A DNA stretch of 64,000 bases, taken from NCBI GenBank assembly GCA_964036665.1, contig OZ038528.1, positions 1,488,001-1,552,000 of the forward strand. The letters are read 5' to 3'. This stretch comes from Gordius sp. MW1 (taxonomy: Eukaryota > Nematomorpha > Gordioida > Gordea > Gordiidae). Within the stretch, counting starts at the first letter, position 1. Every line of letters begins with the position of its first letter. The position numbers and the translations under genes were made by a program. A model generated the notes under the pieces. That model had not been told where the DNA came from. It ran no database searches and saw nothing but the letters and a program-made list of their open reading frames with translations. This document shows positions 1 to 64,000 of this stretch, piece after piece.

Positions 1-14
1 CACAGACGGACACG

Positions 15-181
15 CATGGGCCTAGCCAAGGGGGGGGGGCAGGAAGTGGCGGCTACCCCCCTTTAGATCCAATTTGTTGAAATTTATTAAAGTATTTGCC
101 AAAAATCTAAAAAAAAATCCGTTTTGCCCCTCCCTAAATCATTATTGTTCCCCTCAGATCCCAATGTTGGCTACGCCCATG
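15..181. mobile_element. MITE of the CATGGGCGTAGCCA family, copy 1
   Basis: Starts CATGGGCCTAGCCAAGG and ends GGCTACGCCCATG, so the two ends are inverted copies. Inside the left end is a run of G and near the right end a pyrimidine-rich block. About fourteen similar copies or fragments occur in this window. No coding capacity is visible, so it is read as a non-autonomous DNA element. Confidence 0.75.
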
Positions 182-3380
<3,199 letters not shown>

Positions 3381-4415
3381 CTGCAAAATACAAAAAAATA
3401 TTAAAAATTTAATTTTTTCAAATTTTTCACATTATCTTAAAATATTTTTTAAGCACTAATAGAGGCTTATTTCCAAATAAATGTGTATGATACATGCAAA
3501 CAATATTAGATTAATGAGCTGGCATAGAGCCATGAATTGAAATTGTATTGGATTTAATCATGACAACAATTATTAGAAATAATAAAATTGTGTTTAGCCC
3601 CCCTCCCCAACTGCTATTATTTTCATTTTAAAGAGATATAAAATAACTTTAAAAATCTTATATTATTAATATAATAAATTTGTTTTTTTCAATTTTAGGG
3701 CAAAATTAAAGAATAATATACCTTCTGGGAATATATTTCATCTTTTCAAGATATAAATCCTTTTACGAAAAAAACAATCAAAATTAAAGCCGAAAAACGA
3801 AAAGTGAGGAGAAAAGTGGTGTAAATTTTAAATCTGGGGAAAACCAATCGATAAATGTGTAATTTTTGTATGCTAGGAATGCGCTAGGCGACTCAAAAAT
3901 TTACTATTGGTCAGCACTATGGTCACGTTATCAAAATGTCCATCGGACAAAAAATCAATATATGAAATTTAAAATCAATTTTATTTTCAAAAATCAAATA
4001 TTAAGTAAAACGTTGTAAAAGTAATTAAAAACCAATCTTTTGATATATTGTAAAAGAAGCAAACATAATGTTTTTTTAAATTAAAAATTTTCCCCCTTTC
4101 AAATTAATAAAGCATCCAAACGAAATTACTTAAAAAATAGACTCAAAATGTATTTATAACATTATTAAATGTAAGTCTTAAAAAAACTTAATTTGCAATT
4201 TTAAAACAAATTTTAATTTTGAATCAGCATAAACGCGATACCTAAAAATGTTTAATAAAATCGCTCTTAAAATTAGTGTAACATTTCAATTAAAATTTAC
4301 TTGAAGCTCTAATAAGCGAATTTAAATTAATTTTAATTCAAAAAAAAAATAGTTTTTTTTAAAATTAAATTTCTGTTTTTATAGCCCCCGTCCCTAAAAA
4401 AAACTGTAAAACGTG
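3381..4415. other. Gene-poor AT-rich stretch with a fragment of repeat D
   Basis: No exon recognised. About 3478-3565 matches part of repeat D (compare 24030-24100 and reverse 55010-55095), including the block around GCATAGAGCCATG. It may be 5' intron sequence of the KLC gene. Confidence 0.45.
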
Positions 4416-4694
4416 CTAATTGCCTTCGATTAAATGGGACAACGCGCAGCTTATATCTTCTAATAGGTACCAGGTTGCGAAAAACGTATGGTTACATATA
4501 TGAAAATTTAGCGCTATGCCACAATTAACTAAAAGCAAGTCGACCCATTTAAATTTGGTGCCATCTGTAAAACGTTTAATTTTACATAAATTCTCGTAAA
4601 AATCAATTTTAAGAAGAAATTTAATTAAAAAATTCCGAAATAAAAGCTGTTTAAAGGCGGTGCGCTTGTGCCAGAGTTTGAAAAATATAACCAT
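4416..4694 (-). CDS. Unassigned open reading frame, 92 codons
   Basis: An uninterrupted minus-strand frame in a region where stops are frequent. It contains FKLWHKRTAFKQLL, RFTDGTKFKWVDLL and NHTFFATWYLLEDI and ends in a stop. Codon choice is less AT-biased than the flanks, so it could be a real last exon, but no family is recognised and no convincing acceptor was found upstream. Low confidence. Confidence 0.25.
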   Translation of the reverse strand: MVIFFKLWHKRTAFKQLLFRNFLIKFLLKIDFYENLCKIKRFTDGTKFKWVDLLLVNCGIALNFHICNHTFFATWYLLEDISCALSHLIEGN

Positions 4695-6930
4695 AACCCT
4701 AACTAAGTGTCAAGATTTGCATTATTAAAGGGGAGGGGGGAGGGCAAAAAGAAAAAAAAATTTATATTATAAAATTTTCATAAAAAATTACTTAAAAATT
4801 AGATGTATATGTCTTATAATTAAAAAAAGGCTCCATCTTCTACAAAAATTACCAACTTCGCCCAAGAAATCAACTTGAGAATAGAGAAGAATTTGTTATA
4901 AATACACGAAATTCTATAAATCGTTAATCCTTGCAACAAAAAATATGTGTGTGTGTATAAAATTTTAAAACGAATTTAATGAAAAGTATTAATAAGTTCG
5001 AAGACCCCTTTTCTTTTTTTCTTCACGCATTTTGAGCAATTATTTTATAAAGTTAAACATATCAAAAAGCACAACCTTCTCATGGTTCAAGAAAGGCCAT
5101 CTAGCAAAATTCAACCCTAAGCCCCCCCCCCTAGTCGGAGTTATAATTAAAAATGACCTTTCAAGCAATTATAAAACCATGTTCAGCTACGACGCCATTT
5201 ACATTTTATATACATGAAAAAGGTGAGTTTATTTTAATGCTTCTAATATATAAAAATTAAAATTATAACCTGTTCAGGCAATTTATAGGAAAAATGTAAT
5301 TTAAACTCGAAATTGCAGATAAGAGTTTTAAAAGTGCATACATATGTATGAAAGCTTAGCAATTAAATAGCCTGTGTAAAGCAAAATTTATAAAGGAAGA
5401 GGGGGGAGGGGTGATGTGTAAATATCTAAGGATTATATTTTTATAAATAGGTCAAGTATACAACATTTCTTAAAAATAAGATTATTCCTATAACAAAATT
5501 CAAATGAAAATTAAAAACAGAAAAGAGATAAAAAGTGAAACAAAACTTACCAAACGATTTATTAGATTAAACTCTTGATGACTAAATTTTTGGTTTTTAT
5601 GAAAAATATAAAGATGATATGGATTTAATTTGCATTTAAAATATTATTCATCAAAAAAGTACATATAAATTTACTTATATGTTTTATATTAAAAATATGG
5701 AATTTAATGAATTCCTATATGCATTGTGTAAATAATGAACAAAAATAGGAATTTTAAAAGAGACTACAATGGCATACAATAGTAGTGAATGAGTATTACT
5801 ATCGATAAGTCCTGTAGAATTTTGAATAAAAGGCTTTAGGGCAAGATGACATTTTGCGCTTAAATAAAATTAGGTCTATTTGGAAAGAAGAAATGAGCTT
5901 GGAAATGAATATATATTAAAATGCTAATGTATAAATATATATTATAGATTATTGGAAATTTGAGTGATGCTTTAAAGAGGGGTAGGGGTCGGGTGAGTGA
6001 GCGTTAGATAAGGACAGTGATGATATCAAGGGCTGGACAATTATTGGAAAATATTGATTGGTTATTGCTTTTAATCTTAATCTCCTTTTAGTCTTCCTTG
6101 TAAAGTCACCAAATAAAAACACATTGAATGTCACATATATAAAGATCAATGGCAAGCAAATAACCCAGGTGTATTGCAATTATCCAATAGAATAATTAAT
6201 TTAAAAAATCAATATTTAGAGTTAATAATTTTAGGTAAAAAACTAGTTATTTAGATTAGGGTAACACTTGTCAAAGTAATAAAACAAAATAGCATTGTTC
6301 TTGATTGGTTTAATAGCAATTGTGTTGCCAATATTTTTTTAAAACTTGTATTTGGTAACAAACATTCCCACAATAGGTTTTCAAATAATAAATGTAAGGT
6401 AAATTGCAATTCAAAACTTATGTGTTGTTTAAATAGATTGAATTGATTTATAGAAAAATTAAACTTATAAATATATATTCAATGTGGGATATAGAATCTA
6501 AGAGCTAAACACTATTAAAGGTAAAAATCATTCTATAAAACATTTTTTATAACAGACGTAAGTTGTAAACAAAATATTAAAAATAATATAAAAAAATAAG
6601 TAATTCGAGTGTTATATTTTATTACATATCATAGGATTTTTCTTATAAATCTAATATTTAATATTATAAAATGATTTACCTTTACCTGGAGACGATACGC
6701 CTATCGAATATTGGGAGAATATTTGGCCACAAGGAACACAATTAAGCATGGCCAACTTAAAAATTTACAATTTTAGAGGGATTGTAATATCCTATATTAA
6801 AAATTAAGAGTATTAAATTGTATTTTATACATAATTTATTGTTTCATGTCCTTGAAAAAAGAAGTAAATATTATGATCTATTAAACAGAATGATTATAAT
6901 CGATTAATTTCATTTGCTTCTTTATTATGC
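4695..6930. other. AT-rich intergenic stretch
   Basis: Only short ORFs of unlikely composition (for example 5949-6179 minus). Contains G tracts near 4731-4745 and 5400-5412 and many A/T homopolymers. Nothing further supported. Confidence 0.4.
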
Positions 6931-7512
6931 ACTAGCTGACCCGGTTAACGTTGTTTTGCTATATGCATTATTTCTAGAAAATACTATAAGGGTATGGGTT
7001 GGTTTTGAATAATAAAATAATTAATTGAAGGATGGATAATTATTAAAAATAAGCTTCTAAGATCGACCACGTGATTATGGCGAAAATTGCATAATTTAAA
7101 TTTTATTTTTTAATTTAAATACTTTGTTAAACCCCAATAATTTTGACCGTACACTGTAACATTTTTATTTTACCTTTAAATATCTAATTCGAGAAAACTT
7201 CAGCCTTGTATGTATGACGTCATTATTGTATGTATATGATGCTATAAATGAAACTGGCCGGAAAATGTCCGATATTTTTAAAACGAAAAGGTATTTTAAA
7301 AATCTCTATTTTACCCCTGGCCGCCCTGGGAACCTAGGGGTAAAGTTTCGCGCGAATCGGGTCAAAAGTTCTAGAATTTAGCCCTTTTTAAAACTAAAAG
7401 GAACTTTAGGATTCTGCAAAAGCTATTTTACACCTGGCGGGAACCTACGGGTAAAGTTTCACGCGAATCGGGCCGGTTGTTTCAGAATTTAGCCCTTACA
7501 TACATACACTTT
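6931..7512. repeat. Dispersed TE tail with internal duplication
   Basis: Begins ACTAGCTGACCCGGTTAACG and ends with CATACATACACTTTACTTTA before a TATATATATAG run. The block GGGAACCTAGGGGTAAAGTTT with CGCGAATCGGG (about 7325-7390) is repeated at about 7440-7500. Sequences of this form are common as tails of non-LTR or other mobile elements in invertebrates; the class is not certain. Confidence 0.5.
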
Positions 7513-7528
7513 ACTTTATATATATAGA

Positions 7529-7744
7529 TTAGGTCCCACAGTCGTTAGGTTTGCTTTTCGAATAGATTTCTTCCAATTTGATCGAGTAAGTGCCATGTCC
7601 TGATTCTTTACGTGGTAAAGTATCTGAAACTATCTTGATTTTGGAGTTGTATTTTACAGCCGGCTTCCAACTCGAAGCTAGCCCTCCACTTTTTGCACAC
7701 AGAATTGGGACCGTCGTGGTAGGGTTTGTCCATAATTTCCGCAA
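7529..7744 (-). CDS. Unassigned ORF
   Basis: A 71-codon frame reading through SGGLASSWKPAVKYNSKIKI and GTYSIKLEEIYSKS to a stop. Composition is richer in G+C than the surroundings, which suggests coding descent, but a second frame on the same strand (DKPYHDGPNSVCKKWRAS) is also open over half of it. I cannot choose between them or name a family. It lies immediately next to the TE tail, so it may be TE-derived. Confidence 0.25.
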   Translation of the reverse strand: MRKLWTNPTTTVPILCAKSGGLASSWKPAVKYNSKIKIVSDTLPRKESGHGTYSIKLEEIYSKSKPNDCGT

Positions 7745-7914
7745 ATATACAAAATTACTCTATTTAGCAGGATCAAAATAATAACCTACTGCAAACAAGG
7801 CAATTTGTAATGATTACAGTTCTCACCTTACCTAGTTAAAAAATGTTATAAATTTGACACCAAGAGGGTTTTTGTTTGCAAAAATACGTAGGGTTATAGA
7901 TCAATAAAATTTAA

Positions 7915-8142
7915 TCAAGCAACGTGCCAATCGGCAGGCCCGTATTGGAGGAAGTTAACATTCTTACAGCAGACGCATGTGCATCTATCTCTCCCACGGC
8001 ACTTTCCCTCACTTATCTCTTTTACCCAACCCCCATGATTTGTACACACGCAATAGCATTGGGGAATTACAATATTTATGCTGATGCGGGATGATAAATG
8101 GAATAATTTTATAAGCACATTAAGGCTTTTCCCCATTACCAT
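7915..8142 (-). CDS. Small cysteine-rich ORF
   Basis: The C-terminal half has cysteines spaced C-x-C-x-C, then after 15 residues C-x5-C-x-C-x-C-C (around CRGRDRCTCVCC). It could be the last exon of a secreted disulfide-rich protein. No signal peptide or acceptor is certain, and the N-terminal part looks like non-coding sequence. Function not inferred. Confidence 0.25.
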   Translation of the reverse strand: MVMGKSLNVLIKLFHLSSRISINIVIPQCYCVCTNHGGWVKEISEGKCRGRDRCTCVCCKNVNFLQYGPADWHVA

Positions 8143-9024
8143 CTATGTGATTTTTTCGTTTGATGTATGTCCTCGCCACATACGTTAAACCCAGATATGA
8201 TATACTTGCACCATCTGTGCTCGGTACTAGCACAAGTCAGATATAACAATCATAAAATATAAGGGATTCTGCGTTTTCGAGATTGTGCACCCAAGCATTA
8301 GTAATGCAGAAAATCTGAGAAAAATTTAGCTTCGTTTCGAAAAACCGAGACGAGAGAAAAATTGAGGCGAGGTTGTAAATGTATTCGTTATAAAATTAAT
8401 ATCTACATTTATTGAACAAAAATCTTCTTGTTATATTCCAATATAAATGCCACTTTTATTGGTGTTTTTAGAACGTTATATGTGCAACTACTTATCTTAT
8501 ATATAAAAATGAAACTATGTTTTCATATCTTTAAAAAGGAATATATAAGATATGAATAAAAATGATTTGAAGGAAGGGGGAATTATCATTGCAAGAATTG
8601 GGGGAAATATTGGTCCCTAAAGTGATAAACCTTGTTCCCCCCCAAAAGGGGGGGCTCACCATTTAATTCTTTCTTTAGGTCCTTTATGTATTTTATTTAT
8701 CTCCAAGAATAAATTTATTAATGAATAAAATCACGCAACTCTCGAGTATGTAAAAATCAAAGATCCGTATTGATAGAAATAACAAATACGTATAAGCGCG
8801 TCGGGGGGGGGATAACATACGCGTACTAGAAATTAAATGTAAAGGAATAAAGTTCTATGTATATATTCAGTACACAGATGTTACAATCAATTAACCTTTT
8901 GTGTCAGGGGGCATGGGGGAAAGAAAAAGTAACATACGTACCACGTATAGTGAGCGGCGGCGTTTCTTTTTATAAAAGAACAGGGGGGGGGGAAGATATC
9001 CTCGTATCTCCGGATACGATACTA
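8143..9024. other. Intergenic sequence with G/C tracts
   Basis: No gene recognised. Holds C/G homopolymer runs near 8635-8655, 8803-8811 and 8982-8991, and an isolated GT microsatellite at 9025-9040. Confidence 0.4.
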
Positions 9025-9059
9025 TGTGTGTGTGTGTGTGTATATATATGCCGCCACCA

Positions 9060-9172
9060 ATTTTCGAAAACTACCAGACCGATTTGGCTCAAAATTTCGA
9101 AGTTTGTTCCTGACACTCCGGAGCATGTTTTAAGATTTGTTTGAGCCAAATCGGTCCAGTAGTTTTCGAGTA
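9060..9172. repeat. Imperfect palindrome, TE-type hairpin
   Basis: The left arm TTCGAAAACTACCAGACCGA (from 9063) and the right arm TCGGTCCAGTAGTTTTCGAG (to 9170) are inverted copies of about 30 bp separated by about 45 bp. Such 'GGTCCAGTAGTTTTCGAG' motifs recur in invertebrate mobile elements. No coding. Confidence 0.6.
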
Positions 9173-9370
9173 TTCGTACGCGTTGCACTGTATACGGAAA
9201 TAGAACAATAGAAGTAGAACATATAGATATCAAACTTTATTTTTACTTCAATAATGCTTTATCATCATATATGCCCTAAAATTCCAACATAATTTAATAC
9301 ACCCGGGTAAATGGCAAAACAACGTTTGACGGGTTCATCTAGTTATGAATAATGCTAAAAAGTCTCTTCT

Positions 9371-9530
9371 CATGGGCGTAGCCAGGTTTTGGATTAGGGG
9401 GGGGGTGCCAAACGTTTAAAAGTTCAATTAGGGGGTGGGGCAAAACGTAAATTTTTTTAATTTTTGAGGGTTTTTGCATTGAAAACATTTTTTTGTCATT
9501 TAGGAGCCCCCCCCCCTGGCTACGCCCATG
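9371..9530. mobile_element. CATGGGCGTAGCCA MITE, 'ggttttggatta' subtype
   Basis: Perfect CATGGGCGTAGCCAGG left end and CTGGCTACGCCCATG right end with a G tract and a C tract next to them. Subtype body contains GGTTTTGGATTAGG and CAAAACG. The same subtype occurs at 28266, 41813 and 63111. Confidence 0.85.
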
Positions 9531-9816
9531 AGATTATAACAATATATTAAACATGCTATACATTTTTTGATGACGGTAATATCAGAGGGCTCAAATTATC
9601 TATATAAAGGCATTACTATTTTTGTCAATGCTAAGGGTTTCACCTAGTTCCAATATATAAATGACATGTTTATGAAGGGTTTATTTTCGCTATTTTGTTT
9701 TTTAAGATATTTTTATATTTATATTATAATTCAAATAAGTTAGGGGAAACATTTAGATAGTATAAATTCTTTTAAAAAAGAGATTTCGTCGAAGTGAGAT
9801 TCTCATAATGGCATCC

Positions 9817-9860
9817 ATGGGCGCAGCCAAGGGGGAGGGAGTGGGGGCGGTTGTCCCCCG
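9817..9860. mobile_element. Left-end fragment of the CATGGGCGTAGCCA MITE
   Basis: CATGGGCGCAGCCAAGGGGG followed by G-rich sequence; no matching right end follows. Confidence 0.5.
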
Positions 9861-11851
9861 AGACGAGAATTTGCTTTCGAGATCGAAACACTAGAGCGAC
9901 TTATGTTATATAGGTTTTTACAATGCTACACACCAACAAGATTTATTATTCTTAAAATAGCCCCGTTAGACAGACAAATATTTGTTTAAACTTATACTTT
10001 TGTTAATCAAAAATAATTGTAACGTGAGCACTATTATATTAAAGTATTTTTTTAAGTTTTTGTTTTTCCACGTTAAGCAAGTATTGTGGGTGTAAAATGC
10101 TAGCTGTGGTGTTCCACCCTTTCTTTTATTCATAATTTTATTTAACGTTTTTTTATTATTACCCCTTGTACTCCTCCCGGTTGTTATCCACAAATTATAT
10201 TCATTCACCCCCCACACATACGATCAATTTTACTTTACGCGTAGTTAGAATGACTGATGAGTCACGATTGTTAATATCTCTACGATATAAATAGATTGAT
10301 ATTATCTCTCTCTACGATATAAATAGATCGTTTATTTTATTACCATCTTATCGGGTTTTAAAGGCTTACCTCGCTATTAATAATTATTCTTTTTTCGCGT
10401 AGTAGAAAAAATTAGAGGAAGAAAATGTAACGTTAATAAAACAAAAAAAAATTAATAACATCGCGCGCGAATATAGAAATAAATAATGGGTACAATATTA
10501 CAAAAAACTTTAATATATTCTTTTAATCCATATTATGGAGAGTATATTATTCTAGCTTAAAATATTATTAACTGAGACCTTTTAATTAATTAAATCTTGC
10601 CAACTTCAACATAAATTTACTTTAAATCAAAATTTAACAATATTTGCATAAACTCTAATTGCGAACATGAACCTAATGTAAAATTCTGCAATAGCATAGA
10701 GTCAATATCTTTTTAATATGTAGCAGACAGTTATATAAAATGTAATATTGATTATGATATTATTATATTCATTTAAAACAACATCATTTCTATATTAAAT
10801 TTTAAAAAAATTGAATTTCTTAATAGAAGGACAATCTTGCCAGCACAAACAAATTAAAAATGAGCAACAATTACGGATATGAATTAGCCAGTTATGGATA
10901 ACATACGGTTTGAATGGCACCCGGTCAAAGTAGCAGAAAAATAGCAGCCAAATTGGTCAGATATCGTGAGGATTCATCAAGATTGTTAGGGATAGGGGGT
11001 TAGGGTTAGTAATACATCAAAAATTCCCTCCCCATTTGAGATTTAATTCTAATATCTTGATTATCTAAAAAAATATTTTTCAATTTTTTCATCATTCTGC
11101 TACTTTGACGGGTACTCGGTTTGAATACCAGCTCAGCAAGATTAGAAATTTCATTATAAATACAATACTTTTACAAAAATAATAGTTAAACATGAAAAAC
11201 CTTTTTTAGCACACCTTTATTTTCGGTCATGATAATGTGATATGAAAGAAGAAATATTTTGAGTCAATAAATTACTTGAATACTATGTATATAAATCTAC
11301 AATGATTCTAAATAAAAGAAAGCAACGTTTTTTATAATGTGTGAACGTGAAGTAGTAGGAATGAATCTTGATATCTTCTAACGCATCAATGGATTATAAT
11401 ATCGTTTTGGCATTAGCTAATATAATGAATATACAAAAATACTTGGCTTGTTTTTTCGTTTCATAACTCACCACTTCTTATTCAATGAAGATTTAAGCAT
11501 GCAAACAAAAAAAACAATATATATTATATAATTGGCATATAATTTAAATTTGAAATTAAAATATTTTTAAAATTTATCCCAAAAATGCTAAATTTAAATT
11601 TTATTGAAAAAATAACTTGTATAAATTTTTTCTCCTTATATTAATAAAATTCCAAAAACTTTAAGCCATTTCAACAATTTCTAGGAATATGAAGTCCCTC
11701 AGAAATACGAGTTTTTATAATCATATTAGCCACATAATATTTTACAATAAAAAATTAATATATATGGAGGTAAGAAAGCCTTAAATAAATAAATAAATAA
11801 ATAAAATTTAGTATAATTAAAGCAATAAAAATTGTATTTCTAAATAATGCC
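9861..11851. other. Gene-poor stretch
   Basis: AT-rich, no recognised exon. A short tandem duplication around CTCTACGATATAAATAGAT lies at 10275-10330. A minus ORF at 9966-10217 has no recognisable content. An (AAAT)n run is at 11785-11805. Confidence 0.4.
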
Positions 11852-13232
11852 TTACTTGTGGGCTAATTCTGGTTTTGCCCATTGCTTATGCTTATCCGTG
11901 AGTGGTACATACATGACACCCATTAAACTTTTTTCAGTAACTTTACCATTGGCATCTTTATCGTATTGCATCATTTCTTGATTACCCCACGATACATCAA
12001 CGGGGCACACAAGACGGCCACCATTAGCTAGTTGCTGAATGAGCTGAAAAATGAAATTAAAAAATAAGGACACAAATCAAAATGTATGCAAAAAAAAAAC
12101 GTGGCACTTTAATTTGAAATGCATTGATCTGTAGAGAATAGTTATAAGTTATCAAGGAGAAAATGTTTTATAGAAAACAAATTTTGGAGATATGTGTTAG
12201 TGTGGCTTTTTAGTCATGGGCATAGCAAATTTTAGTTTATAGAGGGGGGGGGGTGGTTAAACAATAATTATATCCATAAATACAGTGCTCACTGTCAAAG
12301 CTACATCCTTACAAAACAATATGCAAGTTAATGGTTATTTTAAACTCATATAAAATAATTAAACCCAATAAAAATTAATGTGTTGTATAAAATATTTTAA
12401 AAATTCAATTTCGAACTATGTTTTAAGTATACTATTTCTGGTTTTGCTGGAGCTGCAGCCCCAACATGAATTGCATGATATGGTGCATATTGCTCATAAC
12501 CTTTACGCCCATCACCCTCTAAAAAGTTAACAATATTCATTTCAATATTAACATACCACAGTAAATAAAGCATTTATAATTATAAGATTAAATGTTGAAA
12601 TATATCCTATGTGAATAATTTATAATAGTATGTATTACCATTATCTTACCAATTAATATTACAATATCTTTTTCTAAAAGATCTCCATGGTGTTTTTTAA
12701 TATTTATTTTAGATTGCTCTACAAGGCTACCCATATGCTCAATACCAACAGCTTTCCCATTTGGAGAAACCTTAATTATTAAATTTAAATCTTAACCCAT
12801 AGTTCTACCATAAGGCCCATACAAGCTGTTAAGTAGCCACTTCCAGAGCCTATATCTAAAGCTCTATTGCCAGGTTTAAGGTGATCTTTCATAAGTTCCA
12901 ATGCAGCAGCATGCTTACCAGTAGGATAAATAAAATTGTAAGGCATATAATACCATATGGGGCGCACTGATAGTAACATTATACCCAATCGATTGCGGTG
13001 AATCCATATAAGGTGATTGGGAAACGAAATCTCCACGATCTACTTTGCTCATTACATCCTTTACAAAATCACTTTTGATAACCCCATTATCTAAGAAATT
13101 TTGGCTCATTGAATAAATAAAATTACTTCGTAGCGCATTAACCAATTCTTGATTAGTTTTTCCATGCGATCTCCAAGCCATCCCAACCAATTTGGCCCAA
13201 CACATAAAGGCTAAAACCCAGATGTTTTTCAT
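11852..13232 (-). CDS. PCMT1: Protein-L-isoaspartate O-methyltransferase
   Basis: SAM-dependent repair enzyme that methylates isoaspartyl residues in aged proteins. Six exons: 13127-13232, 12954-13090, 12809-12913, 12650-12770, 12433-12518 and 11852-12043 give 248 residues. Visible family motifs are [20 protein letters not shown], the SAM-binding loop [21 protein letters not shown] with [10 protein letters not shown], then NGGRLVCPV and [12 protein letters not shown]. Three introns are only 36, 40 and 38 bp. The 36-bp one is in frame without a stop, and removing it restores the family spacing RNNGVIKSD. The usual family start MAWRS is residue 18. An upstream in-frame ATG adds a hydrophobic leader ([17 protein letters not shown]), like the membrane-proximal N-terminus of some vertebrate isoforms, so the true start is open. 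Confidence 0.95.
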
Positions 13233-13671
13233 GTAAAATTTAAAATAAAAATTTATTAAACGCATTTAATTTGCTACGCATATACACACAAATAATATAT
13301 TATATATATAAATAAACATACATATATTTTCTAAATATATATCTTTATAATCTTATATTAAAATAAGGCAAAATTTGGGAAATCTCCTACGCTTGAATAT
13401 GTGGTAACTTTATTTGTTTTGACTGTTTTTTAGTGCTGTAAACATTGGTAAAAAAATCGAACGCGTTCGCGTTCAGCGTTCATTGACAAAAATCGAACGC
13501 GTTCACGTTCACGTTCGTTTAAAAAAAAAGGAACGCGTTCACGAACGTTCAAAATTTTATGATAAATTTTTTTAAAATTTAATTTAATATAAATTAATGT
13601 CTTATATTTTTTAATACAATAAATAGCCATGATAAAAAATGATAGTTTTATTACGACAATATTATTATAAA

Positions 13672-16460
13672 TCAATATAATTTAATAGAGCGAATATAAA
13701 GATTATTTATAAATTTTTTTTTATTGATTTTTAATAATAATTGTTTCTCAAAATTCTGGTCTGATAAGCAGGAACGCTTGGCAGTTAATACAGCATTAGC
13801 TATACTAAAAACCCGCTCCACAGGGAGAGATGAGGGGATTGGAGTATTATATTTAATAAACAAATTTTTTAAAAGAGGAAATTTATTAAAAACATTTAAT
13901 GTTTTGTCCCTCGCTTCAAAAAATTGCGACAAAATATCATCCTCCAATCCCCCCTCTACTTCCTCGTCAAAAAATGATATTTCGGAATTGACGGCTCTTT
14001 CGTTATCATTTCTAGGGGTTTCAATCCCTTTTTTCAATAACACTAAAAGATTCTTCTTTAAAGGTTCATTTTCTCGAAGTTTAATCCAAGGCCATTGAAG
14101 CTTGAACATTGGATGTATAATGGCCGAAAGAAGATATTGATCTTCATATATATGTTGGAATCTTTAAAAAAAAAAGAAAAAATATGCAATTATTTAGATA
14201 GTAATAGGTTTATTACCTTTTATTAATCCCATTTAATACAGCGTCAATCAATGGTTGACCATATTTCAGGCTAGTAATTTTTTTTAAATTTCAAAATAAC
14301 TATTGTTATTGTTGGGGTCAAATAGCCCAAATGCATATTTTCCTCACTTTTTAAAATAGTGAGAGGGGTAGCAACAGGTTCCACGATCTGTTTTAATATT
14401 TAAAATCTATTATAAAATTTACCCTAAAAAATTTTATTAGGACTTACTGTACAGTATTCTTCCAAAAATATTTTATCATTGGTTGTAAGCCTTGCTAATC
14501 CTCCCATGTCGCATACTTTGTCAAATAAATGAGGTTTATCTTTTATTAATGAGTCTATTAATTTTAAGGAATTATAATATGAATTCCATCTTGTAACAAC
14601 AGGTCTTATAAGCAACCTTGATAAATTTTTCTTTACATCATCAGCAATAGTGTTTCGATCTCGTCTCGTCTCGGTCTCGAAAACAAAATCTCGTCTCGTC
14701 TCGGGAGTGATTATGAAAATCTCGATCTCGTCTCGTCTCGGTCTAAAAAATCTCGATCTCGTCTCGTCTCGACGAGAATTCTCGTCTCGTCTCGACTTTA
14801 AAAAAAAATATATACGGAATAAATTTTTTTCTTGTTTTATTAAAAATATTAAATAAGTGTTAAAAAATCCAAATGGCAAACTTTTATATATTTTGAAAAA
14901 CTTTAATACACAAACTTTTTAAAGATTTAGCGGGACACGACTCTTACTGACAATATAAAGATATGAATTAATTCATAAAGATAACATTTTCTATGAAAAG
15001 TGCAGACTAAAAAAATTATAAATAAATTTGAAGTATAGAAAATTAAATTTTATTGTTCTAGCAAATTATAACATTTGTATCAAATTCACGGTCTCTGTCA
15101 AATATAAATAGACTTAGAAAATTATAAGTTCGCTTATAGTTGACATAGTTGCATAATTGAGCAAATTAAGACCCTTTATTAACCCTGGCTAAAGCTTCAG
15201 AGTAGACCTAACATATTTAAGGCAAACGTTTAAATACACTAATATTACCATCATCAATTATAGCCCATAGTGTTTGTTGCATGTTTATTATAGCGTTATA
15301 AACCACAAAGGAGTGACTTTGAATGATAATATTATTATTTACAGAATTAATAACTAGTTGCATATATTAAAACGTTGTAAAAACAACAATTAAAGCAGCA
15401 TTATTATAGGATTCACGTATTTAAATTTATAATTAACTTCCAATTCTAACTAACTTTGCCATTAAATTGTTATTTATCAAATATAGGATAGGTTCGTGTA
15501 TTTATTTTATATTGCACAATTAAAGAAATTATAGTATTTGAATGCACCTGCCAACCCAAACACCAATTTATAATTAACGCAACTTACACGATGAGTAACT
15601 GCGAAATAAATATGCTTTTGAAACATTTACTATTCCATCAAAACTCATTCTAAGCCTAGATTATAAAATTATTCACATACCCTAAGGGTCAACCATAATG
15701 ATTGCCAAATTTTAAATTTTTTGCAAAAATATATAATATTTACTACACTTAGGAATTTTTTTAATATCAAATATATTACATACAAATTGATTTACACTTA
15801 ATACCTTAAATGTAAATTATGCAAATTAAAATACACAATAATTTACTAAAATCTAACGATCAATAAAAAGTCGAGATCTCGCCGAAAAAATCTCGTATCG
15901 TCTCGTCTCGGCATCAAAATTCTCGTCTCGATCTCGACTCCATTTTTCACATTCTCGTCTCGTCTCGTCTCGGTTTTTCGAGACGAGACGAGACGAGATC
16001 GAGATTTTTCTCGGTTTTTCCGCATCACTAATCAGCAAATAATGTCGATTGATTTTGCTTGTTCCATATGCACTTTTTAATATGTTTTTAAAAGATGGAA
16101 TTTCTTTTCTAGTGCCTTTTCAGCATCGACACTTGCCACTAGATTAAGATTGTGGCATGCACAAGAGCGATGTTTTGGGAGGTAAATAAAATTTTCCTGC
16201 CTACTTTGATATTCAAATATTTCATTTAATGGAAATGACACAATTTCATCTTCCTCATCTTCAGATAATTTCTCAAATGACCTATAATTTGTTTAAAAAT
16301 ATAAAATGATTTGGTAATGATTGAATTCGATCCTCCTTTATATGAAACGATTGAAAAATATTTTTCATATTTTGGCCATGGCAATTTCAATTCATCTGAT
16401 TCTGATGATTTTGAATATTAAGAATCTGAAGATGACGACGATATAATATTATGATTGTCC
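13672..16460 (-). pseudogene. hAT transposase, disrupted
   Basis: Pieces of a hAT transposase read in order on the minus strand. They are: an N-terminal part with LPKHRSCACHNLNLVASVDA (around 16150), RPVVTRWNSYYNSLKLIDSL (around 14590), a stretch with PLTILKSEENMHLGYLTPTI (around 14330), YGQPLIDAVLNGINKR (around 14230), and the C-terminal dimerisation domain with FIKYNTPIPSSLPVERVFSI (around 13830). A second transposon interrupts it between RPVVTRW and the upstream CACHNLNL block, and in-frame stops occur (near 16085). It should be inactive. Confidence 0.88.
14648..16030. mobile_element. Nested non-autonomous hAT-type element, TCTCG-rich ends
   Basis: Left end TAGTGTTTCGATCTCGTCTC and right end TTTTTCCGCATCACTA; flanking ATCAGCAA at 14640-14647 and 16031-16038 is a perfect 8-bp target duplication. 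Both ends carry dense TCTCGTCTCG repeats (right end including a CGAGACGAGACGAG palindrome). The ~800-bp interior is AT-rich with no transposase. It sits inside the hAT transposase gene. A sibling copy in the opposite orientation lies at 59543-60676. Confidence 0.93.
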
Positions 16461-16841
16461 ATATTAACCTATAAATTAAACTATAATTAATAATATCAAA
16501 TTATTAACTTTAATCTTATCTTCTTTTGCACTTTATTTTTACAGTATGTTGTTAAAAGTATTTTGGAATTGGTAATAAGAAACAGGAAAAACAGCTGATT
16601 AGAAAATATAAGACTTTTTTGTTAAAAATTCGGATTAACATTTTTTAAATAAATAAAAATAAAAAAGGGTTTTTAAAATTAAACGAACGTAAAATTTGAA
16701 CGCGTTTATCAAAAAAAGGAACGCGTTCACGTGTTCACCAAAAAATAAAAGAACGCCGTTCATGAACGCGTTCACAAAATATGAACGCGTTCCGTGAACG
16801 CGTTCATATTGAACGCGTTCGTTTACAGCACTACTGTTTTT

Positions 16842-17659
16842 ACATAATAAATTTATGTGATTTCTTAATTAAATTTTACGGGGTGGATATTCGTAAGGCT
16901 CCGAATATATAATTAATGATAAGATGACTGGTAACGGACATGTACTAGAATTTTCTTAAGGGGGGGAGGCTGCCATAAATATTTATAACATTTTTAATTT
17001 GTAATAGATATAAATATAAGATTAAAAATCAAAAAAGACTGGTCCGCTACCGGGCAGGCAATTATAGTTAATTCAATTTTCATGAAGGATTTTCCATATA
17101 GTATACTCTATCCACTTTTTAATTTGATTGCTTAATAAAACTAATAATAAATCGTAGTTATTTTTTAAAAAAATCTAGAATTTAGTCAAAATGTTCTCTA
17201 AAATATGTCAAATGCAAAAAATTGTTAAATTTTCTTTACGTCTGGCTTAAAATGCTACAACAAAATTTACCCTCCTCAAAAATCGAGGTCTTTTTAGAAT
17301 ATTGATAAAAATCCAAAAAATTAGCTTTAACCTCTGCTAATAAAAAAATTATATGGGAAACTTCTTAAACCCTTATTTTTATAGATTTCATTGCAGTGTT
17401 ATGTGCTAATGACCTGTTAACTGTCAAAATCTTTTTTTGCAATTGTATGCATAGTGAGAATATATGGCTGAAAAATTTATCAGGATATGAAAGGGAATTC
17501 AACCCTATTGCCAAAGGAAGTAGCTCTATAATTTATAAAATTTTACTTACTAGGTATATTTTATTTTGGAGTTTCCTGAAAGTGATAGGGATATTAGCTA
17601 AATTAGTCAATATAATGACTGCCCTAGATGGCATTTAAGTTGAAGTTATTATTATTTGA
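16842..17659. other. Intergenic stretch
   Basis: No gene recognised. A plus ORF at 17396-17638 has no family resemblance. A G tract lies at 16960-16968. Confidence 0.35.
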
Positions 17660-17917
17660 TTGGCGGTTATCACCCGTCGTAAATTGGGCCCTCTCTTAAT
17701 AATACCCAAACCAGAATTGTTTGAGTTTTATTTCAATATGGGCTATAGAACAATAATTGGCCTTGAAAAGTGGGCTAAGGACCTAAAAAGGTTATTAAAA
17801 AGCCGGAATTTTCGAAAATGGCGGTCGTTAAATAAAAAGTTGGCCCGAGAAACAGCGCAGGAAGTAAAACTGTCAGCGGATAAATCCAGAATTTTTGAAA
17901 AATGCTATAAATTATAA
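17660..17917 (+). CDS. Unassigned basic helical ORF
   Basis: Contains EKWAKDLKRLLKSRNFRKW followed by RSLNKKLARETAQEVKLS, a basic, probably helical segment, in a stretch somewhat richer in G+C than the flanks. A stop follows at 17915. No family recognised. It could be a degraded TE protein or an exon of a host gene; it does not resemble the missing p20 part of the downstream paracaspase. Confidence 0.25.
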   Translation: MAVITRRKLGPLLIIPKPELFEFYFNMGYRTIIGLEKWAKDLKRLLKSRNFRKWRSLNKKLARETAQEVKLSADKSRIFEKCYKL

Positions 17918-17945
17918 CTTGGCGCGTAAAAATAGGTCAAAGAAA

Positions 17946-18310
17946 CTAAAAAATTCGAATATTGGAACCTAGCCAGAGGGTGAGGATATAAAAGGCCGGT
18001 GGTAATTGAAGAGAATCAGAACGTTTTACACGTTTTGCAGAACCTTTTATTTTACCTAATACTTCACACAGAAACTTCCCTTTATAATTATGGGAGAAAT
18101 TTTTCCTTATCGACTTTTTTACTGAATTGTAATATTTATTTATGTAACTAAACGTGTTGATATTGTTCACATCAAAACCCCTTCCCACATCACCTGTAAA
18201 TCCGTCACCGAAAATGATAAAATTATATTTAGAGAAATATAATTTGGGTATAACTCCCGGTCTTTGAACGGAAACCCTCTAAAGCAATCGAATCCTACCC
18301 TCTCCAATAA
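17946..18310 (-). CDS. Unassigned open frame, possible exon
   Basis: A minus-strand frame opens after CTTTAG near 18288 and runs without stop through VQRPGVIPKLYFSKYNF, FGDGFTGDVGRGFDVNNINT and RSDSLQLPPAFYILTLWL. Over 100 open codons in such AT-rich sequence is unusual, but another frame is open in part of it. No family recognised. Confidence 0.25.
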
Positions 18311-18379
18311 CCTAAAATTAGTGCGCCGATTGCCAGAGTGACCATCCCCTTCCTGAAGACCCGAAAGTCAAAAACACAA

Positions 18380-18932
18380 AAAAAACATAAATGCCTAAAA
18401 CTGCAGGCACAAAAATAAAAATGGATCTGGTTTTCTGGCAGGGGATAATTTAAATGTAAACAGTGGTCATTAATAAATCTGATATATTAAGGCAAAATTA
18501 TAGTTTGGCCTCTAGCCGGGGCCATAATAAATGTGCTTAGGACTTCAAGATTTACGAAAATAAGCAGCAAAAATAAATAGCAATTAACAATGATTTGGGT
18601 CTCTGGCCCGAGGTCAGACAAAGTACTAGCAAGGGTCATCATTAATTTGCAGGGTATTATTTAGCAAGTTTCGCAATTATCCGTTATAAACCAACAACCT
18701 AGACAAGTTGCCAAAAGAAATATAATAATAAAGTTAACCAGTCGGGCACAAAAACAATAATGGAATTTGGGCTCGGGAGAGTTCAAAACTTAAGCCAACC
18801 AGCGGTTATTAGCTAGTCTATATGCGAAAGCAAAATTAAGTCTTTAACAGAAGCATAGGTCCACAACCAACAAAAACCCGTATACGTTTCCACGGCAATT
18901 ATTAAAAAATTACAAGTTGGACTGGGCAATTG
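18380..18932 (-). repeat. Dispersed repeat B, long reverse copy
   Basis: Reverse complement of the repeat at 26400-27180: shared blocks include GCTCGGG(C/A)GAG, AACCAGCGGTTATTAGCTAGT, CCACAACCAACAAAAACCCG and the TGCAGGCACAAAAATAAAAATGG block. The segment repeats internally (two related halves). Confidence 0.7.
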
Positions 18933-18947
18933 TCTTTATTATTTATA

Positions 18948-19020
18948 TTATTATCCCCTAAAAAGGGGTTTGAAAAATAAGCTTTAAATGCTCATCTGTT
19001 CCTCCGCACGGAGAAGTTTA
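18948..19020. repeat. Fragment of repeat D carrying two short hairpins
   Basis: CCCCTAAAAAGGGG followed by TTTGAAAAATAAGCTTTAAA and CTCCGCACGGAG. The same 65-bp core is in full repeat D copies at 22325-22393 and, reversed, at 56115-56185. Confidence 0.8.
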
Positions 19021-19187
19021 ATATCTACTTTATTAAGAAAATGTATCTAAAATATAATAGGCGTGTTTAGTAGCTATAAAAAAGTAAACATATGTATATG
19101 AAGTTGTAGTATAGACGTTGAGAACGAAATATAATAAGGTAATAAAAGTGAGATTCGACAGGGGGTGAGGGGGGGGGGGTTAGCAGA

Positions 19188-21308
19188 TTAAGTTTCTTGG
19201 GGGATGTTGGTTACGTGATGGACGTATATATTCCGTGACATGTGGATTACATCTGCAACCATCAGTCGGCGCATGATGGTGGCTAAATTTTTGGCGCATA
19301 GTTTGCGAAATAGTGCGTCATTAGGCCTATACCAGGATCCCAGGGCTCCTACAATAATCGGTTCGATTGTAACGTTTTGTATTGATGTAAGAGGGATTGA
19401 CGGACACCCTGGTATTTGTCAATATTGGTCTGGCGGGCGGCATCAAAGGCGGCGATTCGATTGTCGAAGGGAATAGTGACGTCAATAATGATTGCCTCGC
19501 TTCCTTTGGCAATCACCAAGTCTGGGCGCAGTCCGGAATCATCGACGGTGGTATTCTCTTCTATCACGCGATAAGTTTTGGCGGCAACATCTTTCAGTCT
19601 ATCGACCACAAGATTGTGCCGCTTGGTATAGGAGGCAGAATACTTCATACAGTGATCCAGGACGTGGGGGAGGGTCTCATCCGCCATGCCACATCGGCGG
19701 CACTTCTTGTCCTTCCCACGATTGCTCAGAGCCCCCTTGAGTGGAAGTTGGTTAAGACGCGCACGATGGATGAAGCGCCAATCCGCAAACCTTGTATACA
19801 GACCGTCGCGTACAAATTGATGACTGGCAGGGTGGTCGGCAACACCTCCATCACTTTGCCCTGGTCGGGGAGGGAGATGAGTTCTTCAGCTAATCGGTCC
19901 CTCGTGTAGGTGCGGAGGGAATTCACCAGCTTCCTTCTCAAGTTGGGGTCAATTCTCAGGTGACCCTTGATGATGAAGATGGCATCGTTTGTGAATTCCC
20001 AGGAGAGACCGATTTGGGTGGAGGCTCTCCTAGCCATGGTCCATGTGTTGGCCTGCCGATTCGTTTGACCATGGAAGGGCGACTCCAGCGATCCGGATAA
20101 GAATCGACCAAGCAGTTCAGGGGTAACTTCGGTGCTTCCCCTAAGACGACGAGTTACAGTTGCAACTAGGTCGGAATAGGCGAGATTCTTCACCCTCGGA
20201 TCGCGGGAAGTGAGGAGTTTGAATGCATTATCCACTGCGAATATGTCCGAATCGGTCGAACACAGTGGATATCCCAAGGCCCCCTTTTTGGAAGATCCAT
20301 AAAATTAGCCATTGGCTGATTGGACTGTAAGGTAACAGTTGTCCCTTATTAGGGGACGGAGAAATTTGTCTAAATTGGCCCAGTCGCCTTTAGTATGGGA
20401 CTCCATTCGCATGGAATGGGTTAGGGTGGAATAGAAGAATGTTTTCAAGGCATCTGACCGTTGCCATGGGGTTAGGCCCGATGTCATTATCCTCTCTGCA
20501 ACATTCTTCCTTTCCTCCATGTCACCCATTGCTTTGGGGATGGCCACTCCGATAGGTTTTCCTAGGAAGAGCTCATATTCCCCAGAACGCAGTATTCGCA
20601 GAGGAATGTTGGCTAGGGACAATTGAGTAGGAGCAACACCATACGGAGTTGCCTTAACATGGAGGGTGACGCATTTGGAGGAATTGATGATTAACCCAAT
20701 CCTTTGCGACATGGAAGCGACTAGGTCCAACGAAGTGGCGAGTTCGGAATGGGAGTCCGCCAGCAGCAACAGATCGTCGGCGTAGGACAATACGCGGGGA
20801 TGTGGGTGGTCGGATTGGATGGAGCGCAGGATTGGATCGACTGCTGTATTAAGAAGGAGTCCTGATAAGGGGCATCCTTGTTTAATTCCTGATTTTATAG
20901 GAATCGAGGCTGTTCTCCCCTCCTTAGCAGCAAACGTCGTGGACGAATCAGTGTAAATGTCCTTTACAATTGCTACCAAGTCGGAACCGACACCGAGAGC
21001 CTCAAGGGAAAGGGTTAGCGCTTCATGCGGCATCGTCGAAAAGGCACTCGCAAAGTCCACCCACGCAACAAAGACGTCTTTCCTGCGGAATTTAGCCTCT
21101 TCTAGGGTCCGGCGAAGGATGTAGTTATGTTCCAGGACCCCGTCAAATGGCATAAATCCTTTTTGAGCGGGACTCAGGGAATCGTTGCTTTCTAGCCACC
21201 GAGAAAGCCTTTGACACAAAAGGCCGGTATAGAGCTTGTATATCGTGCAGCCCATCGTAATCGGCCTCCAGTTTCTGACATCCCCCTCATCTCCCTTTTT
21301 GTGGACTA
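19188..21308 (-). pseudogene. 5'-truncated R2-clade non-LTR retrotransposon
   Basis: Reverse transcriptase, zinc finger and restriction-like endonuclease parts read on the minus strand. RT landmarks: HKKGDEGDVRNWRPI, a FVAWVDFASAFSTMPH block, SGIKQGCPLSGLL and the catalytic LSYADDLLLL. Downstream are CRRCGMADETLPHVLDHC (CCHC finger), RPDLVI with IIIDVTIPFDN (PD-D/ExK endonuclease) and a C-terminus IIVGALGSW with LMVADVIHMSRNIYV, typical of the R2/Hero/NeSL group. The body is broken: an in-frame TAA near 20304 and frameshifts near 19800-19860 and 19350-19390. The N-terminal zinc fingers are missing, the usual 5' truncation. Codon use and G+C are clearly higher than the surroundings, consistent with a recent arrival. 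Confidence 0.93.
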
Positions 21309-21342
21309 ATTATAACTGCTAAACTTCGATTTTGTGTTACAG

Positions 21343-21736
21343 AGGTGAAGGTTTAATTCGAAATAACGGACATCATGGCGGAGGTAATTACGTTTTTGCC
21401 TATGCCACTAGCTCCAGTAGTCAGGCCTACGAGATGGAAGGCCAAGTTCACAGCATATTCATGACGCACCTCTTTAAACACATCTCAAAACCGGTTCCCT
21501 TGGAAGAAGTACTCCGACGGGTGCGAGAGAGTGTGCACTCGGAACCCCTGAGTAGAAATACTCTACAATTTCCCGAAATCAAAACGAATCTATCTCGCAG
21601 CTTTTCCCTAGCTGATAAAGTAGTTCCAGCGGGTTGTGATAATGCCCTGGAGCATCTAGAATATAATACGTGCGGCCTGAAGCCTCAAAATATACCGAGT
21701 GAATTGATTGGCAATATCATAAGCCGATCAGATTAG
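21343..21736 (+). CDS. Paracaspase/MALT1-like peptidase C14, last exon (p10 region)
   Basis: The exon starts after TTGTGTTACAG in phase 2 with R-GEGLIRNNG, where caspase-type proteases have the residue after the catalytic Cys (DxC-R). It continues GGGNYVFAYATSSSSQAYEM, SIFMTHLFKHI, PLEEVLRRVRESV and FPEIKTNLSRSFSLADKV, matching the small subunit of MALT1-type paracaspases (family: YATCxGxxAFE, later LRRVREDV-like helix). A 130-codon frame ends at 21736. The catalytic His/Cys part should be on upstream exons that I could not find between 16.9 and 19 kb. An R2-type LINE sits about 35 bp upstream in the presumed intron. Assignment to the caspase fold is firm; the exact subfamily is inferred. Confidence 0.75.
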
Positions 21737-22189
21737 CCGATGTTATATCGATTGATTGATTTTGTGATGTCTATCAAGATAATGCAAATTTTACCTTCTT
21801 TTATAGCATACGAATATCGTTGTTTTGGGACGGGTTATGTTAAGTTGAGGGACGTTTTTTGCGTTGTGCAATTATTATGAAAGAACCGAAATTATTTGGA
21901 AATTGGCAATATTTTTTGGATAATGGCAATCATGTTAGAATGCTGCACAAAAATCTTATGTAAAATTAATGAATGACGTTGATTACTGTTGTCTGTATAT
22001 TAATTTGAAAGTAATAATAAAAGTTTAAAAAATAAATTACAAGATTCTTAATCCACTCACAGGACTTGATGAATGGTGGATGCTGACGTGGCATATATTG
22101 TTTTTTTTGCAAAAAATTACCTATTTATCTTACTTATATATTGTTTAATCTTTAATACATAACATCGTTATTGTATTTGGCCAGATGTA
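21737..22189. other. 3' flank of the paracaspase exon
   Basis: AT-rich, with AATAATAAAAG near 22012 that could serve polyadenylation. No further gene seen. Confidence 0.4.
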
Positions 22190-22804
22190 AGATATAATAC
22201 TTTTTATTGAAGGTTTATTTACAAATTATTGTATATAATACATGCCAAAATAAATTTATTGGATTTTGCAATCTATATAGTAATTTTCTGGCTAACTAAT
22301 TATAGTCTAAATTATTTTTATTGTTATCCCCTAAAGAGGGGTTTGAAAAATAAGCTTTAAATGCTCATTTGTTCCTCCGCACGGAGAAGTTTAGTAAAAG
22401 GCGAAACTTCTATACGATATGCGTTGAAACCGAGTTAACTCATCCATAAAGGTTATTGGTTATATACCTTCAAAATCGTATTGATATTTAGTGTGTAAAA
22501 CTACTTGATGTCTATTTTATTATTTTAAAATAAAAATATCATAGTATTTAAAGAAAATATTTAGAAATTATTGTGAACTGCAACGAATATTTAAATATTT
22601 ATAATCCATCCCTAAAAATTTGAAAAATGTAAACCCGCCTTTTATTTCGTTTTCCGCTAGATGGCAGTAATAAATGAGGTTGCGTTGTCTATGTATTTAT
22701 TCCACTAAGTAATTTCATTAGTTTTTGCTCAAAAATAATATTTATAATTTCAATATTATTTTTCATGGGTTCATTTTCGGAATATTAGAGGATGTTAAAA
22801 AATA

Positions 22805-22930
22805 AATTATAATCATTATAATATTTTGTCCTTATAAGGGACATCTTCAGATAAATTAAAAACAAAATAAATGTAAATAAAATATAAACTAAAGAGATTA
22901 TAAGGACGAAATATCACAATAATTATAATT
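22805..22930. mobile_element. Foldback MITE inside repeat D
   Basis: Inverted arms ATTATAATATTTTGTCCTTA and TAAGGACGAAATATCACAA flank about 70 bp. Absent from the inverted repeat D copy, so it inserted after that copy separated, or was lost there. Confidence 0.55.
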
Positions 22931-23176
22931 TTTATACACCCTCTAACATTCCCGAAAATAAATCCAAGAAAAACATTGTTTACCAAAGTAATAATCTTCA
23001 AAAATTTAAATGATATTATTAAATTTTTTTCTTCAATTGATGTATTCACGAATACAGATACAATCTTATTCAATAGTTTTTACAGTGGTACATTAACGGA
23101 GGCTGTTTAATTTATGTTAGTAGGTGGCAAATTCAAATTTTCAACCTCCTTTTTTATTTAGGTAAGAAGATATATA

Positions 23177-23506
23177 CAGTCAAAACCGTTTTATTGCAAA
23201 GCCTTGGGCCTAAAAAAAATTCGCGATTAACCGATATTTCGCGATTAAACGATGGAAATAAAAGTATATGTACATTATATTAAATATTCATTTCTTACGC
23301 TTCGCAATAAAACGATATTTTATATAATTATCTGGTTGATTAAGGACTCGAAAATGTTTGTGAATATCCAATATTGTACTATTAAGCGATTTGTCAATTA
23401 ACGATGTTTTTGTTAATATTATCGTTTAAAAAAAAAAAATAGCGGTTAACTGCGCGATTAAAATTTTTTCGCTATAATCCGATTTGCGATTAAAAAGTTT
23501 CGACTG
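23177..23506. mobile_element. pogo/Tigger-type MITE with TA duplication
   Basis: Begins CAGTCAAAACCGTTTTATTG and ends AAAAAGTTTCGACTG, inverted CAGTC(A/G)AAAC termini, with TA on both sides (23175-23176 and 23507-23508). The start resembles Tigger/pogo termini. The interior repeats GCGATTAA-like motifs and has no coding capacity. Confidence 0.75.
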
Positions 23507-24935
23507 TATTAATATTCTTCAATGGGAGGGGGGAGGGTAGTGAGGAATACTTAACGTAGTAAAATGATAAACTACTGAAGTGAGTAATAAATGCTTAGGT
23601 TAAAATACTTAAGACTGGTTATACCATTAAAAGGTCACAAGTAATAAATATTTTATATTTTTAAATCTTAAAAAGAATCTTCTTTTTTAAGACTATGTCA
23701 GAAATAGGTAAGCTTAATGAACCCTGAGTTCCATATGAATGAACAACTGCATTTTCTTGATTTTTTTATCCCTATTTATATATTTCAATAGTGTTCCAAC
23801 AATTTATCGATATAAAACCCGACCTCAGCTCTTCTACGGAGAGAAGGAAAGTGGAAAAATACAAATACCTCAAGCAATGACCCTCGGTAATTTAGGTCCC
23901 TAGGGTAGCCAATTCCTTAAACAAAATTCCAAAATTTCTTACCTCAACTACACACGACCCTTAAGAATTTTTTTATATTAAGCAGAAATCACCATGGAAA
24001 TTGCAAAGCCCAATAAAATTTCGATCCATGGCTCTATGCCTGCTCTTTAATCTAATATGTCTTAGCATGTATCATATACAATCATTTGGAAACAAACCAC
24101 TATTTAAAAAAAGTAATATTTAATTCTCAAATATAAACAACCTTTCTGAGATATATTCTTGCTTATTCTATTTTCAAGTCTAAACCAAACGTCCATAAAA
24201 CTTAATATCAATAGGCATATTTTGAATTACAAAATAGCGAGAGTCGTAATTAATAGACTAAGAAAAGTGGATTTTATGATGACGTGGCATATTCAAGTTA
24301 TTTTAATGTATACCTGTTTTATGTACTTATTTAGATGTTTATTAATTGATTTATAAATTATTTTGCACCGTGTTTTAATTTTTAAAAACACATCTGTATA
24401 TTTGTGTATTGATAAAATTCTCCTATTGATTACGATGCCATTGATTAGGATCGGTTCTTGAGCGTGGATGAATTGTGTTAAATACTTTTTGAAATTGGAA
24501 ATTTCATATCATGTTTACTCATTTCGACCCTGCATTTTTATAGATTAATAATGTTATTGTTCGAAAGCTAACCAATTTAAAATACAGATGGAAGGATTTA
24601 TAAGTATTCCCGTTAATTCCCAACTTAGACGGGAACAGATTCTGAGGAAAGCCAAGAAAGACCTGCCCTCCCCCCTTTAACCCATTTTAAACAAAATTAT
24701 GATCAAACAAAACCGGTAAATATATGTGCCTCAACTGTGTCTCATCAGCTTGCGGAAAACCATCTCGAGGAAATTACCTTAGACTATTATGATTGGGTGA
24801 ATTCATCATGTGACTCTGAAATTATTGATTGAGAAGAAGAGCGTTTCTGTAGTTGTTTTGAAATGTAATGTGTATTTGGAATAAAATTATCCAAAGATTA
24901 AGTATAAAAAATAAATCATATTATTTTTTATAATA

Positions 24936-25100
24936 TAACGCTCTACACACTCACCAGAAAATTGAAAATAAATAATGTATGTCACACCCCATTTCTAACC
25001 CCCTCGACTCCTCCACACCTTCTCGCCCCCTCTTCCCAATTTATAACCCCCTTACCCCCCCCCCCCCCCCATTACCCCACCCCCTCACTCAGGCCTCTGG
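24936..25100. repeat. Low-complexity CT/C-rich block
   Basis: Pyrimidine-rich sequence with a 14-C run near 25057-25070 and CCCTCACTC stretches; the open frame here (24962-25192) is a by-product of composition. Confidence 0.6.
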
Positions 25101-25634
25101 CGATAAGTCCTAAATACTTAACGTCTATTTCCTTAAACTTAAAAATTGTCATAATATTTAATCAAATCTTTACAATTCATAGTCAATTGTAACATTCTTT
25201 TAAACATTTACTTCAAGCCCTAAAGCCACGCAGTGTTTATCCCCGTTTTAATTTTTGGTTTCCGATAAATGGCAAAATTACATGTTTTGCTTTGTTGGGT
25301 AAATATATGTGCCCCAACTGTGTCTTATAAACTTGCCAAAAATCATCCCGAGGAAACTACGTGAGACTATTGTGATTGGTTGAATTTATCATGTAACTCT
25401 GAAATTATTTATTGAGAAGGCGAGCAATTTTGTAGTTGCTTTGTGATGTGATTATAATAATTATTTAGAATAAAATTATGCAACGATTAGGTATGGAAAT
25501 TAAATCAGATTATTCCATATATTACGTCTACCTCACCAGAAAATCAAAAATAAATCTATTTGTCAGATTGCATAAGGGGTTGGCTATCCAAGCCTGACAT
25601 CCGTGTTGACGATGTGTTTACAACATCTTGAACG

Positions 25635-25885
25635 AAAGTGCCTTAATGGGGATTTGAACTGCTATCATGGGCGTTACCAGGATTGGAATATGAGGGGACA
25701 ATAATGATTTAGGGAGGGGTGAAATGATTATTTTTTCAAATTCGAGCTATAATTATATCAAATTTTAAAGAATTTTGGATTTAGAGGGGGGCAGCAGCCC
25801 CTTCCTGCCAATCCCTTGCTACGCCCATTAGTGCTAGCTCTCGTTTCAAAGACAGAGTCTTATACCATTTCGCCATCACACTTTA
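25635..25885 (-). repeat. tRNA-like SINE head split by a MITE, copy 1
   Basis: On the minus strand a tRNA-like sequence has an A box around TGGCGAAATGGTATAAGAC (25857-25875), an anticodon-arm-like part with ACGAGAGCTAGCA, and a B box AGTTCAAATCCCC (25648-25660). A MITE (25666-25829) lies between the two boxes. The SINE head would be RNA polymerase III type; the insertion should cripple it. Copy 2 at 28640-28880 is split at the same point. Confidence 0.6.
25666..25829. mobile_element. CATGGGCGTAGCCA MITE between tRNA-like A and B boxes
   Basis: CATGGGCGTTACCAGGATTGG to TTGCTACGCCCAT. It is orthologous to the copy at 28677-28828, so it was present before the segmental duplication. Confidence 0.8.
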
Positions 25886-25913
25886 AAAAAAAACAAGGTA
25901 TAATAATACAGAG

Positions 25914-26091
25914 CATGGGCGTAGCCAAGGGGGGGGGGGGCAGGGAGGGGCGGCTGCCCCCCTCTAAATCCAAAAATTGTTGACATTCATTAAAATTATG
26001 GCTAAAATTTCAAAACATTTTGCCCCTCCCTAAGCACCCTTAAATCATTATTGCCCCCCCCCCTCTAATTCCAAAGCTGGCTACGCCCATG
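25914..26091. mobile_element. CATGGGCGTAGCCA MITE, private to duplication copy 1
   Basis: Perfect CATGGGCGTAGCCAAGG and GCTGGCTACGCCCATG ends with 12-G and C-rich tracts; body close to copies at 15 and 45113. It is flanked by ATACAGAG on the left and ATACAGAG on the right, an apparent 8-bp duplication, and is absent from duplication copy 2. Confidence 0.85.
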
Positions 26092-26399
26092 ATACAGAGG
26101 CAGGACTAGTGTTTGCAAAGTGAGAGGCAATTAATTGTTTCATAATATTGTAAAATATAATAGAAAGAATGAATTAATATAATTTATATAATTTAAATTC
26201 TGGTTAAAAATTAAAAACCAACAAAATTCAGCTCCTAAATTATATTACCGTCTATAATTCTCAATTACTCAAAAATATCATGGTGCGATCAACACCTACT
26301 AAATTTGAAATGTTTTGATTACATAAAAAAAGCATATTTTCAGTGATCTTTCATTAGTTATTTCCAAAACATTACAAAAACTGACAACATATATGTGGG

Positions 26400-27200
26400 G
26401 AGACATTAAATGGCAAGGGCTCGCTTTTAGTTTTCAGTCCGTCGGTCCTATTATATTGTCCTGTCCTGTTTAACTTGTAATAATTCAATAATTGCTGTGG
26501 ATACTTATACAGCTGTGGACTTATGCTTCTTGAAAAAACTTTTATTTTGATTTTACAAATAGACTAGCTAATGACCGCTGGGCTTAAATTTTTTCGACCT
26601 CGCCCTGGCCTAAATTCCATTGTGTTTATGAGCCCGCTCGATTACCTTTTATTAATCACTTTCTTGAAGCAACTTGTTTAGGTTGTTGCGATATATTGGA
26701 TAACTTCAAAACTGGGTAAATAATTCCCTGCAAATTAATGATGACCGTTGCTTACTTCTAATTATCTCCTGGCCAAAGGCCAAAATCCATTTTTATTTTT
26801 GTGCCTGCAGGTTTTGCAATTTATGGTATCTTAGCTTCAAATATACAAAAAATAATTATTTTGGCTGAAAATAGATAATAATGACCGCTGGTTGGTTTAA
26901 TTTTTTTGACCCGCCTCGAGCCCATTATCCATTATTGTTTATGGGCGCGACTTACCTTTATATATAAATTTATTTTGGCAATTTGTCTAGGTAGTTGCTT
27001 TATAAAGGATGACTACGGAACTGGCTAAATAATTCCCTGAAAATTAAAGATGACCGTTACTTACCTCCTGACCCCGGCCAAAATCTATTTTTAATTTTGT
27101 GCCTGCAGGTTTTGGCATTTATGTTATATCAGCTTCAAATATATTAGAAATCAATTTTTCTGGCTAAAAATAAATGAAAACCGTTCCTCGGAAAAAGATC
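26400..27200 (+). repeat. Dispersed repeat B, long forward copy
   Basis: Two tandem-like halves share CTAATGACCGCTG, GACC(T/C)CGCC, GTTTATG(A/G)GC, TAGGTTGTTGC/TAGGTAGTTGC, AATTCCCTG, GATGACCGTTGCTTACTTC and the TGCCTGCAGGTTTTG blocks. No reverse transcriptase or transposase motif is visible. Confidence 0.7.
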
Positions 27201-27944
27201 AATCATTTTGTCCTTTTTCCCGGCCTCCCTTGATTATATTAATTGTATGTGCATCTTTCGGTCTCGGCGGCTAACTTTTAGGCCAAAAATTAAAATATTT
27301 CTCTGACCCCCTGCTCAGGATTTGACCATTGCCCCATTCACCCCCCCCCCCCTCCGCCCCATTTCCACCCCCTGGTCCCTTGTTCCCCACCCCCTTGCGC
27401 AAGTCTCTAGCGATAAGTGCTGACACATGGCATCCTCTTTCCTCTTTATGCCCCATCCCTCTTAAATGGTATATGATGGTCACAATTTTCGAATGTTTAC
27501 CTCGCATATGATTTTTATAGTTTTCTATAGTTTCATTTAATAAAAAATGCCTCTTAAAAAAAATCAATTAATACCTAGAAAATTGTTTTGCTTCCACAAT
27601 CTAACTTCTCCTTTTTCAATACCCACCCCCCCCCCCCCCCCTTGCGTAAATATCATATGTTTACCGCATTTTAGTTCTTTTCTTGCTATAATTTGATAAG
27701 AAAAATATAAATATTTTTGCACTCAAATATATCTTTTATTAATGCATAAAGGTACAATTTACGAGTGTTGACTATTTATTGTATAATATATTGAATGTGT
27801 TGGCAGACATCTTTATCGCAAAAAAATGTCCTCAAATTCAACTTACGATTCTAATGTTTTGGCTAAGTTAATTGTTAGCATAGCATAGACTAGATTTTTA
27901 GTTAATTTATAATTTTTATGTATCATTCATACAAAATTGTTGTT
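27201..27944. other. Low-complexity C-rich and AT-rich flank
   Basis: C-rich blocks near 27341-27400 and a run of about 17 C near 27624-27640; the minus ORF 27271-27567 is a by-product of these. No gene supported. Confidence 0.45.
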
Positions 27945-28265
27945 TAGCGTGTAAAAATACTTAACGTCTATTTTCTTATTAAAATTTAAAATTATCATAT
28001 TTAATAAAATATTTACACTTCATAGTCAAAAATATAAAATTTCTGTAAAGATTAACTTCATATCCCAAAGCCACACAGTGTATACGTTTATCCCCCCATC
28101 TTAATTATAAGTTTCCGCTAGATGGCAAAAATAAATATTTTGCGTTGTTCGGTAAATATATGTGCCAACTGTGCCTTATTAACTTGCCGAAAACTTTTGA
28201 GGAAATACCCTGGCACTATTATTGGGTGAATTTATCACTAGATTGTAATTGTAAATTTACACAGG

Positions 28266-28422
28266 CATGGACGTAGCCAGGTTTTGGATTAGGGGGGGGG
28301 GGCAAAGCGTTAAAAAGTTCAATTAGAGGGGGCAAAACATAAATTTTTTTAATTTTTCAAAATTTTTGAATTGAAATTTTTTTCGTAATTTAGGGGGTGC
28401 CCCCCCCCTGGCTACGTCCATG
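28266..28422. mobile_element. CATGGACGTAGCCA MITE, private to duplication copy 2
   Basis: Ends CATGGACGTAGCCAGG and CTGGCTACGTCCATG; both ends carry the same G-to-A change, keeping the inverted repeat matched. 'ggttttggatta' subtype. Confidence 0.85.
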
Positions 28423-28639
28423 TATTATTGATTTATTAGGCTAGCTTTTTTATAGTTGTTTTGTAATGTGATGTAATTACAATAATTATTAGAAATAAAA
28501 TTAAGCAACGACCTTAAGTATGGAAAATAAATCAAAACGCACTACACAATAAACGGTTTGGTCACATGGTCAACTTCTCGAGAGATTGGAGGGGGGTCGG
28601 CTATCTAGGCCTGACAGCCGTGTTGACGATGTGATTTTT

Positions 28640-28880
28640 TGAAAGAAAGTGCCGTAATCGGGATTCTAACAGTTAGCATGGGCGTAGCCAGGATTGGAAC
28701 CAATGATTTAGGGAGCGTCAAAATGATAATTTTATAAATTTTTAGCTATAATTATAGCAATTTTTAAGTGAATTTTTGGATTTAAAGGGGGGCAGCCGCC
28801 CCTTCCTCTTACCGCCTGGCTACCCATGACTGCTAACTCTCGTTTTAAAGCCAGAGCCTTAACCATTAGGCCCCCGCACT
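28640..28880 (-). repeat. tRNA-like SINE head split by a MITE, copy 2
   Basis: Minus strand: GGGCCTAATGGTTAAGGCTC (A-box side, 28853-28873) and GTTAGAATCCC (B-box side, 28660-28670), separated by the MITE 28677-28828. The A-box half is a better tRNA match than copy 1. Confidence 0.6.
28677..28828. mobile_element. CATGGGCGTAGCCA MITE shared by both duplication copies
   Basis: Left end CATGGGCGTAGCCAGG intact, right end shortened to CCTGGCTACCCATG. Confidence 0.8.
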
Positions 28881-29242
28881 AACCAAAAAATAAGGTACAA
28901 TAAGGCATTTAACTGTTCATAATATTGTAAAACATAATAGAAAAAGTGAATTAATTTAATTTATATAATTTATATACTGGTTAGAAATTTAAAACAGACG
29001 AAATTCAGCTCTTAATATATATTTCCGTCTATACTTCTCAATTGCTCCTATGACAAGGTGCAATCAACACCTGCCATATTCAAAAATGTCAATATTAGGA
29101 ACAATTTCGTAAAAGGGTAGGTAGAGCAGTTTTATTAGTCAATGGTCAAATTATAGTCAAATGTTTTAAACAATTAATATTTTCGTTGGATAATCTGGGG
29201 AAAAAAAGGGTTGTAAGTTGTAAAAAAAGTAAAGATATTAAC

Positions 29243-29425
29243 CAAAAATGCTAACGCGATTCTTTTATCTTCAAAAATTTTTACCCCATCGGTCATTTCG
29301 CGTTTGGGTACCTTTGGCAAGCTGGTCTTGACTTTCTTTAAAGAGTTAGGAAGACGCTCTTCGCCATCGAAACATTTGGCACCATTTAACCTAAACAAAG
29401 ACCTAGTTTGCGAATTCATGGCCAA
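29243..29425 (-). CDS. Possible first coding exon, unknown protein
   Basis: An ATG at 29425 opens 61 codons (MAMNSQTRSLFRLNGAKC, then KKVKTSLPKVPKREMTDGV) with basic, non-repetitive composition and ends at TTTTTG/GTTAAT, the same GTTAA donor form used in the lectin receptor gene. No following exon was identified and no family is recognised. Confidence 0.35.
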
Positions 29426-29690
29426 TTTGGATATATCCTTTCGATGAGTTTATATCGGAAGTTTTTTTTATTATTTGATGCATTTTATTTTATATGTTTA
29501 TTATGTATTTATCTTCAATTATTGTCAAGGTTAGCAAAGAAACTTTTAGTCTAAAAAACATTTAAGGGCGTCTATATATTGAACTTATAAATTTCTATAT
29601 CTATTTTCTGGAAGTAAGAACACTTCTATTTTATCATGGAACTTTTGCATTCAACGCTTTACTTTTTCTTTATCAAAAGTTTGAATCCAA

Positions 29691-29820
29691 CCCATCTGGC
29701 GAAAATCCCAAAAAAGGAAAATAATATAGTATATAATACTTACGTTAGATATAACCCTAACCCTGACCCTCACCCTAACCTATGATTGGATTTCCCCTTT
29801 TGGGATTTTCGCCAGATGGG
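29691..29820. mobile_element. Short foldback MITE with 23-bp perfect inverted repeats
   Basis: Starts CCCATCTGGCGAAAATCCCA and ends with its exact reverse complement (23 bp match, then a few mismatches). The 130-bp unit contains CCCTAACCCTGACCCTCACC, a degenerate CCCTAA-like tract. Confidence 0.75.
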
Positions 29821-30731
29821 CAGGAGCGCAAAGTCTCCTTACCGAAAGTCAAAAAGCGGATGTGGAGTGATGGGAACAGGAGACGTCTCGTAAACTAAGT
29901 CAAAGGTTTTGGGGATGTTTATGATTTATATATTAAAAAATGACAATTTTGGCTAAAGTCACCAGCACCACATAGTTTAAGGAATTGCAAAGTGGCTACC
30001 GGATGCTATGAATATATCATGGGCTTAAGATTTCTGACGATAAAAGCACATTTATTTACCTGTAATATGAAGAAGTAATGTAACCATTATACAAATTTCT
30101 TGCAAAAGATGGAAAAACCCTTCACTATATCATAAGGAAATATCAAGCAAAGATAACTAGCATGCTAACGATTATATTTTCAAGCATAACATGACAAAAA
30201 GTTAGATCTTAAATATAATCATGATAACAAATCAGGACTTTTTGCTAATCTTAATTTTTGGTATAATTCATATCCAATATTTTATAACATTATCCTCCCT
30301 CAAATGAATTAAAAAAAATTATTTGAAGCAAAAATAACCTTTTAATTACCATAATTTATCTTATTAGCTAAAATAGCATTGTTGAATTAAAAAAATAATC
30401 AACATTAAAATAAACTTTTTGAGTCGGGAATTAATCTATATAGCTCTTATAAATAACACAAATTTGTGTGATAAGAATGAATTTCATACCCAAGATTAAG
30501 TTGGGGAGATATTTTCCCACATTTAAAAGAAATTCAAAACATTACATCTTAGTCCAAAAATTAGGAATCTAAAATTTATTAAAGAACGGCACTTCTAATA
30601 ATATTTTTCTGTATTTTAATATTTGAATCGCAGGGCACAATTATTTAGAAACCTTGCATAGATTGCCCTCGTACAGAAAATAAAAATTATCAGCATATAT
30701 ATTTACCAAAATCTGAGCATTGTATATTTAC
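29821..30731. other. AT-rich intergenic stretch
   Basis: No gene, no strong repeat recognised. Confidence 0.4.
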
Positions 30732-31444
30732 TAGGGACCTGCATGGATGACCCGAAACGGGTTAAAAATTTTAAAATGCTTTCGGGTAGGCGGGTTGGAT
30801 TAAGTGGCGGGTCAAAGGTTATGGATCTTACATTGCAAAATATACGGGACATATCTTTTAAATTTATGCTATGTAATTTTTGTTTAATATCGAAATGTAT
30901 AAATGAAGATCATTCATTCAGTAAATAAAATTCCTTTGATTATTTGAATCAATCTGATTGTTTTAACTTGGATGCAAATTTAAATTTGACTCGTGAAAGG
31001 TAAAATATATCAGCAATATGATATTTATGAATTGTATTTAAATAGTGCGAAGTGGCAGTTCATTATTAATTTAGACTACAAAAATATATATTTATAAAAC
31101 AAAATAAAAGTAGGTTTTTGCAAAACTATATTTTCCAAAATTATTGCCACCCGATATTGTAGATACTATCATATTTAGACATCACTACAATAAATCATTC
31201 AAATAAATTAGTAATGAAAAACTGTGGTATAAATTAGTTTCATAAATCGTATTTTAATTTGTCTATTAAATTTTACATACAGCAATTTTTCTTACTCTCG
31301 CGTCGGTTACCAAAATTTGAAAGGCATTCGGGAGGGATTTGGTCAAAAAATTTTTAACGCTTTCGGGTCGTGTCCGGGAAATTTTAAAATGCTTTCGGGT
31401 CGAGTCGGGTTTGGGAGGAAAATTAGTAACCTTGCACTTCTCTA
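30732..31444. mobile_element. hAT-type non-autonomous element with CGGGT-rich ends
   Basis: Begins TAGGGACCTGCATGG and ends (reverse) TAGAGAAGTGCAAGG. Both ends carry GCTTTCGGGT and related CGGGTCGGGT repeats (30765-30815 and 31320-31415). Flanks ATATTTAC and ATAATTAT could be an eroded 8-bp duplication. No coding inside. Confidence 0.65.
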
Positions 31445-32545
31445 ATAATTATTAAACATATGGACTTTTACCATAAGTGTAACCAAATTTGAAAAAGGGG
31501 GGGGGGCGAGACAGTCAGATGATTGTGGGACATCAAAATAGTAATTTTTTGTAATTTTAGCCAATTTTTTAATATTTAAATATATTAATTAAAGGAGAGG
31601 ATATTACCTTTTTAGTTTCATCATTCAAAGCCCGGTCTTAGGCTGTATGTTTATGCCCATTTAGGGATCTCTATACTGCCGTATAAATTTTTTCAAATCT
31701 ACTATAATAGAAATCTACGAAGAACGGTAAAGGATGATACAAATATCAGAGTATTTACTTACCTATTTAATAATGTGAGAATATGTTTATTAGAAAAGAC
31801 GAATATTGTTAAGCCTGAAAATAAGGTGCGAAAGGTTTTAAAATAAGCGATAGTTGGTTTACAAGCAGCGATAGCACAAATACAATTCATTATCGATACC
31901 ATGTCAACCATTAAGTGAATGATATAGATTACCAATAAATGTTTCTATGACGATGAGCCTCTAAGAACCATAAGTATTATTAACGTCGATAGTCTTATAA
32001 GAGGATGAGGTTGTTTTTATTATTTTTCTATCGTGTATCACTGACTTTACTTGTTTTTTGAATGTTCAATCAAGTTTATTTTTATAAAAATTTGCACAAT
32101 AATATTCGGAAATATTATAATGATGGAGGTATAAGCTTTTGTAAAAAAATTTGATTAAAAAAATAAAATGTATTTCTCTTTCTAAGTGTATAAGTGTCTT
32201 ATAATCTTTTATGCTGCTACCCTTTTATTAATACTACTGCATATATGGATTAATTTTCTAACAAAACTATAATAATTTAACGCATTTAATTTGTTTATTA
32301 ATCAAATATTTTTTTTCTTCAAATTTTGGCCAAAGGCAGGCCTAATCTTAATTATGCAACTAGGGTTAGACTTATATTTACCTTTTTTGGTTTAAGCCCT
32401 AATAAATTGAATCTTGGTTGCGCGCAACAATGTTTTGATTTCGCTACAAATTGAATGGTTGTGTATTCGTGGCATCATATGATCGTTAGTTATAATGAAA
32501 GTTGACGTACCAAGTCAAACGATATAAAGACACTAAATATAAAAT
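31445..32545. other. Intergenic sequence upstream of the FLYWCH gene
   Basis: A 13-G tract near 31497-31506; otherwise AT-rich with no recognised gene. Confidence 0.4.
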
Positions 32546-32546
32546 C

Positions 32547-32690
32547 TCTAAAAATCTCTAAAAATCTCTAAAAATAACTAAAAATCTCTAAAAATAACTA
32601 AAAATCTCTAAAAATCTCTAAAAATAACTAAAAATCTCTAAAAATAACTAAAAATCTCTAAAAATAACTAAAAACCCTAAAAACACCTAT
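32547..32690. repeat. Minisatellite just upstream of a start codon
   Basis: About twelve alternating units of AAAATCTCTA and AAAATAACTA. It ends about 10 bp before the ATG of the FLYWCH gene, so it occupies the 5' UTR or promoter. Confidence 0.9.
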
Positions 32691-32696
32691 TGTAAT

Positions 32697-34081
32697 ATGA
32701 ATCACGTTCATTTTACTCAATCCCAAAAAAGAAAACCAATTTTAGTTTATCAAAATCATCATTATACAAAGGTCAATAATGGGACAGATTCAAAATCTTA
32801 CTACAGATGTAGGGTAAATGAATGTGGTGGCAGAGGTTTCTATTCAGATGCAAGGTTTACAATGACACGTGCACATGACAATCTCCCACATAAAAGTATG
32901 TTAATATTAATTTTACTTATTATATTATAGAGTACCCTAATTATGGATTGATACCTTCAGATCTACCTATATCCCATTTGAGTAATTTAATTTAAAAACT
33001 TTTATCATCATTTCTTTAGACAGTGGATCTATACAAACATCCTACTTAAATGATGCAACAAATCTACCTATATCCCTTTTGAGTAATTTAATTAAAAAAC
33101 TTTTATCATCATTTCTATAGACAGTGGATCTATACAAACATCTTACTTAAATGATGCAACAAATCTACCTATATCCCTTTTGAGTAATTTAATTAAAAAA
33201 CTTTTATCATCATTTCTTTAGACAGTGGACCTATACAAACATCTTACTTAAATGATGCAACAAATCTACCTATATCCCTTTTGAGTAATTTAATTAAAAA
33301 ACTTATATCATCATTTCTATAGACAGTGGATCTATACAATCATCTTACTTAAATGATGCAACAAATCTACCTATATCCCTTTTGAGTAATTTAATTTAAA
33401 AACTTTTATCATCATTTCTTTAGACAGTGGATCTATACAAACATCCTACTTAAATGATGCAACAAATCTACCTATATCCCATTTGAGTAATTTAATTTAA
33501 AAACTTATATCATCATTTCTATAGACAGTGGATCCATACAATCATCTTACTTAAATGATGAACAAATCTACCTATATCCCATTTGAGTAATTAAATTTAA
33601 AAACTTATATCATCATTTCTATAGACAGTGGATCTATGCAATCATCTTACTTAAATGATGCAACAAATCTACCTATATCCCATTTGAGTAATTTAATTTA
33701 AAAACTTATATCATCATTTCTATAGACAGTGGATATATACAATCATCTTACTTAAATGATGCAACAAATCTACCTATATCCCATTTGAGTTATTTTATTT
33801 AAAAACTTATATCATAATTTCTATAGACAGTGGATCTATACAATCATCTTACTTAAATGATGCAACAAATCTACGTATATCCCATTTGAGTTATTTAATT
33901 TAAAAACTTATATCATAATTTCTATAGACAGTGGATCTATACAATCATCTTATGATGCAACAAATCTACCTATATCCCATTTGAGTTATTTAATTTAAAA
34001 ACTTATATCATAATTTCTATTGACAGTGAATCCGTTTATATGTATTTACATTCTCATGAATCAATTACAACCATATAAATA
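32697..34081 (+). CDS. FLYWCH zinc-finger protein with tandemly repeated exons
   Basis: Exon 1 (32697-32895) encodes a FLYWCH-type finger: FTQSQKRKPILVYQNHHYTK, then YYRCRVNEC and AHDNLPH supply the C-C-H-H ligands. FLYWCH domains bind DNA or proteins. A 35-bp intron (GTATGT...TATAG) leads to exon 2 (32931-32981, KYPNYGLIPSDLPISHL). Then come ten near-identical 63-nt exons, each starting and ending in phase 1 and each followed by a 38-bp intron. They encode 21-residue units (NSGSIQTSYLNDATNLPIS plus HL or LL). A diverged last unit reads to a stop at about 34079-34081, but its acceptor is TTG rather than TAG. Unit 6 has a 1-nt deletion. Splicing is predicted only, and whether all or some units are included is unknown. 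Confidence 0.65.
32982..34022 (+). repeat. 101-bp tandem array of exon plus 38-bp intron
   Basis: The predicted exons lie at 33020-33082, 33121-33183, 33222-33284, 33323-33385, 33424-33486, 33525-33586, 33625-33687, 33726-33788, 33827-33889 and 33928-33984. The period is exactly 101 bp, except 100 after unit 6 (1-nt loss) and 95 after unit 10 (6-nt in-frame loss). Each unit has TTTCT(A/T)TAG before ACAGTGG and GTAATT or GTTATT after CATTTGA. Units 1-4 read CTTTTGA and units 5-10 CATTTGA, so the array has at least two sub-families. Confidence 0.9.
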
Positions 34082-34682
34082 AAATTTATTTCTAGTTTTT
34101 TATAAATTTTTATAGTAAGGTGTGTTTTTCATCTTAATTATTAATCACAATCTTATTAATATATATTGCCAATTCTAGTTTAGGTTTAAGGAAATCAAAT
34201 ATCACTATCTTCAAGGATCTATTTGTAAAAAGAAATTAATAAAATAATTTTCTGTAAAATAAATGTTGCTTGCTTGTTATGATTAGTCCTTGAAATAAAA
34301 CTAAAAGATCATTTGATAATGTTTATTTACAAACATAAACAATAAAATCTCAAAATAAAATTTATATGCCCAGTAATAAGAAAAGATCTCTCTATTTTTA
34401 ATAGAACTTTAACAGACTAAATATTTACAATTCTTAACCTTAACTACATTTCCAATTCAATCAAAAATTATATCTAAGCCAATTTAAATTTTTTATTATA
34501 TAATAAACTTTACTAATTTAAATAAACTAATACAATTAGAGTTAGGCAATTATAATTAAATTAATTTTTTATGCTAAAGATTTATATTATAATATCCTTG
34601 CACCCTTTTTTTATATAATACCTTTTATACTAAAATATTGTCTATTATTTTATTTATTTTTATATTTTAAATATGTACCTAA
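34082..34682. other. AT-rich spacer between FLYWCH and TJAP1-like genes
   Basis: No exon seen. An in-frame TAA directly precedes the start codon at 34683. Confidence 0.5.
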
Positions 34683-36744
34683 ATGCGGTACTATGAAACG
34701 TTTGACTTTATAACGTTTGACCCGGATTCGAAAGTTGATACTATGGAAGAGGTTTTATTGGATAAATATGAAAGGTGAGTATATTCAACTTTTGCAATAT
34801 AAAATTTAGGCTTTTAAAAAATCATCAATGTTTACAGGATATAAATAATGATTTAGAGTCAAAAATTTTGACATTAGTGGAAAAATATGAAAAAGAAAAG
34901 CAGGAAAATCTTGAGAGAATCCAAGTATTATCGAGGCAAGTCTACAACCTTTCGACAGCAATATCAGAGATAGAAAAAGAAAATGTAATCAATATTTATA
35001 TAGGTTATATGTAATCATAAAATTTAAAAATGGATTTCAACATTATCATTTCTAAATTTTCTTATTTCATTAAAATCGATTGTTATTTTTAACATATATT
35101 TATATTGTGTGTAATTTTTAAGTTAGTACATCATAGAAACCAAGATTTTTTTATAAAGTTTTATATAGAAACCTGTGTATGTTTTAAAATTAAAAATTAT
35201 GTAATTTGAACTGTAACAACTAATTAGGACTTTTTCTTTCATCTCTATGTAGGTTGAAGTCAGCATGGAACATTAATAATTGATATGTTTTATAATAAAG
35301 TCAAGCAATTTTATCTCCATGTTAAATAAATATTACAATCAATGGGTTATATTTGCTTAGGCATAATTAGGACTTGATAAATGATAGACAAGATTTATTA
35401 GAACTCATTTTAATAAAAATGCTTTCCATACTTTAAAACTGTAAAATTAATAATTTCTTTAAAAGTCTATTTCTTTGGTATAATAATTCTAAAATCTCCT
35501 GTTGGCTATTTAATAAAAGGGATACCTTGCCAGACCAATCCATACTATATGTACAGTAAATGTATATTTAATATTTGCTAGCATCAAATCAAATATTTTG
35601 GCACCATTCAGCTAGGTTTGACATGTTAATTTTGTGTTTAAGTGCAAGAGCTTTATAAATTAAATATCTCTCATCTTAACATTTAAAATGACTTATGACT
35701 TAGATTCTTAACAAACTTTTTATTTTTTTAGGAGCGCTACAAGAGGGATTGCAGTTTAGCCGTTCATTTGCTACGTTGTAAGCCCAATAGTTACGTCGAT
35801 CAACGATTCAATTCGGTGAGAACTGAGCATAAATCTTAAATTTATAAATGGATGAGTTTTAAAAGTAATGTTCAAAAAGGATTCCATGGCTTTAAACCCA
35901 AAATTATAACCCGTTTTTAGATAAATTAATTAAATCTTAGTTTAGATCCTTTATTGTGATTTTCATACTATATTAGACAAATTAAAACTAAACAAGATGC
36001 AAACTAACTTGTGTTATATCAATAACAATCATTTGCCATAATTTTAAAGTTTTTTAATTCTCGAGACAATAAAGATAAGCAAAAAATTTAAAATTTGCTC
36101 TAAGTTTTAAACCCTAGATTAAATTTTTTTTTAAATTCTTGATATGGTAAAGAATATGTTATAAAAAATGGATAAAAGTAGCTCAATATTCTGAAATAGC
36201 TCTTGAAATCAGGATTTTTACATTGGGACCTGATTGTTAAAAGAAAATTAATTAATTTTTTTTCTATCCATTTGCCTTTTTAATCTAGCTCCCCGAAGAC
36301 TATCAAAAACGGCTAGAAAATCGTGGTTGGACAGAAGAATACTCACCCAACCCGAGCCAAGGCCATAGTTTTTTCACTGGTTCAACTTTTCCCCCAACTG
36401 CAGCCGGGGCTCTGTTTTTAACCCAAACTTCTGCTGCAAACTCCGATAGGCTTAGCCATATGGGAGCAAATAGTTCAGATAACTCAATTTGCCCAAAATG
36501 TGCTAAATGCTATGCGGGGCAGGTTGTGCCCAATGTGTTGGTCGCGAATTTATTGCTGGAAAGTTATTACAATTCTCAATATATGCCGAACCAGGTAGTT
36601 GACGACAGCGCGTTGGGCTGTTTGAAAAATGAAGGTAGTCATCACAAAAAAAGTAGCAGTTTGGGCCTGTTTAAAGATGCTTGCGAAGTGGTCTCTTCGA
36701 AACGCATACTAAGCGACCAGAAATTAAATGATCGAATTCTATGA
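34683..36744 (+). CDS. TJAP1/BEGAIN-type coiled-coil protein
   Basis: Four exons (34683-34774, 34810-34984, 35732-35815, 36289-36744) give 268 residues in one frame. The N-terminus MRYYETFDFITFDPDSK precedes a coiled coil (DLESKILTLVEKYEKEKQEN). The junction EKEN-ERYKRDCSLAVHLLRCK matches the family hallmark ERYRxDCxLAVQLLKC of tight-junction-associated protein 1 and BEGAIN. LPEDYQKRL follows at the expected position. The C-terminal 150 residues are unlike the vertebrate tails and include CPKCAKC. Family members are membrane- or junction-associated scaffolds (known from vertebrates). The first intron is only 35 bp. The start is fixed by an in-frame stop just upstream. Confidence 0.85.
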
Positions 36745-37399
36745 AACAGATCAAAGAGCTATATATGTTTATATAATTAAAGCAGTTTATTTATTGAAAA
36801 TTGTTAAATTATTATTGTTAATCGAAAATGTTTTAAATGCGCGAGACCCCATATTTTTAACTATTTATTAATATTTTGAAATTGTGATAAAGCAATTGGT
36901 AATAAATTAATGGTATTCCTCGAACGAGTTTAAGTGAATTATATTGAAATTAAAAAAATTATTTATATAACATAGTTATTAGTCTTCAAAATATTTATCT
37001 GCTTACGTTTTTTCTTGACGATACGTATATATATAAATATATATATATTTTTAAAGTTTATTTGTTTAAAATCCCTTGACAATATTATAAAATATATAAG
37101 ACAAAATGATGCGTCAAACAAAATAATAAAAATAAACTATTCTTTTATAGCATCATCGAGAGAATCTTCCGAAGTTGACCAAGAATCCGCGAACATTTTA
37201 AAATTGTATTTGGGTATATGAGTATCAAGGCTTTTCATTAAAAAGGATACCGGATTTTTAGGGCGAGGGAGAATGTTTTTCTACCTCTTTAAAAAAGATA
37301 AGGCCTATTTGCCAAAGGTGCCTGAACACGAAGCGACCATTGGAATATAAATGTTCGAGGATTAAAAGGCTATGTATTTATTGGTAATTAGCCCCTCAG
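36745..37399. other. 3' flank and AT-rich spacer
   Basis: No gene supported; the plus ORF at 37015-37221 is AT-rich chance sequence. Confidence 0.4.
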
Positions 37400-37970
37400 T
37401 AACAACTAAAGAATCATTTGTTAAAGGGGGGGGGGCAAATAGGTCAATACATGTGGAGTCCCATTTAAGGTGAAGGCCATTGCTCCATGGAACTAAAGAA
37501 GATTTATCAGGGCGCTAACGTCCCTCCAAAATGGGGTCCCAAGGCTCTGATTGATGGATCTTTGCCCTCTTACGAACGCTTTTAATTAAGGTATTGGCCA
37601 TTTTGTGTCGAGCATATTTAAATTTTTTGCCAGGCAGTGTAAGGAATGCCTGCCTTGTTCGTCTACGAGTGTATTGCAATTTCGACAAGTAGATGACTTC
37701 GAAAATTTCACCCCTGGTCTGAGAGCTATTAGGGATAAATTAATATTTTTCGGTATATAAAAATCCCGTGGCAATATACCCTCATAAAAGTTTAAAATGA
37801 GCATTTTTTGAACCTTCACCCTCGTTTATCTTAAAATCTGGAAGTTTTGGAAAAGAACTGAACACAGATTCATACGAAAGTTTCGAATCGTTCAACATCA
37901 CCTCTGAGAGACAGCTTGGGTAAGTTTCTAGCCATTCTAGAGCTTTGCCATCAAACAAAAACGAACTCAA
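37400..37970 (-). pseudogene. Non-LTR retrotransposon C-terminal relic
   Basis: Minus-strand pieces read SLIALRPGVKFSKSSTCRNC, NTLVDEQGRHSLHCLAKN and, further on, RPDKSSLVPWSNGLHLKWDS. These match the C-x-C...G-x-H-x-x-x-C finger and RPDGLTLxPWxxGRxLxWD block found after the reverse transcriptase in several LINE groups. Stops and frame changes break it; there is no RT core nearby. Confidence 0.6.
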
Positions 37971-38778
37971 ATTAGAACACTAGCTGGCATCGCTACTCTA
38001 AATTAGATAGTCAACGAAGCGCAACACAAGTCCGGCATCCAAATCTCTTTGTCGTAAGGTTTGTGGCAGGGGTGTTGGTTTTGAATTTCCAAATTGCTAA
38101 AGTTATGGGTAATAGCGGGTCCTCTCTAAGGTGTCTTGTACAGATTTATAAGATGAGATTAAAGAGACTAGAGATATTAAGGCAGGTGAGCGCCCTAAAC
38201 CATAGGTCAGATCAGATTATTGAAAATTTTTCTGCCCAAACTCGGTCCAGTTCGATTTTATAAATAATTTATTTTTCCCGCTCAACCCTTTTACCCGCTT
38301 AGCAATGCCCGAATTATTAGACTTGCCCGGTTGAAATGATTATAATTAAATTTGTAGTAATTATTTTGTCATAATTTTCAAAAATAATTAATTCAATTTT
38401 TGATTTTTTTGGATAGAAACTACGATCAATTAATATTATACCAACAAATAAAAAATATGACAAACTAATACACCCAAAAAAATAATACACTATATAAAAG
38501 TGTCTCATTAAACCCGAATTGAACTTGAGTGTCCGCCCGCGACAGTTGTCGGGCCCATGGATTCCACAATTTTAATAATAACTATTTTTTAAATTTCTTT
38601 CAAATTTTTTTCGTTTTCACCATTTAACAATAATTATTTAACTTTCTCTCGTAGCTTAATGTAAATGCTATAGCATTATTGACTCTTTTACTATAAATAA
38701 CAACAATCGCTGATTTAACAAATTAAAGTTTCGTAATTCGTAATTCAAGCTTGTAATGATTTGTTAGAAAATTTAATT

Positions 38779-40352
38779 ATGGAAAAACCAATACCCAAAG
38801 GTAATTTTTTCATAATTTTTCATGGGCGTAGCCAGGATTGGATTTAGAGGGGGGGGGGCAAAATGATAATTTGTGGTAATTTTGGGCATAATTGCATTAA
38901 ATTTTATAGAATTTTTGAATTTAGAGGGGCAGCCGCCCATCCCTGCCACCCCCTGGCTACGCCCATGTAATTTTACAAATCCAAAATGATCCCTAAATAA
39001 TGTAAAACTCGATTATTTTGCTATAAAATACCATTATTTCGATAGATTCCAAAAGGTATTACATAAAGCTACAAATAATTCCTGAACCAGGGTATGAGCA
39101 TGTACAAAAACAAGAATCCCTCATACATCCTATCAAAAAGGAGCCAGAAAATCAGGCTTTTGTAGAATATTTAGCCAAAGAGGTTGAACTTTTTAAAACT
39201 CAATGTAGCGAACATCTCAGAGAAAAGGAAGCACTGAGCAATGCTTTAAACAGTTACAAGTTGGATAAAGAAGTATTTTCGTCGAAAAATAGTTTCGTAG
39301 AAAATGAAGTGAAAACACTGAGGGAAGAATTAGAAGTTATTAGAAAGGAAAATCAGCAATTAACCATAACTTTAGCGTTGGCTGAAAAGGAGAATCAAGA
39401 CGACTACACTGCACAATTGCAGATGGAGTTGAGAGAGAAAAAAGATACAATTGATAAGATTAAAACCGATAATGAGGTAATTTTTTTACGATTTTTTAAA
39501 GTTAATTTAAACAAACATAATTTGCAATTATGGGCTCGTTTTGGTTGTCCGTCTGTCCTGTCCAACTTGGCTTTTTAACAATCACTATGGAAACTTATGA
39601 GGGCTTCTGTAAAAGATTTTTTGCTTTTACATATCTAATGATCGCTGGTTGACTTAAATTTTTTCGACCTCGCCCGAACCCTAATTCCATTTTTGTTTTT
39701 GCGCCTGACTGATTACCCTGATTTATAAATTTATTAAAGTTTTAGTTATCAAAAACTCAAAAATTGCTCTTACAGCTGACGAAATTATATTAGATCGTAT
39801 TAAAAAAAGATATTATTTATATTTTAAAGGCCACAAAGGCCATACATTCAGTGCAATAAATTAAAACCCCCAAACAAGTAGAGTTTTCATCATAAGTACA
39901 ACTATTTAATAGTCATATATCGCGACAATATTAGTTTTTTAGAGCAAAAGGAATGAGATCGGGGTAAAGTTTGTTTTATAGAAATTCACTTTTCCTGTAT
40001 ATGGCTATGCCTAACAGCTAATTTATATATCTAGTAATATGTTTAGCCCGATATCAAAAAAGCATATAATAAAAATTAACATTATCTTATTATTAATAGA
40101 TAGAAAACTACAAATTAATTTTACCACATTGGTTTAATTTGTTTTTCTCTATTTTAGTTACTTAAAGAGAGATTCAAAGATAAATTGGATGAATATATAA
40201 GACTAAGGGAAGAACTAAGATTGGTGAACGAAAGCTTATCTCGGGCTGCAAGTGTGAGCCCAAGTTTTGATTATGGCCAGAAACCGACGTTTAAATTACG
40301 AATTAGGCACAGATCTCGAGATGATTCCGAATCTCCCCCCAATGGGGAATAA
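38779..40352 (+). CDS. Three-exon coiled-coil protein, unknown family
   Basis: Exons 38779-38800, 39046-39476 and 40158-40352 encode 215 residues. The N-terminus MEKPIPKDSKRYYIKLQIIP is globular or disordered. Residues about 45-180 are strongly heptad-like (EVKTLREELEVIRKENQQL, MELREKKDTIDKIKTDNE, KERFKDKLDEYIRLREELRL). The basic C-terminus has FKLRIRHRSRDDSESPP. Junctions keep frame (G/AT gives Asp; GAG/GTAATT to TTTTAG/TTA). Intron 1 carries a MITE and intron 2 a repeat B copy. The family is not recognised. It lies 2 kb downstream of the TJAP1-like gene on the same strand, and both are coiled-coil proteins, but no homology between them is evident. Confidence 0.75.
38821..38967. mobile_element. 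CATGGGCGTAGCCA MITE in intron 1 of the coiled-coil gene
   Basis: Perfect CATGGGCGTAGCCAGG and CCTGGCTACGCCCATG ends, 'ggattggattta' subtype, only 20 bp after the splice donor. Confidence 0.88.
39519..39730 (+). repeat. Repeat B copy in intron 2 of the coiled-coil gene
   Basis: TTTGCAATTATGGGCTCGTTTTGGTTGTCC onward with ATCGCTGGTTGACTTAAATT and CGACCTCGCCCGAACCC. Confidence 0.75.
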
Positions 40353-41119
40353 TCCTATATAAATTGAATTTCAAAATTTAGTTTTTTATGTATTAACAGT
40401 TGTTAGTTACTTACAAATGGACAAAACGCCTTTTTTCATGAAAATATAATAAATATCTAATTGGTAATTGTGGACAATAAATAGGCAGCGGTTAGTTTTA
40501 GATAGTATACAATCAGCGAAAAGAGCTTAAACGTTTTTAGGCTTTAAATAATAAATTGTGTATAGGCAAATATTGCAGATATAGTTACAATTAAAAAACA
40601 TCTTTTTTACTAAAAATGATTGGGAAATCTTTATAGCAGATAGGGCCGGACAACTGTCTTAAATTTTGATTTTCGAGCGATCTCGGGGAAGATTCTGGTA
40701 ATTGGGCTCTGTGATTTTTTAAATAATGCAATATTTTGTTTTGGTGTATTATTTTGTCACTTTTATATTTGATTGTATCATCAAAAATTTGGAAAACAAA
40801 ATAAAATTTTTACAAAATTTAACAATATTATTTCTAAAATCATTTCGGTCCGGGCAGTTCGGGCAGATAATCTTTAACAAATATACCTCTGCTCTATAGT
40901 ATATAATCTACCACTTTAAGATAATAGTTTGAAAATCTTACTGCTTAAAATGAATTTTTTACTATTTTAACTTTTAAACTAAATAGTACCTAACCTATTA
41001 ATAATAAAGAAAATTATTGGGGAACTTTAAAATATATTAAGGATCCTATTATATTTTTTAAGTGCTTTAAAGAAATAGTTTTTTTAAAAAGAAGTTTCTG
41101 TTCTAGATTTTTATAACAA
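40353..41119. other. Spacer before the lectin receptor gene
   Basis: AT-rich; no exon recognised. A polyadenylation-like AATAAA occurs near 40447 and 40478. Confidence 0.4.
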
Positions 41120-44100
41120 ATGCCAATAAATTATAATAATGTAATTCAAAGGATATTCTTTACGATTATTTACTTTGCTGTAATCAATTCAGGTTTCTTA
41201 TTATATCTGACATTCACAAATAACATATTATCTTCGAAGATTAAATTCATAGATATAGGAAAAGTATCCTTAACCCTAACCTTAAGTTGTTTAGGATATT
41301 TTATAATATCATGAGTCATGACTATTCTTAATTAAAACCCTAATATAACTAAGACAATTTATTATTAAACGCGCAAACCCCAAAACATTTTATTAGATCA
41401 TAAACTAAATATTGATTAAATTTGTATTTTGTGATTAATTGGATTTAAATATAAATTAATAGTCTATAGGTTTGTTAATAGCAGAGCTTATGATAGTAAT
41501 ATTAGATTCTCAGTGTTAAAAGCAAAACTACTTGTTATGTTAGTTGTTAACTTCTCAAAATACCAGTACATAGTCAAGAGCAATAAGATAAGTTATTGTT
41601 TATGAAATATAGATAAAAATTTGAACGAAAGGCACTCGCTCCCCCCCCGTATCCCATTATGTTCATGATTATGTGAACCGATCTCGATTAGTATGAGCCT
41701 TGAAAACCTTTAATATGTCTTTTATATTTTTAATCACACTTTTGAAATGCAGGCTATCTATATATATTTGAATTCCTAACTTAAAATACTTTTAGAAATA
41801 TAGTAGAATCTTCATGGGCATAACCAGGTTTTGGAGTAGGGGGGGGGGCAAAACGTTTAAATGTTTAATTAGAGGGGGGCAAAACAGAATTTTTTTTTAA
41901 TTTTTTAAAGTTTTTGCATTGAAAATTTTTTTTTCGTATATGGCTACGTCCATGAGAATCCTATATTAATTAGCAGATTAGTAAAAGATGAATTTCTTTA
42001 GACTTTTTGAATGAATAAGTTGAATATTATTCCTACAATATTAGATTCCAATACAGGATCCTGCGTTAATAAATGCCCATCCAAGTGGCTGGTCTCTCAC
42101 TTCAGTAACCAGTGCTGGTTTTATGATCCCGATAAAAAGTTCACTTTTTTGGAAGCTAATGTAGCTTGCCAACAGGTACACGAGGATGCCAGAATCGCAA
42201 ATGTAACTGGCGACATAGCCTTGGTAACAGCATTTTACTTAATATATAGGCGTCTTATTTATGGTAGAGTCAGGGTTTTTAAGGATTGCCCAAAAATATC
42301 CGAACCTAATAAAAAAATTCATTAAAATTTTGCAAAATAAGGTTTCTAATTTATATTTTGCTTTAAAGACAAAATTTTTAGTTTTGCTAGCGGCTCTAAA
42401 TAATGAGCATTTTGTTGAAGAATAAACTTTCTTTCTATAACTTTTATAATGAGCTTATTAAGAAAAATCTGGAATGGCATACACCCCCCCCCCTTTAAAT
42501 TTGAAAAATTTAAATATAATGTAATTTGCTCCGCTTATAACCATTAAAAAGTTTGGCGTTGGGATGTTTGTCCATATTTTTCAATACATTTTTTATAATT
42601 CTTTAATCTTTTGCATTTTGGCACACACGAGCATCACATTTTGAAGCACCCTGGTTTGGAGCAAGTGTGGGTTGGATTGAAGAGGAATTACCTTAGCCCT
42701 GACGAGTTTTTAGATATGGAAAATAAGGCGGTTTCAGATTGCAATAGCCGCGTCCATTGTAGGCCACGGATAGACGCCCCATCCTTCCTGTACTTGATAT
42801 AGTGTAGTGCTGTAAAAAGGCCCAGGTTCTGTTTGGTCGACTTTTGTTTAATCAACACTAACGGTCCAATCTGGTCTGTTTTGCAATTTCGACTAAGCGT
42901 AAAGGTCGATTGAGAAAAACGGAGCCAAAAACCTTTAGTCTGTTGTCGACCAAACAAAGTCTAGGTTTTTTACAACATTAATTCGATAGTATATAACTGC
43001 TCTTATGTACATTGGCCCAGCTGGGGGAACGCAAGAAGGGATGGTGGATATGTTATATAACCTTCAACGAGATTATCTTGGAAATTATAAATAAAATCGC
43101 CCTCCCCTCTTTATATTAAAGCCAAACTCTGGCAAGACCTTCTAATTAGTGCCTTAACATCAAATTTATTTCCAAAAATCATATTTATTAATTTTATTAT
43201 TTAAATTGTGAATATTTTACAATAGCAATATTACGTTATTTATTTACATTTGGCTATTTGCTTTTGAGCCATTCTATCAATTTTATGCTAGGCCCTGGGG
43301 CCCCCGAGAACCGTCCAGCGATACCGAATTGTTGTGTGTCTTCCTAAATAATTCACGATTCTATAGCATCGATTGCGATAGCCAAATGGGCTTGTACTGC
43401 ACACTCAATCATTGCGGTACAGTGGCGTAAATGAGGGGGGGGGGGGGGAGGGAATGGGAAATTCCCCCCCCCCTGTTTTTTTTTATTAATAACTAAATTA
43501 AATGGGTTAAAATATTATTGTTTAGTTACATCAAAGACTTAAAGACACTTATAAAATTTTAGAAACGTAATATATACATATATTTTAATTTGATTAAATT
43601 TTTGACAAAATGCGTTGTAAAATTTCCGAATATGATTGTGAAAGTTGCTATGAAAAAAAAAACTTGTTTGAACATTTATTTCCCGTGAAAACACCAGACC
43701 GCCCCAGGAAATAGATAACTAAGCGATTATTATAATGTTCCTCAATTTATATAATATTGATACTTTTATCATTTATCATATCCCATCACGGTTTGATAAC
43801 TAAATTGCCTGCCAAGGCCAGCCAAAACCCTTTAATTGCCCAATTCACTAATGCTGTCCGAACAGCCGGGCCCAAAATGACGATTTTCTATTTCAAGAAA
43901 TAATTATGTCTTATTTTCAAAAAAATTTGAACGAATTATAGTGTTTTAATAAATAGAAAGGTGACAAAAATAGTAAACTATATAAAAAATCTCATTATGG
44001 TGCCCGCCCAGGCCTACTTAAAAATCTCAATCTAGAACGGTAGCCTGCCCGATTCCTTAGCCGATTGGGCCCAGCAGCGATCCCGACTTATTGGTTGTTT

Positions 44101-47100
44101 AATTTTTACTTTTAATTACAATTTAAATGGAAACTTTTTTTGCCAAATTCCCCCCCCCCCGTAAAAATCCTGGCTACGCGCCTGTTGCGGTACCTCTAAT
44201 TTAACGTGTTTAACGACAAGACATTTTAAAATAAATATTTTTTGAAAAAAATCGTATTAAATTGAAAATAATAGTTTATAAATTAAATTTTATCAGCCAT
44301 CATAAAAAAACTAAATCCTCTTGAAACAATGTGTATACATGTTATTATTTTTAATAAATATTAAGGTATAAAATTATTATCGTATTTCGTGAATGTTTTT
44401 ACCAGGAGTTCCTATTAACAATCCCTGTGCAGTTGATTTTAAGTGCCAACGAAAAACGCTTAACAGTGTCTGCAAAAATTACATGTGCGGATGTGCCAAT
44501 TATCATTACCTTGAAATGGAAAAATGTTTACCCGGTAAATCTTCCCCTCCTCCCCCCTGCTACGAAAAATCTTGAATAAATGATATATGAATTTTATAAA
44601 TTTTTAGTACGCTTTGCTCTTTAATTTTGTTTTAACTTAAAATAAACTAAATTCTAACTTTCGTTGGCGTAGCATACAAGATTTCGGATTGGGGGGGGGG
44701 GGGGCGCGGGGGCCGAAACTGTTTAAGTCCAATTAGGGGGGAGGGGGGGGGGGGAAACACATTCAAATTAGGTTCTGTATTGAATTTTTTTTCCATCATC
44801 TGGCTAGGCCCATGCTAACTTTTATTAATTGACGAGAGTTTATTTGTTAGGGAAATATTGGGGTAATGCGTGCAAAAAAGATCTTGAATGCGCAACGCGC
44901 TCAAATGATACCGAATGTCGGGATGGGTTATGCGCTTGCAGGAACGAGTATTTTGAACGACTAGCTAACAACCATACGTTATGCGTCCCAAGTAAGTCTC
45001 ATTGAGATAAAAAAGCCAAAAAGGTTTAAATTTATGAATTAACTAAAAATTAGACTACATACCAATCACTTAACTTGAAACCTCGAGGTAAATTTAATTT
45101 TATATATTGGATCATGGGCGTGCCAAGGGGGGGGGGGCAGGGAGGGGCGGTTGCTTCACTCTAAATCCAAAAATTTGTTGAAATTTATTAAAGTCATGGC
45201 TAAAATTTAAAAAATGATCATTTTGCCCCTCCCTAAATTCTTATTGCCCCCCCCCCCCTCTAATGCAAATGCTGGCTACGCCCTTGTATAAGATAGATAT
45301 AATTGCTGACAATAGGGCGTAGACCGAGTAGCAGGAAGAGGAAATTGCCCCCCCCCCCTATACAATCCATAAATATAATTATAAATTATGTTTGAAACTT
45401 AAAATGGATGATGTTGTAAAAAGCGATTAGACACATATACGCTCTTAATCTATATTACTCAAAAGAATTGATATTGTTGCAACTAATTAATTTTAGCCAA
45501 ATTTAAGCATAAAATATAAATTTAAAATGTTGTAACATAAAACAATTTATTTAAAAAAAAATTTTAGAATACGCCCTAGGACAAAAGTGCGCGAGAGATG
45601 TGGAATGTCTTTCGCACGTGTGTTTGAACGGTCTGTGCGAATGTCGACCCGATCATTACAGGGAAGGGGTTGGATGTTTTGATAGTAAGCCGTTGTTTTT
45701 TTTAACCTTTTTTTCAACAAATTTTTAAAATTATTTTTATAAAAGGGTGTCGATTGAAATATTAATTTACAACAAGCCTCAAAGTTTATTTTAAGTTATT
45801 CTATTGATAAAACATGAAATACAACAAAAAGAAGCATATTTCATATCTAAAAAGTCATTTAAATTGATAACTTTGTTAAAATCAAAAAGAGAAAGCATTG
45901 AATCAATATTGTCACAAGAACCTAGAATGCATCTCCAATTTGTGTTCCAACTTCTTTTGCGGCTGTGAAACTGGCTACATACTGGAACTCGGATTATGCG
46001 TGAAAAGTTAACTTTATCTCTACCAATAAATAAACTATTTTGAATAAAATAATTTATAAATCATTAAATGCTAAATTATTAAAATATAATATCCCTTAAA
46101 TTAATTGAACTTAATTTATTGATTTAAATTTTAAACAAAATATATATTTAATAAACACTTAAGATGTATTTTAAATCCTTATTTATAAATTTTATTATCA
46201 TGCCTTTTTATAAATAGTTTACTGATTTTAAAATTATTTATACATTGGTTAGACGTTTGGTTTAATGTAACGTGTACGGACGAAACTTTTTGCCAAGCTT
46301 TGGGCAATTCGGTATGCGATACACAAAAACAGCTGTGCAAATGTAGCGAGATAACGTATCTCCGTGATTCAGGCTGTCATGAAAGTTAATTTCGAAGCTT
46401 ATTATTTATATTAACCAAAAAATTTTCTGTATATAAATAGACTCTTAAAATTAAAAATCTAGTTTTGATTTATGGAATTGACCAATATGGCCTATCCCTC
46501 AAATCGGACTTTACTTGTATCGACCTTTTTGCTCCTTTACATTTTAATCAAGACCCTTTAACCATCGCTAAGGACGAGCGAAGTGTTGTAAAAACGGCTG
46601 GGTTTGCTTGGTCGACCTATGGTGTTATTCACCAAGCATAGACCTGCTGGTAAAGAGTGGGCTCTTGGTATTTGCCTACTAAACATAAACAGGCCCAAAG
46701 ACCTTGGTTTGTTTAAGTTTAGTCGAGTAAAACCGAAAGTCGACCAAATATAACCCAGCCGTTTTCACGACATTAGAAGAGCCAATATTGTTGTCTCATG
46801 ATCTGGCTCCTTTGGTAAACGGGCCATGGATTTTTTCGAAGAAATCGGAAAATTTTATCCAAAATCCAAATTTTTCATGTCCTTTTTACAACCATTGGGA
46901 TTCTTATTGCACGATAGAATTCGGAAACTTTTGCCGACTCTCGGCCTATAGACGATAATGTCATAAATCTTTGTGTCTAAACCTTTTTATTATGCTTATA
47001 TATTTGACTTCTTATCGTACTTATAAACTTATTACCTAGCAAAATTTTTTGTTAATGTACTGATTTTTTTATTCAATAGAACGTTGGACTAATGAAACTT

Positions 47101-50100
47101 GTATATTTGACGACGAATGTGAAGGACTATTATGTTTCAAAACAAAGTGTCAGTGTCGGAGTGGTTATTATGCCAAACATAGCCGTTGCTTCCCAGGTAT
47201 ACCTAAGCATATTTTTATTTGCCAAAACATTTTTTAGTGACAAATTTATTGTCTATTTTACTAAAAAACGTTAATTATGTTTATTTATAAAACTTTTATT
47301 AAAGATTTAGATACTATTTTAAATTATAATTTGCTGACCCTAGCTAGGCTATGGATTAGATGGGTGTAGAAAATTTGATAATAAGGGCAAAAATGGTGGT
47401 CTTTTGAAATTTTACATGTTAGTTGATTAGATATCGGTAAATATTAATTAAATTTGGGAAAGTTGATTCTATTCAAGAACATCAGAAAAATATAGACTTT
47501 CTCTGTAAAAATTCGGAGGGGTTGGATTGATAAATTAGGTAGAGGGAAATGGAACGCGATATTTTCGGCAATCCATCATCAGGGGAAAAAAGTGTAGATG
47601 AAATTACAAAAAAAAAGTAAAGTAAATGGGTAAGAAAAACACATTGATAGTTAAAAACAATAGAAATTACATATGAGGTTATAGCGTAAAATTAACAATG
47701 CCGAGTTTAGGGATGGATGTTTTTTTAGGATTAATTTTAACCCGCCCCCCCCCTGATTTTTAACAAAAAATTGTTACACAATGGATTGCAGGGTTGTAAA
47801 AACGGGTGGGTTTTGTCTGGTCGACCTTTAGTTTTAGTCGAGCAAACATAAACTAACCAAAAAATTTTTGGTCTGTTTAAGTTAAGTCGACCTTTAGGCA
47901 TAGTCGAAATTTGAAAAACAGACCATAGTCGATTTCGTTAGGCTTAGTAAATCAAAGGTCGATCAAACATAACCCAGCCGTTTTTACAACACTAATGGCC
48001 ACAATATCTAACGACAGGATAGACTTAATTTTAAGGGAAAAGTCGTTTAAATTTATTTTTTGAGTTATCATATGATCAGGTAAACATGTCGGAGAGGCCT
48101 GTCAAGCAGACACAATAGAAGAAAAAAAAAAAAAAGAACTTATGCAATGTTCAGCTTACGACCCTAATTCCATCTGTGTTTCATCTCAATGCTCATGCGT
48201 GGAAAATTTTTTCCACGATGCAGATGATATGTGCTATCCCGGTATAATAAAATTACAATTTATTTTTGCAATTTTTTGTTTATTAATATTTTATTACATT
48301 AAATTTTTATTTCATTTCCTCTTTTATTAGAATTTATTGAGGATCGTCATTGTAGATTGGTCGGTCAAATTGTGATCGAAGAATTAGATGGCATCGCCGC
48401 GTTTGGTTACTACAATGAATCATATCTTTATGCGACATTTAAAATTATCGAACGAAAAGTTAGTATTATTAATTGCTAAGCAATTTAAGGACTCGCTTTA
48501 GGTTCTCCCGTCCTGTCCTGTCCTGTCTAACTTCAAATTTTTTAAACTTTTTATTTTTGCTGCTTATTTTCGCAAATTTTTGAAGCTCGCCCCATATTTA
48601 TTTTGACTGACTCGGCCAAAGACCATCCATTTCCGTTCTTTTTTTGGACCTCACTTGATTCTTAATTTTTGTGACTTTCTTTTGAATTTGTCCAGATTGT
48701 GAGTGTCATTTAAGTGTTTCACATTCTGTTTATGATATATTTAGTTAATGCATTTCAGGGTGGGACATTCACCCCCCCCCACTCCTTAAAAACACCTTAA
48801 AGTCTAATTAATCACAATTAAGCTTTAATTTTTATAATATTACTTGCTATGCAGTTTATGGGTTCGCTTTTGGTTGTCCTATCTGTCCTGTCCTGTCCAT
48901 CTTTTAATTCTTTTACTTTCTAATTGCTATGAAAATTTATGCTTCAGTAAAATATTTTTGCGCCTGCCCCCTCCCTTTCTCCCATGAATTGTTTAACAAA
49001 TGTGCTACGTTTATACGGAATATGGACGAGTTTTGTAAGAAGAGTACCCCGCGCACATAATTAATTTTTAATATATTTAATATTTTAAAAATATTTTCAA
49101 AATTATCCCATCAATAATATTAAAAATTTTGATGTATGGCCATTTCTATCTTTCAAGTTTTTTTTGCAAATAAGAGATCTTTTATTACTATATAAGTATC
49201 TTTAAAGTATATGAACTAAAAAACATTAAGAAGTTGAGTAGATACTAGTTTTCCAAAATTAACTATTTCGGTTATTGCAGATCCATAGCATTTACCACGA
49301 CCGAATTCACGGGAATTACATTGCCACAATATTGGAAAAAAAGTAATTTTTATGCATAAATCATTGATTTTCCTATTCTTATTTTTTCGATAATTTTCTA
49401 GAATAATCGAAAAGAAAAAGTTAGTATTTGTTTTATTTCTCAACGATATCTCGGTCGCCTTTGTACCGACTTTGGTTGACATTTTAGCCCAAGATTTTCA
49501 AATAAATGTACCATATTTTGGGCAATGGATTTCTCTAAACCATGACGAAATTGATATTCATGCCCTGGAAGGTTTTGAAAAAATAGCTATTATTATTCAT
49601 AACTGTAATTTTTGTAATAAAAGAGTTTATATATATGAAAAATAGCAAATTACAATTTATTTTTAATTATATGTTTCTAAATAAAATGTTTTTACATATT
49701 TTGAGGTGCATGTGTGCGGAATATTGGTAACGAAAAGGGTAATTCTATGTCACTTGCATTCATATCAATATTCGTCATAATATTTTTGGCATTTATTATA
49801 GCCGCTCCACTCGTTTACTACTACAAATTGGGGAGAGGTGAGATGTTTCTCGTTTATATAATAGTTTAGCCCATGGGCGTAGCCAGGGGGTGGCAGGAAG
49901 GGGTAGCTGCCCCCCCCCCCCAAATTTTTTTTTTTACAAGTTCCAGAAAATTTAATATAATTCGGACTGAAATTTCAAAAAATTATCATTTTGCCCCTCC
50001 CTAAATTATTATTGCCCCCCTCTAGATCCAATCCTGGCTACACCCATGGTCTAACCGACCCTCAATTGTTTTGTAAGTTTTAAAAGTTTGGATAGCATTA

Positions 50101-51929
50101 AAAAACTTATGGTACAACGATAAATATGACTTGGCAAGACGCGCTATTTTATAAAGAAAATCTTGAAAAATAATTTTTACATAAAGGAGTGTAATATTTT
50201 AATTTTATAATCTTTTTAAAAATATACCCGAAATTTGACATTACTATGATTTTTTGTCTCATAACCTTAAAATTTTTTAAAAATAAGTAAACAAATTTTT
50301 TTGCAATTTTAATATAATCGCGAATCTTATTTTATAAGAGAGAAAATCGGCATAACTATGTGTAAATATAACTCATTAGCCATAGCGGAATGTTTTCCCA
50401 ATATTTATGAGTATTTATTTATCTCATCTTCAAAAAATATGTATTTTATAAAAAAATGTCATTTATAATTATTTTGCCTTCAAAATCAATCATAATTGTA
50501 TTTTATTACGGTACATATTGGGCACGAAAATAATTGGATATTCTGTTTTTAACAAAATTACGTAGAAAATAAAAAATTTTGGGGCTAAAGCAACTCTTTT
50601 TATATTTTGTGAATTAATTAAAAATGGCGTGTTCCAGAATCACCTCTTTATATGATTTATGTGCAAATATATAATTTTGAAGAACTCTTTGAAAACATAG
50701 TGCGATTTTAATTAAACATACCTAATTCCTTTTTTCAACAAATTAATTGTGTAAAAATCGTTTAAATGATTTAATAGTCTTAAATCTTTAGTTTATCATA
50801 TTGATCATATTAGCCTAACATTAACCTTAGTTAACCGTAGAATCATATTTAAGCCGGTCCTCTTTGTGCTTCGTTTCAATTGATTTTTTAAAATCAATAT
50901 CCAGGAAGGATTTTTTGATTAGTAATACAGATAAATTTCTAATTTCATTTGTTTTTTACTAGGGCTGCACCGATATTGGTATCGGTATCGGTATCGGTAC
51001 CGATATCACGATTTTTAACGTATCGGTATCGGTACCGATATTAATCGTACCGATACCGATACTTGAAACTTTTTTTACAAATATTATATTTGTTAGAGCT
51101 GTATATCTATATACTTTTTAAATTAAATTTTACTTAATTGCTCTTAAATCTAATTTATTTTTGATTCATTCAAATTTTTACCGCCTCTTATTTATATTAT
51201 TATATAAGTTAGTTCGTATTTACAATTTATAATATAATGTATTTATTTTTATATTATATATTGAATTGAAAAAAAATTTGGAATATTTTAAATAAAGCAT
51301 TATAAATATTAACTTTTTACCTTAATAAATTAAAACTAATAGTTATAGCGCGTTTTTATAATTTTTTAGTCGTGAAAGCCTATTTAATTATATTAATTTT
51401 ACAGGCATTTATCTTGCAAAAATTAACCAGTTTCTCTATATATATATTTTTTAAAGAAATAATAAATATCATTTTCATCATACTTTTCATAGATCTTAAC
51501 ATCGATTTCGATGTACCCTGGCGTCAGCCCGGACAATTTAAACCTTACATCCCCGCAGATACCGAAGAGCTACGTGATATTTGCTTGTACTTGAACATTA
51601 TACATCCTCCGCCTCGAGGCCAGCGCAAAGAATACAAGCTCTACGATTCCCTTAAATATGGTCGGAAAAAACTGATTGAATTTTACTTGGGCTACTTTTA
51701 CGAACAATATTACGATTTTGATTTCAACTATTTCTACGATATGACCTATGATTACGAAAAGACCGTGGATATGCACCAAACGTATGGAAGTCCTCTATAT
51801 GAAGACAAGAATGAATTTTATCAATACCCATCAAAACCGTATGGGTCGAGTTATGGAGATTTTGATCGTTCTTACTATTATAGCAAAAGCATTCAAAACC
51901 CCAACAAATCTATTCAGAGTTTAATTTAG
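41120..51929 (+). CDS. C-type lectin/EB-module transmembrane receptor with Tyr-rich tail
   Basis: Sixteen predicted exons: 41120-41192, 42057-42223, 42632-42730, 43269-43416, 44406-44534, 44851-44991, 45568-45684, 45890-46006, 46253-46384, 47080-47196, 48080-48241, 48331-48458, 49281-49342, 49402-49571, 49706-49837, 51493-51929. Together they are 2331 nt, one frame, 776 residues. Order: a signal peptide (FFTIIYFAVINS); a C-type lectin domain at about 26-162 (CPSKWLVSHFSNQCWFYDP, QVWVGLKRN, MGLYC); and seven six-Cys EB/EGF-like modules at 163-467, one per phase-1 exon. Next come an unassigned ectodomain (468-590), one membrane helix at about 603-625 (LAFISIFVIIFLAFIIAAPL) and a 150-residue tail with 23 Tyr. 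The tail holds YxxPhi motifs YLNI and YDSL. The layout implies a surface lectin with signalling or endocytic capacity; the ligand is unknown. Least certain are exon 1 (chosen for phase and leader) and exon 3's acceptor. Three donors read GTTAAC, GTTAAT and GTTAGT. Confidence 0.8.
41813..41954. mobile_element. CATGGGC MITE in receptor intron 1
   Basis: CATGGGCATAACCAGGTTTTGG with a 10-G tract to TGGCTACGTCCATG; right C tract lost. Confidence 0.75.
42805..42980. mobile_element. hAT-type MITE with TAGTG(C/T)TGTAAAA ends, copy in intron 3
   Basis: Left TAGTGCTGTAAAAAGGCCCA and right TAGGTTTTTTACAACATTA, with GTCGAC and TTTGGTCGAC arms near each end. Related copies at 46582 and 47789. Confidence 0.7.
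43423..44185. mobile_element. Longer element with CAGTGGCGTA / TACGCGCCTG ends in intron 4
   Basis: Left CAGTGGCGTAAATGAGG then a 13-G tract; right a C tract then TCCTGGCTACGCGCCTG. About 760 bp; terminal layout like the short MITEs but with a different interior (contains TGCCTGCCAAGGCCAGCC). No coding found. Confidence 0.5.
44662..44815. mobile_element. Eroded CATGGGCGTAGCCA-type MITE in intron 5
   Basis: TTGGCGTAGCATACAAGATTT, two long G tracts, and TGGCTAGGCCCATG at the right. Confidence 0.65.
45113..45286. mobile_element. CATGGGCGTAGCCA MITE in intron 6
   Basis: CATGGGCGTGCCAAGG with an 11-G tract to GCTGGCTACGCCCTTG, close in body to copies at 15 and 25914. Confidence 0.8.
46582..46775. 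mobile_element. hAT-type MITE with AGTGTTGTAAAAACGGCTGG ends, intron 9
   Basis: Left AGTGTTGTAAAAACGGCTGG and right CCAGCCGTTTTCACGACATT are inverted; GGTCGACCTA and AGTCGACCAA arms repeat near each end. Confidence 0.8.
47789..47994. mobile_element. hAT-type MITE copy, intron 10
   Basis: Left CAGGGTTGTAAAAACGGGTG and right AACCCAGCCGTTTTTACAAC ACTA; interior repeats TTTAGTCGA-like motifs. Flanks ATGGATTG and ATGGCCAC share ATGG. Confidence 0.75.
48470..49000 (+). repeat. Two truncated repeat B copies in receptor intron 12
   Basis: TTGCTAAGCAATTTAAGGACTC (48472) and TTGCTATGCAGTTTATGGGTTC (48843) each start a copy followed by repeated CCTGTCC motifs. Confidence 0.75.
49872..50048. mobile_element. 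CATGGGCGTAGCCA MITE in receptor intron 15
   Basis: CATGGGCGTAGCCAGGGGG to CCTGGCTACACCCATG; right interior has CCCTCCCTAAATTATTATTG, shared with several copies. Confidence 0.85.
50963..51068. repeat. Solo hAT-like terminus with GGTATC repeats
   Basis: TAGGGCTGCACCGATATTGG followed by repeated GGTATCGGTATC and GGTACCGATA motifs in both orientations. This resembles a hAT end plus sub-terminal repeats; no second terminus was found nearby. Confidence 0.55.
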
Positions 51930-53384
51930 TTACGAGAATATTGAATACTATATGTGTATTGTCATGCGATTTTTCAAATGTGAAATCGCCAATTCTCCTC
52001 AGTTTATAATGACCATATTTCCGTTCAAAGCGTTTATGATTAGATTAATTTAAAACAGTCCGTGTTCCATAAAAAATAAAATGATATTTTTACGCTATTC
52101 AACTAGTTTTTTTGACAAAATTATAACTTAAGAAGGTGTCTGAAATGTTAGACAGAAAAAACGCCTTCTAATTCATCATATTAAAATATAAAGGGTTGTT
52201 AAAAAGTCATGCTAATTAGCATTGATAAAACCAATGAAAATGATATTGTACAACCGAATTTCCATTCATTAAATCTAATTAATATTTGTTCTGAAATTAA
52301 ACTTTGAGAATATTAGTTTTGAATAGTAACAAAAAATTTTGGACCTATAAGTCATACTGAAAAATCCACATTAAAAACGTTAGTTCTCGCAGGTCAGCTT
52401 TTTAATCATTTTTCTGACCAAACATACCCGGCCCCATGCCCGGATTTTTATCGCAGCCCGACCATCACGACTTATTTTATTTGCCCGCACCCAAACCGAG
52501 GTTTTAATGAACAAAATTTGAATCCTTAAATTACAAGTTTTCTCGCAGGATATACTATTCTTCTTCTACCTATATTATATTATTATGGGATGGATATAAA
52601 GCTGATTTTTGAAATCCTTTTTCCGTTCTGGTTCGAACTACAAAGCTGATTTTTGAAATCCTTTTTCCGTTCCGGTTCGAACTCCAATTTAAAGATATTT
52701 TAGGATCAATGAAACTAAGTTTATCATTAGTTATAAATTTTTTTTTACAAAAACAAGTTTTGTTAAAGATAAACATTTTAATTAATTATTTTACCATATA
52801 ACTTAGATCAAATATTTGAATAAGATTTAATTTCCCGAAGCTTGCAAAACTGCCCTGAACCTACTAAAAATTTAAATTAAATATCTTGGTTTTTAGTTTG
52901 TTTTTATTATGGCGCATATTAAATTAATATTTATTGCAGTTGGCAGTGGAATCGTAGGCCAATAAATATTATAATTACATGGGCGTAGCCAGGATTGCAA
53001 CTAGAGGGGGTCAACAATGCTTTAGGGAGAGGCAAAACGATATTTTTTTACAAGCGTTAATTATTATATATTAAATTTTAACGTTCTTTAAGAGGGCAGG
53101 GCTCTACCCTCATGGGTAATAATGTAATGATGGCGAAAAGTTTATTTATTTAAATAAATTTCTTCCTTAGCCCTAATAAATTTAAAGTGGTTCGAAGGTT
53201 TTTTTTAAAGTATACAATGCGAGGTTTTTAGATTGTCTCGGGCATCGTTAAAATTTTGATACAAAATAACTAGTACTATTGCAATTGCAACAAAAATCAA
53301 AATAATATTTTGTGTGTTTTATTATACAGAAAGTTTTGAGTGTTTATTAAAATTATTGAATTTACACGGTTTATCTAAATTTTT
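51930..53384. other. Intergenic stretch after the receptor gene
   Basis: Contains a 42-bp tandem duplication (52599-52682, AAAGCTGATTTTTGAAATCC units) and a MITE copy (52978-53115). No gene recognised. Confidence 0.5.
52978..53115. mobile_element. CATGGGCGTAGCCA MITE with eroded right end
   Basis: Left end CATGGGCGTAGCCAGGATTG intact; right end reduced to GGGCTCTACCCTCATG. Confidence 0.65.
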
Positions 53385-53505
53385 CCAAGCTACCCAGGGT
53401 TGTGGCCACTTCTGGGACGAAAATGAAATTGTTGAGGTATTTACATTTTCCACTTTTCTTCACTCCGTAGAAGATATAAGTTCGGGAGAGCTGTAGAATT
53501 AAGAA
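53385..53505 (+). repeat. Repeat D fragment
   Basis: GGACGAAAATGAAATTGTTG followed by AGGTATTTACATTTTCCAC matches 55180-55270 and, reversed, about 23820-23880. Confidence 0.7.
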
Positions 53506-53818
53506 ATATATTCAGCTTAGTAAAATCGCACAGGCGTTTAGCTAGAGCTCATGGTATGATTGCAAAGCAGTGGGGTCTTTTAGCGTCCGTTGAGCTTGAA
53601 CCCATGGGTTCCAAGAAGTTAAACAAGCCCGTTTTTTCCAACGATTGCACGATAATTTTATCAATTATGGTCCCTTAGTGTGATAACAAATTGATGACAG
53701 AGGTCGTAATTAAAAAGATTAACAATCCACTTGAAGCAAATAAACGTGCTTCTACTAACTAACATTGTAAGCAAACATAGAAAAGAATGTGATATTCTAA
53801 GTTTTACTCTAAGCACAT

Positions 53819-54241
53819 ATGAATTACTTGGTAAATTACATCGTATCAAAGTTCTATGGTTGTGGAGAAGTGGAAAACATAGAGTTCGAAGAATACACAT
53901 TAACACCCATAGATAGTGAAGATAGTCCCGAAACTTATAATAACGGAGCGGTAACGATAAATGAACGACTTAACGTATATTACGATTATGAAAATGATTC
54001 TATCCTAACTGTGCATAGTAATAGCCCAGAAACACCGTTGCCTCATACATTAGTTAAGGATAATCATTATTATTACAGAATAATTCATCCCGAAAGATTA
54101 TTCATTAAAGGTGCTCCTGGGAGTAAAACTAATCCAAAAAGGTACAGACTTACCCCGGTCCCCAAACACAATATCAAGTCACGTGTAGTAACGGAGGCCC
54201 TTTGCTGCCTATGTCCCTGCTGTAAATGCCGAAAAAAGTGA
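53819..54241 (+). CDS. Orphan ORF ending in a Cys cluster
   Basis: 140 open codons with low repeat content and mixed composition: GCGEVENIEFEEYTLTPIDS, YYYRIIHPERLFIKGAPGSK, KHNIKSRVVTEALCCLCPCC, ending KCRKK and TGA. The CCLCPCCKC cluster before a basic end looks like a lipid-modified or metal-binding C-terminus. The true start or acceptor (for example near TCTAAG at 53812) is uncertain, and it may be a last exon. No family recognised. It lies between two repeat D pieces, so TE origin is possible. Confidence 0.45.
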   Translation: MNYLVNYIVSKFYGCGEVENIEFEEYTLTPIDSEDSPETYNNGAVTINERLNVYYDYENDSILTVHSNSPETPLPHTLVKDNHYYYRIIHPERLFIKGAPGSKTNPKRYRLTPVPKHNIKSRVVTEALCCLCPCCKCRKK

Positions 54242-54399
54242 GTAAACACGATGTGTTTTCAAGCTTAATACTTTGATGGACATTTTAAGACGGCCTTTAA
54301 CGTTTTTTTAGCGTGGTTAATGAAAATTATTTTGATTTTAAATAGAAGTGCTGCCATTAAATGGTATAATGATGATTTTTGTTAATTTGATGATAAATT

Positions 54400-56340
54400 T
54401 ATTTAGAAAATGGGTTAAAGGGGGGGGGGCAGGTGCCTCTTAGCATTTCTCAGAATTTGTTCCCATCTAGGTTGAGGAATTAACGCGAATACTAATAAAT
54501 CCTTCCAACTGTTTTTTGAATTGACAGAAGTTTTTGAACAATAACAATTATAAATTTATGAAAACGCAAGGTCGAAATGAGCCAGATACGAAATTTCCGA
54601 TTTCGAAAAAGTAATTATCACGATTTGTCCACGTTCGAAAACCGATCCTAATCAACGACATCGTAATCACATAAGAGGATTATACTAATACACAAATATA
54701 CTGATGCGTTTTTTAAAAATTAAAACACGGTGCAAAATCATTTATAAATTACTTATCAATAAACTTTTAGATAAAATAGGTATTTACATTAAAATAAATT
54801 GTCAATGCCACGTCGGCATAAAATCCGCTTTTCTCGATCTATTGAATACGACTCTCGCTATTTTTTTTAAGAGATTAACTTTGATATTAAGTTTTATGGA
54901 GGTTTGGTTTAGACTTGAAAGCAATATAAACAAGAATATATATAAAAAAGGTTGTTTATATTTGAGAATTAAAAATTACTTTTTTTTAAAAACTAATAGT
55001 ATATCCAAATGATTGTGTATGATATATGCAAAAATATATTAGATTAAGGAGCAGGCATAGAACCATGGATCGAAATTGTATTAGATTTTACAATTTCCAA
55101 GGTGATTTCCGTAAAATATTTTGATATGTGTTTAAGGAATTGGCTACCCACGGGACCTAAATCACCCAGGTCATGGCCACTACAAGGACGAAAATGAAAT
55201 TGTTAAGGTATTTGTATTTTATCACTTTCCTTCTATCCCAAGAAGAGATGAGGTCGGCTTTGTATAGATTAATTGTTGGTACAGTATTAAAATGTATAGA
55301 TAGGGATAAATTATGGATTAAATGCAGATGTTCTTTCAGATGGAACTCAGGGTTCATTAAGGATACCTATTTCTGAAATAGTCAGGAAAATAAAGGTTTT
55401 TATAAAAGATTTACAAATATAAAATTTCTACTACTTGTGAACTTTACCATTCTCAAGTAATTTGAACCTTAGCATATACCACTAATGCAGATCAATGATT
55501 TATAATTCCATTCGAAGACGTATTTCTTACCACACTACCATTCCCATTGAAGAAAATAACACATTTCTCATCAATTGAGTAAAAAAGGGAGGATAAAATA
55601 GTTAACTTTGCCACCGCTAACGGTAATGTTTACATAGCCTACGTTTTATATAATTTTCATAAAAACTAATAAAAAAGATTGTATTTGGATTTGCGAATAC
55701 ATCAATTAAAACACAAAAAAATAAAATTTTTAATAATATTATGAAAGATATAAACTTGTAAAGTTTGAGCAAAACGAATGAGATTACTTTGGTATAAAAT
55801 AAACGTATCAGGCAACGCTTTATGTATTACTGCCATCTAGCGGAAAACGAAAAGAAGACGGATTCAAAAACTGTAAAACTTTAGTATACTGAGTATAGAT
55901 CTTTATATGATCTATGCGATTCACAAAAATTTATAATAGTTTAATTAAATACTATGATATTTTTATAGTATAGTAAGCAAATAGACATTAAGTAGCTTTA
56001 CACACTAAACATCGATACAATTTTAAACGTATTTAAACAATAGATTTCATTAAGAACTTGTTAACTCGGTTTCAACCGTTTCAACGCAAATCGTATAGAC
56101 GTTTCGCCTTTTACTAAACGTCTCCGTGCGGAGGAACAAATGAGCATTTAAAGCTTATTTTTCAAACCCCTCTTCAGGGGATAACAATAAAAAATAATTT
56201 AGACTATAATAGATAACCAGAAAATTACTATATAGATTGCAAAATCCAATTCTAATTTATTTTGGCATGTATTATATACAATAATTTGTAAATAAACCTT
56301 CAATAAAACGAATTATATCTTACATCTGGCCAAGATTTGA
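54400..56340 (-). repeat. Dispersed repeat D, reverse copy
   Basis: Reverse, collinear partner of 22190-24700. The core at 56115-56185 (reverse: CCCCTGAAGAGGGG, CTCCGCACGGAG) and the left part are well conserved. The two insertions of the other copy are absent. ORFs at 54704-55012 and 55173-55376 fall inside it and are not supported as genes. Confidence 0.8.
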
Positions 56341-57094
56341 CTCTGTGGCGTTAAAACTATTTAAGTAGAATAGATTTGCAAACCTGAAAGGTGTAAAATA
56401 GGGATTTACTCTGTATTTTTATGACCAAAAGTTTTTAGTCAAAAATTTTGACCGTCTTTGGTGGTTTCGGTGTTTTGAATTAAAGAGAGAGATTGAAAAT
56501 TTTCATTTTTTTATTTAAATACTTTTATTGGTAGAAATGATACATAAAATATACAACATAAATTAGTATAAACTATTCATCGGATTCGCTAAGAGCCAAC
56601 AAGGGTCACGTGTTAGATAAAGACTATTGATTATTTCCTAATCATAACACCGATTCTTAGCCTTAAAATAAAGCTGGGTGTGCATTTGGCATATAAAACT
56701 AAATTTAATATTTAAAATTGTGCCTATTAAATGATATGATGGTGTTGCGTTAATTCATTGAGACCGGACCATATGAATCTTCGACAGATTTTTGTAAAAT
56801 TTGGAATTCTCGAGTGATTTTGCACCAAAAGAAAATATTGAGAAAAAAATTTGAAAAAAAAATATATTACTGCCATTTTTAAGGTGTCGTTTATTTCATA
56901 CGATAGGAATCCGCTGTTTATATTACAATAAAAAATGCAAATTTTATCAATAGCTCAAGCAAAAATTATTTAATTATGAAATAAAACTGATTATATAATA
57001 AATTATTTATTGACAAGTTAATTTTAAGTCATATTTTAAAAAATTTATTGCAAAATTTAAAATCACAAAAATATGAAAATATAGTTTTAACAAG
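56341..57094. other. AT-rich flank downstream of the piggyBac gene
   Basis: No gene seen; clear piggyBac terminal repeats (CCC...TTAA) were not found. Confidence 0.4.
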
Positions 57095-59230
57095 TTACGG
57101 AGTATGATATTGAATAAAACAATTAATATGTAGACCGATGTTGCATTTTGTGTATATGATTTTCGCGGATTTATGGCATAGGCCACACCTCCTTTGTGTG
57201 GGGTTCTTTGCGGGCCAATGCTCGCGATTATCAAACCGCACCTCGGCATAAACATTGCTTGCAGGCCTTGGATATACGGTCCTCAATCGCGGAATGTTCG
57301 GAACAAATCACAAAGGGACTGTAATCTTCCGCAAAAAATTTAAAAGGGGAATCCCTTTATGAACTTTCCGGTATAACAGCCACGAATTAACGACTGCAGC
57401 GTTAAGACAAAAACGTATTAGGGGCCAATACCATTTATTTGATCGTATTCCAACACGATATGAGCCATGAAACTTGTCGAAAAGGTCAACACCCCCCATT
57501 CCCTTATTGTATTCGCTGATTAGGGTTGGTTGAGGAATGGTAATCCTACTCTTGGCTGATCTGCTATACCTAGTGCACTTCGTGAGTGTACTTGCTAGAC
57601 TATCTGTTCGATTTGTTGCCAGGGTCACCTGGCTATTATCATTCCTTCTATACAATTGTATATTTGTATCCTTTGCCCTAAGAACTTGCCAGGCTCCCCT
57701 AGGCGCTCTTTTTAGATCTTGGAGAGGGGCCTTTTGAATACTGTCGGCTCGTATTGTTCCTTTATCATTCCATCAATACAATTGTATATTTGTATCCTTT
57801 GCCCTAAGAACTTGCCAGGCTCCCCTAGGCGCTCTTTTTAGATCTTGGAGAGGGGCCTTTTGAATCCTGTCGGCTCGTATTGTTCCTGTTAATTGAATTG
57901 AATCTTTCGCCAACTCTTCCAATAATGGTAAAGAATTAAAAAAGTTATCAATAAATATGTGACTATTTGATGGGACAAACCCTGTAACCAGCTTTTTTAC
58001 AACGGCGGAACCAAGGGGTACTCCTGGTTCTCGTTCCTCACGTCCTTCATATAATTTGAAACGACAACAATAACCATTGGGCTTGTTCAAGCACCAAAAC
58101 TTATACCCAAATCTTATGGGCTTACCACGTATAAATTGCTTTAAATGAAACCTACCATAGTATGGTTCCATGGCTTCATCTAAAGAATATATTGTGGGAT
58201 TAGGTTCAATATATTTTTCGAATTTTTTGTTCATATAATCCATCAAAACATTGACCTTTTTCAGGCTTCCAATTTCCAGGTTGCAAGTGTTATCCGAAAA
58301 ATGAAGATATTTGAAGATCGCTTGAAAGCGATCTCTGGAAATACAATTAGCAATGGCTATGTTATTAACATCTGCTTGCGTTTCCCAATACAGACGTTTT
58401 TTAGGTAGTTTAGAGTAGCCTGATACTAGTAAAACACCAAGCAATTTATACATTTCCTCACAAGTCACTTCAAAGGTTTCATCACTATATTTATATTTGG
58501 CATATTTTTTACTCTCTTTGCATATGAGCTCAATTAAGTCAGTATCCCAAAACAATTGAAAAACTTGTAAGGGTGTAAGAGAAGATTTTTGTATTTCAGT
58601 TAAAATGTTGGGAGCATTCTCTTGTAAATTCTGTAATTTAAGTTGTGCATGTTCCTTTGTTTCTAGCACAAGTTTAATTGATTTCCATGTTAAGAGTTTT
58701 TGCTTTTTATAAGGATTTTTTTTTAGATGTGGACACTTTGTTTATAGATGGTAACAGCATTTCAGTGTCAAGGTGATTTATTTCATTATCATTGTTTGTT
58801 ATAAGCACCTCAGCTTTCTTTGATAATACACCAGGTCCTAATTTATGAGGATCATTAATAAAAACTTCAGTTTCATCTTCTGAATTTCATCATAATCTGT
58901 ATCATAACCATCAACAGGTGGAATAAGGGCTAAATCAATGGCTTGAACGTTGCTCAATAAAGTACTATCTGATTCTAAAAGTGTAAGGACTTCTTCTGTA
59001 TTTAAAAGCCTATAGTGTGAAAATTACTACATCAATTTTTAAAAGCTTATATAAATATGAAATATGCTTAATATCGTATAAATTATAAATCATTTTTTAT
59101 AGATTAAGAATATGCAAATGTAATTAGTTAAATGTTTATTATATAGAAGTTTGTTAACATATACTTACAAAGAGTCTGAATTTTTCAAATTTTCAAAAGT
59201 ACGCTTTCTTTTATTGGTTATAGAAGCCAT
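57095..59230 (-). pseudogene. piggyBac transposase, broken
   Basis: Exon 1 (59169-59230, MASITNKRKRTFENLKNSDS) is joined over a GTAAGT intron to exon 2 from 59009. The body shows the DDE_Tnp_1_7 fold. Visible motifs are YSLDEAMEPYYGRF (first catalytic Asp), GYKFWCLNKPNGYC, HIFIDNFFNSLPLLEEL (second Asp) and YNKGMGGVDLFDKF (third Asp). The C-terminal Cys finger is RRCGLCHKSAKIIYTKCNIG with HINC. Breaks: frameshifts near 58885 and 58722, an in-frame TGA near 57767 created by a 126-bp tandem duplication, and another TGA near 57318. No TTAA-flanked ends were found, so it is a decayed transposon copy or a dead domesticated gene. Confidence 0.92.
57652..57893. repeat. 126-bp tandem duplication inside the piggyBac gene
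   Basis: ACAATTGTATATTTGTATCC starts at 57652 and again at 57778, with near-identical sequence through the GAGGGGCCTTTTGAAT block. The period (42 codons) keeps frame, but the junction codon after IQLY is TGA. Confidence 0.95.
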
Positions 59231-59542
59231 TTAATAAGGAAACAAAATAATAATGATCCACCAGCAGTTTAAGCTTTAATAAAAACTACGTTTGATAATT
59301 GTTGTAGTCGCTGACTACATTATGAGTAGAAAGCACAGCTGCGCTTGCAAGAGAGTATTTGTGGAGAATGTTGTATCATGGCACACTCACACAAACCCCC
59401 CCCCCCCCCCCTCATCTTAGTTTGCATATTAATTGCTATGCAATTTATGGGCTCACTTTCCAATTTGTTTTGTCACGCACCGAACGTGGATACCGAACGT
59501 GGATGTCACGCACCGAATGACTTCGGCTTGTTTACTGCTAAG
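59231..59542. other. Flank with C tract and repeat B fragment
   Basis: A run of 14 C at 59397-59410 and TTGCTATGCAATTTATGGGCTC near 59431. The direct repeat CGTGGAT(A/G)...ACCGAACGTGGAT lies at about 59478-59512. No gene. Confidence 0.5.
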
Positions 59543-60676
59543 TAGTGATGCGGAAAAACCGAGAAAAATCTCGGTCTCGTCTCGTCTCGTCTCGAAAAAC
59601 CGAGACGAGACGAGACGAGAATTTGAAAAATGGAGTCGAGATCGAGACGAGAATTTTGATGTCGAGACGAGACGATACGAGATTTTCTCGGCGAGATCTC
59701 GACTTTTTATTGATCGATTATTGTGTATTTTAATTTACATTTAAGGTATTAAGTGTAAATCAATATGTATGGAATATATTTAATATTAAAAAAATTCACA
59801 AGTGTAGTAAATATTATATATTTTTGCAAAAAAAATAAAATTTGGCAATCATTTACCTAAGTATGGTTGATTTTTGTCATACATTTAAATACGTACTCTT
59901 TAATTTAAAGTTTAAAACCTTATGTTCTTAATTCTATAAAAATGCTGCTTTTATTGTTGTTTTACAACGTTTTAATTTCTGCAACTAGTTATCAATTCTA
60001 TAAATAATAATAACATCATTAAATGTCACTCGCATAAACATGCAATAAACACTATGGGCTATAACTGATGATGGTTATATTAATGGACTTAAACGTTTGC
60101 CTTAAATATGTTAAGGTCTACTTTGAATCATTAGCAAAGGTTAATAAAGGGTCTCATTTTGCTCACTTATGCAACTATATCAACTATAAGCGAACTTATA
60201 ATTTTCGAAGTCCATTTATAGTTGACAGACACAGTGAATTTGATGCAAATATTATAATTTGCTAGAACAATAAAATTTAATCTTTTATATTTCAAATTTA
60301 TTTATAGTTTTTTTAGTCTGCACTTTTTATAGAAAATGTTATCTTTATGAGTTAATTCATATCTTTATATTGTCAATGAGATGTCGTGTCCCGCTAAATC
60401 TTTAAAAAGTTTGTGTATTAAAGTTTTTCCAAAAATATAAAATTTGCCATTTGGATTTTTGAACACTTATTTATATTTTTAATAAAATAGGAGAAATTTT
60501 TATTCCGTATATATTTTTTTTTAAAAGTCGAGACGAGACGAGAATTCTCGTCGAGACGAGACGAGACCGAGATTTTTCTAGACCGAGACGAGACGAGATC
60601 GAGATTTTCCTAATCGCTCCCGAGACGAGACGAGATTTTGTATTCGAGACCGAGACGAGACGAGATCGAAACACTA
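59543..60676. mobile_element. Second copy of the TCTCG-rich hAT-type element
   Basis: Left TAGTGATGCGGAAAAACCGA, right GATCGAAACACTA; flanks CTGCTAAG (59535-59542) and CTGCTAAA (60677-60684) match 7 of 8. Same terminal TCTCG/CGAGA repeats and a homologous AT-rich interior as 14648-16030, opposite orientation, about 250 bp shorter. Confidence 0.9.
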
Positions 60677-60715
60677 CTGCTAAAACCGCTTGGAATTCGA
60701 ATATTAATGTTAATT

Positions 60716-62355
60716 TAACTAGTTTTGGGGTTAGAATCCCGGAGTTTTTTTTGACTTTTATGATTGTTCTTGTTACTATCATTGATAATAAGAATTTTTG
60801 GCCGTCCGCTGGCTGCTGACCAATGAAAAAAATGACCATTGGCCAAAATGTGAATCGAAATTATTTTTTCGTTTTTTTTGACTATTATGATTGTTCCTGT
60901 TTCTACCATTGTTATTATGACTTTTTGGCCGTCCGCTGGCTGCTGACCAATGTTATATAATAAACATAAATAAAAGTTGTTTACTTTTAATTGCTATGCA
61001 ATTTAACTAGTTTTTGGGTTAGAATCCCGGAGTTTTTTTTGACTCTTATGATTGTCCCTGTTTGTTCTTGTTACTATCATTGATAATAAGAATTTTTGGC
61101 CGTCCGCTGGCTGCTGACCAATGAAAAAAATGACCATTGGCCAAAATGTGAATCGAAATTATTTTTTTCGTTTTTTTTCGACTATTATGATTGTTCCTGT
61201 TTCTACCATTGCTATTATGACTTTTTGGCCGTCCGTTGGCTGCTGACCAATGTTATATAATAAACAGAAATAAAAGTTGTTTACTTTTATTTGCTATGCA
61301 ATTTAACTAGTTTTTGGGTTAGAATCCCGGAGTTTTTTTTAACTCTTATGATTGTCCCTGTTACTACCATTGCTATTATGACTTTTTGGCCGTCCGTTGG
61401 GTGCTGACCAATGAAAAAAATGACCATTGGCCAAAATGTGAATCCAAGTTTATTTTTTCGTTTTTTTTCCGACTATTATGATTGTTCCTGTTACTACCAT
61501 TGATAATAAGACGTTTTGGCCGTCCGTTGGCTGCTGACCAATGAAAAAATTGACCATTGGCCAAAATGTGAATCCAAGTTTATTTTTTCGTTTTTTTCGA
61601 CTATTATGATTGTTCCTGTTACTACCATTGATAATAAGACGTTTTGGCCGTCCGTTGGCTGCTGACCAATGAAAAAATTGACCATTGGCCAAAATGTGAA
61701 TCCAAGTTTATTTTTTCGTTTTTTTTCGACTATTATGATTGTTCCTGTTACTACCATTGATAATAAGACGTTTTGGCCGTCCGTTGGGTGCTGACCAATG
61801 AAAAAATTGACCATTGGCCAAAATGTGAATCGAAATTTTTTTTTTCGTTTTTTTTCGCTAACACTGATTTATAGACCATCTGTTGGAACTGACCAATTAA
61901 AAAAAATGACCATTGGCCAAAATGTGATTCGAAAATTTTTTTTTTGTTTTTTGTTTTGACTCTTATAAATTTATATCCACTTTTACCGTGTCCTGGCTGC
62001 TGACCAATGAAAAAAATGACCATTGGCCAAAATGTGATTCGAAAATTATTTTTTCGTTTTTTTGACTATTATGAATTTATAACCACCTCTACCCTGTCCT
62101 GGCTGCTGACCAATTAAAAAAATGACTTATATCATTTTTGAATATCTATACTATTTTATTTTTAGATATCTTATTAATAAATCTAATTATTATTACATCT
62201 TATTTTTAAAAGTCATATTTTTTAATATCTAACGCATTTTTATATATTTAAATTTTATTTTCAAAAATTTTTATTATAAGCCACAAATGATTGTTCTTGT
62301 TCCTACCATTGATAATAAGCCTTTTTGGCCGTCCGTTGGCTGCTGACCAATAAAC
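60716..62355. repeat. Satellite with ~129-bp period
   Basis: Units contain TTGGCCGTCCG(C/T)TGGCTGC, TGACCAATGAAAAAA and TGACCATTGGCCAAAATGTG. Starts of AATCCAAGTT at 61441, 61571 and 61699 show periods of 130 and 128. The first units (60716-61320) form a longer higher-order repeat with AACTAGTTTTTGGGTTAGAA. Because 129 is divisible by 3, overlapping minus-strand frames stay open (repeating FFIGQQPTDGQNVLLSMV), but the variable period argues against a protein. Confidence 0.9.
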
Positions 62356-63110
62356 ATTTTTGTAAGAATTTAATGTTTTCAGACATTTATCCATTTCTAG
62401 ACTTAAAAAAACCTTATCAATAACAAATTATTCCCAAACATATTAACATTTAGTTTTTGTGTTATCAAAATTAACTCATAAAACTAGTTTTTATGTATTC
62501 AAAAGCTTTAACTACTTGATTGAAATCACAATATCTTTATTTCCTATTTCTAATGATTGCTAAAATAACAGATAAAATATTGCCTTTCAACAACTTACTG
62601 ATAATTAAAAAAAAGGGGGGAGGATAGCAATTCGTAAGTTTCTGTTTATACTCTTTGAAAAGGTCACATGTGTTCACTTAAGTTACCATATAGTCGTGTC
62701 CATTTCGCCCTTTTAATGATAACGCATCTGTTGTTACCATGTTTCAGTTTTACAAGTATACCGTCGTTACCTAGAAAAGAATTTAACCTTTACTATTCGA
62801 GCATTCAAAACCTCACTATTTATGTCCAATGTAAGTTTTTATTTTAAATTTGTTTTTTGAATATTATTTATTTTATTTTTATATTGATTATACGTTAAAC
62901 CCCTACCCCTCCCTATCTTACCCTTCCACCGCTGAGTTGGTATTATTAGGGGGCGGGAGTGGAGGAGATCATCTTCAACCCCTTTTTATTATTATTGATT
63001 TTTATATGCTTTTGGCAAATTAACGGAGGGAAAGGGGGGATAGTGTGTGCGTTTAGTTTTAACGGAGGGAAAGGGGGGGAAGGATAGATATTAGGCTTAT
63101 TATCTCTATA
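62356..63110. other. Spacer with one weak exon candidate
   Basis: 62748-62830 reads LQVYRRYLEKNLTFTIRAF between GTTTCAG and a consensus GTAAGT. It could be an exon, but no partner exon was found. The rest is AT-rich with G-rich runs near 63025-63080. Confidence 0.25.
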
Positions 63111-63165
63111 CATGGGCGAAGCCAGGTTTTGGATTGGGGGGGGGCAAAACATTTAAAAGTAAAAA
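63111..63165. mobile_element. Left-end fragment of a CATGGGCG MITE
   Basis: CATGGGCGAAGCCAGGTTTTGG with a G tract; no right end follows. Confidence 0.55.
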
Positions 63166-63494
63166 TAAAATATTTAAACTCATTTATTTATAATTATTTA
63201 TGCATTAGGGTATATATTTTTTCTTTTTAACTTTCTTTTTAGGTTTTCTATGAAATCACAATCTAATTAAATGAAATATATTAACCCAGTAAAAAAATAT
63301 ATATACTTTTATAAGGTTAAAAATATATTACATAGTTGGCTGTCTTAGCCAAGGGGGAAACCCTAGTAATTATCCTACCCCCTATAGGGATTCTAGCCCC
63401 TCTCACCTTTCTCGCCCATAAATTGCATAGCAAATAAGCTATATTTATACGTAGAATAGATGAGTCGTCCCCTCTTCCCTTCTCCCCCTTCTCC

Positions 63495-63672
63495 GGGGGT
63501 CTGGGGGCGGAGCCCCCAGGAGATGGGGGTTTGGGGGCGTAGCCCCCAACGGGGGTTTGGGGGCAGAGCCCCCACCGGGGGACTGGGGGCGGAGCCCCCA
63601 GCAGGGGGTTTGGGGGCGAAGCCCCCAAGGGGGTCTGGGGGCGAAGCCCCCAGTTACGCCCGAAGGGCGTAT
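63495..63672. repeat. Array of GC-rich palindromes
   Basis: Six successive palindromes (C/T)TGGGGGC-NN-AGCCCCCA(G/A) separated by GGGGG-rich linkers, followed by ACGCCCGAAGGGCGT. Loops vary (GG, GT, AG, GG, GA, GA). The outer pair changes as C-G or T-A in five units. This is an island of very high G+C in an AT-rich region; the open frames on both strands are by-products. Confidence 0.92.
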
Positions 63673-64000
63673 TATTGATTAATTATTGTCTTTGTTCGTA
63701 TGGAACAGATGTAGTTTTTTCCTTTTCATTTAGATAAAATAATTTCGCTTCACTAATGCGCGCGGTTACTTGGGATTAATTATTATTGAATAAATTCATA
63801 AAACATAAATTAAAGTTAAGGTAAGTAAAATATCCAATAACCTGATAACTGTTAAAACTTAATTCTTTTACCTTTTCTAACATTAATAATTAATTTAAAG
63901 TGATATACCTTTCATATTCTTTTTATCACTATTTTACAATTAACTATTTTACAGTGGTGATAGCGGTGGGATACTTGCTATATCTTATTATGTTAGTATG
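63673..64000. other. Right-edge AT-rich sequence with a possible acceptor
   Basis: TATTTTACAG at about 63945-63954 could precede an exon cut by the window edge. One frame reads VIAVGYLLYLIMLV and another GDSGGILAISYY. Too short to decide. Confidence 0.2.

What the first reader, a model, noticed from the sequence alone, without database searches (positions are those of the whole stretch)
32697..34081. Tandem array of ten 63-nt exons with 38-bp introns attached to a FLYWCH finger
The satellite period of 101 bp divides into a 63-nt segment with canonical flanks (TTTCTTTAG before, GTAATT after) and a 38-bp remainder, the same size as proven short introns elsewhere in this window. Every unit is phase 1-1, so any number can be spliced in without changing frame. 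The preceding exon 2 ends in the same LPISHL peptide and the same donor, so the array looks like amplification of an exon. Unit 10 lost exactly 6 nt, keeping frame. This would be a variable-length repeat protein built by exon number, or a source of splice variants.
Basis: partly seen in the sequence, partly recalled or inferred. Interest (0 to 1): 0.88.

Follow-up and report, generated by a model that had tools for sequence, protein, structure and literature searches.

The report
Jumping genes with repeated mini-exons
The repeat is part of a jumping gene, and related jumping genes in this animal carry rows of tiny, interchangeable exons that appear to build a stretchable linker in the enzyme that moves them.

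Summary
The array is real: 10 tandem units (eight exons of 63 nt, one of 62, one of 57) with 38-nt introns behind a FLYWCH exon. It is not an ordinary host gene. It lies in a 2,224-bp non-autonomous Mutator-like (MULE) transposon copy, 32506-34729, with a perfect 9-bp target duplication. In longer copies the array runs, through in-phase exons, into a second FLYWCH finger and a MULE transposase. The window copy lost the transposase by a deletion at a 7-bp match, has a frameshift in unit 6 and lacks the last acceptor.

Of 23 related loci fetched, 22 have a tandem array upstream of the transposase. Unit sequences differ between families, yet a blind intron choice gives 3n, phase-1, open exons in 10 of 17 unit types (1.3 expected; reverse strand 0 of 17). 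On average the phase-1 frame alone encodes Ser/Thr/Pro/Asn/Gln-rich, charge-poor peptide. One relative reads array and transposase in one 871-aa frame.

Against: within arrays, exons are not more conserved than introns, and no RNA data were available. Best reading: variable-number symmetrical mini-exons that encode a flexible linker in a transposase.

The parts
32497..32505 (.). target site duplication, left (GAAAGTTGA)
   Evidence: identical 9 bp on both sides of the element
32506..34729 (+). non-autonomous MULE transposon copy, 2,224 bp
   Evidence: ends shared with dispersed copies and 9-bp duplication
32506..32529 (+). left terminal inverted repeat, imperfect
   Evidence: 17 of 24 positions match the reverse complement of 34706-34729
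32541..32683 (+). subterminal 10-bp tandem repeats, 14.4 copies
32697..32895 (+). exon 1, FLYWCH zinc finger (FLYWCH1), donor GTATGT, phase 1
   Evidence: Pfam PF04500 E 1.1e-5; model
32931..32981 (+). exon 2, 51 nt, phase 1-1, ends like the array units
33020..33984 (+). array of ten mini-exons (63,63,63,63,63,62,63,63,63,57 nt) with 38-nt introns
33525..33586 (+). unit 6, 62 nt: one base fewer, frameshift
   Evidence: a 62-nt exon occurs in other short copies too
34022..34028 (+). deletion junction: GACAGTG shared by an array unit and the transposase 3' end
   Evidence: comparison with long copy L017
34022..34078 (+). remnant of the transposase C-terminal codons and stop
   Evidence: resembles the L017 3' end
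34706..34729 (+). right terminal inverted repeat, imperfect
34730..34738 (.). target site duplication, right (GAAAGTTGA)

Best explanation
The window holds a deleted copy of a FLYWCH-MULE DNA transposon. The gene plan of this lineage is: FLYWCH1 exon, one or more short exons, a tandem array of symmetrical phase-1 mini-exons (usual length 51-114 nt) with introns of about 32-54 nt, a short conserved exon, then FLYWCH2 and the MULE transposase. Because units are 3n and phase 1, they can be gained or lost without breaking the transposase frame. The array is spliced and translated as a repetitive, charge-poor, Ser/Thr/Pro/Asn/Gln-rich linker of variable length between the two zinc fingers. Shown: transposon identity, gene plan in relatives, frame and phase regularity, frame-specific peptide composition, unit-number variation between copies. 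Inferred: actual splicing, translation, the linker role, and unequal exchange or gap repair as the way unit number changes.
For: Transposon: perfect 8-9-bp duplications at 16 of 18 end pairs, window included (one alternative pairing of L015 dropped; 4 of 21 loci gave no end pair). FLYWCH and MULE Pfam matches in long copy L017. Gene plan: a phase-agnostic search gives 14 introns in L017, all phase 1 (exons 11x63, 51, 69), and 102 of 118 phase-1 introns over the 10 of 27 loci that gave an open path. Arrays in relatives: 11 of 11 loci picked for an upstream FLYWCH, 11 of 12 picked from the transposase list without that criterion. Blind intron choice: top pick is 3n, phase 1 and open in 10 of 17 unit types against 1.3 expected; reverse strand 0 of 17; 3 other window repeats on both strands 0 of 6. 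Exon lengths that differ from the array's usual one differ by 3n in 16 of 26 cases (P 0.003), intron lengths in 2 of 13. Five long copies: 55 of 55 array exons are 63 nt, while 8 of 18 short-copy arrays contain a non-3n exon. Composition: STPNQ 54% in phase 1, 28 and 33% in the other frames, 11-26% on the reverse strand, means of 20 arrays. L048: array, FLYWCH2 and MULE in one 871-aa open frame.
Against: No transcripts. Pooled pN/pS about 0.72, exon divergence not below intron divergence, and no excess of third-position changes (28, 38 and 35 variable sites at positions 1, 2, 3). In 7 of 17 unit types the blind top intron does not keep the frame, and in one of the ten that do (L038) it is not the intron of my hand model; three types (L039, L049, one of L044) also fail the top-three test. 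The 17 types are partly related and off-mode exons recur within arrays, so P values are optimistic. Introns for the 20 decomposed arrays were chosen by hand with the frame in view, so the totals 155 of 165 3n and 159 of 165 open are descriptive, and the composition test rests on the same choice. In one search, 7 loci gave no open path and 10 lacked two recognisable fingers. L037, L042 and L045 were not decomposed. Another MULE lineage (L054) has upstream tandem repeats that do not fit the model.
Confidence: 0.74

Rival explanations
1. The array matters as DNA: a minisatellite inside the transposon that binds the transposase or affects silencing; its open frame is tolerated, not used.
For: Exon and intron parts diverge about equally within arrays. 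Of 38 places matching the right end, 36 lie within 8 kb of an array match (32 within 3.5 kb); the two others are fragments of 273 and 40 bp (compared), so array-less derivatives were not seen. Other MULE-type elements are reported with minisatellites or subterminal tandem repeats (passages of PMC6446971 and PMC5225508).
Against: Unit sequences differ between families, while phase 1, 3n length and a composition specific to one frame recur; a DNA-only role does not predict this. The short copies may simply descend from one deletion.
Confidence: 0.13
2. Chance or neutral satellite: AT-rich tandem repeats inside a transposon that happen to look like exons and introns.
For: AT-rich sequence offers many GT and AG. 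One of three other MULE loci has upstream tandem repeats that fail the exon model, so arrays can occur there without being exons.
Against: 10 of 17 against 1.3 expected, reverse strand 0 of 17; 871-aa frame in L048; composition specific to one frame; long copies keep every counted array exon in frame.
Confidence: 0.04
3. Deleted copies such as the window one are expressed as a FLYWCH1-plus-array protein without transposase that regulates the full element, like truncated-transposase repressors of other DNA transposons (recalled).
For: The window copy keeps exon 1, exon 2 and the array; leaving out unit 6 gives an open frame. A short copy on another contig matches at 100% (rounded) over 1,385 bp, so the short form itself seems mobile.
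Against: A non-3n exon is found in 8 of 18 short-copy arrays and 0 of 5 long ones, as expected if short copies are not kept for coding.
Confidence: 0.08

Closest known systems
Phantom MULE transposons (with Muta1 of Aedes and Tm1 of Meloidogyne)
   Same: FLYWCH plus MULE transposase, 8-10-bp target duplications, intron-containing genes (passages of PMC6446971, PMC3169594, PMC5225508)
   Different: The passages mention one FLYWCH and 2, 3 or 7 exons; the minisatellite noted for aphid Phantom lies after the transposase ORF. Here two FLYWCH fingers flank a tandem mini-exon array.
Rehavkus elements
   Same: DNA transposon, 9-bp target duplication, carries a minisatellite (PMC6446971 passages)
   Different: PHD finger, minisatellite before the 3' TIR; no exon array in the passages seen
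Schistosome micro-exon genes (MEGs)
   Same: Most of the coding region made of very small symmetrical exons, allowing variants (PMC4350168 passages)
   Different: MEG products are described there as secreted or gland-associated; here the unit is a tandem repeat inside a transposase gene

Membership tests
MULE superfamily | MULE transposase domain | tested here: met
   PF10551 in long copy L017, E 5.5e-7, above cut-off; absent from the window copy itself, which lost that part
MULE superfamily | 8-11-bp target site duplication | tested here: met
   9 bp at the window copy; 8-9 bp at 16 of 18 end pairs
MULE superfamily | terminal inverted repeats | tested here: met
   short and imperfect, 17 of 24 positions
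Phantom clade | FLYWCH finger with MULE transposase | tested here: met
   PF04500 in FLYWCH1 and FLYWCH2 exons
Phantom clade | phylogenetic grouping with named Phantom transposases | not tested
   no named Phantom sequence was at hand; the protein search returned none at E<=1e-3
Schistosome MEG | most coding sequence in very small symmetrical exons | tested here: inconclusive
   symmetrical small exons in the array; the transposase exons are larger
Schistosome MEG | non-transposon gene | tested here: not met
   the array is part of a mobile element with a transposase
Rehavkus | PHD finger transposase with minisatellite near the 3' end | tested here: not met
   FLYWCH fingers and an array 5' of the transposase domain

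The most novel reading that the evidence does not exclude
A whole lineage of transposons builds its transposase around a tandem mini-exon array, re-amplifying a new unit in family after family, so that linker length or the set of isoforms is changed by exon number at no cost to the reading frame.
Probability: 0.4. Interest if true: 0.88.

Novelty: new variant of a known kind. Interest (0 to 1): 0.78.

Why it matters
One genome here offers over a dozen parallel arrays of exon-intron units, in mobile copies that serve as replicates, so how exon arrays arise, homogenise, lose introns and stay in frame becomes directly testable. It also suggests a transposase layout that my searches did not find in print: two zinc fingers joined by a repeat linker of variable length.

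Tried and rejected
Rejected: an ordinary host repeat-protein gene (dispersed copies with target duplications). Disfavoured: pure chance. Led nowhere: the protein database search with the FLYWCH2-MULE exon gave 85 candidates, none at E<=1e-3. The organism was not identified; the first bases of C1 and the last of C4 are TTAGGG-type repeats, which from recalled knowledge argues against a typical arthropod or nematode. The repeat-peptide search of the genome added nothing; its rows were not checked one by one. Expected but not found: stronger conservation of exon than intron within arrays. L051, the one of 12 transposases without an array, has retroelement-like reading frames upstream and may be a truncated copy.

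Control with other MULE lineages (high-ranking PF10551 hits that are not among the rows listed): 3 loci of 2.7 kb only; two show no tandem repeat, one (L054) has repeats that do not fit the exon model.

Corrected on checking: a 100-bp unit spacing is not always a short exon; in L013, L019 and L024 no exon is short and a 37-nt intron is present, so the long-versus-short comparison now rests on exon lengths.

Literature: PMC6446971, PMC3169594, PMC5225508 and PMC4350168 were seen as passages only; other papers as search listings. The original Phantom paper is not held. The statement that no mini-exon array in a transposase was found rests.

Full report
1. What is in the window. Tandem Repeats Finder gives a 101-bp period, 10.7 copies, 95% matches at 32961-34032. 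Read as exon and intron, ten units lie at 33020-33984 with 38-nt introns; eight are 63 nt, unit 6 is 62 nt and unit 10 is 57 nt. Exon 1 (32697-32895) is a Pfam FLYWCH finger with a phase-1 donor, and exon 2 (32931-32981, 51 nt) ends like the units.

2. It is a transposon. A search of the whole genome with 32697-34081 gives 57 matching stretches on 8 contigs, only the best candidates being scored; one besides the window matches at 100% (rounded) over the whole query. Flank comparison shows shared ends at window 32506 and 34729 (its output was cut in the middle). GAAAGTTGA flanks both ends. Of 21 loci examined for ends, 17 gave end pairs; 16 of 18 pairs have perfect 8-9-bp duplications, L018 and L027 have none, and one alternative pairing of L015 was dropped. 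In L012 one copy lies inside another in opposite orientation, each with its own duplication.

3. The long copies explain the array. L017, L021 and L025 carry about 2.5 kb more between array and right end, L019 about 1.4 kb; L022 has the transposase exon but no matched right end. In L017 this part encodes a second FLYWCH (PF04500, E 6.8e-6) and a MULE domain (PF10551, E 5.5e-7). Read by eye, the array is followed by a 69-nt unit, a 63-nt exon and an acceptor directly before the FLYWCH2 exon, all phase 1; a search that was not told a phase finds 14 introns, all phase 1, with exons 11x63, 51 and 69. The window copy is a deletion derivative: its 3' part joins the array to the transposase's last codons at GACAGTG, which both partners share.

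4. Relatives in the same genome. The FLYWCH2-MULE exon finds 152 matches, down to 32% identity in the listed rows, with 150 of 473 candidates scored. I fetched 11 places where an upstream FLYWCH had been found and 12 chosen by me across identity levels from the transposase list without that criterion; neither choice was random, and some loci belong to one family (L029 with L030, L031 with L040, L035 with L036, L038 with L041). All 11 of the first set (irregular in L037, 2.3 copies in L033) and 11 of 12 of the second have tandem repeats upstream of the transposase. Of these 22, 18 were decomposed into exon and intron, besides the window copy and L017; L037, L042 and L045 were not, and L044 only through its unit consensus.

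5. Exon signature. With introns chosen by hand, 155 of 165 exons are multiples of three and 159 of 165 open in phase 1; because I had the frame in view, these totals are descriptive. Less dependent on that choice: exons whose length differs from the array's usual one differ by a multiple of three in 16 of 26 cases (P 0.003, not independent), introns in 2 of 13. In a blind test a splice-site matrix, built from 13 introns outside the arrays, picked the intron in each of 17 unit types: the top pick gave a 3n, phase-1, open exon in 10 of 17 against 1.3 expected from dinucleotide shuffles (P 8e-8); with the top three near-best picks 14 of 17 against 1.9; reverse strand 0 of 17. Three other tandem repeats of the window, both strands, gave 0 of 6. 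For L038 the successful top pick is not the hand-model intron. The types are partly related, so P values are optimistic. The phase-agnostic gene search gave an open path in 10 of 27 loci, with 102 of 118 introns in phase 1, 11 in phase 2 and 5 in phase 0; 7 loci had no open path and 10 lacked two finger motifs. The matrix includes flanking introns of that region, but no array intron and no phase.

6. Coding signature. The phase-1 peptide is 54% Ser/Thr/Pro/Asn/Gln and 5% charged in the mean of 20 arrays; the same exons in the other two forward frames give 28 and 33%, on the reverse strand 11-26%. The FLYWCH2-MULE exon of L017 has 25% and 29%. In L048 array, FLYWCH2 and MULE lie in a single 871-aa open frame, its 39-nt introns being stop-free, which ties the array frame to the transposase frame without assuming splicing.

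7. Long against short copies. In the window's own family, five long copies have 55 array exons, all 63 nt; of 18 arrays in copies not seen to have the long part, 8 contain an exon that is not a multiple of three, the window's included (intervals of 130 nt or more between introns were left out of the count). This is what loss of constraint in non-autonomous copies would give, though several short copies may share one ancestral lesion and the long copies may be close kin.

8. Results against. Within arrays, pooled pN 0.031, pS 0.042, intron core 0.028 (19 arrays), and variable exon sites fall 28, 38 and 35 on codon positions 1, 2 and 3: little constraint on the peptide, no excess of intron change. 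Unit peptides show no detectable similarity (z>3) in any of 36 locus pairs with at least 100 aligned transposase residues, 11 of them at 60-79% identity (15 of 24 loci yielded a transposase string, 10 of them with a unit; L046 and L047, at 79%, may still be related by eye). Close relatives such as L029 and L030 do share units (one search list). So either units diverge very fast and are homogenised within each array, or arrays were made anew; I cannot tell which.

9. Mechanism proposed. Symmetrical phase-1 units make unit number free to change; copies differ in number, and in L019 and L025 FLYWCH1 itself is duplicated in frame into the array. I infer unequal exchange or gap repair, splicing of all or some units, and a flexible linker between two zinc fingers. 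The role of the linker is the weakest step.

10. What is known. Phantom-type MULEs with a FLYWCH finger and few exons are described (PMC6446971, PMC3169594, PMC5225508; passages), with a minisatellite after the ORF noted for aphids. Small symmetrical exons are known from schistosome MEGs (PMC4350168, passages). My searches listed no report of a mini-exon array in a transposase.

Noticed in passing
L048 (reverse strand, oriented 1048-3660): 871-aa open frame through the array units, FLYWCH2 and MULE; the 39-nt introns are stop-free multiples of three, so splicing or retention would both keep the frame.
   Followed up: partly
L019, L025: FLYWCH1 exon duplicated in frame within the array (spacings 337-340 bp), giving three and two FLYWCH1 copies.
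   Followed up: partly
L038, L041, L035, L036: Some units look as if an intron was lost in frame, giving exons of 150-153 or 114 nt.
   Followed up: partly
L054 230-1484: Another MULE lineage also has tandem repeats upstream (104- and 42-bp periods); they do not fit the 3n phase-1 exon model.
   Followed up: partly
L012: One copy of the element inserted inside another in opposite orientation, each with its own 9-bp duplication.
   Followed up: no
window 57636-57887, 60712-62126 and 63494-63652: Other tandem repeats; units from 57636, 61332 and 61889 served as controls, otherwise not studied.
   Followed up: no
L052, L053: The start of C1 and the end of C4 are TTAGGG-type repeats.
   Followed up: partly
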